Positions 1 to 57,749 of a stretch of DNA of 57,749 bases are shown here, piece by piece. A program made the translations under genes and the position numbers. Source of the stretch: Cyanobacteria bacterium REEB459. GTDB lineage: Bacteria > Cyanobacteriota > Cyanobacteriia > Phormidesmidales > Phormidesmidaceae. The notes beneath the pieces were generated by a model, which was given only the letters and a program-made list of their open reading frames with translations, was not told the origin of the DNA and searched no databases. Location: contig JAGWXD010000018.1 in assembly GCA_018970085.1 (NCBI GenBank), positions 1-57,749 of the forward strand. The letters are read 5' to 3'. The stretch's first letter is position 1. Every line of letters starts with the position of its first letter.

Positions 1-391
1 AGAACTGAGAAAATACTAGCCGTCACCTATTGGCTGTCACCTCGGAGATCGTTCTCGGGAATCGGCGATCGCCCTCTGGCAGTCACTTCCACCGGTCTAC
101 CGACAATGCGCCAAGGTTTACACCGACTGCTGGGAAGCTTAGGTTACGATAATTCCGAGTAAGCGGCATGAGGCTGTGGGCAAAGACAGCGGCTTGACCA
201 GTTACATCGAGCGGCTGAACAACACCCTGAGGCAGCGGGTGGTGCGACTGGTCAGGAAGACCTTGTCGTTTTCCAAGAAGCTAGAGAACCCCATTGGGGC
301 AATCTGGCTGTTCATCCATGACTACAACTGCCGCATCCGGGAGAAGCTAGCAGAGCAAGGTGATCCGATTCTTTCCTCCGTCCTGCACTAA
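1..391 (+). pseudogene. IS1-family transposase, 3' remnant (broken)
   Basis: The 3' part of an IS1-type transposase, running off the left edge of the window. From codon 176 the frame reads GKDSGLTSYIERLNNTLRQR, then VRLVRKTLSFSKKLENPIGA, the conserved C-terminal block of cyanobacterial IS1 transposases. The upstream block GDRSRESAIALWQSLPPVYR (from 44) is in the same frame but is cut off by an in-frame TAG at 140-142, where relatives read WEAY. Still further upstream the recognisable residues (RTEKILAVTYWL) lie in a different frame, so at least one frameshift is also present. With a nonsense codon and a frameshift it cannot make an active transposase. No terminal inverted repeat was identified. 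Confidence 0.85.
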
Positions 392-415
392 AATCCACTA
401 CCGGCCAGTTTAGAG

Positions 416-730
416 GTGTCGATTCTTTGGGATCGTAACGGTGAGTTTGATCCGATATGAATCCCTAAACATCAGCGATGCTTAGCGGGTTTGGATGAAA
501 AGATCATTGCAATGTACGCCTGAGGCTTGAGCTTGCGAGATATCACTGCCCAGTTGCAAGACCTATTCGGGGTGGAGGTTTCCGCCTCGCTGATTAGCGA
601 AGTGACGGATGCGGTACTCGATCAGGTGAAAGCCTGGCAGAGCCGGCCCTTAGAGACGGTTTATCCGGTGGTTTACCTCGATGTCTTCTACGTCAACATC
701 AAGGTATTGGGGCGCATCAGTAAGCGAGGG
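416..730 (+). pseudogene. IS256-family (mutator type) transposase fragment with two in-frame stops
   Basis: One frame reads DRNGEFDPI-stop-IPKHQRCLAGLDEKIIAMYA-stop-GLSLRDITAQL, then VSASLISEVTDAVLDQVKAW and RPLETVYPVVYLDVFYVNIK. This is the N-terminal/central part of an IS256-family transposase; relatives have DRxGEFEP, then LYARGMSTRDI, then the YPIVYLDALYVKI block around the first catalytic Asp. TGA codons at 458-460 and 521-523 interrupt it; the second replaces the Arg of YARGM and fits a CGA to TGA transition. The similarity stops soon after the VYLD block, so the catalytic middle and C-terminus are missing. A deceptively open stretch (527-868) continues into unrelated sequence and should not be annotated as a gene. 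Confidence 0.8.
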
Positions 731-1080
731 GGAGATTTAGTCTTAGATATTACTCCCCAGCCCCCCACCGCCAAGTTGGGTTTTATTGCCCTGGCTGACT
801 CCGCCCCCTTGATTATCGCCATCGCCAGTGGGTTTACGACCAGACCGGTGAGTGGCCCACCGATCTAGCGATCGACCCCGATCCGGCCTGGGGGCGGCTA
901 GACCAGATACCAGCCCGGTCACAGCCCAGGCCAGCCGCCTGGGCACTGCGCTCAGTCTGGATCAATGGCATGCTCTCAGCCCGCTCTAACGATTTGCCCT
1001 GATTCAACTCAGCCTGGCCGGACACGAACACCGTAATTTCGCCTTGGCTCTGGTGGAGTTTTGCCTGGAGAGCCCTGCCT
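731..1080 (+). pseudogene. Decayed gene pieces: NrtA/CmpA-like segment and an unidentified 3' end
   Basis: Two more pieces follow the transposase fragment. At about 773-820 the frame reads KLGFIALADSAPLIIA, which resembles the start of the mature part of NrtA/CmpA-type nitrate/bicarbonate binding proteins (KLGFIxLTDxAPLIIA). In another frame from 811 comes DYRHRQWVYDQTGEWPTDLA and then PAAWALRSVWINGMLSARSN, ending at a TGA at 1000-1002. A one-base shift restores LIQLSLAGHEHRNFALALVE and FCLESPASN running into the dxs 3' end. I do not recognise this last protein. The NrtA assignment rests on 16 residues and is tentative. The stretch looks like debris left after insertion and deletion events. 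Confidence 0.5.
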
Positions 1081-2988
1081 CTAACCCACCAGGGCCGGTT
1101 GAGGAACCCGGTAGGTAGCCAGGATGCGCTCCGCCAGATGGGGCGGGGTCAACCCCAGGGTTGCCATGGACTGTTCTGGAGTAGCATGGTCCACTAGTAC
1201 ATCGGGCACCCCAAGGCGCAGCACCGAGACCGGCAGTTGGGCATCTAGAATGGCCTCCGCCACCGCCGAGCCAAAGCCCCCCATCAGGCAACCTTCCTCC
1301 AGGGTGACCACCTTACCCAGGCGCTGGGCCAGGGGCAGGATCAGCTCGGTATCCAGGGGTTTAGCAAAGCGGGCATTTACCACCGTGGCCTCAATCCCGT
1401 GCTCACTCAAAATCTCGGCGGTTTGCAGGGCAGGGTAAACCATGGAGCCGTAGCCCAACAACAACAGGTCATCTCCCTGGCGTAGCACCTCCGCCTTACC
1501 GATCGGTAGGGGCTCCCAGCCTTCCTCCATGAGGGGAGCGCCATAGCCGCTACCACGGGGATAGCGCAGGGCGATCGCCCCATCCGTGTAGTTAATCCCC
1601 GTCACCAGCATACGCTGTAACTCCGCCTCGTCCTTGGGAGCCATCAGCACCATATTGGGAATGCAGCGCAGATAGGCGATGTCGTAGAGGCCCTGGTGGG
1701 TAGGACCATCGGCCCCCACAATACCCGCCCGGTCCAGGCAGAAAAACACCGGCAACTTTTGAATACAGACGTCGTGAATAATCTGGTCAAAGCCCCGCTG
1801 TAGGAAGGTGGAATAGATCGTCACCACGGGACGAACCCCCTGGCAGGCCAGACCAGCGGCCAGGGTGACGGCATGCTGTTCAGCAATGCCCACATCAATA
1901 TACTGCTGGGGCAACGCCTGTTGCAGTTTATCCAACCCCGTACCAGTAGCCATGGCCGCGGTAATACCAATAATTTTAGGATTTTCCTCCGCCAGCTTAA
2001 TCAGGGTTTGGGCAAACACTTTGGAGTAGCTGGGGGGCTTGGGCTTACTGGAGGGCAGGCTCTTACCGGTGGCCAGGTTAAAGGGGGATTGGGCATGGTA
2101 GCCGACCTGGTCCTTTTCGGCGATCGCATAGCCCTTACCCTTGGTAGTGGCCACATGCACCAGCACCGGTCCGGTATGTTGGTGAGCTTCTTTGAAGGTG
2201 GTGATCAGTTCCTGCAGGTTATGGCCATCGACAGGACCCATATAGGTAAAGCCCAACTCTTCAAACACCGCTCCCACCTTGGGCACCGCCAGACGCTTCA
2301 TGCCCTCCTTGACCCGATCCAATTCGGGGGAAAGGGAACTACCCACAAAGGGCAGGTGCTTGAATTGCTCCTCTAAATTATCAGTGAGAAACTGCACTGG
2401 TGGGCTGAGGCGCATTTTATTCAGATAGCGGGGAATGGCGCCAACATTGGGAGAAATGGACATTTCATTGTCGTTCAGCACCACCAACAAATTGGTATGG
2501 GGCAGGTGGCCGGCGTGGTTGATCGCCTCCAAGGCCATGCCCCCGGTCAGGGCGCCATCACCAATAATCGCCGCCACCTTGTAATCTTCGCCGGCCAAGT
2601 CACGCGCCAGGGCCATGCCCAGGGCGGCGGAAATACTGGTGGAGGCATGGCCCGCCCCAAAGTGGTCGAAACGGTTTTCGCTGCGTTTCAGGTAACCGGC
2701 CACCCCGTCCTTTTGCCGCAGGGTATGGAAGTCATGGTACCGACCAGTAATTAATTTATGGGGATAGGCCTGGTGGCCCACGTCCCACACCACCTTGTCG
2801 CGATCTAGATCGAGGGTTTGGTAGAGGGCTAGAGTTAACTCCACCACCCCCAACCCCGGGCCCAGGTGCCCCCCACTGGTGGCTACGGTCTCCAGGTGTT
2901 TTTCGCGAATTTGGCGGGCAATTTCTTCGAGTTGGCGAATTGATAGCCCGTGCAATTGGTTGGGGTGAGTTATGTCACTCAGGTGCAT
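1081..2988 (-). CDS. dxs: 1-deoxy-D-xylulose-5-phosphate synthase
   Basis: Thiamine-diphosphate enzyme condensing pyruvate with glyceraldehyde 3-phosphate, the first step of the MEP isoprenoid pathway that feeds carotenoids, phytol and quinone side chains. The 635 aa match the usual DXS length. Visible blocks: [18 protein letters not shown] near residue 40, [12 protein letters not shown] near 70, the diphosphate/Mg-binding [18 protein letters not shown] near 145, and the transketolase pyrimidine-binding region with [17 protein letters not shown] near 370. ATG start, family-typical N-terminus ([14 protein letters not shown]). No co-oriented partner is close: menB on the same strand lies about 560 bp upstream and the 3' end abuts transposon debris. 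No reading-frame damage is seen. Confidence 0.97.
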
Positions 2989-3405
2989 ATTACGGAAACC
3001 TCTAGATTTTGATATTAAATCAGGTTGGCCATGGCCATGCTGATACTAAAATTCGCGTACGGGCATGCTTCCCTGTGATTCAGGTATGGGGATGAAACAC
3101 CTATCGCTGGGCTGATTGACCATAGACCGCTATTGCCGCATCGGGATTGATTTTGCAAACCCGTCTACTTTTTCAGCCCTATGGCCCTTGACTAGTGGCC
3201 ACAGAGTATTGTCTTTCCTTCAAATTGTACCGCCAGTGTCGAACAATACACTTTACCGTCTCAGCCCAGGCTGAGCGGTCTATCCCCCTGGGAGGGGCTG
3301 GGAGGATTTCCAAGGTAACTAAAGTTCAAAGATTTGCAAACACAGTAATAATTATAAAAGAGATTGATAAACTGTAGCTATAGATACAATTTGAGGATTC
3401 TTCCT
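2989..3405. other. Intergenic region between dxs and a small + strand gene
   Basis: About 417 bp holding the promoter regions of two divergent genes. It becomes AT-rich near 3340-3400. A GAGGA sequence at about 3393-3397 is a suitable ribosome binding site for the 45-codon gene starting at 3406. I see no RNA gene, riboswitch or convincing palindrome. A 60-codon open stretch here has no coding character. Confidence 0.5.
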
Positions 3406-3543
3406 ATGGGCTACGCCATTTCCCCCCAACACCGTCGTCAGGTAATTAACGAACTCCGCCACCAGCTGCGCTATGCCAACCCCGAGGACCGGCAGCGTAT
3501 TCGTCAAGAACTGGAGTTTTGGCAACAGCACGGCGTCCTCTAG
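3406..3543 (+). CDS. Small conserved-looking helical protein (45 aa)
   Basis: A 45-codon gene with ATG at 3406, preceded by GAGGA about 9 nt upstream, ending 8 bp before the convergent menB stop. The product begins MGYAISPQHRRQVINELRHQ and continues with ANPEDRQRIRQELEFWQQHG. It is rich in Arg, Gln and Glu and should form one or two amphipathic helices; there is no membrane segment or Cys. The residue pattern and ribosome binding site argue that it is real. I do not recognise the family. A nucleic-acid-binding or protein-binding role would fit its charge but is only a guess. Confidence 0.6.
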   Translation: MGYAISPQHRRQVINELRHQLRYANPEDRQRIRQELEFWQQHGVL

Positions 3544-3551
3544 CCTTGACG

Positions 3552-4385
3552 CTAGGGTAGCCAGGGATACTGGCGAAAATTGGGCGATCGCTTCTCTAGA
3601 AAAGCCTGTTTCCCCTCCGTACCCTCTTCAGTCATGTAATAGAGCAGGGTAGCGTTACCGGCCAACTCTTGCAGGCCGGCCTGACCGTCGCAGTCGGCGT
3701 TGAAGGCGGCCTTTAGGCAACGGATGGCAAGGGGGCTATTTTGCAGAATTTCCTGGGCCCAGGCGATGCCCTCCGACTCTAAGTGGTCCACCGGCACCAC
3801 CTGGTTGACCAGGCCCATGGCCATGGCCTGGTGAGCATCGTACTGGCGGCAAAGATACCAGATTTCCCGAGCTTTTTTTTGGCCCACGATGCGGGCCAGG
3901 TAACTGGCCCCAAAGCCGCCGTCAAAGCTGCCCACCCGGGGGCCAGTCTGGCCAAAAATGGCGTTATCCGCCGCAATGGTCAGGTCACAAACCACGTGCA
4001 GTACCTGACCCCCACCGATGGCGTAGCCCGCCACCAGGGCAATCACCACTTTGGGCATGGAGCGAATCAGCCGCTGCAGGTCCAACACATTCAGGCGTGG
4101 CACTCCTGCCCCATCCAGGTAGCCGCCGTGGCCCCGCACCTTCTGGTCACCACCGGCGCAAAAAGCATACTTGCCATCGCTATGGGGACCGGCCCCGGTC
4201 AGCAAAACCACCCCAATGCGGCTATCTTCCCGGGCGTTGCTAAAGGCCTCGTAGAGTTCGGTAATGGTTTCGGGCCGAAAGGCATTGCGCCGATGGGGGC
4301 GGTTAATCGTGATTTTGGCGATCCCATCGGCCTTCTGGTAAAGAATATCTTCGTAGGCTTTGATGTTGTGCCAGTTCACCTGCAT
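3552..4385 (-). CDS. menB: 1,4-dihydroxy-2-naphthoyl-CoA synthase
   Basis: Crotonase-family enzyme closing the second ring of the naphthoquinone, converting o-succinylbenzoyl-CoA to DHNA-CoA. In cyanobacteria this pathway makes phylloquinone, the A1 electron carrier of photosystem I. The 277 aa are full length. Diagnostic blocks: [20 protein letters not shown] near residue 28, [16 protein letters not shown] near 74, [20 protein letters not shown] (oxyanion-hole Gly residues) near 118, and [20 protein letters not shown] near 144, with the MenB-type GSFDGG. ATG start at 4385. It converges with the 45-aa gene. No other men gene is in the window. Confidence 0.97.
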
Positions 4386-4672
4386 AGGGGGAGACGGTTG
4401 ACTTGTGAGTTTAATCAGAACAGCAATCAGATGGGGTAGACAGGTTGGCTTGATGCCCTCAGTTTTTAGTCTAACCCAGGGCTGGAGACCACTAGCCAGG
4501 TTTGGTGAGCCAGGCTTTTAGGGGCTGGTTAGGGGACCATCGCCGGACTGCAGGCTGAGTTGTCCTTGAGCTCAGTCCCTACCATAGCCTGGAATGGCAG
4601 AATTCAGGTATAAGTTAATCAGGTCCTCACTGCAGATCAGTGATCAGCCATCTTCCCTTGGATCTTTCACCT

Positions 4673-5404
4673 ATGGTTAACGCCTCAGAACCATCCCACC
4701 CCTCTGCGACTCCTGGTCGGCCCTCTGCCCGGCCTATTTCCTTTAATATTCAGTCTCAGGATCAAGGTAGCGCTCCCCCCGCGGCCGTCAAACCCTTCCC
4801 GATGCAGGTACAAACCTGTGACCTGCCAGGTCTGCCCAAACCTAAACGGCCGGTCTTTAGTCGTCATCGCCACGATGCCAATCCTGCGCTAGCTATTAAG
4901 GTATTGCAGGATATCCACCTGGCCATCGAAAGCTGGCATAGGGAATTAAAAGAGGTCCTACAGCGTATCCAGGCCCTTTATATGGAAGGGCCCATTGTCG
5001 AAGGTTGGCTAGAACCCGTTAAGCCCTCGGACCGCAATCCGACTCCCTTAAAGGAAGCGGCTTTGCTGCGCCATGGCGATGCTGAGGCGCTGTCTGGTTA
5101 TGTAGAGCGGTTATGCCAGTCCCTGGATCAGGAAGCTCCTCTATCCTCGGCGGAGGCTTCTACCGCCCCTACCTACCAGCTCTGTAGTCTTGACCCAGAA
5201 GGCCAGGTGCAGTGTCTTGTTTGTCCTCCAGAGCAACTTCCTAGCCTGAGTCTGGCGATCGCCAGGCACCAAAAGTTGCGCCAGTTGTTGGATCAAAAAC
5301 ACTATCTAGAAGCTCGTCTGAACCGCTCGGTAGAGGTATTGACCGCCAGCCGCGATCGCCTGGATATTCCGGCCACCTGCAGCTCTCAGCCCGCAGGGGA
5401 ATAA
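4673..5404 (+). CDS. Hypothetical protein, coiled-coil-like C-terminal half
   Basis: I do not recognise this gene. From the ATG at 4673 it encodes 243 aa; an in-frame GTG at 4640 would add 11 residues, and neither has a clear Shine-Dalgarno sequence. The first 60 residues are rich in Pro, Ser and Gln and probably disordered. Residues about 75-115 (LAIKVLQDIHLAIESWHREL, then KEVLQRIQALYMEGPIVEGW) are strongly helical. A mixed region with QLCSLDPEGQVQCLVCPPEQ follows, then a second helical stretch (LAIARHQKLRQLLDQKHYLE). No signal peptide or membrane segment. Probably a cyanobacterial protein; it converges with the DUF427 gene 9 bp downstream. Confidence 0.7.
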   Translation: MVNASEPSHPSATPGRPSARPISFNIQSQDQGSAPPAAVKPFPMQVQTCDLPGLPKPKRPVFSRHRHDANPALAIKVLQDIHLAIESWHRELKEVLQRIQALYMEGPIVEGWLEPVKPSDRNPTPLKEAALLRHGDAEALSGYVERLCQSLDQEAPLSSAEASTAPTYQLCSLDPEGQVQCLVCPPEQLPSLSLAIARHQKLRQLLDQKHYLEARLNRSVEVLTASRDRLDIPATCSSQPAGE

Positions 5405-5413
5405 CCGGTCAAC

Positions 5414-5905
5414 TTACCAACCCCAGGTGCCCGGGCCGCCCTTAAAGGGGCCCACAATATCAGCGCTAATCCATCCGCCGTAAAAGTCGCCGGGCTGAGC
5501 TTCAACTAGCTGACCATCCAGATAGCAGCCATCCATGCGAGCGGGATAAAAGGCGATGTAACCAGCAATCTCGGCAAAGGGTGGAGTGGGGTGGTGATAA
5601 CACCAGGCCCCAGGCTCTACCTGGCGATCGCCTACGGCAACGGAGAAGTAACTGGCTTCACCCTTCCATTCACACAGGGAGGTTCTGGGTAGGGGCTGCA
5701 GATAGGCGATCTGTACGTCCTCAGGGGGAATGTAGTAAACCGGCGGGTGACTGGTCTCTAGAACCCGGCGAGCCCGACTAGAATCGGCTATGACCACCCC
5801 GTTAAAGACCACCTGAAGATGGCGAGAAGAGTCTTGCCAACGGGGTGGCCGGGGATAGTCCCACACCGACTCTTGACCAGGACCCGGCAGAATTGGGGAA
5901 AGCAT
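5414..5905 (-). CDS. DUF427 domain protein
   Basis: A 163-aa soluble protein with one DUF427 fold. The N-terminus carries ESVWDYPRPPRWQDSSRHLQ and then VVFNGVVIADSSRARRVLET. The family hallmarks are HPPVYYIPPEDV, then TSLCEWKGEASYFSV, WCYHHPTPPFAEIAGYIAFY, and a C-terminal VGPFKGGPGTWGW. Biochemical function of DUF427 is not established, so no role is proposed. ATG at 5905 was chosen; a TTG at 5911 would add two residues. It lies 13 bp downstream of the caspase-like gene on the same strand and may be co-transcribed with it. Confidence 0.88.
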   Translation of the reverse strand: MLSPILPGPGQESVWDYPRPPRWQDSSRHLQVVFNGVVIADSSRARRVLETSHPPVYYIPPEDVQIAYLQPLPRTSLCEWKGEASYFSVAVGDRQVEPGAWCYHHPTPPFAEIAGYIAFYPARMDGCYLDGQLVEAQPGDFYGGWISADIVGPFKGGPGTWGW

Positions 5906-5924
5906 AGGCAATCACAAGGTAACT

Positions 5925-7616
5925 TTATTGGCCCCGCCAGGTTTTTAGCTGTTGTTGGGCCTGATCGTAGGCGCCGGTACCGGCTGGTATCAGATCGGCG
6001 GCGGCGATCGCTCCCGGCAGTTGCCCATTAGCAGCCCGTACCTGGGCTATTGCCAGCATATCCTGACTCCACTGGTTAATTCGCTCCTGGGCCAGACTGG
6101 ATTCTGGATAATCGGCTGGAATCTGTTGCAATAATAAAATGCCATCCCGATAGGTGGTAGCCTGCTGGGCCTGCAGCAGAGCCTGAGCCTCTTGTAGAAG
6201 CTGGCGATTGATGTTTTGTTGCTGCCATCGCTGCATCAGCAGCTGGGCCTGGGCATAGGCATCGGCTTGATCGGTGGGGACTAGACGGGCAGCCGCCACC
6301 GCCCCCTTCAAGTTACCAGCCACCGCCCGGCCTCTAGCCAGATCTAAAATTACCCAACTCCAGCGACTGATTTGAGCCTGAACCTGGTCATAGAGGGGGT
6401 CTTCTGGGGCAATCTGGCGAAGCTTTTCGATGGCATTGTTAAAGGCAGAAGCAGAGAGCGGCTCGAGGTGGCGGTAGGCGTGGTTAAACAGGGCTGACCC
6501 CGCCATGGGAGCAAGGGAGGCTTGGGGCAAGTTAGTTTTTCCTGAAAAGTCCAGGTCGGTCAACGCTGGGGGTCTCTCTGCCGTTAAGGGGGGTGGGCCT
6601 TTAAATTGGGGCGCAAGTGCTAGCAGTAGTGCTCCCACCAGTACTCCCCCCGCCAGTAAACCGGCAACCCCGACCCTCAGCCAACCCCAGGGAGGTTGGC
6701 CCGGGTTAGAGATGGGCGCAGGCGGGGGCGGGCTCTCTGGGAGGGGACGATGGGAGTCTGCCGGCGGGGTTGAGCTGGGGTCTAGGGTACTAAGATGGCC
6801 TGGCCGCTGCAGTGCGTGGTGGGCTGTTGATGCCGGAGCATGGCTCACCAGGTCGTAGGTGTCCCCCGCTAGGATCGAGCTATGGGGAGGCACCAACAGC
6901 AGCAGTCTCTGATCAGCAGGAATCACCACCATGGGATTTTGCTGCGGTCGCCAGTGGTGTTGACATAACTCTGGGATGCGATCGCCGAGGTAATCCACCA
7001 TCTGAGCCAAGGTAAAACAGCTGTGAAATCTCAACCCCTCCAGCAGAGCTTGGGTAAAAAATCCATGGCGCACCGCTAGGCTTTCTTGAGAGAACTGATC
7101 GGGCAGACAGGATAGAATTAAAGGCACAGCCAGACTCTCAGCCAGGGCCAGGGTGGAGCGCCCCAACTCGGCTACGGTTAAACCCGACTGGGGGCGATGC
7201 ATATCTAACATCACCAGGCATTGACAGTTTCCCTGGGTCTTCAAAAGATTAAACACACGTCGCAGGGCAATCGCTGTTTCAGGAATCTGATCAGGGTTGG
7301 CATCGATGGGCAAAATATAGTCTTCACCCTGGCAGTGCAAACCGTAGCCACTAAAAAAAAACCAGACCAAGTCTTCGGGAGCCGCCTGTTCACAAGTCTG
7401 ACTGAGCTGGTGTAAAAGATTGTTACGGTTAGGAAAAGCCGCTCCCTGATAGACCATAGGGGCCACGTCAGTGAATAGAGCGCAGTTGGCCGCCGGCAAA
7501 CCGACATCCTCAATCAGGCAGTCTCTTAACTCAATCGCATCCCCTTGGCAATAAAGCAGGGGTTGGAGAGATCTGTACTGATTGATGCCGACCAGCACCG
7601 GCCAGTGGGTTGCCAT
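5925..7616 (-). CDS. Caspase-fold (peptidase C14-like) membrane protein without the catalytic His/Cys dyad
   Basis: The first 240 residues have the p20-like fold of cyanobacterial orthocaspases: WPVLVGINQYRSLQPLLYCQ at the start, then EDLVWFFFSGYGLHCQGEDY and CLVMLDMHRPQSG. In active members these last two read SGHG and D-x-C-x-SG. Here the His position is Tyr91 and the Cys position is His140, so proteolysis by the usual mechanism is not expected. A Pro/Ser-rich linker (about 255-310) leads to one membrane segment near 311-334 (GVAGLLAGGVLVGALLLALA). The last 210 residues are Gln/Ala-rich, repeat-like helices (LLQEAQALLQAQQATTYRDG; GNLKGAVAAARLVP and GQLPGAIAAADLIP are similar units). Likely a scaffold or regulator; the partner is unknown. 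Probably transcribed with DUF427. Confidence 0.85.
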   Translation of the reverse strand: MATHWPVLVGINQYRSLQPLLYCQGDAIELRDCLIEDVGLPAANCALFTDVAPMVYQGAAFPNRNNLLHQLSQTCEQAAPEDLVWFFFSGYGLHCQGEDYILPIDANPDQIPETAIALRRVFNLLKTQGNCQCLVMLDMHRPQSGLTVAELGRSTLALAESLAVPLILSCLPDQFSQESLAVRHGFFTQALLEGLRFHSCFTLAQMVDYLGDRIPELCQHHWRPQQNPMVVIPADQRLLLLVPPHSSILAGDTYDLVSHAPASTAHHALQRPGHLSTLDPSSTPPADSHRPLPESPPPPAPISNPGQPPWGWLRVGVAGLLAGGVLVGALLLALAPQFKGPPPLTAERPPALTDLDFSGKTNLPQASLAPMAGSALFNHAYRHLEPLSASAFNNAIEKLRQIAPEDPLYDQVQAQISRWSWVILDLARGRAVAGNLKGAVAAARLVPTDQADAYAQAQLLMQRWQQQNINRQLLQEAQALLQAQQATTYRDGILLLQQIPADYPESSLAQERINQWSQDMLAIAQVRAANGQLPGAIAAADLIPAGTGAYDQAQQQLKTWRGQ

Positions 7617-7696
7617 GTTCTACCCCATCTCCCTGGACTCTAGATAGTCACCATTAAGGTCAACCCGACGCGGATCAGACAGGATCCCAGGATTGG

Positions 7697-8257
7697 TTAA
7701 CCAATTCGCAACAGTTCCACATCAAACACTAGGGTGGCATTGCCAGGAATAACCCCACCGGCACCGCGGCTACCGTAGCCCAACTCGGGAGGGATGGTCA
7801 ACTGGCGCTGCCCTCCCACCCGCATCGTACTGACCCCTTCGTCCCAGCCCTTAATCACCTGGCCGACGCCAATTTGAAAGGTAAAAGGGCGACCGCGATC
7901 GCGAGAGCTATCAAACTTAGTACCATCTTCTAGGGTGCCGGTGTAATGCACGGTAACTCGCTGACCAGTTTGAGGCATTGCTCCTGTCCCTTCTACCAGA
8001 TCAACATAGCGCAGACCAGAGGCAGTGGTAATCGGTTGCCTGGACTCCGGGGCAGGAGGAGAAGATAGCAAGTCAGCGGCTGACCCGGTAACCGCCATAG
8101 CCATAGCGACGGGGGTAGCAGCAGCGTCCAGCCTGGCTTCAGAGTCAGGTCCACCCAAGGCCGCCGTAGCGCTGGACATAGGACCACCTAACTGGGCTAC
8201 TAGTAATACCAGACAGCAACCCACCAACACAGCCAGACTAATTAAAATCTCTCGCAC
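7697..8257 (-). CDS. FKBP-type peptidyl-prolyl cis-trans isomerase, exported or membrane-anchored
   Basis: The product has an N-terminal hydrophobic segment ([20 protein letters not shown], residues 4-23), a variable Ala/Pro linker, and a single FKBP domain from about residue 80. FKBP features: [57 protein letters not shown], and a closing [13 protein letters not shown]. These include the active-site Tyr, Asp, Phe and Trp positions of the family. It should assist proline isomerisation in the periplasm or thylakoid lumen. The start is GTG at 8257 with GGAGAA about 6 nt upstream. Related lumenal FKBPs are common in cyanobacteria and chloroplasts. Confidence 0.92.
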
Positions 8258-8428
8258 AATTGTTCTCCTAATTTATATTCTCCTGATTCACCATCAGACC
8301 CCCATAGTAGCAAGTAACGATAGGGGCTTAAACCCCAGACCGAAATCGGTACAGCCCTCTGGTCGAGGCGAGGACCCAAGATGGCAGAATAGGAGACAGT
8401 CGGTTCTACAGTTCTCAACCTTTCAGCC

Positions 8429-8770
8429 ATGCCCACCCCTACCCTCACCCTGAACCTATCCGATGGATCGGTACGATTCAATTTTTCCATCGCCGCCGCC
8501 GAAGAACTACAAGCCTGCCTCAGCGCACTCAAAGGCCAATGGCAAGCAGCTGCAGTTGAAGCCGGCCCTATTTCCCGACCCGGGCAACTAAAACCCATGG
8601 AATATCGTCACACCGGCGAAGTATTTTTAGAAATCTTTTGCAATCCCAATATCTGGACTAGCGCTTTTGCCGCCAGGGTATTAATCACCCTCCGAGACGA
8701 CCGGATACGCCTGACCACCGAAACCACCCTTCCGCAACTTTATGAAGATATTTGTCATTATCTGGAGTAG
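8429..8770 (+). CDS. Conserved hypothetical protein (113 aa)
   Basis: A compact soluble protein with alternating strand and helix pattern: TPTLTLNLSDGSVRFNFSIA, EELQACLSALKGQWQAAAVE, and a C-terminal VLITLRDDRIRLTTETTLPQ followed by LYEDICHYLE. No signal peptide, membrane segment or Cys-based motif. It resembles a small alpha/beta domain, but I do not recognise the family or function. ATG at 8429. It is divergent from the FKBP gene (172 bp between starts) and 86 bp upstream of another small hypothetical gene on the same strand. Confidence 0.7.
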   Translation: MPTPTLTLNLSDGSVRFNFSIAAAEELQACLSALKGQWQAAAVEAGPISRPGQLKPMEYRHTGEVFLEIFCNPNIWTSAFAARVLITLRDDRIRLTTETTLPQLYEDICHYLE

Positions 8771-8856
8771 GATGAGATATTAAGTACAATGAAATTCTAA
8801 TAAGAAATTGTTACAAGTTTTTTTAAGTTACTTATCCCTATAGTTTCAAGCAGCTG

Positions 8857-9237
8857 ATGGCTATCAATACAAATCACCTATCCCAGGTTCTCGAGAAAGG
8901 CTTGCGCCTAACCCTGGGCGCCGCTACTTCCCTGGCGGAAGCCTTACAGTTCCCTGAAGCATCCAGGCAGACCTTCGCCGGACTGGACAACGATGTTGAT
9001 AGACTGGTAGAGGTGTTAGAAACTAGGGGTGAAGTGGCCGAAAAAGACCTACGACAACTGCTGGATATGGTCTTAAGCCAGGTTCCCCATCCCTTTGCCA
9101 GTGCCGAGTCCCCTGCACCAGATGCTAGGGTAGAAATGGCTTCTCAACCAGCAACAGACCCATCTTTGCAGGCCGATTTGATCACCTTGACAGAAGAACT
9201 GGCCGCTATTCGTCGTGATCTACAACTTTTCCGGTAG
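8857..9237 (+). CDS. Small helical hypothetical protein, phasin-like composition
   Basis: A 126-aa soluble protein made almost wholly of predicted helices: LSQVLEKGLRLTLGAATSLA, then DNDVDRLVEVLETRGEVAEK and LRQLLDMVLSQVP. A Pro/Ala-rich linker (about residues 88-105) is followed by a final amphipathic helix (LITLTEELAAIRRDLQLFR). The pattern of an amphipathic helix, a short acidic region and a C-terminal coiled coil is seen in phasin-like or membrane-surface proteins, but that is only a resemblance. ATG at 8857. An AT-rich leader with TATAGT at about 8839-8844 could be the -10 box. Confidence 0.7.
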   Translation: MAINTNHLSQVLEKGLRLTLGAATSLAEALQFPEASRQTFAGLDNDVDRLVEVLETRGEVAEKDLRQLLDMVLSQVPHPFASAESPAPDARVEMASQPATDPSLQADLITLTEELAAIRRDLQLFR

Positions 9238-9336
9238 GACCTCGGTCATCCCTAATCATGCTGGTTAAAGCCATGGTCTGGTCCCAACCACTTGGCGTGA
9301 ACTCGAGCTGCAGCCGACCCAGCAACCACTGGCCAG

Positions 9337-9364
9337 CTTGAAACAAAATACTTGAAACAACATA
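9337..9364 (+). repeat. 14-bp tandem direct repeat upstream of gmd
   Basis: CTTGAAACAAAATA (9337-9350) is followed at once by CTTGAAACAACATA (9351-9364), matching at 13 of 14 positions. It ends 68 bp before the gmd start. Direct repeats of about this pitch are typical of response-regulator sites, but no known consensus is matched, so a regulatory role is inference. Confidence 0.5.
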
Positions 9365-9432
9365 ACTAACCAGTTGCTAGCTCCGGTATCGCTCTTAATC
9401 ACAGTAATCAAGTTCTCATGAGGTCAATAGTT

Positions 9433-10524
9433 ATGCATAAATCTCCTAACATCAACCGCAAATCTGCCCTGATTACCGGTATTACCGGACAGGATGGTTC
9501 CTATCTAGCAGAGTTATTACTAGAAAATAATTATGAAGTACACGGCATTATTCGCCGTACCTCTACCTTTAACACCGATCGCATCGACCATATCTATGTA
9601 GACCCCCACAATCAAGAGGCTCGTCTATTTTTGCATTATGGAGACCTCACCGATGGCACTATGCTGCGGCGTATCCTGGAGCAGGTGCAGCCCCAGGAGG
9701 TTTACAACCTGGGAGCTCAGTCCCACGTTCGAGTCAGTTTCGACTCCCCTGAATACACCGTAGATGCTGTTGGCATGGGCACCCTGAGGCTTCTCGAGGC
9801 AATTCGCGACTACCAACAACGTACCGGGCTGGAAGTGCGCTTTTACCAGGCTGGCTCCTCAGAAATGTTTGGTAAGGTTCAAGAAATCCCCCAACGGGAG
9901 ACCACTCCCTTTTACCCCCGCAGTCCCTATGCTTGTGCCAAGGTGTATGCCCACTGGCAAACCATTAATTACCGCGAATCCTACGATCTGTTTGCCTGTA
10001 ACGGCATTTTATTTAATCACGAGTCACCGCGGCGGGGTGAAACCTTTGTGACCCGCAAGATTACCCGAGCTCTGGCTCGAATTGTAGCAGGTCAGCAGCA
10101 GAAGCTTTACCTAGGCAACCTGGACTCTAAGCGCGATTGGGGCTATGCCAAAGACTACGTGCGGGCCATGTGGCTCATGCTGCAGCAAGATAGTCCCGAC
10201 GACTATGTTGTGGCCACCAATGAAACCCACTCGATTCGGGAATTTTTGGATATTGCCTTTAATCGAGTCGGGTTAGACTGGCACGACTATGTCGAGTTCG
10301 ACCCTCGCTATCTGCGACCGGCAGAAGTTGACCTGCTGATCGGAGATGCCACCAAGGCTCAGCAAGCGTTAGGGTGGGCTCCTAGTGTCACCTTTAAAGA
10401 GTTAGTGCACCTGATGGTTGAGGCCGATTTGCTGGCGGTGGGCATTACGGACTACACCGATGGCAACTCTGCAGATCTGGCTACCCTGCGCAAAAACTTA
10501 TTAACCCTGATGCCCCAGGGATAG
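9433..10524 (+). CDS. gmd: GDP-mannose 4,6-dehydratase
   Basis: NAD(P)-dependent short-chain dehydrogenase converting GDP-mannose to GDP-4-keto-6-deoxymannose, the precursor of GDP-fucose, GDP-rhamnose and related sugars for surface polysaccharide. The nucleotide-binding loop [14 protein letters not shown] is at the N-terminus. [19 protein letters not shown], the catalytic Ser/Thr region [20 protein letters not shown], and the YxxxK motif [12 protein letters not shown] are all present, as is [21 protein letters not shown] prefer the ATG at 9433 (AGG about 9 nt upstream) over the ATG at 9418, which lies five codons earlier. The usual partner fcl (GDP-fucose synthase) does not follow; the next gene is DUF2996. 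Confidence 0.95.
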
Positions 10525-10670
10525 GTCCGGTGAGTCAGTCGGCACCCCCTTGACGTTTTCTCCGTGGCGACTATACCTGTAGGGGGGCTATGTTTTAGTA
10601 TGGAAAAAAACCAGCGGGAAAAACCTGCGGTTTACTTGATCTGTCAATGTGAAGTAACCTACGGTGTTCT

Positions 10671-11174
10671 ATGGCTAAGGAAAAAACTCCCTCTCCTGGA
10701 GCTGATTCATCGGCTGGGCAAGATATCCCTGGGACAGCGTCTACTCCTACTGCTAAGGCAGAGACGGATGCTAAACCTGTCCCTAAAGAAAAGCCTCCAG
10801 CCCCAGAAGATAAACCCTTTGCAGAGTTTATTCAACAAGATTTGCTGCCTTCGTTGACAACAGCCCTAAGGGAAAAAGGTCTGGAAGATATTCGATTCAG
10901 CTTTGACCAACGGCCTCTGCCGGTGTTTGGCATAGCTGACACTGATCCCTACTGGCAAATTCAAGGAGTTTGTAAGCAAGGCTCTCGAGAATTTGCCATC
11001 GTATTTACTAAGGATACGATCAACGGCCCTAAGCTGTTTTACCATTGCGATCACGGCTCCCAACCCAGTACCATTGAGCAGTTTATGGGAGATGAGCGGA
11101 AGGCAACGTTAGACTTGATGGTTTTGTTTCTCTCAAAACGCCTCAATGGTCAAAAGTGGTTAGCCCGCAATTAG
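10671..11174 (+). CDS. DUF2996 family protein
   Basis: A 167-aa protein of the DUF2996 family, found in cyanobacteria and related plastid proteins. The first 60 residues are low complexity, rich in Lys, Pro, Ala and Glu. The domain proper starts with KPFAEFIQQDLLPSLTTALR and continues with GLEDIRFSFDQRPLPVFGIA, FAIVFTKDTINGPKLFYHCD, and KATLDLMVLFLSKRLNGQKW at the C-terminus. No membrane segment. Function is not known to me. ATG at 10671. It is 146 bp downstream of gmd on the same strand and probably has its own promoter. Confidence 0.88.
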   Translation: MAKEKTPSPGADSSAGQDIPGTASTPTAKAETDAKPVPKEKPPAPEDKPFAEFIQQDLLPSLTTALREKGLEDIRFSFDQRPLPVFGIADTDPYWQIQGVCKQGSREFAIVFTKDTINGPKLFYHCDHGSQPSTIEQFMGDERKATLDLMVLFLSKRLNGQKWLARN

Positions 11175-11254
11175 CCAGTGTAGTAAAGATAGTCAGGTCT
11201 GCGATCGCAGCGTGAATGCTTTGCGTCAAACACCGAAATTGAGATCAGATGATT

Positions 11255-11298
11255 TTAGTTCCCAGTTTTAGTCAGCTAAGGCTTTAACTGGGAACTAA
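11255..11298. repeat. Perfect 13-bp inverted repeat (hairpin) 3' of DUF2996
   Basis: TTAGTTCCCAGTT (11255-11267) and its exact reverse complement AACTGGGAACTAA (11286-11298) flank an 18-nt spacer. No T-run follows on either strand, so a standard Rho-independent terminator is unlikely. It may be a processing or stability hairpin, or the remains of a small mobile repeat. A second copy elsewhere in the window was not noticed. Confidence 0.55.
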
Positions 11299-12025
11299 CT
11301 AGAGTTAGCAATAAATTTTGTCTCAGAGAAATCAAGTATAGCGACCCCTTTAAATGATTTCAGATACTACTCTAGTACTGTGATAGCCACCTCGAGCATG
11401 ATTTGTGACTATTACGATACGCTCATGAGATCCAAGATAGATGAACTTTTCAAAAAAGCTGATATTGATCCAATGATGATTCAATTAAATAAAAAGTTCC
11501 TGCGGGCAGATTTGAACAGTCTGGCTAATAGTACTTCGGCAGGGGACAGGTGGGGCAGGTTTTTTTAACCGTCCTGAGATCACTAAAGTCCTAAGCTGGG
11601 TGTGCTCTCTTGTGCTAAAGGCACCTACTGGAACCGATAGTTTGCTCCATCATCCTTTAACCGATCAAAGACAAAGGGGCTGAAGCTATAGATATTCAGC
11701 AGATTCTAGCCATTCTTCTGAATTGACTACCGGTTATGGAACCATAGCAGCAGGCGACGGGCCATCGAGTTAAAATCATTTGTTCAGGATCAATCATCCA
11801 CCAGTCTATTCTTAAAGAAATAAGCCGCTTGGAGCGAAATATATCTTCAAGCATCTTAGTATAAATGCAGTTATCTTCCATAGTGTTGGAACGATAGGAG
11901 AATGTTCAGGAACTTGCTAGATAATAACTGATTAAGCGATTTCCTACCATCTAGTCATTTCTTCAGATTGAGTCTATTGATGGCAGATTAGGCAAGAATG
12001 GAATGACTCTGCTATTTCCATGGGT
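11299..12025. other. AT-rich gene-poor stretch between DUF2996 and coaBC
   Basis: About 730 bp with clearly higher AT content than its neighbours. Two short open stretches exist (11380-11568 on +, 11696-11881 on -). Neither has a good ribosome binding site, recognisable motifs or normal codon use. The + strand one reads DYYDTLMRSKIDELFKKADI and could be a relic. I cannot support any gene here. The composition suggests decayed or acquired DNA. Confidence 0.4.
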
Positions 12026-13237
12026 TTAGTATTTTTGTACTAAATAGTCGAAAATACGGTGGGCCATTTCTAGCTTGGTGCAAGGAGAAATAGTAATCTG
12101 TTGGTCACCACAGATTAAAACTGCTTGGTTAGTATCCCTGCCGAATCCGGTTTCAAGCTGATCTACTGGATTAGCCACGATCGCATCTAAGCCTTTGCGG
12201 TGCAGTTTTTCCAGGGCAGGAGCCACAATCTCACCGGTCTGGGCAGCAAAGCCAATCAATTTTTGCTGTGGCTGACGACGCCGGGCTAGATCCAGCAAAA
12301 TATCGGCTACAGGTTCCAGGGCCAGGTTGGGAGGAATAGCCCCTTTGGCCAACTTGGTAGCCGATAGGGTGGCTGGTTTGACATCTGCTACCGCTGCTGC
12401 CATGACAATCCAGTTGGCTCTAGCGAGGTGCTCCACCATAGCCTGATGCATAGCAGCAGCGCTGACCACCGGGTGGGTTTCAATCTCTGCTAAGCGATCG
12501 ACCAGCCCTTGTTCCATAGGGCCGTGCACCAGAACCACCCGAGCGCCTCGGTGATGAGCAGCGAGGGCCAGTGCCACCCCCATCTTGCCAGTGGAGGGAT
12601 TACCAATAAAACGTACCGGGTCTAGATATTCCTGGGTACTACCGGCACTAATTAAGAGGCACCGCCCCTCCAGGTCCCGTTTACCACCGCTATGGAGTAG
12701 GGAATGCAGGTAGGAAATCAGATCGTCGGGTTCAGCCATGCGCCCAGCTCCAAGGCGATCGCATGCCAACCTGCCCTGCCCTGGCCCCACCCCATGGAAG
12801 CGTTGATCCTGCAGAAGCATTTGCCAATTACGCTGAACCACAGGCTGTTGCCACATATCGGTATTCATTGCTGGCGCTACCAGCACCGGACAGGTAGAGG
12901 CTAACACGGTGTTGGTTAGTAAGTTGTCTGCCAAACCATAGGCTAACTTGGCCAGAGTCTGGGCAGTCAGGGGAGCAATGAGAAAAACCTCGGCCCACTC
13001 CCCCAGGCTAATATGGAGAGGCCGGCCCTGATCGGCTTGCCAAAAATGGTCATCGGTATAGGCTGGATGACGACTTAGGGTCGCCACCGTTAACGGCGAT
13101 ATAAAGGCCTGGGCCGCATCAGTTAGAATAGCCCGTACCTCTACCCCCGCCTGACTCAGTTGAGAAATGACCCAACCCAACTTATAAGCAGCAATACCCC
13201 CGCTGATGCCCACTAACACTCGATCGGGTTTAGACAC
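12026..13237 (-). CDS. coaBC: Bifunctional phosphopantothenoylcysteine decarboxylase / phosphopantothenate-cysteine ligase
   Basis: Coenzyme A biosynthesis: the CoaB ligase joins cysteine to 4'-phosphopantothenate and the FMN-dependent CoaC decarboxylase makes 4'-phosphopantetheine. CoaC is residues 1 to about 180: VLVGISGGIAAYKLGWVISQ, PLTAQTLAKLAYGLADNLLT and the PAMNTDMW motif. CoaB follows: LISAGSTQEYLDPVRFIGNP with STGKMGVALALAAHHRGA, and the AKLAKGAIP-type Lys region. The 403 aa are full length. The start is GTG at 13237, giving SKPDRVLVGISGG. It lies 42 bp downstream of the DUF2555 gene, forming a likely two-gene unit. Confidence 0.96.
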   Translation of the reverse strand: MSKPDRVLVGISGGIAAYKLGWVISQLSQAGVEVRAILTDAAQAFISPLTVATLSRHPAYTDDHFWQADQGRPLHISLGEWAEVFLIAPLTAQTLAKLAYGLADNLLTNTVLASTCPVLVAPAMNTDMWQQPVVQRNWQMLLQDQRFHGVGPGQGRLACDRLGAGRMAEPDDLISYLHSLLHSGGKRDLEGRCLLISAGSTQEYLDPVRFIGNPSTGKMGVALALAAHHRGARVVLVHGPMEQGLVDRLAEIETHPVVSAAAMHQAMVEHLARANWIVMAAAVADVKPATLSATKLAKGAIPPNLALEPVADILLDLARRRQPQQKLIGFAAQTGEIVAPALEKLHRKGLDAIVANPVDQLETGFGRDTNQAVLICGDQQITISPCTKLEMAHRIFDYLVQKY

Positions 13238-13279
13238 CGCTGACCAGCTCCAGCTAGAAAACCGTAGGTAGATAAAACA

Positions 13280-13492
13280 TCAGGACTCGTCGTAGGGTTC
13301 TAAATCTAGCAGGTAGAGATAGGACTCGACTAATTCAGGGCGACGAAAGGCAAGGGCTCTGAGCATGTGCCAATCCTGTAGCCCCTCAAAGGCATTTTCG
13401 TAGGCATCGGCTTCCAATCGGCGGGCTAATTCTGCCACCTGGCTTGGAGTCATGGCTAAAATTGCCTCTGATGATACGTGCACACTGAGCAT
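13280..13492 (-). CDS. DUF2555 family protein (70 aa)
   Basis: A small acidic cyanobacterial protein of the DUF2555 family. It shows the conserved pattern MTPSQVAELARRLEADAYEN, then AFEGLQDWHMLRALAFRRPE, then LVESYLYLLDLEPYDES. The ATG at 13492 is preferred: AAGGAA lies about 3-8 nt before it, and it gives the normal family length. An upstream ATG at 13513 would add seven residues. The gene sits just upstream of coaBC, an arrangement I recall from other cyanobacteria. The function is not established; linkage to CoA synthesis is suggested only by position. Confidence 0.85.
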   Translation of the reverse strand: MLSVHVSSEAILAMTPSQVAELARRLEADAYENAFEGLQDWHMLRALAFRRPELVESYLYLLDLEPYDES

Positions 13493-13600
13493 GATTCCTT
13501 CCCCCTTGGCCATAGCCGCCCACTTCCCTGATAGTCAGGCAAAGGGAGCGATTAATTCCTAGCTAACCCTTCTAAATCTAGAATAAGGTTTAAAATCACT

Positions 13601-14275
13601 TCACCTGACTCCTTGCCGTAAATCTTCGCAAAACTGCCTTAACAGGCTAATTACAGCCGGGGAAACTTCGTGACCCATGGGCAATTCGTGGAAGCTAACT
13701 ACCTGACCCTGTTGCTCCAGGGCAGCCTTAGCAGCATAGGCCGTTGCCACCGGGACAACCGGATCGAAGGACCCGTGGACCATCATTACAGGCCGAGGAG
13801 TAACTGCTCCAGGCATTTTGCTATGCAGATAACCACTTAGGCTTACCTGGCCAGCTAGAGGTAAACCAAGGCCAACATCTAGAGTCATCGCTCCCCCCTG
13901 AGAAAATCCTGCCAAGATAGTATGCTCCAGGGGAATAGAACTAGATGCAGCCAGATCTAGCAACCAGGAACGCAGCATTTGACGACTGGCTTGCAGGTCA
14001 CTGTCTTGATCAAAATCCCAGGGCTGCTGAAAGTCGTACCCTGCAGGAAAGCCGTACCACATACGCCCTCCTGGCACCTGAGGATGGGGAAAAGGAGCCT
14101 CAGGAAAGGCCATAACAAAATCGTCTAAGGCCAGATCGGGAGCCAATCCCAATAGATCAGCGGAGTTGGCTCCCCAGCCGTGCAGAGCAATCAGGCGCCA
14201 CTCTGCCGCCGATGTCTGCTGAGGTGGATAGGTCAGAATTTTTAAAGTCAAGGACTCCCCTTTAAAGGCACACAC
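13601..14275 (-). CDS. Alpha/beta hydrolase, carboxylesterase/phospholipase family
   Basis: A serine hydrolase of the short carboxylesterase/acyl-thioesterase family. The oxyanion region ALHGWGANSADLLGLAP is near residue 30, and PGGRMWYGFP near 70. The nucleophile elbow GFSQGGAMTLDVGLGL is near 125. The acid and base positions fall in VHGSFDPVVPVATAYAAKAA and PMGHEVSP. It should hydrolyse small esters or acyl groups in the cytoplasm; the substrate cannot be read from sequence. The longest frame starts with GTG at 14275. A TTG at 14251 with GGGGAG just before it (giving TLKILTYPPQ) is a possible alternative start. Confidence 0.9.
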   Translation of the reverse strand: MCAFKGESLTLKILTYPPQQTSAAEWRLIALHGWGANSADLLGLAPDLALDDFVMAFPEAPFPHPQVPGGRMWYGFPAGYDFQQPWDFDQDSDLQASRQMLRSWLLDLAASSSIPLEHTILAGFSQGGAMTLDVGLGLPLAGQVSLSGYLHSKMPGAVTPRPVMMVHGSFDPVVPVATAYAAKAALEQQGQVVSFHELPMGHEVSPAVISLLRQFCEDLRQGVR

Positions 14276-14319
14276 ATAGAGCCATCTCTAAGATTATTGA
14301 TCACACTTAAGACAACCGA

Positions 14320-16065
14320 TCAGGCACTAAGTCTCAACCAAGGTTGAGACCTACTCTGGGTGCTCAAGTCCCTGGTGACTAAAGCTTCTATTCCCTCCGG
14401 TGCAAGGGGTTCAGAAAATAAATAACCCTGACCAGATTCGCAGCGCAGCGCCTTCAGCTGGGCATAATGACGCTGGGTTTCGACCCCTTCTGCCACCACA
14501 TCCAGACCCAGGTTCCAGGCTAGTCGAACCACTGACTGCAAGATCTCTAGCTTTTCAAAATCCTGATCAGCATTTTCGATGAAAGATCGATCTATTTTTA
14601 GGCAATCAAAGGGAAATCGGTGAAGGTAACTCAAGGAAGAATACCCTGTGCCAAAGTCATCAACAGCGAGCCGGATACCCATCGCCCGGAGCTGTTCCAA
14701 AATGGCCATGATCGATTCGGAGTGGTTGATCAGTACACCTTCGGTCACCTCTAGGGCAAGCCGATGGGGAGAAAACTCAGTTCTAGCCAGAATATCTTTG
14801 ACCTTGTCAACCAGATTTTGCTGAGAAAACTGTTTGCTCGACATGTTGACACTCATGGTCAGATTCGCCATGGACGGGTATTGCAGGCCCCAAGCTTGCA
14901 TCTGACGACAGGCTTCTTCCAGTACCCACCACCCCAGGGGAATAATCAAACCAGTGGCTTCAGCGGTAGCAATAAACTCCCCTGGCATGAGTAAACCACG
15001 AGTCGGGTGCTGCCACCGTACCAGGGCCTCAAACCCAATGATGCTCTGGGTACTGATGGTCACAATGGGTTGATAGTGCAGACGTAACTCTCCTTTAGCT
15101 AGAGCCTGACGTAGCTCCATTTCAGACTGCATGCGTTGACTGCGCTGGATTTGTAGAGAGCTATCAAAGATATGCCAGTGCCGGTCCGGCAGATCCTTGA
15201 TCTGATACATAGCGGCATCAGCATCCCGGAGCCAGTCTTCAGCATTTTGATACTGGGTTGGTCCCAGGGCAATACCGATACTGGCATCGATATAGACTTC
15301 GTACTGGTGCAAAAGAAAAGGTTGAATGATCGCTTCTCGCAATTGTTCAGCTATGGTCATCGCCATCGCCGCACCCGATACATTCTCTAAGAGAATCGCA
15401 AACTCATCTCCCCCCAGGCGGGCAACCGTGCTGGCCATCCTTACCTGCCCTTGGAGACGCTCTCCTAACTGGGTCAGTAGCTCATTACCAACTCGATGAC
15501 CTAAATTATCGTTAACCTCTTTAAATCGGTCCAGATCCATAAACAAAACGGCCATTGAGTGGTCGGGCCTGGCCTGGGCCAAAATCTGATTCACCTGGTC
15601 AATGAAATAGATGCGATTGGGTAAACCCGTGAGTTCATCATGCAGAGCTTGATGATGCAACCTGGCTTCTTGGTGTTTGCGGGCTGAGATATTCCGTCCC
15701 GAGAGGATTGCGACTGGCTTGCCCCCGTACTCGCTCAGACCGCCACTCAGGGCAATCCAGAAAGGAGCCTGGTGAGAGCGGTGATCTAACAAAATAAATT
15801 CTTCGTTTTCCAGGCAGTCACCCCTTAAAATTCGTTGCAAGGGGAGTTGGGCTTCTAGTAAAGACTGCCCCTGACTATCTAGCACCTGCCAGTCAGAGGG
15901 TTCCTCCACCCGCCAGAGATGGGCCAGATGGTTGAGCAAAAAGTTTCTAGCCTGACGGTTAAGGTATAAAGGCTGTCCTTGCTGATTAACAATCACGATG
16001 GCGTCGGGTAAGCCATCGAAAACCTCGAGGTGCATCGGGCTGGAAAAATTAGCAGAATCGAACAT
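14320..16065 (-). CDS. PAS-GGDEF-EAL cyclic di-GMP turnover protein
   Basis: A 581-aa protein of three parts. Residues about 10-130 form a PAS sensor (DGLPDAIVIVNQQGQPLYLN). The GGDEF diguanylate cyclase covers about 140-300, with an intact motif at 218-222 (ARLGGDEFAILLE). The EAL phosphodiesterase covers about 315-565, with an intact EAL at 346-348 (GFEALVRWQHP) and DDFGTGYSSL at 469-478. Both catalytic signatures are present, so it may synthesise and degrade c-di-GMP. The RxxD inhibitory site five residues before GGDEF is absent (RMAS there), so product inhibition is not expected. No membrane segment. ATG start. It is divergent from the kinase gene. Confidence 0.95.
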   Translation of the reverse strand: MFDSANFSSPMHLEVFDGLPDAIVIVNQQGQPLYLNRQARNFLLNHLAHLWRVEEPSDWQVLDSQGQSLLEAQLPLQRILRGDCLENEEFILLDHRSHQAPFWIALSGGLSEYGGKPVAILSGRNISARKHQEARLHHQALHDELTGLPNRIYFIDQVNQILAQARPDHSMAVLFMDLDRFKEVNDNLGHRVGNELLTQLGERLQGQVRMASTVARLGGDEFAILLENVSGAAMAMTIAEQLREAIIQPFLLHQYEVYIDASIGIALGPTQYQNAEDWLRDADAAMYQIKDLPDRHWHIFDSSLQIQRSQRMQSEMELRQALAKGELRLHYQPIVTISTQSIIGFEALVRWQHPTRGLLMPGEFIATAEATGLIIPLGWWVLEEACRQMQAWGLQYPSMANLTMSVNMSSKQFSQQNLVDKVKDILARTEFSPHRLALEVTEGVLINHSESIMAILEQLRAMGIRLAVDDFGTGYSSLSYLHRFPFDCLKIDRSFIENADQDFEKLEILQSVVRLAWNLGLDVVAEGVETQRHYAQLKALRCESGQGYLFSEPLAPEGIEALVTRDLSTQSRSQPWLRLSA

Positions 16066-16316
16066 GACGATAGGAGGGCTCAGGAGAAAAAAGATATTTC
16101 AATTTACGTATATTCCAGGGTCGTTTGGCTACCCGTACAATTGCTGTCGTCGAGAAATTCCAGGATGGGTCTACTCCAAGCTGGGCAATAAGGGAATACA
16201 CTGAGACAGGAGTACTGAATAGGTGTAGTCGAGCTAATCGGGGCAAGCATGACAGGGTTGGCCATCAGGGGCTCAAAGGCAGACTGTCAACAGTCTCAAA
16301 TCAGTGTTTTAGCACT

Positions 16317-18146
16317 ATGGAGCGAGCACTTCTAGGGGGGCGATACCAGGTGATTCGGCGGTTGGGCTCAGGGGGGTTTAGCCGTACTTTTTTGGTGTCC
16401 GATTTACATCTGCCCAATTATCCTAAGTGTGTCATTAAGCAACTTAAGGTTCAAGATAAGGATGCCGCCACCCTGGATATGGCTCGCCGCCTGTTTGATA
16501 CTGAAGCTAGAGTTCTCTATCAGCTAGGCAATCATCCCCAAATTCCTTCTTTGCTGGCCCATTTTGAAGAAAATCAGGAATTCTATCTGGCTCAAGAGTA
16601 TGTGGAGGGAAGCCGCCTCAGTAGCCAGATTGAGGAAGGTAAACCCTGGTCAGAAACTCGGGTAGTCTTGCTGCTGCAGGAGATTTTAGAGATTCTTGCC
16701 TTTGTCCACGGCCAACAGGTCATTCATCGAGATGTTAAACCGTCCAATTTGATTCGTCGCCACCGGGATGGCAAGCTTGTTTTGATCGACTTTGGTGCTG
16801 TTAAGCAGGTAACCTCCTCACCTCTAGTTGATGCCGAAACTGGAGCCACTAACCTGACGGTGGCCATTGGTACCCATGGCTACATGCCAAATGAGCAATA
16901 TGCCGGCAAACCTCGGTTTAGTAGCGATGTTTATGCTGTAGGTATGCTGGGTATTCGAGCCCTGACCGGTGTGCATCCCCAAAAAATTGGGGAAGACCCG
17001 GTGACCTCGGAATTGAGTTGGCAGCCCCATGCTGCTTCGGTATCCGCTGCCTTAGCTGAGGTTCTTGACTGCATGGTGCGCTACGATTTTCGCGATCGCT
17101 ATCCTACCGCCACGGAAGCCCTGGAAGCTCTGCAAAATCTACCTACGCCCCTGAGCCACAACATTAGTCCCCATCTTTATCACACCTGGCAGCGGGGAGC
17201 TGGTGGCCTGGTGCCCAGCCCCCAATCTAACCCTGGCGAGGCGGTATTAGTTCCTGCTGATACCTCAGAAATTACGGCGATCGCTGGCACCCAGGACGCC
17301 ACGTCCCTATTCCCTCTAGATACCCTCTATGGTGCCAGGCATACAACCCAGGTCCGGGTCAGGCAGCAACTAGGGCAACTGATTGCCAGTCTGCCCCCAA
17401 TTCAACCTCAGACGTTACTGATAGTAGGATCTCTGGGCCTAGTGGCCAGTCTGGTGGCACTGTGGCAGGGGGGCATAACCGTTGCCTTTGAGCCAGCTAA
17501 CCGGGCCGTTGCCGCCCCCTTTAAATCTTTGTCGATGCCCAACCTCAGCACCGAACTGGGGATATTACTGCCGCCGAGGGAAAAAGCCGCCTACCTGGTT
17601 AAGCAAGCAGACCAGCTGGTCAGAGATGAACGGTTTCCAGAAGCCTTAGAGATCTACAAGGCCGCCATCGCAGTTCAGACAGACCAGGCTGCCGCCTATT
17701 TGGGTCGCTGCCGCGCCTTGATTGGACTCAAACGACCCAGCGAAGCTATTGCCGCCTGCAATGACGCCCTTGCCTATCGTAGCTATTATCCGGAGGCGAC
17801 CCGCCGCAAAGGTAACGCCGAAGAACAGCAGGGTAGACTGTTGGCCGCCTTAGCCCTGTATGAAGATACCAACCAGCTAATGCCAGCCCTGGCGGCCGCC
17901 TGGCTAGACCGGGGCCGGGTACTGCAAAAATTAGGGCGATCAGCAGAGGCTCTTAACGCCGTTGACCAGGCAATTGCGCTGAACCGAGAATTAGCAGAGG
18001 CCTGGACCGTGCGGGGTGAGGCCGCCTGGACCCTAGAACGCTATGATCAGGCGATTGTTGCCCTGGATAAGGCATTACAGCTCAACCCTGAGGACCCAGC
18101 CGCCAAACAGTTGAGGGAACAAACTCGAAAAACCCTGGGTCGTTGA
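16317..18146 (+). CDS. Ser/Thr protein kinase with membrane segment and TPR repeats
   Basis: Eukaryote-like protein kinase of the common cyanobacterial type. Start set at the ATG 16317, giving MERALLGGRYQVIRRLGSGG; the frame is open further upstream but without kinase-like sequence. Gly-rich loop 15-22, ATP-binding Lys41 (CVIKQL), catalytic HRDVKPSNLI at 137-146, DFG at 158-160 and GTHGYMPNEQY in the activation segment are all intact. One membrane segment at about 364-385 (LLIVGSLGLVASLVALW) is followed by four or more TPR-like units at about 410-605, such as EALEIYKAAIAVQTDQAAAY and YDQAIVALDKALQLNPEDPA. The TPRs probably bind partners on the far side of the membrane. Divergent from the GGDEF-EAL gene. 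Confidence 0.93.
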   Translation: MERALLGGRYQVIRRLGSGGFSRTFLVSDLHLPNYPKCVIKQLKVQDKDAATLDMARRLFDTEARVLYQLGNHPQIPSLLAHFEENQEFYLAQEYVEGSRLSSQIEEGKPWSETRVVLLLQEILEILAFVHGQQVIHRDVKPSNLIRRHRDGKLVLIDFGAVKQVTSSPLVDAETGATNLTVAIGTHGYMPNEQYAGKPRFSSDVYAVGMLGIRALTGVHPQKIGEDPVTSELSWQPHAASVSAALAEVLDCMVRYDFRDRYPTATEALEALQNLPTPLSHNISPHLYHTWQRGAGGLVPSPQSNPGEAVLVPADTSEITAIAGTQDATSLFPLDTLYGARHTTQVRVRQQLGQLIASLPPIQPQTLLIVGSLGLVASLVALWQGGITVAFEPANRAVAAPFKSLSMPNLSTELGILLPPREKAAYLVKQADQLVRDERFPEALEIYKAAIAVQTDQAAAYLGRCRALIGLKRPSEAIAACNDALAYRSYYPEATRRKGNAEEQQGRLLAALALYEDTNQLMPALAAAWLDRGRVLQKLGRSAEALNAVDQAIALNRELAEAWTVRGEAAWTLERYDQAIVALDKALQLNPEDPAAKQLREQTRKTLGR

Positions 18147-18155
18147 GACCAGGAC

Positions 18156-19013
18156 CTAGATGACCCGAACTCTAACTTCTGTTGCCAGGCTCGACTTGAC
18201 CTGACTACCTTCCACCGTACTACCCTGCACCGGCGCCGTATCTTTAGGAAAGGGACTGGCCACTAGGGCAATATGGCGATTGCTGACAGCCAAACCATGG
18301 GTGGGGTCAAAACCCCGCCATCCTCCTCCAGGAATATACACCTCCGCCCAGGCATGTAGGTCCCGTTCGGCAATGCGGCTATCCCCTTCTTCATAACCAC
18401 TGACAAATCGAGCGGCCAGACCTACAGCCCGACAAACTGCGATAAACAATACGGCAAAATCTCGACAACTACCGGATTTTTTCGCCCAGGTGATACCAGG
18501 GGGCCAGGGTTGCCCGGTGGTGCGAGTGCCGTACTGACAGCTTTGGTAGATCCGCTGGTTCAACGTCGTCAGAAAAAATCCCACATTGCCCTCCACCCCA
18601 TGCAAAATCTCCTCCGCCAGATCAATAATCTGAGGCGAAACGGCCATTTTATGGCTAGCCTGCAAATAAGGTTGCAGGCTAGCCGCCAGAGCCAGGGGAT
18701 AATCAATGGGTAAATGCACAGCCCAGGGCTCAGCCAGATAATCAAAGGGATTGCTGCGATAGGTGATCACCTCTGATACCGCTTCAATCGTCAGGTGACG
18801 GGTTGCAACCTGGTCAAACCAGAGTCTCAAGGTCTGATTACCGTCTATTTCTACCAGCTCTATCTGCCGCTGCGGAACGGGATCAACCTTTAGATCAAAG
18901 TTAATCACCTGCTGACCAGCGTCACTACGAGGCCGCAAACGTAGAGTGTGAGTCTGCAAGGTGACTGATTCTTGATAGCCATAGTGGGTGCGGTGGCAAA
19001 TCTGATAGCGCAT
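18156..19013 (-). CDS. Transglutaminase-like cysteine protease family protein
   Basis: A 285-aa soluble protein with the bacterial transglutaminase N-terminal beta domain (MRYQICHRTHYGYQESVTLQ, THTLRLRPRSDAGQQ). The papain-like transglutaminase core follows from about residue 150. Its catalytic triad is visible: Cys in KSGSCRDFAVLFIAVCRAVG, His in DLHAWAEVYIPGGGW, Asp in GFDPTHGLAV. Such proteins probably act as proteases or amidases on unknown targets. ATG at 19013. Convergent with the kinase gene, 9 bp apart. The last 30 residues (KDTAPVQGSTVEGSQVKSSL) are low complexity and probably not part of the fold. Confidence 0.92.
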   Translation of the reverse strand: MRYQICHRTHYGYQESVTLQTHTLRLRPRSDAGQQVINFDLKVDPVPQRQIELVEIDGNQTLRLWFDQVATRHLTIEAVSEVITYRSNPFDYLAEPWAVHLPIDYPLALAASLQPYLQASHKMAVSPQIIDLAEEILHGVEGNVGFFLTTLNQRIYQSCQYGTRTTGQPWPPGITWAKKSGSCRDFAVLFIAVCRAVGLAARFVSGYEEGDSRIAERDLHAWAEVYIPGGGWRGFDPTHGLAVSNRHIALVASPFPKDTAPVQGSTVEGSQVKSSLATEVRVRVI

Positions 19014-19604
19014 AACTTCAAGTCTAGATAGCCCCAGGCATAGATCGTCGCCAGCCAGTGTAAAGCAACTCTACTGAAAACAGAACCGAGAAAAGGTTAA
19101 CTCGAGTACAGATTTTTCTGCGGATCCAAACTTCTAAAACATTCACCCTGGGGTTACGCCCCAATCCTCTGACCCGATCCTACGACTGCATTCACCCATC
19201 GGGGATCACCGTCAAACCTGACTTTTTTCAACCTTAAGCATTTATAAAAAATGTTGCAACCCCAAAAATATGCCTACATAATAAAAAATATAACTTTTAC
19301 TTTTCTAGGTTCCAACCACATAATTTTTTCTAACGCATAAAAATCATGTCAGGAAAAATTTAATAATTCTCCATGATCTGGGGTTTGAATCCTAAGACTG
19401 GATTCATGGCAATTTCTTCAGGAAATGCCAGGTAGGCTGGGTCCTTAGCCTGGATCTCATCAGTTTCAGCTGATTCTTCAGGTTTTTCATTCTTTTTAAG
19501 TCCCCTAATCGATGTTTATCCCTTTAATCATCTCTTTGTCTCGGTTTTCCTGGCCAGTCGGTCAGGTTGTAGTGCCCTCTTATAAAAGTACTTGGAGTAA
19601 CTAA
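19014..19604. other. 590-bp intergenic region with AT-rich centre and small hairpins
   Basis: No gene longer than a few codons is convincing. Around 19240-19350 the DNA is very AT-rich. Near 19410-19430 an imperfect hairpin (GGCAATTTC facing GGAAATGCC) is visible. Near 19455-19480 there is a weaker one (ATCAG facing CTGAT). The length and secondary structure leave room for an untranslated leader or a small RNA for the zinc-ribbon gene at 19605, but I see no known RNA family. Confidence 0.4.
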
Positions 19605-19811
19605 ATGATATCTATTGCTGAAAAGGTCCATTGCCCTAATTGTGGTCAGATTGCTGATCGGTACCATCTTGAGGCTGATCAACTGATTCGCACTCAATGT
19701 TTGGCCTGTGATTACTTGATGATTACCTGTGCTCGTACGGGTAGGGTGATTGAGGCCTATGCCCCTGGACTGTTCGCGAGTTCAGCACCCCAACCTGTGC
19801 TGCGACCCTAG
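19605..19811 (+). CDS. Small zinc-ribbon protein (68 aa)
   Basis: A 68-aa protein with two CxxC pairs spaced for one zinc ribbon: CPNCGQ at residues 10-15 and CLACDY at about 33-38; a further Cys lies at about 43 (ITCARTGR). It begins MISIAEKVHCPNCGQIADRY. Similar short cyanobacterial proteins are sometimes labelled PriA-like in databases because of the Cys pattern, but there is no helicase sequence here. Likely a nucleic-acid or protein adaptor; the role is unknown. ATG at 19605 with GGAG about 10 nt upstream. Followed by a short perfect hairpin, then codA. Confidence 0.8.
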   Translation: MISIAEKVHCPNCGQIADRYHLEADQLIRTQCLACDYLMITCARTGRVIEAYAPGLFASSAPQPVLRP

Positions 19812-19813
19812 AT

Positions 19814-19828
19814 ACCTCCTAGGGAGGT
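19814..19828 (+). promoter_or_regulatory. Short perfect hairpin between the zinc-ribbon gene and codA
   Basis: ACCTCC-TAG-GGAGGT, a 6-bp perfect stem with a 3-nt loop, starting 2 nt after the zinc-ribbon stop codon and ending 25 nt before the codA ATG. A short T-run follows at about 19836-19840. It could be a weak terminator or a translational element, because the right arm GGAGG is an anti-SD-complementary sequence. Confidence 0.4.
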
Positions 19829-19853
19829 TGCCATAGTTTTTCCACTACTAGCC

Positions 19854-21164
19854 ATGAGTGAGTCCCCGTTTCAGCTGGTTTTACGGCAGTGCTTATTGCC
19901 AGGTGGTTCTACTACGGTAGATATCGCCATAGCGGGGGGAGACATTGTGGCTATTGAAGAGCACCTCAACCAATCGGGTCAGCAAGAATTACCGATTCAG
20001 GGTCGGCTCACCAGTCCACCGCTGGTGGAATCCCACGTCCATCTTGACTCGGTTCTCACTGTTGGCCAGCCCCGATGGAATACCAGCGGAACCTTGTTTG
20101 AAGGCATTGATATCTGGCGCGATCGCAAGGCTACCCTCACCTACGCAGATGTTCAAGCGCGGGCCATGCAAGCACTACAGCTACAGGCTCAACAAGGAGT
20201 ACTGTGGGTGCGTACCCACGTCGATGTTAGCGAACCCAGTCTGGTCGCTCTACAGGCCCTGCTAGACCTGCGGCAGTCTGTGCGAGACTGGATTACACTA
20301 CAGGTCGTAGCCTTTCCCCAGGATGGTATTTACGGCAGCCCTGGCAATGTCAATCTGCTGGAAGAGGCCCTAAAGCTAGGGGCTGACGCCGTGGGAGGTA
20401 TTCCCCACTATGAGTTCACCCGGGAAGACGGTGTTCGATCAGTTGAAACAATTTTTCACCTGGCCCAAACCTACGATCGCCTGATTGATATTCACTGTGA
20501 CGAAATTGATGACGATCACTCTCGGTTTTTAGAGGTAGTGGCCGCCTGTGCTCTGCGATCGGGCCTGGGAAAGCGAGTCACCGCCAGCCACACCACCGCC
20601 TTTGCTGGCTATAACAATGCCTATGCCTTCAAACTCATGGGGTTATTAGAGCGAGCCCAAATCAACTTTGTAGCCAATCCCTTGATTAACATCACCTTGC
20701 AGGGGCGCACTGACAGCTATCCCAAGCGGCGCGGTATTACTCGTGTCAAGGAACTCTGGCAACGGGGCTTGAACGTCAGCCTGGGCCATGACTGTATTCA
20801 AGATCCATGGTATAGCCTGGGTACCGGCAACATGTTAACGGTAGCCGCCATGGCTATTCATGGCTGTCACATGACGGGCCAATCAGAAATTGATGCCTGT
20901 TATACCATGGTCACCGAGAATGGAGCCCGTACCCTCAACCTGGGCGACCAGTACGGCATTGCCGTAGGCAAGCCAGCCAATCTGATCGTGTTCGACGCAA
21001 AGAGTCCCTACGATGCCCTACGCCGCACAGCCACCGTCACCCATGTGATTTCCAGAGGTAAGCTGTTAGTCCAGACCCAACCGGCTCAAACCAGTTGGTT
21101 GGGCCTACCCTCACTAGATTCTTCCCGGATGGAATCTTCATTGATACCCGTAACTGAGGCTTGA
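19854..21164 (+). CDS. codA: Cytosine deaminase-family amidohydrolase with Cys at the Asp314 position
   Basis: Metal-dependent amidohydrolase closely matching bacterial CodA over its whole 436 aa. Family blocks: ESHVHLDS (His61, His63), GQPRWNTSGTLFEGIDIWRD, VRTHVDVS, DIHCDEIDDDHSRF (His214, Glu217), SHTTAFAGYNNAY (His246), NPLINITLQGRTDSYPKRRG, and GHDCIQDPWYSLGTGNML (Asp313). E. coli CodA reads GHDD at this last point, and here numbering coincides: residue 314 is Cys (codon 20793-20795), not Asp. In E. coli, Asp314 lies beside the pyrimidine ring and changing it is known to alter substrate preference. The reaction is thus probably pyrimidine or purine-analogue deamination, substrate uncertain. 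ATG start. The 3' end overlaps terC by 79 bp. Confidence 0.9.
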   Translation: MSESPFQLVLRQCLLPGGSTTVDIAIAGGDIVAIEEHLNQSGQQELPIQGRLTSPPLVESHVHLDSVLTVGQPRWNTSGTLFEGIDIWRDRKATLTYADVQARAMQALQLQAQQGVLWVRTHVDVSEPSLVALQALLDLRQSVRDWITLQVVAFPQDGIYGSPGNVNLLEEALKLGADAVGGIPHYEFTREDGVRSVETIFHLAQTYDRLIDIHCDEIDDDHSRFLEVVAACALRSGLGKRVTASHTTAFAGYNNAYAFKLMGLLERAQINFVANPLINITLQGRTDSYPKRRGITRVKELWQRGLNVSLGHDCIQDPWYSLGTGNMLTVAAMAIHGCHMTGQSEIDACYTMVTENGARTLNLGDQYGIAVGKPANLIVFDAKSPYDALRRTATVTHVISRGKLLVQTQPAQTSWLGLPSLDSSRMESSLIPVTEA

Positions 21165-21931
21165 ACCTCTGCGGTGGCTAACTCATCTACCTCAGCTGGT
21201 AAGGGTGGTTGAACCCTTACCACAGTCGCTTCTAAAGAGGCAGACTCAGGCTGGGGAATGACCCGAGCTGAAAAACCCCAGGCAAAAACCACCGCAATGA
21301 ATGAAACCATGAGCCATTCAGGGGGAACCAGACTATCGTTGATCACCCTAATCAGCAGGCGCAGGCCGACAAAGGCAACGGTGATAAAACCAGCATCCTC
21401 CAGATGTTCAAATTCCTCTAGCCAGCGAATAAACAAACCTGCCATAAAGCGTAACGTCAACACCCCGATCGCCCCACCCAGCAAAATCACCACGACCTGC
21501 TTAGAGAGGGCCAGGGCGGTGGTTACGCTATCTAGGGAAAAGGCTAGATCGGTAAAGGCAATGATGGGAATAGCCTGCCATAGCTTTTTAAAGCTAGGAC
21601 CATGACGATGGTGCTGATTGGTCTCCGTTGCCGTGGTGAAGTGATTAAAGCTAAGCCAGAGCAGATAGGCCGCCCCCAATACTTCAAATTGCCAGAATTG
21701 CAAGACCCACCCGGCTGTCAAAATCAGGGCCATGCGTAAAATAAAGGCAACCACTAACCCTATGTTCAGAGCTTGCTTTTGTAGATCTTCTCCATCTAGC
21801 CCCTGGGATATGGCTGCCAGAGCGATGGCATTATCAGCCGAAAGAATGGCCTCCAGGGCAATCAGCACGGGTAGCAATAACAGCGTATCAACGCCAAAGT
21901 TGTTAGAAATATCCAGGAGTTGATCTAGCAT
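21086..21931 (-). CDS. TerC-family integral membrane protein
   Basis: A multi-span membrane protein of the TerC family (7 or so segments in 281 aa). Family features are LLPVLIALEAILSADNAIAL at residues 20-39, which carries the conserved acidic ALEAILSADNA motif in the membrane, and FTDLAFSLDSVTTALALSKQ near 125, the second SLDS motif. The family is linked to metal (Mn, Ca) efflux or to thylakoid membrane protein insertion in plants; which applies here is not clear. The last 60 residues are hydrophilic and acidic. ATG at 21931. Its 3' end is antisense to the last 79 bp of codA. Confidence 0.92.
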   Translation of the reverse strand: MLDQLLDISNNFGVDTLLLLPVLIALEAILSADNAIALAAISQGLDGEDLQKQALNIGLVVAFILRMALILTAGWVLQFWQFEVLGAAYLLWLSFNHFTTATETNQHHRHGPSFKKLWQAIPIIAFTDLAFSLDSVTTALALSKQVVVILLGGAIGVLTLRFMAGLFIRWLEEFEHLEDAGFITVAFVGLRLLIRVINDSLVPPEWLMVSFIAVVFAWGFSARVIPQPESASLEATVVRVQPPLPAEVDELATAEVQASVTGINEDSIREESSEGRPNQLV

Positions 21932-22180
21932 TCAGTGTGATTAGCGACCCCGGGGTCGTCATGAGTGAGTTATCTATCAAGTTTACCCTCCCCAGCCCAA
22001 GCCAGGGGTTGGGCCTGGCCGCTATAGCAGGTCAACTCCATCTAGCCCAGAGAAATCTTGTCTATGGCCCTAATGGCTTAGAGGTTTATTATCTGCTTTT
22101 TGCAAACACTCCTTAGTGTAACCGGCTGTGGTTGCCTACAATAATACGGTTAGCCCACCCTGCCAGGAGTACTCGCCAGC

Positions 22181-22828
22181 GTGCTCAATTCCCTTTTAGC
22201 CGCCTTCCGTCAGCACTATCCTAATAGCAGCATGGCTTCAGAGTTGCTAATCCTTCACGACGGGCTCTACATTGTTCGAGTCACCCTGAGCACAGACGGT
22301 CGGGTTCTGGTTACCGGGCTGGCCGCCCGGGACGAGGTAGAAGCTGCTGAAGACCAAGCCCTGCGGCGGGCATTGGAGCGACTAGGGTGGTCTTTAAGGG
22401 CCCAGCCCGATGCCAGCGATCACCCTCCGCTAGAGGTCAGCGACCCAGCCACCCCGATGCTGCCGACTACCTCACCAGTAGTGGCTGTGGATAGTGTTGG
22501 CCAGGCCAGTCCCAAGCCCCTGGCTGTATCGCCACCGCTGCCCAAGTCATCGGTTTCCCTAACGCCCCCCTCCTCTGGGGCAGACCAGACTCCGGCAGTA
22601 GACGCCTCAGATCTAGCCGCAGTCAACCTGTCTACCATTGACCTGTCAGATATTATTGCCCAAACCGATGTGGAACTACACCGATTGGGCTGGGGCACTA
22701 GCCAGGGACGAGAGTTTTTAGAACGTACCTATGGTAAGCGATCGCGCCATGACCTGAGTGACGAAGAACTCCTGGAGTTCTTGCTATACCTGGAAAGCCA
22801 GCCAGCGTCTGCAGACCCCACCGGCTAG
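22181..22828 (+). CDS. Conserved cyanobacterial hypothetical protein with a recurring C-terminal motif
   Basis: A 215-aa soluble protein. The first 75 residues (MLNSLLAAFRQHYPNSSMAS, then LLILHDGLYIVRVTLSTDGR) form a small alpha/beta domain. Residues about 75-150 are a Pro/Ser/Ala-rich linker. The C-terminal 50 residues, DVELHRLGWGTSQGREFLER and TYGKRSRHDLSDEELLEFLL, resemble a short helical module I have seen at the C-terminus of several cyanobacterial proteins, some DNA-related. GTG start at 22181. It converges with clpP. The function is unknown. Confidence 0.75.
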   Translation: MLNSLLAAFRQHYPNSSMASELLILHDGLYIVRVTLSTDGRVLVTGLAARDEVEAAEDQALRRALERLGWSLRAQPDASDHPPLEVSDPATPMLPTTSPVVAVDSVGQASPKPLAVSPPLPKSSVSLTPPSSGADQTPAVDASDLAAVNLSTIDLSDIIAQTDVELHRLGWGTSQGREFLERTYGKRSRHDLSDEELLEFLLYLESQPASADPTG

Positions 22829-22839
22829 TATCAGGCCCC

Positions 22840-23445
22840 TCAATTAATAGCCATTGGGCGACTACCTACCGCCGCCCGATCAATCACCTGATCAATCAGG
22901 CCGTAGTCGACCGCCTCTTGGGGGCTCATAAAGAAATCCCGTTCCGTATCCTCAGTAATTTTTTCCAGCGGCTGACCTGTATTGCTGGCCAGGGCCTCAT
23001 TTAAGCGTTGCTTCAGATAAAGAATTTCCCTGGCTTGAATTTCAATATCCGTAGCCTGGCCCTGGGCACCCCCCAGGGGTTGGTGAATCATAATGCGGGA
23101 ATTAGGCAAACTCATGCGCTTACCCTTTTCACCAGCCGCTAGTAGAAAAGCACCCATGCTGGCCGCCAGACCGACGCAGATGGTACAAACTTGGGGCCGA
23201 ATGTGGTTCATGGTGTCGTAGATACCCAAGCCAGCCGTCACCGACCCCCCTGGAGAGTTGATATAGAGGTAAATATCTTTTTCAGGATCCTCAGCCTCCA
23301 AAAATAGCATCTGGGCCACAATCAAATTGGCTGAGTCAGAGGTGACTTCCTGTCCCAGAAAAATAATGCGTTCACGCAATAGGCGGGAATAGATATCAAA
23401 GGCCCGTTCGCCCCGGCCCGATTGCTCAATAACGGTAGGTATCAT
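22840..23445 (-). CDS. clpP: ATP-dependent Clp protease proteolytic subunit
   Basis: Serine peptidase subunit that forms the barrel working with Clp ATPases. The 201 aa contain the complete catalytic triad: Ser96 in GLAASMGAF, His121 in IMIHQPLGG, Asp170 in [28 protein letters not shown] marks the oxyanion strand. Full length, ATG at 23445. Cyanobacteria carry several clpP paralogues; which one this is cannot be decided from the sequence alone. It is a single gene, with the hypothetical gene 22181-22828 converging and a membrane-protein gene 118 bp upstream on the same strand. Confidence 0.96.
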
Positions 23446-23563
23446 GGGTACACGCTAGTTGGAGGTCTTTAATCATTGTAACCAGAGGATGGGCTTGCCG
23501 TAGTAGGTCAAGACTGGCTGCCCAGACACCTGGTGGTTGCATCGGGTCTGCTACACTTGCTAG

Positions 23564-24040
23564 CTAGGACCTTTCAGCCCCTAGCCAGTGCACCCAACCC
23601 AGATTCAGAGCGAGTTCCAGGCCCGCTGCCGTCAGCCCAAACAACAGCAAGCTCTCGCTACAGCTGATTAAAATCAGGGGCCAACTATGCCAGTGCACAA
23701 TCACAGCGGCATCAATCAGGGTCAGCCCCCTGACCAGGGTAAAGGCCAGAACCACGCCAATTTTAATTTGGGGATTAGGGTCTTGCCGAATCGCATAGCG
23801 ATAGGTAATGCCAAAAAGGCTGGTGCTCAGAGCTGCGATCGCCACCGTTACAATAAAAATATTTCCGGCCAGCCCACTCAGGGTAGAGGCCAGGCTGAGT
23901 TGCCAGCCCATCATCGGAATTCGGTGTAAAACTGAAATCAGAGCGCCGACCAGGGCCCCAAGGCTACCAGTCAGCAGCGCCACTTTTACAGATTCCAGGC
24001 GATCTACGGGGGAGGGAGGGAACCAGGGTTGCACAGGCAT
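23564..24040 (-). CDS. Conserved membrane protein, four predicted spans
   Basis: A 158-aa protein from the ATG at 24040; a TTG at 24064 would add eight residues. Four hydrophobic stretches are visible: VALLTGSLGALVGALISVLH, SGLAGNIFIVTVAIAALSTS, VVLAFTLVRGLTLIDAAVIV and LLLFGLTAAGLELALNLGW. Between spans 2 and 3 is the polar loop FGITYRYAIRQDPNPQIKIG. It lies divergently next to petN, 91 bp apart, so the two may share control. I do not recognise a functional family. Confidence 0.75.
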   Translation of the reverse strand: MPVQPWFPPSPVDRLESVKVALLTGSLGALVGALISVLHRIPMMGWQLSLASTLSGLAGNIFIVTVAIAALSTSLFGITYRYAIRQDPNPQIKIGVVLAFTLVRGLTLIDAAVIVHWHSWPLILISCSESLLLFGLTAAGLELALNLGWVHWLGAERS

Positions 24041-24131
24041 AGAGGGGAGAAAGGATCGGGTCAATCAACTCCCGAGGGTGATATTTCCCTTATGATAAGA
24101 GAAGTTATGTTTACACGGGGCGGAATTAACT

Positions 24132-24221
24132 ATGGATATTTTGACCATGGGTTGGGTCAGCTTGCTGGTAGTTTTTACCTTTTCTCTCTCCATGGTGGTT
24201 TGGGGTCGTAACGGTCTTTAG
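24132..24221 (+). CDS. petN: Cytochrome b6f complex subunit VIII
   Basis: A 29-codon gene that simple length cut-offs miss. The product starts [15 protein letters not shown] and ends [10 protein letters not shown], one membrane span matching PetN proteins almost residue for residue (relatives: MDILTLGW..., MVVWGRNGL). PetN is a peripheral single-helix subunit of the thylakoid cytochrome b6f complex, needed for its stable assembly. ATG at 24132, stop 24219-24221. The next gene, a 57-aa membrane protein, starts 18 bp later, and a GC-rich terminator-like hairpin ends the pair. Confidence 0.95.
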
Positions 24222-24239
24222 AACCCTGCTCTGCTGTCG

Positions 24240-24413
24240 ATGGATACTGTCTTTCCAACTCAAACCTTTGCTGTGTTGGCCCTGCTAGCGTTGCTACTCT
24301 TGCTGGTTGTCACTGGCGGGGTAGCCTATCTAACGGCCGCAGAGTGGCGTGATCGGCGGCGGCGCAAGCTAGATCAAGACTCCGCCCGATCTTCTCGGTC
24401 CAGCCCCAAATAG
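24240..24413 (+). CDS. Single-span small membrane protein downstream of petN (57 aa)
   Basis: ATG at 24240, stop TAG 24411-24413. The product begins MDTVFPTQTFAVLALLALLL, has one membrane helix (residues about 9-33, LALLALLLLLVVTGGVAYL), then TAAEWRDRRRRKLDQ and a Ser/Lys-rich tail. The positive cluster after the helix predicts a cytoplasmic/stromal C-terminus. Its position 18 bp after petN and before a shared hairpin indicates co-transcription. I do not recognise it as a named b6f or photosystem subunit. A role in thylakoid complexes is an inference from context only. Confidence 0.75.
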   Translation: MDTVFPTQTFAVLALLALLLLLVVTGGVAYLTAAEWRDRRRRKLDQDSARSSRSSPK

Positions 24414-24420
24414 GGGCTGG
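24400..24420 (+). terminator. Hairpin closing the petN unit
   Basis: CCAGCCCC-AAATA-GGGGCTGG, a perfect 8-bp GC-rich stem with a 5-nt loop, overlapping the stop codon of the 57-aa gene. It is followed by CGCTGTTCTTT, a weak U-rich tail. A terminator or 3' stabilising element for petN and its partner is likely. Confidence 0.65.
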
Positions 24421-24469
24421 CGCTGTTCTTTGGCAATTAGCGGGTATAGGTCCTTAACGATGGGTCAGT

Positions 24470-25825
24470 TTGCTGGTCTCTTCTAATCCACGGCAACTTG
24501 CCCTGCAGGTGCTGCTCCAGGTCCAGGCAGGAGCCTACACCGATGTAGCCCTGCACCGCCAGCTAGAGCAGAGTTCTCTGGGCGGATCAGACCGGGCTCT
24601 GGTCACCGAGTTAGTCTGCGGCACGGTCAGGCGTCAGCGGACTCTAGATGAATTGATTAACCAGTTGGGTCGCCATCCGGCGGCACAGCAGCCCCCTCGA
24701 TTACGGCTGATCTTGCGGTTGGGGCTATATCAATTAAGGTATCTAACTACTATGCCGGTGGCAGCAGCTGTCCATAGCACGGTAGAACTGGCAAAAACAG
24801 AAGGGCTAGGGGGCCTGTCAGGAGTCGTCAATGGCATCCTGCGCCACTATCACCGCCTTAGTCAGCAAGGCGATCCTCTGCGTTTGCCCGATGATCCTCC
24901 CCACCGGGCCCTGGCCATTGGCCATAGCTATCCTGATTGGATCGCACAACTGTGGATTGATCAACTGGGCTACGACCAGGGGGAAGCATTGGCTGCCTGG
25001 TTTAATCAAACACCGACCTTAGATATTCGAGTTAATCGGCAACGAGCTTCCTTGGAGCAGGTTCAGCAGGCCTTTGAGCAGGTGGGGTTGGGGCTAGAAA
25101 CCATTACCGATTTGCCCTCAGCCCTACGTCTAATCACCCCTGCCGGAGCAGTGACTAGCCTACCAGGCTACCAGGATGGTTGGTGGAGCGTCCAGGATGC
25201 CAGTGCCCAAATGGTGGGAGCATGGCTCGATCCCCAACCAGGCGAAACCGTACTGGATGTCTGCGCGGCCCCAGGCGGGAAAGCTACCCATCTGGCGGAG
25301 TTGATGGCAGACCAGGGACAGGTGTGGGCCTGCGATCGCACCCCTTCCCGCTTAGGCAAGATTAGGGTGAATTGTGATCGACTCGGGCTCACCAGCGTCT
25401 ATCCCCAGTTAACCGACAGCACTCACCTGAGTCAATTTCATCAGCGGGCTGATCGGGTCCTGGTCGATGTCCCCTGTTCGGGCCTGGGCACCCTGCACCG
25501 TCATGCCGATGCTCGCTGGCGCCAGACCCCTGAGGGGTTAACCGATCTGCTGCCCCTACAGCAGGCTTTGCTCAGGGAAGCCGCCCGATGTGTCAAGCCT
25601 GGCGGCCTGCTGGTTTACTCAACCTGTACTCTACGGCCAGAAGAAAACCAGGGGGTTGTCCAGGCCTTTCTAGCCCAGCATCCCGATTGGCAAATTCAGC
25701 CCCCCGCTCCAGCCTGGCTGGGGTGCGAACCAGAGGGTTGGATTCAAATGTGGCCCCACCGCCACCATCGCGATGGGTTCTTTATGGTCAGATTAGCTCG
25801 GGCCACAGGGCCCAGTTTAAGATAG
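24470..25825 (+). CDS. rsmB: 16S rRNA (cytosine-967-C5)-methyltransferase
   Basis: SAM-dependent RNA methyltransferase forming m5C967 in 16S rRNA. An N-terminal NusB-like helical domain (RQLALQVLLQVQAGAYTDVA, ALVTELVCGTVRRQRTLDEL) is followed by the Rossmann methyltransferase domain from about residue 220: VLDVCAAPGGKATHLAELMA binds SAM. The two catalytic Cys residues lie in VDVPCSGLGTLHRHADARW and YSTCTLRPEENQ. 451 aa, full length. The start is TTG at 24470, the only reasonable candidate. The MOSC gene begins 3 bp after the stop and hisC follows, so the three probably form one operon. Confidence 0.95.
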   Translation: MLVSSNPRQLALQVLLQVQAGAYTDVALHRQLEQSSLGGSDRALVTELVCGTVRRQRTLDELINQLGRHPAAQQPPRLRLILRLGLYQLRYLTTMPVAAAVHSTVELAKTEGLGGLSGVVNGILRHYHRLSQQGDPLRLPDDPPHRALAIGHSYPDWIAQLWIDQLGYDQGEALAAWFNQTPTLDIRVNRQRASLEQVQQAFEQVGLGLETITDLPSALRLITPAGAVTSLPGYQDGWWSVQDASAQMVGAWLDPQPGETVLDVCAAPGGKATHLAELMADQGQVWACDRTPSRLGKIRVNCDRLGLTSVYPQLTDSTHLSQFHQRADRVLVDVPCSGLGTLHRHADARWRQTPEGLTDLLPLQQALLREAARCVKPGGLLVYSTCTLRPEENQGVVQAFLAQHPDWQIQPPAPAWLGCEPEGWIQMWPHRHHRDGFFMVRLARATGPSLR

Positions 25826-25828
25826 CAC

Positions 25829-26638
25829 ATGGACACGGCGACGGTAAACTCTATGCCCCCCTACCTGGCTCGTATTGATATTTTTCCCATCAAGTCCCTG
25901 GATGGCCTATCGGTACACCAGGCTAAGGTCCTGGCCAGCGGAGCCCTGCAGGGCGATCGTACCTATGCCCTATTAAACACCGGGGGAACTGTTATCCACG
26001 GTAAAAGTAACCCTGCCGTACATCGTCTGAGAACTCAATTTTCCCCAGACCAAAGCCACGTGATCTGGACCACCGATTACCTCTCTACCCCGGTCAGCTT
26101 TGCCCTGCAGCCACCGCGCCAGGCCCTGGAAGACTGGCTGAGTGACTATTTCTCAGAACCAGTCAGGCTAGCAGAAAACCAGGAAAGGGGTTTTCCTGAC
26201 GATACCCTGGCTAGCGGTCCAACCGTGATTAGTACAGCTACCCTGGAAACCGTAGCCAGCTGGTATGGGAATCTAACCCTAGAAGAGGTCCGCCGCAGAT
26301 TTCGCACCAACCTGGAAATTGGAGGAGTTCCCCCCTTCTGGGAAGACCAACTGTTTAGCCCCGGAGCAGAACCCCTGCGATTTACCATCGGGGCTGTGGC
26401 CTTAGAGGGGATTAACCCTTGCCAGCGCTGTGTTGTGCCTACTCGCGATAGCCTCACAGGACAACCTACCCCAGGTTTTCAGACCACCTTTGTGAACCAT
26501 AGGTCGGCCAGCTTACCCGGTTGGACTCACCCCTCCCGCTTTAATCATGTTTATCGGCTAGGGGTTAACACCACCATCAAGGAGCAGGCTAATCAGGTGC
26601 TGACCGTTGGCGATACCCTGCAGATTAACCCCCTATAA
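25829..26638 (+). CDS. MOSC domain-containing protein
   Basis: A 269-aa protein with an N-terminal MOSC_N beta-barrel (LARIDIFPIKSLDGLSVHQA, GALQGDRTYALLNTGGTVIH) and a C-terminal MOSC domain (RRRFRTNLEIGGVPPFWEDQ, then LEGINPCQRCVVPTRD). The Cys in NPCQRCVVPTRD is in the place of the conserved sulphur/Mo-cofactor related Cys of this family. MOSC proteins act in sulphur transfer or hydroxylamine reduction with molybdenum cofactor; the substrate is not known here. It starts 3 bp after rsmB. An ATG nine codons in is an alternative start. Confidence 0.92.
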   Translation: MDTATVNSMPPYLARIDIFPIKSLDGLSVHQAKVLASGALQGDRTYALLNTGGTVIHGKSNPAVHRLRTQFSPDQSHVIWTTDYLSTPVSFALQPPRQALEDWLSDYFSEPVRLAENQERGFPDDTLASGPTVISTATLETVASWYGNLTLEEVRRRFRTNLEIGGVPPFWEDQLFSPGAEPLRFTIGAVALEGINPCQRCVVPTRDSLTGQPTPGFQTTFVNHRSASLPGWTHPSRFNHVYRLGVNTTIKEQANQVLTVGDTLQINPL

Positions 26639-26664
26639 TCCTTTCAACCCTGTGTGCTAGTCCT

Positions 26665-27795
26665 ATGTCTATGGCTTTTCTCCGCTCCGATCTGCTCCAG
26701 CTAACCGCCTACAGTTCCCATCCGGGCAAGGATGGCCATAGGACTACAGGTCCTATGGATCAACTAGATACCAACGAATGTCCCTACGATTTACCCCTCC
26801 ACCTGAAAGCCAAACTGGCAACGGCGACTCATGGCCTTGCCGCTAACCGCTATCCCGACGGAGCTTATCTGGAGCTCAAAGCAGCGATCGCAGAGTACGC
26901 CAATGAGTCCAGTCAGCTACCGGGTCAGTTCACCGCCACTAACGTTACCGTTGGCAACGGTTCCGATGAACTAATCCGGTCCCTACTCATAGTGACCTGT
27001 TTAGGTGGGCAGGGATCAATCCTGGTGGCCCATCCCACCTTTTCTATGTATGCCATTTTGGCCCGCACCCTGGGAATTCCAGTGGTCACCCTAGACCGTC
27101 ACCCAGAAGACTTTGCTATCAACCTGGAGGCAGCCCAACGGGTGATTGATCACCCTGAGGATGTACCAGTCCGGGTGGTTTTTATGGTTCATCCCAACTC
27201 ACCGACAGGCAATGGATTAACTCCACAGGAACTAGCCTGGCTAAAACAATTGCCCGAAAATATCTTAGTAGTTGTAGATGAAGCCTATTTTGAGTTTAGT
27301 CAGCAAACCACCCTGCCGGAAATTAGCCGCCAGCCCAACTGGATAGTGTTGAGGACTTTTTCCAAAGCGTTTCGTCTAGCGGCCTATCGGATTGGCTATG
27401 GCCTTGCCCAGCCAGGCCTGGTGGCCACCCTGGAAAAGGTGCGCCTGCCCTATAATTTACCCGCTATTGCCCAAATTGCAGCCAGTCTAGCCCTAGCTCA
27501 TCGCCAGGAACTGCTGGCGATTATACCCGAGATTCAGCAACAGCGTCAGTGGCTATTGTCTGGTCTGGGTAACCAGACTCCCCTGCTCGCTTGGCCCAGC
27601 CTGGCCAACTTTATCTACGCTCGACCCCAGGGGCAACCGACAGCGATGGCAGACGATCTTGATGGCTGGTTTGACTACCTCAAAGGGATGGGCACCTTAA
27701 TTCGTAATACCGGAGGTGGCCTCAGAATTACTATCGGCAGCCCAGCCGAAAACCAGCGCACCCTGCATCGCATCCAGTCCCGACCTTTAGAGTAG
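26665..27795 (+). CDS. hisC: Histidinol-phosphate aminotransferase
   Basis: Fold-type I, PLP-dependent aminotransferase of the HisC group, catalysing the transamination between imidazole acetol phosphate and glutamate in histidine synthesis. Blocks: DQLDTNECPYDLPLHLKAKL near the N-terminus, NRYPDGAYLELKAAIAEYAN, VTVGNGSDELIRSLL (PLP phosphate loop), VFMVHPNSPTGNGLT, VVVDEAYFEFS and the PLP-binding Lys in LRTFSKAFRLAAYRIGYGLA. 376 aa. It lies 26 bp downstream of MOSC. Cyanobacteria often carry more than one HisC-like protein, and a related amino-acid aminotransferase activity is possible. Confidence 0.88.
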   Translation: MSMAFLRSDLLQLTAYSSHPGKDGHRTTGPMDQLDTNECPYDLPLHLKAKLATATHGLAANRYPDGAYLELKAAIAEYANESSQLPGQFTATNVTVGNGSDELIRSLLIVTCLGGQGSILVAHPTFSMYAILARTLGIPVVTLDRHPEDFAINLEAAQRVIDHPEDVPVRVVFMVHPNSPTGNGLTPQELAWLKQLPENILVVVDEAYFEFSQQTTLPEISRQPNWIVLRTFSKAFRLAAYRIGYGLAQPGLVATLEKVRLPYNLPAIAQIAASLALAHRQELLAIIPEIQQQRQWLLSGLGNQTPLLAWPSLANFIYARPQGQPTAMADDLDGWFDYLKGMGTLIRNTGGGLRITIGSPAENQRTLHRIQSRPLE

Positions 27796-27796
27796 A

Positions 27797-28381
27797 CTAC
27801 ATTAGCCGGCGGGCCCGGCTAATGGTAGAGGGCAATACCCCCACCATTAGGGCAAAGGCTTGATCGGGGACCCGATCAACAATAGAGTGATCAAAATAAC
27901 TCTTAAATTGTTCAAGAATCATGCGCGCTCGATCAATAGATACGGGTTTATCGGTAAAATTCTGAGTCAACCGAATCCACTGCAGACGAATGCGCAAGGC
28001 CTTTTGTTGTTCTTCAGGGGAATCTGGCGAAATTAGGGAAAGGCTGCCCAGGGCGATCACACCGCGACAGTCCCCATCTAAGTTACCGCCAATAGCAGCA
28101 CCAGGACCGGCAAATTCAGTATAAAATCCCTTATGAAGAATTAAACCGTTACGACGGCGACTATTAACAATCCATAGGTCTTTGCCGCGTATCTTAGCCA
28201 AAACATCCGCTTCCTCACTAGCAGAATTGCTGACATCTGTGGAAGCAATGGATTGATAGGCAGGTATGAGATCAGCCTTGGTGGCATGATTGCCGTAGAA
28301 CAGGGACAAAGGGGGGACTGACACCGCTGGCCCATAGGGTTGGCTGACTCTACCTAGGTCAGGATTTCGACTCATTCCCAT
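27797..28381 (-). CDS. Conserved cyanobacterial protein with an HTH-like C-terminus
   Basis: A 194-aa soluble protein I cannot name. The N-terminal 35 residues are variable. The core contains FYGNHATKADLIPAYQSIAS, KIRGKDLWIVNSRRRNGLIL, GFYTEFAGPGAAIGGNLDGD and CRGVIALGSLSLISP, conserved-looking and Gly/Asp-rich. The C-terminal 40 residues, FDHSIVDRVPDQAFALMVGV followed by LPSTISRARRLM, resemble a helix-turn-helix (small hydrophobic turn then a positively charged recognition helix). DNA binding is therefore a reasonable guess. ATG at 28381. The gene converges with hisC, one base apart. Confidence 0.75.
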   Translation of the reverse strand: MGMSRNPDLGRVSQPYGPAVSVPPLSLFYGNHATKADLIPAYQSIASTDVSNSASEEADVLAKIRGKDLWIVNSRRRNGLILHKGFYTEFAGPGAAIGGNLDGDCRGVIALGSLSLISPDSPEEQQKALRIRLQWIRLTQNFTDKPVSIDRARMILEQFKSYFDHSIVDRVPDQAFALMVGVLPSTISRARRLM

Positions 28382-28874
28382 TCAGCGACTCAACCAATTT
28401 CTGAAACAACAGTTAAAGCGACCCTCAAATCCGAAGTAACTGGAATAGAGCAGTGAACAAAAATCTCTGAAATCAAACATAGGGCAACCTAAATAGGTAA
28501 GACATACCTGCCACCCAATAACCGGATTCAAACCTGGTAAAATTTTATATCTTATGAGATTATTTTAGGCTACTGGAGCCGGGTCTGTTGTCCAGGCCAT
28601 GAAATTTCTCTAAAGTCATGATAAATTCTCTCCTAGTATTTTAAGTTTTGTATAAAGTTGAGGAACGATGGGGTACCCTGGCCCTAGGGTCTATAGCTCT
28701 CTCAAGATAGCTGTAAATCTGACGAACTAAGGCTTGAATCCCTCAATCTAGTCGAAATCACCATGGTCAGGGCGATAGTTTATACCCGTGATTTTAGGCA
28801 AAAACCCGGCCATAATAGATTGGCTTTAGTTGATTCAATAGTCTTAAATCTTTCTTTGAAAGATGTCCGCAGTC
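28382..28874. other. 493-bp intergenic region, nothing recognised
   Basis: Lies between two minus-strand genes and should hold the promoter of 27797-28381. AT-rich stretches at about 28540-28660. I looked for a tRNA because of GGATTCAAACCTGG at 28524-28537, but no acceptor or anticodon stem pairs with it. Short inverted repeats are unremarkable. No gene is supported. Confidence 0.4.
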
Positions 28875-29432
28875 TTAAATATGTTTTAATTTTTTATACA
28901 TTAGTAGCCGTTCAGGTCTTCCCTGGCCCCAGGGAAAGGCGGTTGATGTCATGGCGATTATCTTAAATCCCAATCCCTGGTAAAGACGCAAGGCCCCCCG
29001 GTTATCGGCCATGACATGGAGATAGAGGTCGTAGATTTGCCAATCTAGGGAAATCGCCTCGCAGGCTTTAAGTAAATGACTGGCAATGCCCCGGCGTCGA
29101 CAAAACCTGCCTACGGCTAAATTGGCTACATAGGCATAGGTTTTAGGAAATACTTGCCAGGGCCAGCTGAGGCGTCGGGAGATTTCTACGCTGCCGGCTA
29201 GTTCACCGCTCCAGGGGGGGCTGCTAAGGATGGCAGTCAGGCATCGGCAGGTCTGGCTTTGGTACTGAAGTCGTTGCCTTAAGTCAGTCTGGATGCCAAA
29301 TGTGAGCAATGGATAGAAAAATCCTGGCCAATCCTCAGGGTCATAAAAACTATCGGCCAGCAACCTTGCCAGACAGGGTAAGTCTTCTAGGCGGGCTGAT
29401 CGAATCCGGGGGGGAGATGCACCAGGTACCAT
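28875..29432 (-). CDS. GNAT family N-acetyltransferase
   Basis: A 185-aa acetyl-CoA-dependent acyltransferase. The N-terminus RIRSARLEDLPCLARLLADS is strand 1/helix 1 of the GNAT fold. Motif A is VANLAVGRFCRRRGIASHLL (the acetyl-CoA pyrophosphate loop R-R-R-G-I-A). Motif B follows in NRGALRLYQGLGFKIIA. It resembles the cyanobacterial/plastid group of GNATs; the substrate (protein N-termini, Lys or small amines) is unknown. The ATG at 29432 is chosen because AAAGG lies about 10 nt upstream; a TTG at 29462 would extend it by ten residues. Confidence 0.88.
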   Translation of the reverse strand: MVPGASPPRIRSARLEDLPCLARLLADSFYDPEDWPGFFYPLLTFGIQTDLRQRLQYQSQTCRCLTAILSSPPWSGELAGSVEISRRLSWPWQVFPKTYAYVANLAVGRFCRRRGIASHLLKACEAISLDWQIYDLYLHVMADNRGALRLYQGLGFKIIAMTSTAFPWGQGRPERLLMYKKLKHI

Positions 29433-29516
29433 TCCTTCGCTACCTTTATAGTTAGATGTCAATGGCGAAGCCTAGAAAATCCATAGTTTATTACCTATGT
29501 TTAACTTTAATATTCC

Positions 29517-30383
29517 ATGACTGCTCCAGCCTTTATCACCAGAATTGAATCCCACCGTGACCCTGGTTACCTCTGGCCCTTGGCTGGTCTGGGAGCTATC
29601 CTTGTCCATGGCGGGCTATGGCTGGTGTGCCGGTCCTTGGTCATCACTAGCCAGGCGGCGGCTCCCCCCCAGTCCGCCTCCATACCCGTACAACTCTGGC
29701 TGGATGCTCCGGCAGAGCAGTCTCCCCAGGTCGCTAACACCGAGGCCCGGCCTGGAGCTTTACCCGCCGTATCAGACCAGACCAGTAGCTCCAAGGGGTC
29801 ACCATTGCCCGATGCTGTTGCCGTCCACCCCGATGCCTCCCAGGCTAAGCCGGTTTTACCCTTAGCAGATAGCCCCCTGAGCCCCAGTTCTGCCCCTTTG
29901 CCCAACCCCTTGCCCCGCCCCCAGCCAGAGATCGCCGCCTCATCTTTGCCCCCAGCCTCGCCAGTCCCCAGCCCAGATCTAGCCAAGCCAACCCCCAGTC
30001 CCCCGGTTAGCCCCGCTGCCAATGGCCAACTGTTAGCCGTTGGCTTAATGGCTAGCAGCTTTGGCACTGACTTTCCTGACCGGCCCCCCCAATTATTAGA
30101 TCGCCAGCCTCTGGTCATGCAGCCCTGGTTGTCGGTGTGCGGGCTAAAAAACCTAGGGGCGATCGCCAGCCCGGGGCTGGTGGCTAAGGTCAACCTGCAG
30201 GTGCAGGTACAGCCCGACGGCAAGGTCTCCCGGGCTACAGTAGTAGACGGTACTGGCGATACTGCTCTAGATCAGCTGGTCAGTTGTATGGTTGAGCAAC
30301 AGGTCCGACTCCAGCCCGCCACTACCGCCGGCACTCCTCAACTGACGGATGCCTATATTTTGCAAACCCAGCTACGGTTTTAA
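29517..30383 (+). CDS. TonB-like membrane-anchored periplasmic protein
   Basis: A 288-aa protein with the three-part layout of TonB-type energy transducers. It has a membrane anchor at residues about 20-42 (LAGLGAILVHGGLWLVCRSL), a long Pro/Ser/Ala-rich spacer (about 45-175, for example PLPNPLPRPQPEIAASSLPP), and a small C-terminal domain (VAKVNLQVQVQPDGKVSRAT, then LVSCMVEQQVRLQPATTAGT). The C-terminal strand-helix pattern with PDGKV resembles TonB C-terminal domains. No exbB or exbD is nearby, so it must borrow energising partners, or it is a stress-structural relative. ATG at 29517. Confidence 0.75.
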   Translation: MTAPAFITRIESHRDPGYLWPLAGLGAILVHGGLWLVCRSLVITSQAAAPPQSASIPVQLWLDAPAEQSPQVANTEARPGALPAVSDQTSSSKGSPLPDAVAVHPDASQAKPVLPLADSPLSPSSAPLPNPLPRPQPEIAASSLPPASPVPSPDLAKPTPSPPVSPAANGQLLAVGLMASSFGTDFPDRPPQLLDRQPLVMQPWLSVCGLKNLGAIASPGLVAKVNLQVQVQPDGKVSRATVVDGTGDTALDQLVSCMVEQQVRLQPATTAGTPQLTDAYILQTQLRF

Positions 30384-30449
30384 GCGCCTATGCTTTAAAC
30401 CATAGCCCCCTGAGCCGTTTTGCCAGTCTACCTTTTCCCTATTTTTGCT

Positions 30450-32375
30450 ATGGCCCTTTTCACCTTGCGATCGCTACAGAAAGACTTTGGTATCAAGGAA
30501 ATTCTTCGGGATGCCAGCTTCAGCCTGGACGCGGGAGAACGGGTAGGGGTAATTGGCACTAATGGCTCAGGCAAATCAACCCTGCTGAAAATGCTAGCCG
30601 GGCTCGAACCCTGGGATGCAGGAGAACTTTGGGTCAATCCTGGTGCACGGGTCGTGTACCTGCCCCAACAGCCAGAATTTAACCACAACTGCACCGTCCT
30701 TGAGCAGGTGTTTAAAGATGCCGGGCCCGCCATGGATTTAATCCGCCAGTATGAAGCGGTTTCCCATCAGCTGGCTCAACACCCGGGGGACAGCGCCCAG
30801 TTGCTGGTGCAGTTGAGCCAGCTGACAGACCAGATTACCAGTGCCGATGCCTGGGACTTAGAAACTCGAGCCAAGGTGATTTTAACCAGACTCGGCATTG
30901 CCGATTTTGACGCTCGGGTTCAAGACCTCTCGGGCGGCTACCGTAAGCGGGTGGCTATTGCCGCTGCCCTGATGGCAGATCCTGAGGCCCTGTTGATGGA
31001 TGAGCCCACCAACCATCTAGATGCGGAATCGGTAGAGTGGTTACAAGGTTATCTCAGTAACTTTAGTGGAGCCCTATTATTAATCACCCACGATCGCTAC
31101 TTTCTTGACCAGGTAACCAACCGAATTCTAGAAATAGACCGAGGCGATCTCTTTAGCTATGACGGTAATTACGCCTATTATCTGGAGAAAAAAGCCGCCG
31201 CTGAAGCCGCCGACCAGAGTCGGCAACGGAAACACGCAGGGGTGCTACGACGAGAACTAGAATGGCTAAAACGGGGGGCAAAGGCCCGTAGCACCAAACA
31301 AAAAGCCCGCATTGATCGCATTGGCGAGATGCAAAATCGACAGTTTAAGCAAACCCAGGCCCAGGTGGATATCAGCACTGCGGGCCGCCGGATTGGTAAA
31401 AAGGTGGTCGACCTGGAGGGGGTCTCTAAGGTTTACGGCGATCGACTGCTGATAGACAATTTCAGCTATGGCTTTACTCCTGAGGATCGAGTCGGCATTA
31501 TTGGCCCCAACGGAGTTGGCAAGTCTACCCTGATGAATGTGATCACCGGCCGGTTGCAGCCAGATCAAGGTACCGTAGAGATTGGATCCACTATTCATAT
31601 AGGTTATTTTGATCAACACTCCGAAGACCTAACAGCTCATCCTGACCAGCGGGCGATCGAGTATCTTAAGCAAACCGCCGAGATGGTCACCACCGCCGAT
31701 GGCAGCGTGATTACCGCCAGTCAGATGCTAGAACGGTTTTTATTTACCCCCAACCAGCAGTATGCCCCCCTCCACAAACTATCCGGAGGCGAACGACGAC
31801 GGCTATTTTTATTGCGGGTGTTGATGGAGGCCCCTAACCTGCTGATTCTAGATGAACCCACCAATGATCTAGATATCCAAACCCTGGGGGTTTTAGAAGA
31901 ATATCTGGAACACTTTAACGGGTGTGTGATCGTGGTATCCCACGATCGCTATTTCCTAGACCGTACCGTTCAGACCATCTTTGCCTTTGAGGGAGAAGGC
32001 CGGCTGCGCCAATATCCCGGCAACTATTCTCTCTACCTTGACTATAGGCAAGCTGAAGCAGCAGCAGCGAAGGCAAAACAACCAGTGCCAACCCCAACTC
32101 ATTCTAGGAGCGAGGCTAAAAAGTCTGGACCAGCCGCCGGGGCTGATCAGCCCCGGCCCCTTTCATTTAAAGAAAAGCAAGAATATCACCAGCTAGAAGG
32201 CCAAATTGAAGCTCTAGAGGCTGAAAAACACCAGGTAGAGGCTCAGCTCTATGGTCAGACTGGTCAGGACTACACCGCGGTAGCCCAGTTGTCAGAGCAA
32301 CTGGCTAGCCTCAGTGATCGCCTCGACCAGGCGATGGAACGCTGGGTTAATTTAGCCGATCGCCTGAATGCCTGA
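30450..32375 (+). CDS. ABC-F family ATPase (Uup-like)
   Basis: A soluble protein with two ABC ATPase domains and no membrane segment, 641 aa from the ATG at 30450 (MALFTLRSLQKDFGIKEILR); an upstream start at 30420 is possible. Domain 1: Walker A GTNGSGKSTLL, signature DLSGGYRKRVAIA, Walker B LLMDEPTNHLD. Linker with the ABC-F coiled coil (RELEWLKRGAKARSTKQKAR). Domain 2: GPNGVGKSTLM, KLSGGERRRLFLL, LLILDEPTNDLD. A C-terminal coiled coil (LEGQIEALEAEKHQVEAQLY) is typical of Uup. ABC-F proteins act on ribosomes to relieve stalls, and Uup is also linked to branched DNA. Single gene, with DUF482 43 bp downstream. Confidence 0.93.
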   Translation: MALFTLRSLQKDFGIKEILRDASFSLDAGERVGVIGTNGSGKSTLLKMLAGLEPWDAGELWVNPGARVVYLPQQPEFNHNCTVLEQVFKDAGPAMDLIRQYEAVSHQLAQHPGDSAQLLVQLSQLTDQITSADAWDLETRAKVILTRLGIADFDARVQDLSGGYRKRVAIAAALMADPEALLMDEPTNHLDAESVEWLQGYLSNFSGALLLITHDRYFLDQVTNRILEIDRGDLFSYDGNYAYYLEKKAAAEAADQSRQRKHAGVLRRELEWLKRGAKARSTKQKARIDRIGEMQNRQFKQTQAQVDISTAGRRIGKKVVDLEGVSKVYGDRLLIDNFSYGFTPEDRVGIIGPNGVGKSTLMNVITGRLQPDQGTVEIGSTIHIGYFDQHSEDLTAHPDQRAIEYLKQTAEMVTTADGSVITASQMLERFLFTPNQQYAPLHKLSGGERRRLFLLRVLMEAPNLLILDEPTNDLDIQTLGVLEEYLEHFNGCVIVVSHDRYFLDRTVQTIFAFEGEGRLRQYPGNYSLYLDYRQAEAAAAKAKQPVPTPTHSRSEAKKSGPAAGADQPRPLSFKEKQEYHQLEGQIEALEAEKHQVEAQLYGQTGQDYTAVAQLSEQLASLSDRLDQAMERWVNLADRLNA

Positions 32376-32418
32376 TCGAAAAAATCCCTTAGGCTAGAAA
32401 AAACTATTGTCCCTAACC

Positions 32419-33609
32419 ATGGCCGCTGATTCTGCCCTGACTATCACCTGGACCCACCGCCTCGAAGACATCGCTGAATCTGCCTGGGATGCCCTGGCCC
32501 AGCCCCTATCTACCCCCTTCCTGGAATGGAACTGGCTAGCCAACCTGGAGCGATCGGGCAGTGTGAGTGCCCATACTGGCTGGCAACCCTGCCATCTCAC
32601 CCTCTGGCGAGGTACTCACCTGGTGGCCGCTGCGCCTATGTACTTAAAGGGCCATAGCTACGGCGAGTTTGTCTTTGATCACCAGTGGGCAGACCTAGCC
32701 GATCGCCTGGGTTTGGCCTATTACCCCAAACTTCTGGGAATGACCCCCTTTACTCCCACAGAGGGTTACCAATTTTTAATCGCCCCGGAGGAAGACCAGG
32801 CCATGATTACCCTGACCCTGGTCCAGGCCATCGATCGCTTCTGCCAAAGCCAGGGAATTTCCAGCTGTCACTTTCTGTATGTTCATCCCACCTGGCGAGA
32901 GACCATGAGGCCATTGGGGTTTAGTCCCTGGTTACACCATAGTTACATCTGGCGGAACCAGGGCTTTAAAGACTTTGACGACTATCTGGCCCAGTTTAAT
33001 GCCAATCAGCGTCGTAACATTAAACGAGAACGCCAGTCCCTGGCCGCAGCCGGACTGGACCTACAGGTGGTTAGGCCAGAGTCCCTTAGTCAGGCCCTTT
33101 GCGATTTAATGTACGACTACTACGCTGATACCTGTGATAAGTTCGGCTGGTGGGGCAGTAAATACCTGAATCGCCAGTTCTTCCAACTGCTCCACCATAA
33201 CTACCGACACCGCCTGGTCTTTTTTGCCGCTTACGGAGAAGGCCACCCCCTACCGGTGGGCATGTCCTTTTGTGTAACCAAGGGCGATCGCCTCTACGGT
33301 CGCTATTGGGGATCCCGGGAGGACTTCAACCATCTTCACTTCAACGCCTGTTACTACGCCCCGATTGAGTGGGGCATAGACCATGGCATCCAGGTGTTTG
33401 ATCCTGGCGCTGGAGGGCGGCACAAACAACGCCGGGGCTTTCCCGCCAGCCCTAACCATAGCCTGCACCGCTTTTACCATCCCCGTCTGGAAACCCTCCT
33501 AAATCGCTACATAGCCGAAGTCAACGGGCTAGAGCAACAAGAAATTGAAGCTATTAATGCCAGCCTGCCAATCAAGCTCACCGCCAACTCAGGGGCCAGG
33601 GCTGACTAG
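32419..33609 (+). CDS. GNAT-like acyltransferase, DUF482/peptidogalycan-biosynthesis-like family
   Basis: A 396-aa soluble protein (ATG at 32419, alternative TTG 12 bp upstream) of the DUF482 (COG3146) family, related to the FemAB/GNAT acyltransferases. Marks: PLSTPFLEWNWLANLERSGS, PMYLKGHSYGEFVFDHQWAD, the substrate segment LLGMTPFTPTEGYQFLI, NQRRNIKRERQSLAAAGLDL near residue 200, and FDPGAGGRHKQRRGFPASPN near the C-terminus, where the family is most conserved. The acyl acceptor is unknown. Possible co-transcription with the ABC-F gene. Confidence 0.9.
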   Translation: MAADSALTITWTHRLEDIAESAWDALAQPLSTPFLEWNWLANLERSGSVSAHTGWQPCHLTLWRGTHLVAAAPMYLKGHSYGEFVFDHQWADLADRLGLAYYPKLLGMTPFTPTEGYQFLIAPEEDQAMITLTLVQAIDRFCQSQGISSCHFLYVHPTWRETMRPLGFSPWLHHSYIWRNQGFKDFDDYLAQFNANQRRNIKRERQSLAAAGLDLQVVRPESLSQALCDLMYDYYADTCDKFGWWGSKYLNRQFFQLLHHNYRHRLVFFAAYGEGHPLPVGMSFCVTKGDRLYGRYWGSREDFNHLHFNACYYAPIEWGIDHGIQVFDPGAGGRHKQRRGFPASPNHSLHRFYHPRLETLLNRYIAEVNGLEQQEIEAINASLPIKLTANSGARAD

Positions 33610-33701
33610 ACAGGGCTAGTTGTGCATCCGTCCATGGTGGATACAGCTATACTCAATGTGTTCAGTCCGTCCAGGCGGGCTCTTTACCCTGTACCTTAGC
33701 C

Positions 33702-34232
33702 ATGTCTTACCAGCGCCTCTTTTCACCTTATTGGCATTTGGCCGGTAGTATGCTGGTGGCCCTCACCCTGCTAATGGGAAGCTGCGCTACCATTGCCGCT
33801 AAACCCTCCGGAGGCTCAACTCAGCCATTAACCAACGCTGGCGCCCAACATCTGTCAGCTACCGCACTAGTCCAAATCGGCAACCAGCAAATCTTACTAG
33901 AAGTAGCCAGTACCCCAGAGCAACAGGCCCTGGGACTCATGTATCGAGATCGCCTACCCGACGATCGGGGCATGGTTTTCCCGATCCTCTCGCCTCGACC
34001 GGTTAGCTTCTGGATGAAAAATGTACCAGTCCCCCTAGATATGGTGTTTATCTATCAGGGAAGAATTCGGGCTATCATCGCCCAGGTTCCTCCCTGTCAA
34101 AGCGATCCCTGTCCTATCTATGGCCCTAAAAACCAGATCGTTGACCAGGTGATCGAGCTGCGCAGTGGACGAGCCGCAGAACTGGGTTTATCGGTGGGCG
34201 ATGCCATAGTCATCAAGCCCCTAAGCCGATAG
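33702..34232 (+). CDS. DUF192 domain protein, probable lipoprotein
   Basis: A 176-aa exported protein. The N-terminus has a hydrophobic segment ending LLMGSCATIA; Cys28 is a plausible lipidation site although the lipobox is not ideal. The DUF192 domain covers about 50-170: LLEVASTPEQQALGLMYRDR, GMVFPILSPRPVSFWMKNVP, LDMVFIYQGRIRAIIAQVPP and GPKNQIVDQVIELRSGRAAE. The SFWMKN and LDMVF blocks are hallmarks. Function is unknown; it is expected in the periplasm. A TATACT sequence at 33648-33653 could be its -10 box. Convergent with the sigma-factor gene, 15 bp apart. Confidence 0.9.
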   Translation: MSYQRLFSPYWHLAGSMLVALTLLMGSCATIAAKPSGGSTQPLTNAGAQHLSATALVQIGNQQILLEVASTPEQQALGLMYRDRLPDDRGMVFPILSPRPVSFWMKNVPVPLDMVFIYQGRIRAIIAQVPPCQSDPCPIYGPKNQIVDQVIELRSGRAAELGLSVGDAIVIKPLSR

Positions 34233-34247
34233 CAGGTTGAGCGGGCT

Positions 34248-35423
34248 TTACTTTAACCATCCCTTGAGGCGGGAGGCCACCTGCGGTCGGCGTAGTTTTC
34301 GCATAGCCTTGGTTTGAATTTGCCGAACCCGTTCCCGGGATAGGTTAAAAATACTACCCACTTCTTCCAGGGTATGGGTTTCTCCAGTGGTCAGGCCGTA
34401 GCGCAGGGTAATAATGTCTTTTTCGCGCTCTGTCAGTACTTCTGTCAGCACGCTGGTAATTTCCTGACGCATCATATTTTCACAGATTTTCGACTCTGGA
34501 GTTTGAGTGCTGCTATCTTCCAGCAACTCCATTAATTCTGTATCTTCGCCCTTACCTACTCGATGGTTTAAAGACAGCGATCGCCGCCTCACCTGTTGCA
34601 AACTTCTCAACTGTTCAACGGTCAGGTCAAGGATTGCGGCCAACTCTTGCTCGGTAGGATTACGCTGAAGATCTCGACGCAGATCTCGATGGGCCTTTTT
34701 TAGCTTATTCAGCTTCTCAACAATATGAATTGGCAACCGAATCGTGCGGGCATCGTTAGCGATCGTCCGAGTGATACCCTGGCGAATCCACCAGTAAGCA
34801 TAGGTAGAAAATTTATACCCTTTGTCCGGATCAAACTTCTCTGTAGCCCGATTTAAACCCAGAGCGCCTTCTTGAATTAAATCTAGAAAAGGTACACCTC
34901 TATTTAAATAGCGCTTGGCAATAGAGACAACCAACCGCAGGTTAGAGCGAATCATACGCCGCTTAGCAGCCCGCCCTTCTTGCAGCTTTTGAACAAATTC
35001 TGCATTAGTTAGCTTGAGTCGAGTTAACATCTCAGAGCGACTGGGTTTGCGCTCCAACTCCTTGGTTAATTTTTCACTAGCTGCCTCTACTTTCGAGAGA
35101 AAACGCACCTGCCGAGCTAGTTCAATTTCCTCACTGGCTTCTAGTAAAGGATAGCGGGCCATCTCTTTAAAGAAGGCCCCTACCGCATCATCGGTTAAGG
35201 TTTTACTATAGCCCGACAAACCCATTTCCGACATCTCGCTGACCTGGGAGAATTTCGCTAGCACTTCGCGATCCTCCTCCCAGGCTATGGCGTCAGGCAT
35301 AAAGTCAGTATCACCTAAAGCAGCCTGATCTGGAATCGAACTAAAATCATTAGCCAGATCGTCAAGGGGACTAGCTGACCAGCCAATAGATGCGTCCAGG
35401 TTGGGGTTAAATGTAGTGGTCAT
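34248..35423 (-). CDS. RNA polymerase sigma factor, sigma-70 family (group 2-like)
   Basis: A 391-aa sigma factor with regions 1.2 to 4.2 and without a long region 1.1. Region 1.2: LTDDAVGAFFKEMARYPLLE. Region 2: SNLRLVVSIAKRYLNRGVPF, LDLIQEGALGLNRATEKFDP (2.2), YKFSTYAYWWIRQGITRTIA (2.3/2.4). Region 3: TIRLPIHIVEKLNKLKKAHR. Region 4.2 HTH: HTLEEVGSIFNLSRERVRQI. The -10-binding residues are normal. The N-terminal sequence and lack of region 1.1 suggest a nonessential group 2 factor, possibly SigC-like, rather than the housekeeping SigA. ATG at 35423. Confidence 0.92.
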   Translation of the reverse strand: MTTTFNPNLDASIGWSASPLDDLANDFSSIPDQAALGDTDFMPDAIAWEEDREVLAKFSQVSEMSEMGLSGYSKTLTDDAVGAFFKEMARYPLLEASEEIELARQVRFLSKVEAASEKLTKELERKPSRSEMLTRLKLTNAEFVQKLQEGRAAKRRMIRSNLRLVVSIAKRYLNRGVPFLDLIQEGALGLNRATEKFDPDKGYKFSTYAYWWIRQGITRTIANDARTIRLPIHIVEKLNKLKKAHRDLRRDLQRNPTEQELAAILDLTVEQLRSLQQVRRRSLSLNHRVGKGEDTELMELLEDSSTQTPESKICENMMRQEITSVLTEVLTEREKDIITLRYGLTTGETHTLEEVGSIFNLSRERVRQIQTKAMRKLRRPQVASRLKGWLK

Positions 35424-35951
35424 AGGAGCAATAAAACTGTATAACTACAGACTTGAATCATCTATACGGGCGACTCAGGAGACAATCATCCTTAGCGTGT
35501 ACCGGTGGGTTCTTCGATTGATTTTTGTGAGTCCACGATACGTATTTTTTTGCCATTTTCCAGGTAATGTAACATTTCTTTGATATCTTGCGTAGTGTAA
35601 CGGATTTTGGGGAATTTAGGCTTTCTATTCCAAGGGAAATTATCGTTTTCCTCCTCTCTAAGAAAGTATCTCAAGGCCGATCATGGAGCTGGATCGAAGC
35701 TGGTTTTGTACCCTCAGGCATGCCCTAGCTGGAGGGAGATCGGATCGTGGGCGAAAATCTCCTATTCAGGTTCAGGAGAAACTCTATTTATTCAGCCGGT
35801 CATACCTCCTAAACTACTAATAGTCACGATTTACGATTGGTTGTTTTACACTGTCCTATAGCAATTGATCAAAGTGAAGAGGGGTTATAGCCCCTATCGC
35901 GACCTATTTTTTAACTATCCCTCCACTGCGGTCTATAGAGTTGTCAAAGAT
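35424..35951. other. Divergent promoter region between the sigma factor and priA
   Basis: About 530 bp between divergent genes. AT-rich near the sigma-gene start and again at 35510-35590. No known RNA family, riboswitch or clear operator was identified. In the right part, from 35865, the frame of priA is open but the sequence there (KVKRGYSPYRDLFFNYPSTA) is not PriA-like. Confidence 0.4.
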
Positions 35952-38438
35952 ATGGAGAATCCCTCTATAGTTGCCTCAGCCGATGGGTGCGGCTGGGTAA
36001 ATGTGCTGGTAGATTACGGTGGGCAACCTGACATTTATACCTACTCCCTACCCGAAGGTCTAAAGATTCAAATCGGGGATATTTTAACTGTGCCCTTTGG
36101 CCGCCAAATGGTAGGAGCGATCGCCCTGGAGCTACTCAGGGACCTTCCTCCCCATCTCAACAACCATCCCATCCGCCCGGTGGCGGGGGTGATCACAGGG
36201 GGATTTTTTTCCTCCACCTATTGGTGCCTCTTGCAACACATTGCTGATTACTACCAAACCTCCCTGGTGCAGGTTGTTAAGGCCGCCCTACCCCCGGGGT
36301 TATTAGCAAAATCTCAGCGCCGTTTACGACTTTGTAACCCGGCCATTTCCATCGCTCAACAAACCCCGCTATCCCCCCCGCTAGCCAGGTTACACGCGGA
36401 ATTGCAACAATCAGCTCAGGCCGATCTAACCTGGCAATATTTACTCAGGCGAGGGCACAGCTATCGGTCAATCCAGCAATTAATACACCTGGGATGGGCT
36501 GAAGCTTATCTAGTACCGCCTCGTAGACCCCAACCCCAGCACCGGCAAGCGGTCACCCTTAACCCAGGGGAACCGCCACCCCAAGAACTCACCCCCCGGC
36601 AGCAAGAGATCCTGGCTACTTTAAAGAATCATGGGGGGAGTCTCTGGCTCAGCGATGCCTTACACCTTTGCCAAACCACTAGCCCAACCCTGAAACGATT
36701 AGACCAATCTGGCTGGATCACCATTGCCCCGCGGCAGAAACTCAGGGCCGAAAACCCTACTGAACTCACCGCTGACCAACCTCAAACCCTGACCCCAGCT
36801 CAGGCCCAGGCGCTCGCTCAGATCAATCAGTACAACCAGGCTAGCCAAATTTTATTGCATGGAGTGACCGGATCCGGTAAAACCGAACTCTACCTTCAGG
36901 CCATTGCTCCTCGCCTCGCCGCTGGTCAGTCAGTCCTGGTGCTAGTACCAGAAATTGGCCTCACCCCCCAGCTCACCGATCGCTTTCGGCGGCGTTTTGG
37001 TCAGCAGGTTTGGGTGTACCACAGTGGCCTATCGGCGGGGGAGCGCTACGATACCTGGCAATACAGTTTGCAAAGCGATCTCCCCCTGGTGATCGTGGGT
37101 ACCCGATCAGCAATCTTTATGCCCCTATCTCGCCTGGGCCTAATCGTTCTTGATGAAGAACACGACAGTAGCTACAAACAAGACGTAGCGCCCTGCTATC
37201 ACGCCCGGACCGTGGCCCGCTGGCGAGCTATTTTAGAAAACTGTCCCCTATTGCTGGGTTCTGCCACTCCCTGCCTGGATACCTGGGTTCAGTGCCAGGG
37301 CTTGATCCCGTCCCAAGACCGGCTGATCAAGGGCGATCGCCCCTTACCCAGTGGTTATATTTCCCTACCAGAACGAATCCAGGCCCGTCCCCTGCCTCTA
37401 GTCCAAATAGTTGACATGCGGGAAGAACTACAAGCAGGCAACCATAGTATTCTCAGTCGCTCTTTACAAACAGCCCTGCAAACTATGAAAGCAGAGGGTA
37501 ATCAAGGGCTCCTGTTTATCCATCGCCGGGGACACAGCAGCTTTGTGTCCTGCCGTAGTTGTGGCACGGTAATCATGTGCCCCCACTGCGATGTCTCCCT
37601 CTCTTACCATCAGCCCCATCCCCAGGCCCGGATGAGTCTACAATGCCACTACTGTGGCTACAGTCAGGCCCATCCCCGCCACTGCCCAGCATGCCATTCT
37701 CCCTACCTGAAGCACTTTGGTAGCGGTACCCAACGAGTGGTCAACGCCCTTAGCGAAACCCTTCCCCACCTGAGCTGTATTCGCTTCGATAGCGACACCA
37801 CGCGCCAGAAGGGAGCCCATCGTGCTCTCCTGGGTCAGTTTAGCCAGGGACAGGCCGATCTATTAGTAGGTACTCAAATGCTAACCAAAGGCATTGATTT
37901 GCCCCAGGTTACCCTGGTGGGGATTATCGCCGCCGACGGTCTATTGTATAGATCAGACTATTGGGCCAGTGAACGGGCTCTGCAGACCCTGATTCAGGTA
38001 GCCGGGCGAGCTGGGCGAGGGGAGCAACCCGGCCAGGTAATTCTGCAAACCTACACACCAGACCACCCTGTCATTGCCGCTGTGACTCAGCATAGCTACG
38101 CTCCCTTTATTACCACTGAATGGCAGCAACGCCAGCAACACCATTATCCCCCCGCTGCTCAACTCGTCCTGCTACGCCTCAGCGGGTCTCAGCCCGACAT
38201 GGTTGAGCGGGTTGCGATCGCCATGGCTGGCCACCTCCAGAGCACCCTTGAGAATTGTTCCTATACCCTGCTAGGCCCAGCTCCTGCCCCAATTCCCCGG
38301 GTTGCTGATCGCTATCGCTGGCAGATCCTACTCAAATTTCCCCAGCCCGCCACCCTGCCCAACTTCCAAACCCTAAACCAACACTGCCCTGCCTCTGTCA
38401 GTTTAACCATTGATGTTGATCCCCTAAATTTAAGCTAG
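35952..38438 (+). CDS. priA: Primosomal helicase PriA (replication restart)
   Basis: 3'-5' DNA helicase that reloads the replisome at stalled forks. Start at the ATG 35952 (MENPSIVASADGCGWVNVLV, 828 aa); the frame is open 87 bp further upstream but lacks similarity. Helicase motifs: Walker A GVTGSGKTELYLQ, motif Ia VLVPEIGLTPQLTDRF, DEEH box LIVLDEEHDSSYKQD, GSATPCLDTW (motif III), and TQMLTKGIDLPQVTLV, GRAGRGEQPGQVILQTY (V/VI). The eight Cys that hold two zincs are all present: CRSCGTVIMCPHCDVSL and CHYCGYSQAHPRHCPACHS. A few short low-conservation insertions lie in the N-terminal DNA-binding domain. Confidence 0.96.
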   Translation: MENPSIVASADGCGWVNVLVDYGGQPDIYTYSLPEGLKIQIGDILTVPFGRQMVGAIALELLRDLPPHLNNHPIRPVAGVITGGFFSSTYWCLLQHIADYYQTSLVQVVKAALPPGLLAKSQRRLRLCNPAISIAQQTPLSPPLARLHAELQQSAQADLTWQYLLRRGHSYRSIQQLIHLGWAEAYLVPPRRPQPQHRQAVTLNPGEPPPQELTPRQQEILATLKNHGGSLWLSDALHLCQTTSPTLKRLDQSGWITIAPRQKLRAENPTELTADQPQTLTPAQAQALAQINQYNQASQILLHGVTGSGKTELYLQAIAPRLAAGQSVLVLVPEIGLTPQLTDRFRRRFGQQVWVYHSGLSAGERYDTWQYSLQSDLPLVIVGTRSAIFMPLSRLGLIVLDEEHDSSYKQDVAPCYHARTVARWRAILENCPLLLGSATPCLDTWVQCQGLIPSQDRLIKGDRPLPSGYISLPERIQARPLPLVQIVDMREELQAGNHSILSRSLQTALQTMKAEGNQGLLFIHRRGHSSFVSCRSCGTVIMCPHCDVSLSYHQPHPQARMSLQCHYCGYSQAHPRHCPACHSPYLKHFGSGTQRVVNALSETLPHLSCIRFDSDTTRQKGAHRALLGQFSQGQADLLVGTQMLTKGIDLPQVTLVGIIAADGLLYRSDYWASERALQTLIQVAGRAGRGEQPGQVILQTYTPDHPVIAAVTQHSYAPFITTEWQQRQQHHYPPAAQLVLLRLSGSQPDMVERVAIAMAGHLQSTLENCSYTLLGPAPAPIPRVADRYRWQILLKFPQPATLPNFQTLNQHCPASVSLTIDVDPLNLS

Positions 38439-38505
38439 GCCAGTCGCCCAAACCGTTATACCAGAGTGGGTCTGGCAAAACCTGCGACCCGCCGGACTCC
38501 AGCCT

Positions 38506-38520
38506 GGGGGTTATACCCCC
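38506..38520 (+). terminator. Possible priA terminator hairpin
   Basis: GGGGG-TTATA-CCCCC, a perfect 5-bp G/C stem, about 68 bp after the priA stop and about 70 bp before the caspase-STAND start. No T-run follows, so this is only a candidate. Confidence 0.35.
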
Positions 38521-38590
38521 CTTAGAAGATGGCATCAGCTTGGCTAGAGTTGGCATATCAAGGTAGACGGTGTTCATCAGGATACTCACC

Positions 38591-41347
38591 ATGTCACGGG
38601 ACGCACTGGTTGTTGGCATCAACCACTATCAAACCCTTCCAGCTCTTCGGGCAGCGGCGGCTGACGCCGAAGCCGTGGCCCGGTGTCTGGAAAGTTTTGG
38701 CGACTGTCGAGTGTTCCGCCTGCCAGAGGCCATCCGTGACCAAAAACCCGTCATCAACCCGCAGGCTGGGGTCACCGCCGTAATGCTTGAGGCAGCCCTC
38801 ATTCGCCTGTTTAAACCAACCGGCAAAACTATCCCTGAGACCGCCATCTTTTATTACTCCGGTCACGGATTACAGCGTCATGCGGGCATCCAGGAGGGCT
38901 ACTTAGCTACCAGTGACGCCAATCCCGCTACCGGACACTATGGCCTGTCTCTATACTGGCTCCGCCGCCTGCTACAGGAAAGCCCCGTTCGGCAGCGAGT
39001 GCTTTTGTTAGACTGCTGCAACAGTGGAGAGCTCTTTAATATTCTGGAGGCAGATCCGGGTGCCCGGGCCGGCACCGATCGCCTATTTATGGCTGCCTGC
39101 CGGGAGTATGAGCCCGCCTATGAAGCCCTAGATGGCCGCCATAGCGTTTTTACCCAGGCGCTGCTAACCGGGCTTAACCCCCATATAGCAGAAGGGGGCC
39201 TGGTCAACAGCCACGCCCTCACCAATGCAGTCAACCGTAGCCTCAAGGGAGAGCTACAGCAGCCCCTATTTGAGAGCTCTGGTACCGAAATTGTGCTTAC
39301 CCGAGTAGCCGGCGTCGGCGCAGTTACCCCAGCCACCCTGCCCTCCACCCTTGATCGGCTCAAACACCTGAGCTATAGTCTGTGCCCCTTTCAGGGGTTA
39401 GCCCCCTTTGACGTTGGCCATAGCCCCTTCTTCTTTGGCCGAGAAGATCTGGTAGACACCCTGGTAGAACAGGTGCAGCAATCCCGATTTTGTGCCCTGG
39501 TGGGAGCCTCCGGCATTGGCAAAACCTCAATTTTACAGGCGGGGTTGATGGCTCGCCTGCAAGCGTCCGCTGAGCCAAGCTGGGATATACGCTATCTGAC
39601 CCCTGGTTCTACTCCCTGGCACCGGTTAGCGGAAGTTTTTGTTGATGCCCGGGCCAGCGGATTGGATCGAGCTACCCAAATGCGCCAGGCCGAAGCCTTA
39701 CTAAATCAGGGCGGGGCAGGATTATGTCAGCTGCTCCAGGCAATGACGGCGAGCAACTCCAGGGTTAGCACCAAACCCCGTTCCCTGCTACTGGTGATTG
39801 ACCAGCTAGAAGAACTCTGGGGACCGTCTCTCTCAGTTGAGCAAGCACAGCAACGGCAGCAGCTATTGGAGGCGATCGTAACCGTGGTTAACCAGCCCGA
39901 CCTAGCAGTCCATGTGGTGGTTGGCTTGCGCGCCGACTACCTCAGCCAGCTAGAGGGGGTACCGGCCCTGGCCGATCTGGTACGGCAGCACCGCCTGATG
40001 GTCAAAGCCATGGGCTATGAACAGATTAAATCTACCATCGTCGGGCCCCTGGAGAAAATTGGGCTTCACTACGACGCCAACTTGATTTATACCCTACTGC
40101 TGGATGTGGTCGGAGCACCCGGGGATCTGGCCCTTTTACAAATGGCCCTGCAGGAAATCTGGCGCAGCCGTCAATGCGATCCAACCGGACAGCAGCCACC
40201 CCGCTTAACCCTGGATGCCTATGCAAACTTAGGAGGGATTCGCCAGCTACTCAGTCAGCGAGCCCATCAACTTTACGAAACCCTGACACCCGTCGATCGG
40301 CAAGCAGCCCGACGTATTTTTTTGAGCCTGTGTGACTTTGGTGACGGGACTAGTCTCAGCCGTCGCCAGGTGCAATTACCGGAGCTAATTACCCCCCAAC
40401 TAGACCAGGCCCAAATTCTCTCTACCCTGGAAAAACTAATTGCTGCCCGGCTGGTAATCGCCCAGCCTCAGGTTAGCCAGATCAGCAGCGATCAAGCGTC
40501 GCTGCTAACCTTGTTGCCAGCCTGGACTGACAACCAGGGGGATTACCTCGGAGCTAAGGGATCCAACCCTCCTACCAGGGATGCAGAAGGCCTCGATCAA
40601 TGGACTCTGCCGGCTCATTTCGACATCGCCCATGAATCCCTGATTCGTACCTGGCCCTTACTCCAGGAGTGGGTGCAGCAGGACCGTAGCCTGCTTGGCC
40701 AGCAACGGACACTGGAGGTAGCCGCCCAGCAATGGCAGCGGCAAAACCAGGGCGATCGCTGGGGATACTTTCTGCCGCCCAACCGCCTAGCGGCTGCTAA
40801 AAGGTTTCAGATCACCTATCCTGACCGGGTATCAACCCAGGTAATAGCCTATCTCCAGGACTGGGAACTGTACTGTCGGCAGTGCACTCGCAAGCGCCAG
40901 TTAATGAAATTGCTGGTACCGATCAGCTTGGCCGCAGGGATGGTTGTTACCTATGGCTACACTCTAATCCGTCATTCTTTTTCCTCTTGGCCCCTAGGCC
41001 AGCCTACCCCAGCCAGCCAGATCGCCCCGGGTCAGCTTCCCTCACCGATTCCACGGCGACCCTCCCCTACGGCTGGGCAGACCCCTAACCCCACCAGGGC
41101 TAGGGCACCGGGCAAGAATATTCCATTCTCTCCCAGACCGGTGACGCTATCGCCAACCCCGCCCAGCCAGTCCAACCGGGGTCCAACCGCCGCCCTGGGA
41201 CGCCTGGATAAGGTGGCAGAGTGGGCCGATCCTAGTCGCCCAAACAACCTGATTCAAGTGTGGTGCGGTCATAGCCATCCCCAACCCCTCTGCCTTACCC
41301 TCAGCACCGAAAGGTCAACCAAATCAAATGCGGCAGTGCAGCCCTAG
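38591..41347 (+). CDS. Caspase (orthocaspase)-STAND NTPase membrane protein with intact dyad
   Basis: A 918-aa protein; start at the ATG 38591 (MSRDALVVGINHYQTLPALR). Residues 1-235 are a peptidase C14 domain with both catalytic residues: His92 in FYYSGHGLQ and Cys143 in LLLDCCNSGEL. Residues about 270-660 are a STAND-type NTPase of the type found in NACHT/WD40 fusions: CPFQGLAPFDVGHSPFFFGR, P-loop VGASGIGKTSILQAGLMARL (305-313), Walker B LLLVIDQLEELWG, and FDIAHESLIRTWPLLQEWV near 685. A membrane segment near 775-795 (LLVPISLAAGMVVTYGYTLI) precedes a 120-aa Pro/Ser/Thr-rich tail. The usual WD40 or TPR sensor is missing. Such proteins are expected to sense a trigger, oligomerise and activate proteolysis; the trigger is unknown. 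Confidence 0.92.
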   Translation: MSRDALVVGINHYQTLPALRAAAADAEAVARCLESFGDCRVFRLPEAIRDQKPVINPQAGVTAVMLEAALIRLFKPTGKTIPETAIFYYSGHGLQRHAGIQEGYLATSDANPATGHYGLSLYWLRRLLQESPVRQRVLLLDCCNSGELFNILEADPGARAGTDRLFMAACREYEPAYEALDGRHSVFTQALLTGLNPHIAEGGLVNSHALTNAVNRSLKGELQQPLFESSGTEIVLTRVAGVGAVTPATLPSTLDRLKHLSYSLCPFQGLAPFDVGHSPFFFGREDLVDTLVEQVQQSRFCALVGASGIGKTSILQAGLMARLQASAEPSWDIRYLTPGSTPWHRLAEVFVDARASGLDRATQMRQAEALLNQGGAGLCQLLQAMTASNSRVSTKPRSLLLVIDQLEELWGPSLSVEQAQQRQQLLEAIVTVVNQPDLAVHVVVGLRADYLSQLEGVPALADLVRQHRLMVKAMGYEQIKSTIVGPLEKIGLHYDANLIYTLLLDVVGAPGDLALLQMALQEIWRSRQCDPTGQQPPRLTLDAYANLGGIRQLLSQRAHQLYETLTPVDRQAARRIFLSLCDFGDGTSLSRRQVQLPELITPQLDQAQILSTLEKLIAARLVIAQPQVSQISSDQASLLTLLPAWTDNQGDYLGAKGSNPPTRDAEGLDQWTLPAHFDIAHESLIRTWPLLQEWVQQDRSLLGQQRTLEVAAQQWQRQNQGDRWGYFLPPNRLAAAKRFQITYPDRVSTQVIAYLQDWELYCRQCTRKRQLMKLLVPISLAAGMVVTYGYTLIRHSFSSWPLGQPTPASQIAPGQLPSPIPRRPSPTAGQTPNPTRARAPGKNIPFSPRPVTLSPTPPSQSNRGPTAALGRLDKVAEWADPSRPNNLIQVWCGHSHPQPLCLTLSTERSTKSNAAVQP

Positions 41348-41446
41348 ACCGGGCCTTGATGTTTCAGCCCATGTTGACGGATGCAGGGGCGATGGATCGG
41401 TTATTGCGACTTACCCATTGTCGGTGGCAGCGGTAGGCTGACTAAG

Positions 41447-41473
41447 TTAGCACTCGTTCTTATAGAGTGCTAA
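41447..41473 (+). promoter_or_regulatory. CIRCE operator (HrcA site) of groEL2
   Basis: TTAGCACTC-N9-GAGTGCTAA, identical to the CIRCE consensus in both arms, 30 bp before the groEL start codon. HrcA bound here represses the chaperonin gene at normal temperature and releases it on heat shock. No hrcA gene is in the window. Confidence 0.97.
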
Positions 41474-43180
<1,707 letters not shown>

Positions 43181-43206
43181 CTCCCCTACTGCTACGGCGC
43201 AATGGC

Positions 43207-43231
43207 AAGCCCTCCCCCCTGGAGGGCTTTT
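43207..43231 (+). terminator. Rho-independent terminator of groEL2
   Basis: AAGCCCTCC, a 5-nt loop, GGAGGGCTT, then TT. A perfect 9-bp stem and short T-run, 27 bp after the groEL2 stop, between it and a convergent gene. Confidence 0.8.
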
Positions 43232-43256
43232 CGCTGTCATAGGCTGTTCCCCCGGC

Positions 43257-43685
43257 TTAATCTGGAGACCGGGATACATCAAAGTCTCGGCAGTAGCGGC
43301 CCTGGGGATGCTGGCGAGAGCCCCGGTAAGGCCTTTGGGGGTCTTTTAGGCGGGCATTGGTGTGGCTATCGGTGGCAAAGCTGGCACAAAGCTGGTAGCG
43401 GCGATCGCTAAGACGCAGATAGTCATAGGGCTGGCTGGTAATAGGATCGGTAGGGGTGCCATCGGGCATTAGCTCTGGAGGTAGTCGATAATGGTTGGTA
43501 TTGGCCAGGTAGCCCTGATGTAGGTTAACTGCTATGGTAGTTAGGTCTTGCCAGCGTTGCTGATCCGCCGCGATCGCCCGCTGGCGCCCAGGGCCGCCCA
43601 CCAGCCAGAAACCCGCCCCAAGGCCTATGGCTACAGCCAGGGTGGCAGCTAGAGCAAAAGCCCGATCTAAGCAGAAGGGTCTCAT
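43257..43685 (-). CDS. Membrane-anchored hypothetical protein next to DUF5671
   Basis: A 142-aa protein with one N-terminal membrane segment (ALAATLAVAIGLGAGFWLVG, residues 11-30) and an extracytoplasmic domain. The latter contains DLTTIAVNLHQGYLANTNHY, TPTDPITSQPYDYLRLSDRR and YQLCASFATDSHTNARLKDP. The YQLCASFATDS region with its Cys is the most conserved-looking part. It starts 12 bp downstream of the DUF5671 gene and is probably co-transcribed with it. The fold vaguely recalls minor pilin or secreted helper proteins, but the family is not identified. Confidence 0.75.
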   Translation of the reverse strand: MRPFCLDRAFALAATLAVAIGLGAGFWLVGGPGRQRAIAADQQRWQDLTTIAVNLHQGYLANTNHYRLPPELMPDGTPTDPITSQPYDYLRLSDRRYQLCASFATDSHTNARLKDPQRPYRGSRQHPQGRYCRDFDVSRSPD

Positions 43686-43697
43686 AGGATTGGTCCT

Positions 43698-44369
43698 TTA
43701 GGGAGTTAACCCTTTAGGTTTAGCAGCTGGGCTACGACTAATCCACTGGCCATAGTACCAGAGTACTCCTCCATCCAACAGTAGAATCACCGCAATCTTG
43801 CACCAGAAACGCAGACTTACCTCTCCCCGCAGCAGCGAGGTCAGCAGCGCGATCAGAGTACCCAGCAAAATCAAAGCTGCTACCCAAAGAGTTAGATAGG
43901 TAAGCCATTTTCTTACTCCGGAGAAGTACTTTTCGGGATAAATGGTCAGATCACGGTTAATCGCTCGCATCATCGCTAAATAAACCGGATAGGCAACCAG
44001 CAGTCGCGCCAGGGCAAAGGATATCTGCCAGGAAGGCTGATCGTAGGAGGGGTTCAGGTTGTCGCCAACCAAATATTCAATGAAAACAAATGCTATACTG
44101 CCGAGGGCCTGGATCCAAATTATCAACGTCGTAAAGGCCAGCAAATAGAGAAAAGCGTCACGGGACATCCCAGCCGAACTCCCCGCAGGAGTAGGTATGG
44201 AACAACCGGTTAAGCCTTCATACACCTGGATAAAAGCCCGGTCTACCTGTCGTTGAGGCCAGCCGTACTGGCGCAACATTTTACTGATAAAGTCATCGTC
44301 ACAACCTCGACTGCGGGCGGCCTGAATAAACTCTACCAATCCCTGAAAGTCGTCCCCTGGCTTAGGCAT
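43698..44369 (-). CDS. DUF5671-like integral membrane protein
   Basis: A 223-aa protein. The N-terminal 50 residues are soluble and helical (DDFQGLVEFIQAARSRGCDD, then FISKMLRQYGWPQRQVDRAF). About four membrane spans follow: AFLYLLAFTTLIIWIQALGS, LARLLVAYPVYLAMMRAINR, WLTYLTLWVAALILLGTLIA and IAVILLLDGGVLWYYGQWI. The SRDAFLYLLAFTTL start and the YPVYLAMMRAI block fit the DUF5671 family. Function is unknown. Likely operon with the membrane-anchored gene 12 bp downstream. ATG at 44369. Confidence 0.8.
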   Translation of the reverse strand: MPKPGDDFQGLVEFIQAARSRGCDDDFISKMLRQYGWPQRQVDRAFIQVYEGLTGCSIPTPAGSSAGMSRDAFLYLLAFTTLIIWIQALGSIAFVFIEYLVGDNLNPSYDQPSWQISFALARLLVAYPVYLAMMRAINRDLTIYPEKYFSGVRKWLTYLTLWVAALILLGTLIALLTSLLRGEVSLRFWCKIAVILLLDGGVLWYYGQWISRSPAAKPKGLTP

Positions 44370-44676
44370 TAAAACTTGTCAACTCTACTAAAACTTTACA
44401 CCAACATCCAGTCTTGGTGAATTGTCCCTAGTCCTTAACCTTTCTCTATGGGTAATGTGTTTATCATACTAAGGCGAGAGGTAAGCCTTTAATCAGATCA
44501 CCAGGGCATTGATTGCAGTTAAGTCTATCTGCGCTATTTCTAGGGCAATTTTCTGAGGGCTGAGGTCTACCCCAGGGTGAATAGTAGTGGGCTTAAGCTT
44601 CTTGCTCGAACCTCACTGAAAGCGGCAACGTTAATTACGGTTCAGGTAGTTTACGGATATAACATCGGGGAAATCT
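44370..44676. other. Divergent promoter region upstream of the glycosyltransferase
   Basis: 307 bp between divergent genes. A possible -10-like TATAAC occurs at about 44657-44662, close to the glycosyltransferase ATG at 44677 and preceded by GGTTCAGGTAGTTTACGG. No RNA gene or palindrome was recognised. Confidence 0.35.
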
Positions 44677-45609
44677 ATGGAGCCACAGTTTACTGCAGAA
44701 CCTTATCGATCAGAGCGTCCTCCAGAATTCACTACCATAGAGGACTCTCTGCAAAAGCAGCGCCACTCAGGTAGCTCTGTGCCTCAGCAAGAAGTTAAGG
44801 AGCTCTATAAGCGATTTCGCAAAGCCAGCCTGGAGTCTACTGCCCGAGAACTGCAGAAACAGCAGTACGATCATATTCGTCAACAGGTTGAGATTTTAAA
44901 TGTTGCGATTGATAATTTTTCGGTTAGCGAGTTCCTCAACCAATTGCATCAGGGTGTGGTGTTTACTCCCAACGTTGACCACCTGATGAAGTTGAGAAAG
45001 GATAAGGAGTTTGTAGCTGCCTATAGTCAGGCAGATTTTCGCATCTGCGATAGTCAGGTGTTAATGCTGGCTGCTAAGTTTCTGGGCAAGCCGATCCAGG
45101 CCAAAATCTCAGGATCCGATCTCTTTCCCTTGTTTTGCGAGCACCATCGCCACAACAAAGACATTAAAATCTTTCTGCTGGGGGGCGCAGAGGGAGTGGC
45201 CGCCCGAGCTCAGGCTAACATCAACGCTCGTATCGGTCGGGAGATCATCGTTCAGGCCCACTCCCCCTCCTTTGGCTTTGAAAAGAATCCAGAAGAGTGC
45301 CATCGCATTTTAGAAATGATTCGCCAGTCCTCCGCTAATGTACTAGTGGTAGGCGTGGGTGCCCCCAAGCAAGAAAAGTGGATTGCCCAATATAAACCCC
45401 AGTTACCCTCTATCGACATTTTCATGGCGGTGGGAGCGGCCATTGACTTTGAAGCTGGACATAAGCCCAGGGCTCCCCAACTGGTCAGCCAGCTGGGTTT
45501 GGAATGGCTTTATCGGCTGCTTTCTGAGCCCAAACGTTTGTGGAAGCGCTATCTGCTCGATGATTTACCCTTCCTATGGTTGATTATTAAGGAACGGTTA
45601 GCTCAATAG
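44677..45609 (+). CDS. WecG/TagA/CpsF family glycosyltransferase
   Basis: A 310-aa glycosyltransferase of the family that adds N-acetylmannosamine or related sugars to lipid-linked precursors. The first 65 residues are a hydrophilic extension rich in Gln and Arg, absent from bacterial TagA. The domain itself: VFTPNVDHLMKLRKDKEFVA, ICDSQVLMLAAKFLGKPIQA, SGSDLFPLFCEHHRHNKDIK, FLLGGAEGVAARAQANINAR, and VVGVGAPKQEKWIAQYKPQL with AVGAAIDFEAGHKPRAPQLV. All are family hallmarks. It should build exopolysaccharide, capsule or wall polymer. No polysaccharide genes adjoin it; gmd lies 35 kb away. Confidence 0.9.
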   Translation: MEPQFTAEPYRSERPPEFTTIEDSLQKQRHSGSSVPQQEVKELYKRFRKASLESTARELQKQQYDHIRQQVEILNVAIDNFSVSEFLNQLHQGVVFTPNVDHLMKLRKDKEFVAAYSQADFRICDSQVLMLAAKFLGKPIQAKISGSDLFPLFCEHHRHNKDIKIFLLGGAEGVAARAQANINARIGREIIVQAHSPSFGFEKNPEECHRILEMIRQSSANVLVVGVGAPKQEKWIAQYKPQLPSIDIFMAVGAAIDFEAGHKPRAPQLVSQLGLEWLYRLLSEPKRLWKRYLLDDLPFLWLIIKERLAQ

Positions 45610-45623
45610 ATTGGCGTCAGGTT

Positions 45624-45647
45624 TTGCCCCACCCTTGACTGGGGCAA
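45624..45647. terminator. Hairpin between the convergent glycosyltransferase and rhomboid genes
   Basis: TTGCCCCA-N8-TGGGGCAA, a perfect 8-bp stem, 14 bp after the glycosyltransferase stop and 7 bp before the rhomboid stop. No strong T-run on either side; a bidirectional transcription end is the most likely use. Confidence 0.55.
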
Positions 45648-45654
45648 TGGGCTA

Positions 45655-46236
45655 TTAATGTCGGCGGGAACTCAAATTACGAGCTGCCAGTATGCCCCCT
45701 AGAAAACCAAACAAATGACCTTCCCAGGAAATACCTCGATGCAAAGGCAGGATTCCCCAGATTAGGCTGCCGTAGACAGTGGCTACAAACAGCGACAGGC
45801 AAATTGATCCGAGGCGTCGTTCAAAAATACCCCGCGAAAGTAGATACCCCAGATAACCAAATACCACTCCACTGGCGCCAATATGGGTGCCGGCAGAGCC
45901 AAAGATCCACGTGCCCAGACCACTGGCTAGCCCAACGATTAGGGTGACCCAAATAAAATCACCAGTCTGCCGCAGCATGATTAACCAGCCCAGGACCAGA
46001 AATGGAATGGTATTACCCAGCAGGTGAGCAAAGTTGAGGTGGAGAAAGGGGGCAAATAGGATTCCCCGTAGCCCCACCGATGTGCGAGGAATAATGCCGA
46101 AACCATTTAACTGACCCCTAAAAACCAGGTGATCTAGCCATTCAACTACCCACATAATTGCTACCAAACCACCCAGTAGCCGAAATTGCAGCTTGAGTTC
46201 TTGGGTTAGGGCCCTGGTCTCTTCCTGGGGATTCAT
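45655..46236 (-). CDS. Rhomboid family intramembrane serine protease
   Basis: A 193-aa membrane protein from the ATG at 46236; a TTG at 46302 would extend it by 22 residues. About six spans. The catalytic Ser is in the GxSG-type motif HIGASGVVFGYLGYLLSRGI, and the His partner in ISWEGHLFGFLGGILAAR. LHLNFAHLLGNTIPFLVLGW carries the family's N-terminal loop HxxxN-type motif. It cleaves membrane-anchored proteins within the bilayer; its targets are unknown. The gene converges with the glycosyltransferase. Confidence 0.9.
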   Translation of the reverse strand: MNPQEETRALTQELKLQFRLLGGLVAIMWVVEWLDHLVFRGQLNGFGIIPRTSVGLRGILFAPFLHLNFAHLLGNTIPFLVLGWLIMLRQTGDFIWVTLIVGLASGLGTWIFGSAGTHIGASGVVFGYLGYLLSRGIFERRLGSICLSLFVATVYGSLIWGILPLHRGISWEGHLFGFLGGILAARNLSSRRH

Positions 46237-46308
46237 TGCCTTGGTTATCTCTCTGGCTGGGGTGGTGTGAGCATTGCTTTGGACTGCGGTCTCAACTGGC
46301 AAGCCAAC

Positions 46309-47943
46309 TCATGGCTGAGACTGGGATTGCAGGTAAGGCGCAGCTTCCAGTAGACGCCGGGTATAGGCGTGTTGGGGTGCTGTAAACAGGGTTTGGGTAG
46401 GAGCTAGTTCAATTAGTTTACCGGCTTCCATGACGGCGATGCGATCGCACATAAACCGGGCAACCCATAGGTCGTGGGTAATGAATAGGTAGGTTAGATC
46501 AAATTCCTGTCTCAAGTCCAGCATTAGATCTAGCACCTGGGTTTGTACCGTGGCATCTAACATGCTCACCGGTTCGTCACAAATCACCAATCGGGGGGTA
46601 GTAATCAGGGCCCGGGCAATGGCGACTCGCTGCTGCTGTCCCCCAGATAGATCCCCCGGAAGACGATCAAAGTAGGCTTGGGTGGGAGTTAGTCCGACCC
46701 GTTCTAGCATGGTATGGGCCCGCTGTTGGGCCTCTGCCACCGTCGCCAGGCGATGAATGAGCAAGGGGTCGGCAATACTACGGCCGACGGTCATCATCGG
46801 GTTGAGACAGGCATGGGGGTCTTGGAACACCATTTGCATCTGGCGTCGCTGCGATCGCATTTGGCCAGGGGACAGGGCCGTTAGATCGGTGCCGTCAAAT
46901 TCAACCCGGCCAGCGGTGGGCTTGATTAACTGCAAAATGGTCCGGCAGAGAGTACTTTTGCCGCAGCCCGATTCCCCTACCAACCCCAAAACCTCCCCTG
47001 CATAAATCTCTAGAGAAACCTCATCTACCGCCTTGATGAGCCGGGGGGGCTGTAACCCCAGTAGTCGTCCCAGGGGGTTGGTAGGCAAACTATAGTATTG
47101 CTTCACCGCCGTTAACCGCAACAGAGCAGGGCTGCTCTCTGCCCTGTAGGCTAACCCCTCAGCCTGTTGCAATTGTAAGGCCGAGGCCACCAGAGAACGG
47201 GTGTAGTCTGCCTGGGGCTGGTTTAAAACCTGACCAGTCGGTCCACTTTCTACCAGGTGACCGTGATACATGACGGCCACCCGATCGCAGTACTCCGCTA
47301 CCAGGGATAGGTCATGGGAAATTAATATCAAGGCCGTCCCCAGCTGCTGGCACAGTTGGGTTAACTCCTGCAAAATCTGGGCAGATACTGTTACATCCAG
47401 ACTGGTGGTAGGCTCATCCGCAACAATCAAGCGGGGCTCTAAAATCATCGCCAGGGCTATCGCCACTCGCTGGCGCATCCCCCCACTAAACTCATGGGGA
47501 TACTGATCAAACCGGCTGGCTGGAATTCGTACCTGTTCTAAAACCGCCACCGCCCGCTCGCGAGCCTGGGCAGCAGACATGTTAGGCCGATGGGCCCTGA
47601 GGGTTTCAATACAGTGATGGCCAATGGTCATTAAGGGATCAAGACGGGTCATGGGGTCTTGAAATACCAGGGCGATCGCCTCACCCCGAAATCGGCGTAG
47701 TCGAGCTGGAGAAAATTCCAGCACCGACTCTCCTTGAAACCAGATATGGCCTCTCAGAGCAGTCGCAGCAGGCAGCAGGCGGAGGGCAGCCCGCCCCAGA
47801 GTAGATTTACCACAACCCGATTCCCCCACCAGCCCCAACCGTTCCCCCGCAGCCAGGCTCAGGGAAACCTGGTCTACCGCTGGCAATTCCTGGCCTGGAT
47901 AGGTAACCGAAAAACGCTCAAGGCAGAAAAGGGCATCGGTCAT
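46309..47943 (-). CDS. Oligopeptide/dipeptide ABC transporter ATPase, two fused NBDs
   Basis: A 544-aa soluble protein fusing two DppD/OppD-DppF-type ATPases. Start at ATG 47943; an upstream start is possible. NBD1: [34 protein letters not shown] (Q-loop), [36 protein letters not shown]2: [68 protein letters not shown]. All nucleotide motifs are intact in both. The permease and binding protein genes are not beside it. It imports peptides or similar substrates together with partners elsewhere in the genome (YejF-like). Confidence 0.93.
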
Positions 47944-47964
47944 AATCAGGGGCACAGAACAGCA

Positions 47965-48537
47965 TTAGCGATCGCAGCGACGCATTAAATAGGCCACGGC
48001 AAAGTCGGCGTAGTCATGGTGTTTGAGGAGATCACTGAGTTCCTCTAGGCGCTGGGTAATGTCGGGACCCAACCGGTCCTCTAGAGCTTGACGCTCCCGT
48101 TCGGCGGCCTCCAGGTGACGTATCTGGGCTTGCCACTCGGTAGAAAATACGTAGTCTAAATGGGCTTGCAGGCCCAACTCCTGACATAGATCCCATTCGC
48201 CTCCGTCACACCAGATACCCTGACAACTGGGGCAGCGCTCCAGATAAATCGTTCCTTGCCGCAAATTAAGTCGGCCCCGTACCAGGTAGCTATGACAATC
48301 AGGGCACAGGGCAGCCCGACTATCTAGCGGCGAGGGCTGAAAAGTCGTCTTTAGGGTCAGGGGCAGCAGGGCAACGGTGGGTGGATCATCCCCATTACCC
48401 TGCTGGCGTTGCCAGGGCAGATAGGACTGGGCAGGAATCCAGAGGCCACCGCAACTATGGCAGGACTTCGCCTCCAATCCGGGGGCGAGATGACAATCGT
48501 GAAGGTGAATTCCACCTTCTTTAGGACACTGATACAA
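47965..48537 (-). CDS. Protein with two zf-TFIIB-like zinc ribbons
   Basis: A 190-aa protein with two zinc-ribbon modules: CPKEGGIHLHDCHL...SCHSCGGLWIP (residues about 4-33) and CPDCHSYLVRGR...ERCPSCQGIWCDGGEWDLC (about 78-115). The CxxCxGxWx-type pairs fit the zf-TFIIB domain. A C-terminal helix (LEAAERERQALEDRLGPDIT) follows. Likely a nucleic-acid or protein-binding adaptor; specificity unknown. The start appears to be TTG at 48537. It lies just upstream of the ABC ATPase gene on the same strand, 21 bp apart from its ATG. Confidence 0.85.
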   Translation of the reverse strand: MYQCPKEGGIHLHDCHLAPGLEAKSCHSCGGLWIPAQSYLPWQRQQGNGDDPPTVALLPLTLKTTFQPSPLDSRAALCPDCHSYLVRGRLNLRQGTIYLERCPSCQGIWCDGGEWDLCQELGLQAHLDYVFSTEWQAQIRHLEAAERERQALEDRLGPDITQRLEELSDLLKHHDYADFAVAYLMRRCDR

Positions 48538-48652
48538 GGACTATTGTTCCAACTAGGGGGCCAGGGAATCCCCTACTATTAAACACCAGAACGCCTCAGC
48601 AAGGGTCACAAAAGCTCCCAGGCACAGCCTTAAGCTGGGAATCGCGAGCCGG

Positions 48653-48979
48653 CTATGACCAAGGCGATTGGCGCTGCAAATAGTCTAACCAGGTAGCCAG
48701 TTGAGCTAAACGGTCACCAATCTGAGCCTGACGATGCTGAATGGTCTGGGGCTGGCGACTGGCCCGCAAAAAAGCTATGTCCACCGCGATCAGCCGCAGC
48801 ACCCGACTGATTTCAGTTAAAGCTGGCTGTATAGCGGTCTGGTCACCTGCGGCTAGGGCCTGAAATCCCTGCTGCAACTGCCAGAGCCTGTCCTCAAACA
48901 GGCGCCTATCAGGATGGACCAGATGGACTAGGGAGCCTAATTCGGTTAACTGCGATCGCAATTGCGCCAGAGCATCCAT
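48653..48979 (-). CDS. PatD-like protein (heterocyst frequency control family)
   Basis: A 108-aa helical protein resembling PatD: FEDRLWQLQQGFQALAAGDQ, then ALTEISRVLRLIAVDIAFLR, then ASRQPQTIQHRQAQIGDRLA. The sequence VLRLIAVDIAFLRASRQPQT closely matches the LRLLGxDVxFLQxARQPxT region I recall from PatD proteins. In Anabaena PatD affects how often cells become heterocysts. In a non-heterocystous strain the role would be different. ATG at 48979. It is divergent from a LysR gene, with two palindromes in the shared interval. Confidence 0.6.
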   Translation of the reverse strand: MDALAQLRSQLTELGSLVHLVHPDRRLFEDRLWQLQQGFQALAAGDQTAIQPALTEISRVLRLIAVDIAFLRASRQPQTIQHRQAQIGDRLAQLATWLDYLQRQSPWS

Positions 48980-49056
48980 CGTCTTATATCCTTAGTCTTC
49001 GGTCACGGAAAAACAGTTTGCCATAAATCATAGAAAACATGCAAATGTGGTGGATA

Positions 49057-49091
49057 ATTTGATAGAATCAAATCTATACAAAAATGTATAG
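49057..49091. promoter_or_regulatory. Two abutting perfect palindromes, candidate LysR operators
   Basis: ATTTGAT-AGA-ATCAAAT (49057-49073) is followed directly by CTATACA-AAAA-TGTATAG (49074-49091). The first contains TTGATAGAATCAA, a T-N11-A core typical of LysR-type regulator sites. They lie 20 bp from the LysR start (TTG 49112) and 77 bp from the PatD-like start, so one bound regulator could control both. The second palindrome overlaps a possible -10 region. Confidence 0.65.
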
Positions 49092-49111
49092 CCCTCCTGG
49101 GAGGTAGAAGG

Positions 49112-50068
49112 TTGATTCACGCCACACTTCACCAACTTAAAGTGTTTGAAGCTACCGCTCGCCATGGCAGCTTTACCCGTGCAGCTGAGGAGCTCTACCT
49201 GACTCAGCCTACCGTCTCCATTCAGGTTAAACAACTGACTAAGGCCGTTGGCCTGCCCCTGTTTGAGCAAATTGGTAAACGGCTCTACCTAACCCAGGCT
49301 GGACAAAAACTGTTGGACACCTGTCAGGAAATTTTTGGTGGACTCGACCAGTTTGAGATGGCTATCTCCGATCTAAAGGGTCTAAAACAGGGTCAGCTTC
49401 GCCTAGCGGTCATTACCACCGCCAAGTATTTTGTGCCCCGTTTACTGGGCCCCTTTTGCCAGCGCTTTCCAGGGATTGATATTTCCCTCAAGGTGACCAA
49501 TCACCAGCACATTCAAGAGCGCATGGCCAATAACGATGATGACCTCTACATTATCAGTTCACCCCCAGAACAGCCAGATTTGAAGATTTATCCCTTTTTA
49601 GAAAATCCCCTGGTGGTAATCGCCCCCCAAGACCATCCCCTGGCAGGCAAAACCAGCCTGCCCGTCAGCTGTTTGAACGGGCAGCAGTTTATTATGCGGG
49701 AACCCGGATCCGGTACTCGCCAGGCGGTGCAAAAGCTATTTATGGACCATAACATCGATGTCAAGGTGCGCCTGGAACTCGGCAGTAATGAGGCGATTAA
49801 ACAGGCGATCGCTGGAGGACTGGGAATTTCAGTACTCTCCATGCATACGATTATCTCTGAGGGGACCCGCGGTGAGTTTGCCGTTCTTGATGTGGAGCAT
49901 TTTCCCATTGAACGGCACTGGTATGTAGCCAGTCTGGCGGGTAAGCAATTGTCGGTGGTTTCCCAGGCCTTTTTATCCTATCTGCTGGAAGAAAGCCACG
50001 CCATGGTTGAAAAATGTTTACCTGGTATTAACCACGCCTCAGCTTCTAAGGTAGAAATGGCATCCTAA
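49112..50068 (+). CDS. LysR-type regulator, CmpR/NdhR (CcmR)/CbbR-like
   Basis: A 318-aa LysR regulator. HTH at residues 1-65: ATLHQLKVFEATARHGSFTR, AAEELYLTQPTVSIQVKQLT. The effector domain from about 90 contains LRLAVITTAKYFVPRLLGPF and MREPGSGTRQAVQKLFMDHN. This N-terminus is the CmpR/NdhR type, unlike the RbcR type (LDQLRILKAIAAEGSF). Relatives sense the photorespiratory or carbon state and control CO2-uptake genes or rbc. The start is TTG at 49112 with GGGAGG 7 nt upstream; no ATG is available. Twin palindromes directly upstream suggest autoregulation. Neither cmp, ndh nor rbc genes are nearby. Confidence 0.92.
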   Translation: MIHATLHQLKVFEATARHGSFTRAAEELYLTQPTVSIQVKQLTKAVGLPLFEQIGKRLYLTQAGQKLLDTCQEIFGGLDQFEMAISDLKGLKQGQLRLAVITTAKYFVPRLLGPFCQRFPGIDISLKVTNHQHIQERMANNDDDLYIISSPPEQPDLKIYPFLENPLVVIAPQDHPLAGKTSLPVSCLNGQQFIMREPGSGTRQAVQKLFMDHNIDVKVRLELGSNEAIKQAIAGGLGISVLSMHTIISEGTRGEFAVLDVEHFPIERHWYVASLAGKQLSVVSQAFLSYLLEESHAMVEKCLPGINHASASKVEMAS

Positions 50069-50084
50069 GCGATAGACAAGCTTG

Positions 50085-50114
50085 GGCTCATTTGAGCCTG
50101 CCAGTACCGGCAGG
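50085..50114 (+). terminator. Two overlapping hairpins 3' of the LysR gene
   Basis: GGCTCA-TT-TGAGCC (50085-50098) and CCTGCC-AGTACC-GGCAGG (50097-50114), both with perfect 6-bp stems, begin 16 bp after the LysR stop. They share two bases, so only one can form fully at a time. There is no long T-run. A terminator or an alternative-fold element is possible. Confidence 0.5.
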
Positions 50115-50300
50115 GAAATGTCAACATGGGAAGCAAAGGTCTATCCTAGGGCCAGGGAGCTTTAAATGATTAGAGATTTCCCCACCTTGCCGACCCTAGC
50201 TCAACCTCCGCGGTCATATTAAGATAGCATTCAAGGCTATAGGCTGGTCTTCAGCCAGCCCTGGGATTAACTCCTATAGACCGGTTTAAAAATGATATAG

Positions 50301-50320
50301 TATCTCGAACCTTCGAGATA
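50301..50320 (+). promoter_or_regulatory. Perfect 20-bp palindrome at the predicted start of the PRC-barrel transcript
   Basis: TATCTCGAA-CC-TTCGAGATA, 9-bp arms, 8 bp before the ATG at 50329. TATAGT at 50296-50301 is a good -10 box that partly overlaps the left arm, so transcription would start near 50307-50309, inside the palindrome. It could be an operator or a 5' hairpin that hides the ribosome binding region. Confidence 0.7.
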
Positions 50321-50328
50321 AATCAGAC

Positions 50329-51276
50329 ATGACCCTAGACAAATATCGTCTCCGCTCTGACTTCTTAGGTACCCAGGTGATTACTCGCAGCTCTGGCCAG
50401 CGCCTTGGCATTGTCAGCCAGGTGTGGGTAGATGTTGATCAGCGCGAGGTGATGGCCATCGGTCTGCGGGAAAATATTTTGTCTGGCTTAGTGTCCCCGA
50501 CCCAACAAATTATGCCCCTGAGCAGCATTCGTCAGATCGGGGATGTAATTTTGGTAGATGATGATACCGCCCTCGAAGACGAGGCTAACATCGCCCCCTA
50601 CAGTACCCTGGTGAACTGTGAAGTGATTACAGAAACAGGAGAACCCCTGGGGCGGGTCAGAGGATTTAAGTTCGATGTTACCAACGGCAAGCTTGAAACC
50701 GTTGTAATTGCTTCCTTTGGCCTACCTCAAATTCCTGACCAGGTAATTAGCACCTACGAACTCTCTATGGATGAGGTGGTTAGTAGCGGTCCTGATCGAC
50801 TAATTGTATTTGAAGGGGCGGAAGAAAAGCTCGTACAGCTGAGTGTGGGAGTTCTAGAACGGCTGGGTATCGGCAGCGCCCCTTGGGAACGAGCCAGTGA
50901 GGGCGAATATATTATGCCAGTGTCAACGGCAAACCAGTTACCTTCTGGGGTACAAGCCCCAGCTGAGTTTACTCGAACCCGTACCCCCGCTGTGCAAGAG
51001 CGCTGGAGTGAAGACGACTGGGGCGAGCCTGAACTGGTGGAAGAATCCCTGGTCCGTACTCAGAAAACGGAACGCTACCAGGCCGCTACCTTCGACGAAG
51101 AAGACAACTGGAGTACTTCCATTGACCCTGGTATCGATGCCAAGGATGTTGACTATCGCCAAGTCCCTGATGATGCCTGGCCTGAAGACATACAGGCTGG
51201 ACCTGATAAGGGTCAGCCCCTGAATATTCCTCAGAAAAAACGGGTCACTGAGTACGAAGAAGAACTCGATTATTAA
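50329..51276 (+). CDS. Protein with two PRC-barrel domains
   Basis: A 315-aa soluble protein. Two PRC-barrel domains are visible: residues about 5-80 (DFLGTQVITRSSGQRLGIVS, QVWVDVDQREVMAIGLREN) and about 90-170 (VNCEVITETGEPLGRVRGFK, FDVTNGKLETVVIASFGLPQ). From about 205 the sequence is acidic, Pro/Glu-rich and probably disordered (RWSEDDWGEPELVEESLVRT). PRC barrels bind RNA, photosynthetic reaction centre subunits or ribosome assembly factors; the target here is unknown. ATG at 50329. Convergent with the ABC exporter (stop codons 1 bp apart). The palindrome upstream indicates regulation. Confidence 0.88.
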   Translation: MTLDKYRLRSDFLGTQVITRSSGQRLGIVSQVWVDVDQREVMAIGLRENILSGLVSPTQQIMPLSSIRQIGDVILVDDDTALEDEANIAPYSTLVNCEVITETGEPLGRVRGFKFDVTNGKLETVVIASFGLPQIPDQVISTYELSMDEVVSSGPDRLIVFEGAEEKLVQLSVGVLERLGIGSAPWERASEGEYIMPVSTANQLPSGVQAPAEFTRTRTPAVQERWSEDDWGEPELVEESLVRTQKTERYQAATFDEEDNWSTSIDPGIDAKDVDYRQVPDDAWPEDIQAGPDKGQPLNIPQKKRVTEYEEELDY

Positions 51277-51277
51277 A

Positions 51278-53125
51278 CTATCTGTCTACCCCCAGCCGTT
51301 GCAAACGGTAAAGATTCGCGTAGAGCCCATCCTGGGCGAGAAGTTGGTCATGGCTGCCTTGCTCTACCAATTGGCCATGTTTAAGAACCAAAATGCGATC
51401 GACATGGCGAATTGTAGAAAGGCGATGGGCAATAATAATAGCGGTACGATCCACCAGTAAGCGCTCCAGGGCTTCCTGAATGATCACCTCCGTACCGACA
51501 TCTAGATTAGCCGTGGCCTCGTCTAGGACGAGAATACCAGGGTCACGGATGGCAGCTCGAGCAAAGGCCAGTAACTGCTTCTGCCCTCCCGATAGATTGG
51601 ATCCTCGCTCCCGCAGTACCGTGTCGTATCCCTGGGGAAGCTGCTCAATTAAGGCATCTATGTTAGTTTTTTGGGCAGCTTCGACCACCGCGTTGAAGCT
51701 ATACTCTTCCCCCAGAGTAATATTGCCCTTAACATCGCCAGCAAACAAAAAACCATCCTGCAGAATTACTGCCATCCGTTGCCGTAGCTCAGTCTGGGGC
51801 AGGTCCCGAATATCAATGCCGTCTAACAAGATAGCACCCTGGTTAATGTCATAAAGGCGACAAAGCAGACGGATAATCGAACTTTTACCCGCCCCTGTGG
51901 GCCCCACCAGGGCTACCTTCTCCCCCGGGCGAATCGTAAAGGTGAGGTCTTGAATAACGTATTCATCGGGCTTGTAACCAAAACTGACGTGATCGAAGCA
52001 AATTTCGGCAGCCCTAGGGCCAGCTAGACCATTGACGGGCCCTGAAGAAGCTAGAATCTTGCCCCTGTGACCATCGGGGTCTTGAATCTCAGCTGGAATG
52101 CTAAATAGATCGGTAATCCGCTCAACTGCCGTCAGACCGGCTTGAATGGCAGTAAACTTATCGGCAAATTGACGCAGAGGATCAAACAGGCGCTGGGCAA
52201 ACAAAATAAAAGAGGCCAGCGTGCCAAAGCTAAGGGCACTCTGCATTACCAGTAGGCCCCCTAGCCAGAGTACCCCACCAATCGCCACCAGAGAAATCCA
52301 TTCTAAGGTGGCAGACACCGAAGAGTCATAGAAAATAGTCTTATCTACTGCCTTGATATAACGCTGATTGAGGCTACGAAATAGTTCGCTATTGTAGGGC
52401 TCGCGGCGAAACAACTGCACTACCCCAATGCCGGCAATATTTTCTTGCAACGTCGCATTTAACTCTGATAGATGCTCCCGAGCTTTGTAATTAGCTTTGC
52501 GATACTGTTGCTGAAAATAAACAATTAACCAGGTCACCGGCAACAGCAGGGTGAGCAGCAGTAAGGCCAGTTCCCATTGCATGGTAAACATGACCACCAG
52601 CAATACCAAAATGGAAAATAAGTCAGTAATAATCCCCACAGCACCGGTGGAAAACACATCCCCCAGGGCATCAACATCACTGGTCAGACGAGTAATCAAC
52701 TTACCGACAGGGGTCCGATCAAAAAACCGTACTGCCAGGGACACCACATGGGAGAACAGGTCCTTGCGAATCTCAGCGGTAATTCTCTGGCCAACAGCCT
52801 GCACCAGGTAACTTTGGTATCCGTCGAGAGCCAGCCGCAGGGCCACCGTGGCGAGCAATAGTCCGACTAAGAGATGCAATCCTGACTCCAGGCTAAGACC
52901 GACTAGAAAGCCCATGACGGGCTCCTGGCGAATCAAAGAAATCGCCTGACCGACTAGCACCGGCTGCAGGGCATTTGCCAGGGATAGGGGTAATAGCAAC
53001 AGCAAAGGCCATACCATGGAGCTACGATGCCGGTACAGGTAGGGCCAAAGCCTCAAGAACAGGCGCCAGTCACCAGAGACCGTCGAGGCAGGAGAAGCGG
53101 GAAGAGGTGCAGAGGAAGGGGCCAC
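51278..53125 (-). CDS. ABC exporter, half-transporter (MsbA/MDR-like)
   Basis: A 615-aa fused permease and ATPase. Residues about 30-330 hold six membrane spans, for example GLHLLVGLLLATVALRLALD and GIITDLFSILVLLVVMFTMQ. The NBD runs from about 375 to 612: Walker A LVGPTGAGKSSIIRLLCRLY, Q-loop VILQDGFLFAGDV, signature NLSGGQKQLLAFARAAIRDP, Walker B GILVLDEATANLD, and H-loop IAHRLSTIRHVDRIL. It works as a homodimer or heterodimer to export lipids, peptides or drugs; the substrate is not known. GTG start at 53125. A single gene with no partner half-transporter in the neighbourhood. Confidence 0.93.
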   Translation of the reverse strand: MAPSSAPLPASPASTVSGDWRLFLRLWPYLYRHRSSMVWPLLLLLPLSLANALQPVLVGQAISLIRQEPVMGFLVGLSLESGLHLLVGLLLATVALRLALDGYQSYLVQAVGQRITAEIRKDLFSHVVSLAVRFFDRTPVGKLITRLTSDVDALGDVFSTGAVGIITDLFSILVLLVVMFTMQWELALLLLTLLLPVTWLIVYFQQQYRKANYKAREHLSELNATLQENIAGIGVVQLFRREPYNSELFRSLNQRYIKAVDKTIFYDSSVSATLEWISLVAIGGVLWLGGLLVMQSALSFGTLASFILFAQRLFDPLRQFADKFTAIQAGLTAVERITDLFSIPAEIQDPDGHRGKILASSGPVNGLAGPRAAEICFDHVSFGYKPDEYVIQDLTFTIRPGEKVALVGPTGAGKSSIIRLLCRLYDINQGAILLDGIDIRDLPQTELRQRMAVILQDGFLFAGDVKGNITLGEEYSFNAVVEAAQKTNIDALIEQLPQGYDTVLRERGSNLSGGQKQLLAFARAAIRDPGILVLDEATANLDVGTEVIIQEALERLLVDRTAIIIAHRLSTIRHVDRILVLKHGQLVEQGSHDQLLAQDGLYANLYRLQRLGVDR

Positions 53126-53290
53126 AAATAACCAGGCAAGCAGAAAAACTGTAACTTGCCTTACTAATTTAACCTAGATCCTTGTCCAAAAAGCTGGTGG
53201 ACAGGCCCCAGCATCCTATCGCCAGAGACGATTGCATAGTCTTTGGTCTGGGGTCTGCCCTGCGGATGAAATACCGGTGGTACCTATCCC

Positions 53291-54640
53291 TCAGCGGCTA
53301 GACAGGATTTCGGTAACAAAGTTGGTGTAAACATCGCCACTTAAGAAGTTAGCGTTTTCCAGTACCTTTTGATGAAAGGGAATGGTCGTAGGCAGCCCAG
53401 TAATAGCGCACTCCCGTAGGGCTCGCTGCATCCGTTTGATGGCGGTGGCGCGATCGGGACCCCAGACAATTAGTTTGCCTACCAGGGAGTCGTAGTAGGG
53501 AGGAATTTCGTAGTCGGTGTAAACATGGGAATCCATTCTCACCCCCATGCCCCCTGGAGCTAGGTAGCCGTTGATTCGACCTGGGTTAGGTCGGAAATTA
53601 TGATCGGGATCTTCGGCGTTAATGCGACACTCGATCGCATGACCCCTAAACTGAATATCCGCCTGACTAAAGGGCAGCTTTTCTCCCTGGGCAATGCGGA
53701 GTTGGGCGGCGATCAGATCAATCCCTGTGATCATTTCGGTCACCGGATGTTCAACCTGAATACGGGTATTCATTTCCATAAAATAAAAATTGCCGCCGGG
53801 ATCAACTAAAAACTCTACGGTGCCAGCGCCAACATAGTTGATCGACTGGGCTGCACGTACCGCCGCTGCTCCCATCGTCTGTCTCATTTCCGCACTGAGG
53901 CGAGGACTAGGGGATTCCTCTAAAAGTTTTTGGTGACGGCGCTGAATAGAACAATCCCGTTCGCCTAAATGCACTACATTACCGTGACTATCGGCCAGAA
54001 TTTGAAACTCGATATGACGAGGCCGCTCAACAAACTTTTCCAGGTAAACTCCCGGGTTGGCAAAGGCCGCCTGAGCTTCGCCCTGGGCTGCCATAAAGGC
54101 CTTACTCATGTCGGCCTCTCCCTGAACCAGGCGCATACCCCGACCGCCGCCGCCGGCGGTCGCCTTGATGATAACGGGATAGCCAATTTCCTTAGCAATG
54201 GCGTAGGCCTCTGACTCATCCATCAGCAACCCCTCACTACCAGGAATGGTGGGCACCCCCACCCGCTGCATGGTTTCTTTAGCGGTAGATTTGTCTCCCA
54301 TTTTGCGAATTGCCTCGGGGGATGGACCCACAAAAACAATTTGATGGTCGGCACAAATTTCAGCAAAGCGAGCGTTTTCTGCTAAGAAACCGTAGCCGGG
54401 ATGGATGGCGTTGGCGTTGCGGGTGAGGGCAGCAGCAATAATATTGGGAACGTTGAGGTAACTTTTTTGACTGGGAGCCTCACCAATACAAACGGCTTCG
54501 TCCGCCAGTTGGACGTGCAGGGCGTGGCGGTCAACGGTAGAATGCACCGCCACCGTAGCGATGCCCATTTCTTCACAAGTACGGAGAATGCGGAGGGCGA
54601 TTTCTCCCCGATTAGCGATCAGAATCTTGGAAAAGCGCAT
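53291..54640 (-). CDS. accC: Acetyl-CoA carboxylase, biotin carboxylase subunit
   Basis: ATP-grasp enzyme that carboxylates biotin on the carrier protein AccB in the first step of fatty-acid synthesis. 449 aa from the ATG at 54640 ([20 protein letters not shown]); an upstream ATG would add seven residues. Blocks: [20 protein letters not shown], the ATP-grasp [20 protein letters not shown] near residue 165, [40 protein letters not shown] with the Mg-binding Glu, and [20 protein letters not shown]. Stands alone; accB is not adjacent, as is usual in cyanobacteria. Confidence 0.97.
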
Positions 54641-54868
54641 TGGCAGGGCAAAGGTCTCCAACCAGAATCATAGGATGGTTGCTGATTCTACCATGCTGGT
54701 AGGGCAGAAAATCGAGGCGGCAAGAACCTTAGCCAGCCCAGCCAAAACCGCTCAGACCATACCCGCCGGCCGCCCTAACCAGCCGAGGTGAAGAGGCAGG
54801 GGAGGGTCTGTAGACAGGGTAGCAATCCTCTGGCACCTGCCTCTAAAATAAAATAGCTGGATTATTGG

Positions 54869-55093
54869 ATGAAAGCCATGTCTGTAGAAACCGTCGGCAG
54901 TCCTCCCCCCGAAGTCGATCAACTTCGCACCGTCTTGCAAGGTCAATTGCCCCAAATTATTGCCAGCTTTAACCAGGTACTGCGAGAGCAGTACGGTATT
55001 TCTGGCGTCAGTGTAGGCGGCTTTACCGTTGTCCCTGCCAGTTCAGTGGCCGGGGAAATTACCTGCGATCAGGACAACTGCTCAATTAGTTAA
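54869..55093 (+). CDS. Small hypothetical protein ending in a Cys-containing tail
   Basis: A 74-aa protein with ATG at 54869, or ATG at 54878 three codons on. It starts MKAMSVETVGSPPPEVDQLR, continues with TVLQGQLPQIIASFNQVLRE as a helix, then QYGISGVSVGGFTVVPASSV, and ends CDQDNCSIS. The pattern of a helix, a Gly/Val strand region and a terminal Cys-x5-Cys is unusual for such a short protein. No signal peptide or membrane span. It stands alone between accC (divergent) and the pyruvate-kinase-like gene (convergent). I do not know the family; no modification enzyme gene adjoins it. Confidence 0.6.
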   Translation: MKAMSVETVGSPPPEVDQLRTVLQGQLPQIIASFNQVLREQYGISGVSVGGFTVVPASSVAGEITCDQDNCSIS

Positions 55094-55192
55094 GGGTCGA
55101 TCTAAAATTTCTCGGTAAACTCCCCTGGCCAGCCATTTGAGCAGGTACTATTGGTGAATTTTTTCTCTGTTGGTATTCTGGCTTTTGCCAGT

Positions 55193-57076
55193 TCAGGTGG
55201 CCGGTTCAGGCTGGGAAATTTTTAGCTGCCGTAGCATGGCAGTCTTTTTTTGCTGATGGGCCTGCATCCGCTGCCATACATCCTGAAGAAAAGCCATCGC
55301 CTGCTCAATATAGGGACCCTTATTGAGCATGATACATTCAGCGCGACTACCCAGCACCGTGTCGGTGACCTCTGCTCGGGAGGGACGTCCCCCCTGGGCT
55401 AGGGTTTCTAATACCTGGGTAGCCCAAATAACCGGTACGTGGGCTGCCTCGCAGAGCCATAAAATTTCTTCTTGAACCTCTGATAGGCGCTCAAACCCAA
55501 CTTCTACCCCCAGATCGCCCCGGGCTACCATGACCGCCGTGGGTGGATACTGAAGAGCGGTAAGCAGTAGTTCGGGCAGGTGATTAAAAGCCTTCTGGGT
55601 TTCAATTTTAAGAATAATCCCCAGGTGATTGGCTCTCAGACGACGCAGGTGGGTGGCCAACTCTTCGATATCGGCTGCCGACTGAACAAAGGAGAGGGCT
55701 ACCAGGTCGCCCTGGTTAGCAATAAACTCCAGGTCCTCTAGATCTTTGGAGGTAAGAGCCGGTAGGCTAAGATCGGTATCGGGCAAATTAATCCCTTTTT
55801 CCGCCTTCAGTTTGGCCCTGCCTCCCAGCACCGATACCAATTCTAGGGTGAAACTGTGGGGCTCTACCTGACGAACAATGCCGGCAAAAATGCCGTCGTC
55901 AAGGAAGATGCGATCGCCAGGGCGCACATCTCGAAATACCTGGTCTACCTCACAGCCCATCACCGGGATCGCCTCTCCATCCTCTACCGCACCGCTAAGC
56001 CCGTCAGCATCGGCAGGCTTAGCGCTAACCAAACGCAAATAATCGCCGGTGGCTAGCCACAGAGAGGGAGTCCGGGGAGGTAAGGGGCCAATGCGATCGA
56101 CTACCAGCGGCTGTTCGTCTCGCATCAGGGTGATCGAGGTCTGGGCTGTAACTTGGGCCTTTTGGCGAGATTGACAGCGACAGCCCTCGGCCGTGACGGC
56201 CATAATCTCCAGGGTTTGGGACTGACCCCGGCGATCGGTAAAGACTACCCGATCGCCAGGCATGGCCTGATCCAGCAGGGCAGTACCTACCGGTAAGGCC
56301 TTACCCGCTGTGGTCTGTCTCTGTAGATTGGCCACCAGCCATACCGTTACCCAGGATCCAGGGTCAGGCTGGTGCCACTTTACCAGCCCTGGTAGCTGCC
56401 CCAAAGCAGTTGTTCTTAACTTGGGGCCAGCTAAATCAAAGCAGAGGCGACACCGTTTGCCCAGTCTGGCCTCAGCCTGGCGGAGATGGGCTACCATTTG
56501 CTGCCACTGCCTCACCGTATCATGGGCACAGTTAATTCTCATAATATCCATGCCTCCAGCTAAAAACCTATCTACCAGTTCGGCAGATTGGCTGGCCTGA
56601 GTGGGCATGGTGACCATAATCCAGCCAGGCTGGGCGGTCCCACCATAGCCAAAGATGGCGCTGGCATGGTCTCGTAAAATAGTATCGGCCACTTCAAAGG
56701 TAATCGGCGGTGGTTGCCAGAGGTCTTCAGGCACAGCCTGCTGCACCAGCCCATACAAGGTTTGTAATACCGCCTGTAAAGTCGCCATGACGTGGGCTTC
56801 CAGACGGCCCAAAGAACTTAAACCCAATTGCCTTAGATCGGACTGTAAATCCCGCAGGTCATGGCGACGCAGGGCCAGATAGTGTACTAAATTGTAGGCA
56901 GATTCTCTTAAATCAGGGGCAATTTTGGCAAGGACCGGGGTATATTCCTGCTCTGCCAGCAGGATTTCCTGGCGTAATTGACTAAGGGCCCTTAAGACCC
57001 GATCAATTCTCAGGCTACGGGCTAATTCTACCGAGGAGATCCGATCTTCCCCCACGGTTTCATGCGTATTGATCAT
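55193..57076 (-). CDS. Pyruvate kinase-like protein with N-terminal extension and no C-terminal domain
   Basis: A 627-aa protein. The first 160 residues are a helical region without similarity I know (VLRALSQLRQEILLAEQEYT, LHALRRHDLRD-type). The pyruvate-kinase core follows: GWIMVTMPTQASQSAELVDR, FLAGGMDIMRINCAHDTVRQ (usually RLNFSHG), CRLCFDLAGPKLRT, IILKIETQKAF with the catalytic Lys, and VMVARGDLGVEVGFERL with the PEP/Mg loop. PVIWATQVLETLAQGGRPSR and AEVTDTVLGSRAECIMLNKG close it. The C-terminal allosteric domain of normal pyruvate kinase is missing. Metal- and PEP-binding residues look kept, so PEP-dependent phosphotransfer is possible, but activity is unproven. ATG at 57076. Confidence 0.85.
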   Translation of the reverse strand: MINTHETVGEDRISSVELARSLRIDRVLRALSQLRQEILLAEQEYTPVLAKIAPDLRESAYNLVHYLALRRHDLRDLQSDLRQLGLSSLGRLEAHVMATLQAVLQTLYGLVQQAVPEDLWQPPPITFEVADTILRDHASAIFGYGGTAQPGWIMVTMPTQASQSAELVDRFLAGGMDIMRINCAHDTVRQWQQMVAHLRQAEARLGKRCRLCFDLAGPKLRTTALGQLPGLVKWHQPDPGSWVTVWLVANLQRQTTAGKALPVGTALLDQAMPGDRVVFTDRRGQSQTLEIMAVTAEGCRCQSRQKAQVTAQTSITLMRDEQPLVVDRIGPLPPRTPSLWLATGDYLRLVSAKPADADGLSGAVEDGEAIPVMGCEVDQVFRDVRPGDRIFLDDGIFAGIVRQVEPHSFTLELVSVLGGRAKLKAEKGINLPDTDLSLPALTSKDLEDLEFIANQGDLVALSFVQSAADIEELATHLRRLRANHLGIILKIETQKAFNHLPELLLTALQYPPTAVMVARGDLGVEVGFERLSEVQEEILWLCEAAHVPVIWATQVLETLAQGGRPSRAEVTDTVLGSRAECIMLNKGPYIEQAMAFLQDVWQRMQAHQQKKTAMLRQLKISQPEPAT

Positions 57077-57171
57077 AGAGTTAGGCGTTGAACCCTGTAC
57101 CTCTATTGTAAAAACTCTGTTTAGCCCATCTGGTTAAAAAACACTAAAACAATCATTCTGGTCGGCGTCAA

Positions 57172-57749
57172 CTAGGGAGACAGGCGAGCCTTTTTGAGGC
57201 GGTTCTCTTCGTACCATTGAGCGATCGCTGGTACCCAGGCAACAAAGTGGGGCCAGATTAGTTCACAGAGTTGCTGCGCCTCTAGTTGAGCATCTGCTTT
57301 CCAGCGCAGGTCTAACAGGTGCATTAAAGAACGAACATTGGCTGACATCACCCAATGCTGGCGAATATCAAAGGGGATTAATCCCCTTGCGTGTTCCTCG
57401 GCAAAGCCCTGGTCAATCCGGGTCTTGTAGTGATGGCTAGCGGCTAAACACCACTCTAAGTCCTGCTGGCGATCGCTTGCGGTGTACTCGTACTTTTTGC
57501 CCTGGCGATCGGTGTAAAAACCGACAGGACGCAGATAGAACACTTCCTCTACCGGGCGCTTGCCGTCCGCAACATCAATAATACGTTGACCGGTATAGCG
57601 AAAGGATTGTACATCAAAACTAACTCCAACCCGATGGGTGCGGATTTGTTGCATCGTGCTGTGGGGAAACCAGCCCACATTGAAAACTATCTGAGGATGT
57701 TCTAGGGGGCCGTAATGGCCCCTGCCCCCCTTTAGTAAATTACTCACCA
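57172..57749 (-). CDS. thyX: Flavin-dependent thymidylate synthase, 5' end cut by the window edge
   Basis: The partial product makes dTMP from dUMP with FAD and methylene-tetrahydrofolate. The remaining 191 residues start inside the protein: LLKGGRGHYGPLEHPQIVFN is internal in ThyX, and the GTG at 57747 is not the true start. The ThyX signature region is present as QQIRTHRVGVSFDVQSFRYT, a variant of RHRxxSxNExSxRY as seen in cyanobacteria. WVMSANVRSLMHLLDLRWKA is the C-terminal nucleotide-binding part. The upstream 40-60 residues should lie beyond 57749. Confidence 0.95.
   Translation of the reverse strand, partial: VSNLLKGGRGHYGPLEHPQIVFNVGWFPHSTMQQIRTHRVGVSFDVQSFRYTGQRIIDVADGKRPVEEVFYLRPVGFYTDRQGKKYEYTASDRQQDLEWCLAASHHYKTRIDQGFAEEHARGLIPFDIRQHWVMSANVRSLMHLLDLRWKADAQLEAQQLCELIWPHFVAWVPAIAQWYEENRLKKARLSP

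Follow-up and report, generated by a model that had tools for sequence, protein, structure and literature searches.

The closest described counterparts of the element analysed here are the binding sites of cyanobacterial LysR-type regulators of carbon genes. The consensus of NdhR (CcmR), a repressor of CO2-concentrating genes, is ATAG-N8-CTAT (Klaehn et al. 2015, cited in parts of PMC13249358), and footprinted operators of ccmR and ndhF3 in Synechocystis are told in parts of PMC3401165. Further passages of PMC13249358 describe NdhR as a dimer of dimers, list 11 of its residues as contacting 2-oxoglutarate or 2-phosphoglycolate and report these two compounds as its effectors. The same passages give TTA-N7/8-TAA as the site of CmpR and ATTA(G/A)-N5-(C/T)TAAT as that of RbcR; RuBP is the effector reported for both. 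CmpR and RbcR resemble NdhR in being LysR-type and in regulating carbon genes, and RbcR also in acting on its own gene. In the window, by which we mean the whole 57,749-nucleotide stretch of DNA that was analysed, the exact NdhR consensus of Synechocystis sp. PCC 6803 stands before a gene of the ndhR type, and elsewhere in the same genome it stands before an ndhF3-family gene.

The regulator gene and a patD-family gene are divergent and are separated by an interval of 132 bp (48980-49111). The best PDB match of the LysR protein is chain 5y2v (483 bits, query residues 3-294), and its regulatory domain alone scores 322 bits against 5y2w, compared with 260 bits against CmpR (5z49). Both 5y2v and 5y2w carry the depositors' label 'Rubisco operon transcriptional regulator', and we take them to be NdhR (CcmR), with 5y2v being that of Synechocystis. 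The account of an NdhR crystal structure in parts of PMC13249358 is in line with this assignment. Of the 11 effector-contact residues, ten could be placed (Lys10 could not) and all ten are identical to those of Synechocystis NdhR. On these comparisons the gene is an orthologue of NdhR/CcmR, closer to NdhR than to CmpR among the solved structures, so that the carbon-sensing type of regulator supposed in the first-pass annotation was borne out. Its proposed ligands fared unevenly: the effectors reported for NdhR include 2-oxoglutarate and 2-phosphoglycolate, whereas RuBP belongs to CmpR and RbcR (parts of PMC13249358).

Table 1. Features of the ndhR-patD region, in window coordinates.
Feature	Position	Strand	Remarks
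patD family gene	48653..48979	-	NF037954, 60 bits (cut-off 50); divergent from ndhR
Half-site ATAGA	49030..49034	+	exactly 32 bp from the operator, start to start (about three helical turns)
Palindrome 1, ATTTGAT-AGA-ATCAAAT	49057..49073		includes ATAG, the operator's left half
Predicted NdhR operator, ATAG-AATCAAAT-CTAT	49062..49077	+	exact consensus match; straddles the palindrome junction
Palindrome 2, CTATACA-AAAA-TGTATAG	49074..49091		supplies CTAT, the operator's right half
ndhR (ccmR), LysR-type repressor	49112..50068	+	TTG start; GGAGG at 49100-49104

A single exact copy of ATAG-N8-CTAT lies in the interval, 34 bp before the ndhR start codon. Its conservation was examined at 110 loci of ndhR orthologues, comprising 30 from the genome set and the best 80 of 549 from named contigs; after the exclusion of one locus devoid of upstream DNA (L061) and of 13 duplicates, 96 distinct upstream regions were compared. 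Of these 96 regions, which include the best 80 of the 549 contig loci, 58 have the exact consensus and 83 have it with at most one mismatch. In the same set, again with the best 80 of 549, the reversed motif used as a control gave no exact match and six matches with at most one mismatch, and eight other spacer lengths (4-7 and 9-12) gave between zero and two exact matches each. Within the genus group the agreement is complete (25/25 distinct regions exact). This group consists of 22 same-genus genomes, the present one included, and three named loci (L036, L045, and L095) that were added because their NdhR identity is at least 86%. Two results count against the reading as an operator: in the 96 regions, with the best 80 of 549 among them, the exact consensus is missing within 200 bp in 38 and is missing even with one mismatch allowed in 13. 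A promoter scan, in which one weak site was found against 0.6 expected, also counts against it.

The other carbon and nitrogen regulators can be considered at this point. On both strands of the interval, ATAG-N8-CTAT is matched once, whereas no match was found to the CmpR motif, to the RbcR motif, or to GTA-N8-TAC, which we take to be the NtcA box. That the site belongs to CmpR, RbcR, or NtcA is therefore highly improbable, although the first two, like NdhR, are of the LysR type and act on carbon genes (parts of PMC13249358) and patD is NtcA-regulated in Anabaena according to the title of a reference within PMC12288457. The element is very probably the autoregulatory operator of NdhR, for which the identity of the gene, the exact consensus, its conservation, a fixed partner at 32 bp, and related sequence before carbon-uptake genes provide the basis. 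As judged from its sequence, the site is real, conserved, and of an already known kind, and the autoregulation suggested in the first-pass annotation is retained in the form of a predicted NdhR-type site before the regulator's own gene.

This operator does not coincide with the two palindromes by which the locus had first been noticed. The palindromes are perfect and abut end to end within the divergent interval, exactly as had been claimed. When inverted repeats were defined by perfect 7-bp arms and a loop of 3-8, at least two of them arose in 0.7% of 5000 dinucleotide shuffles of the 132-bp interval, and two separated by at most 3 bp arose in none of the 5000. The whole window contains 58 perfect repeats with 7-bp arms (41 distinct centres) and one abutting pair, that at 49057-49091; ten shuffles of the whole window gave 14-30 repeats each and three abutting pairs in all, or approximately 0.3 per 58-kb window. 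The abutting pair is thus rare for so short an interval and less striking over the window as a whole. The perfection of both palindromes and the rarity of such close pairs among the shuffles would fit two separate palindromic sites, each bound alone by the LysR protein or by another regulator. However, palindrome 1 is exact in three of the 25 distinct genus-group regions and palindrome 2 in one, which is the window itself, compared to 25 of 25 for the repeat that straddles them; moreover, the right arm TGTATAG has, by eye, no counterpart in four aligned relatives. Among the three relatives that keep the same ndhR-patD arrangement (G002, G015, and G021), palindrome 1 recurs in one and palindrome 2 in none, whereas ATAG-N8-CTAT is exact in all three. 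Two separate sites are accordingly very improbable. Palindrome 1 supplies the left half and the spacer of the predicted operator and palindrome 2 the right half, and the two palindromes appear, from these comparisons, to be mostly accidental extensions of these halves. They are real but, on the same comparisons, not a conserved unit, and the site had been misdelimited in the first-pass annotation.

A role of the palindromes in RNA can be weighed on the same material. Both hairpins appear in the predicted fold of the strand, at −11.9 kcal/mol, as would be expected if they formed an element in the ndhR leader. This fold, however, has a z-score of only −1.48 and is equalled by 18 of 200 shuffles; no Rfam match up to an E-value of 1 was found in 48600-49400 and no terminator-like site in 48900-49200, and the poor conservation of the palindromes (3/25 and 1/25 genus-group regions) applies here as well. 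An RNA element is scarcely to be credited.

The second conserved part of the NdhR operator is the half-site ATAGA. It lies exactly 32 bp upstream of the operator in 45 of the 58 regions with an exact consensus, the next commonest spacings occurring twice (both counts from the set that includes the best 80 of 549). The 32-bp spacing is also kept in loci of other families (L023, L024, and L027 among others), although the related genomes are not independent of each other. A search of 38 genomes with the two-part pattern, i.e., the operator together with the half-site at 32 bp, gave 51 matches in 29 genomes, compared to one for the reversed control. All 51 matches were assigned by reference to 34 ndhR genes, 25 of 50 rows with PF05982, and four ndhF genes from genomes that still had an unexplained site. 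The PF05982 rows used are of the type scoring about 200-312 bits, which we take to be SbtA; 20 rows of a higher-scoring type and five fragments were left out. The matches represent 49 distinct sites, 45 of them at most 600 bp upstream of an ndhR, sbtA-type, or ndhF gene. Twenty-five are before ndhR, one in each of 25 genomes out of the 34 that have a close orthologue, and two are before ndhF. The other 18 are before genes of the sbtA type and come from 17 genomes out of the 24 that have this type, a proportion reckoned among the counts against the reading. Four sites fall elsewhere (G006:C31, G025:C313, G029:C53, and G034:C1). Genome G006, of the same genus, is without a close ndhR orthologue (best E-value 1.5e-40), yet carries its two-part site near a contig end. 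In G024 and G025, further exact consensus sites occur near sbtA-type genes (L220:3187, L221:345, and L221:3334-3381) and may be clustered operators.

No prior description of the 32-bp half-site was found in a literature search that included parts of PMC13249358, PMC3401165, PMC4390856, PMC7699953, and PMC12288457. Relative to the Synechocystis operator as described in the literature searched, the new elements are thus the exact place of the operator in this genome and the constant half-site, which is conserved at both ndhR and sbtA-type genes. The present genome also differs from Synechocystis sp. PCC 6803 in having no Pfam PF05982 (SbtA) match; such a match is found in 20 of the 22 other same-genus genomes. 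At 3.24 Mb (the window is its contig C92), the genome is set against 3.4-7.3 Mb for these 22.

The ndhF3-family gene of the present genome (TIGR01960, 867 bits), which carries ATAG-N8-CTAT upstream, is followed on the same strand by ndhD and chpXY genes, with a small opposite-strand ORF between these two. In a survey of 21 of the 23 genus genomes, the consensus is exact upstream of ndhF paralogue B in 20 of the 21, the present one included, and the reversed control is found in none; the sole miss is a contig end of 192 bp. The 32-bp half-site is present in none of the 20 regions with the repeat, which indicates that the regulon as a whole does not share the two-part form. In 14 of the 20 paralogue B regions (L284-L302), a further repeat with a single mismatch lies 21-28 bp upstream, at 21 bp in ten of them; it is lacking in the present genome. 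When instead the best-scoring ndhF3-family copy of 30 genomes was taken, which in the genus is mostly the other copy, the repeat was found in two of the 30, as would be expected only if that copy is no NdhR target. One ndhF3-family upstream region (L271) has no site within its 236 bp.

Counts over whole genomes tell against the operator reading. ATAG-N8-CTAT alone is not enriched in the present genome (25 sites versus 31 for the reversed control). The longer motif TGATAGA-N6-TCTAT gave 28 matches versus 12 for its control in 20 genomes, and one versus one in the present genome, which also counts against. What carries the argument for an operator is its position, its conservation, and the two-part context. 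Besides the site in the window, five of the 25 consensus sites of the genome were inspected (L184-L188): L186 is the one before ndhF3, and the other four were judged by ORF only. The window holds a second exact copy at 29483-29498, between ORFs at 28875-29462 (minus strand) and 29517-30383 (plus strand); going by the genome-wide count, this copy is probably due to chance.

Regulation as described for Synechocystis NdhR, including that of its own gene (parts of PMC3401165 and PMC13249358), is likely by analogy to apply here. Given the dimer-of-dimers architecture reported for NdhR (parts of PMC13249358), the natural reading of the two-part site is one dimer on each part: one dimer of the tetramer would sit on ATAG-N8-CTAT and the other on ATAGA. 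The bound protein would cover the ndhR promoter and, with 2-oxoglutarate bound, would keep the gene repressed under ample inorganic carbon; 2-phosphoglycolate, which is made at low carbon, would loosen NdhR from the operator. The fixed partner at 32 bp would then offer a simple model, possibly valid for many cyanobacteria, of the placement of the NdhR tetramer on DNA. The locus also illustrates how the halves of an operator can by chance be extended into perfect palindromes, a conserved element here taking the place of two eye-catching ones.

A separate question is whether the site also, or mainly, controls patD, such that NdhR would repress patD and tie cell division or cell fate to carbon status. 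The region predicted to be bound lies 51-98 bp before the patD start codon, and the operator is present in all four genomes with the divergent ndhR-patD pair. Nevertheless, of the 33 genomes among 38 in which patD-family genes were found at an E-value of 0.001 (32 of them above the cut-off), only four have ndhR adjoining patD (G000, which is the present one, G002, G015, and G021), several of the genomes being drafts of many contigs. Of the 33 patD loci, 30 were examined, and at 26 of these ndhR is not the neighbour; the exact consensus is absent from the 330 bp upstream of all 26 (for one of them 62 bp were available), and two have a site with one mismatch, 323 and 219 bp away. Conversely, the operator is retained at locus L095, whose NdhR shows 92% identity, and no patD was found in the 1.6 kb upstream of it; the nearest long upstream ORF there looks like a short-chain dehydrogenase. 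By eye, conservation among the four ndhR-patD genomes does not extend to the patD side of the interval, and the blocks that stand out in these four intervals and in L095 are the half-site, the operator, and the ndhR ribosome-binding region. Because these are the conserved blocks and because L095 keeps the operator in the absence of patD, the operator would appear to serve ndhR. Control of patD is thus unlikely, and its membership in the regulon, as suggested in the first-pass annotation, gains no support from the compared genomes beyond adjacency, although from nearness alone an effect on patD is possible in the four genomes; the link would matter only if measured. In the literature search, one paper was listed that mentions ndhR and patD together with cyanobacteria, a review on the metabolism of polyamines and ethanolamine.

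A wider scheme can be outlined, which we regard as doubtful. NdhR operators might exist in two builds, one at ndhR and sbtA-type genes with the full repeat and the 32-bp half-site, and with one dimer on each, and the other at ndhF3 lacking the half-site and often having a second near-repeat 21-28 bp upstream. The two builds would give different strengths of repression, and the first would also have captured patD in the few genomes with the divergent pair, so that a negative effector of FtsZ would be coupled to carbon status.

The surroundings of patD show a conservation of their own. A zinc-ribbon (TFIIB-type) gene, at 47965-48537 in the window, is found near patD in 16 of 21 genus loci and in five of nine others when flanks of 1.5 kb are considered, and is a more constant neighbour of patD than ndhR. 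An OppD/F-like ABC ATPase is near patD in 14 of the 21 genus loci within the same flanks. The PatD protein of the present genome is itself diverged, with 37-51% identity to those of 20 congeneric PatD loci, compared with 87-92% for NdhR within the genus.
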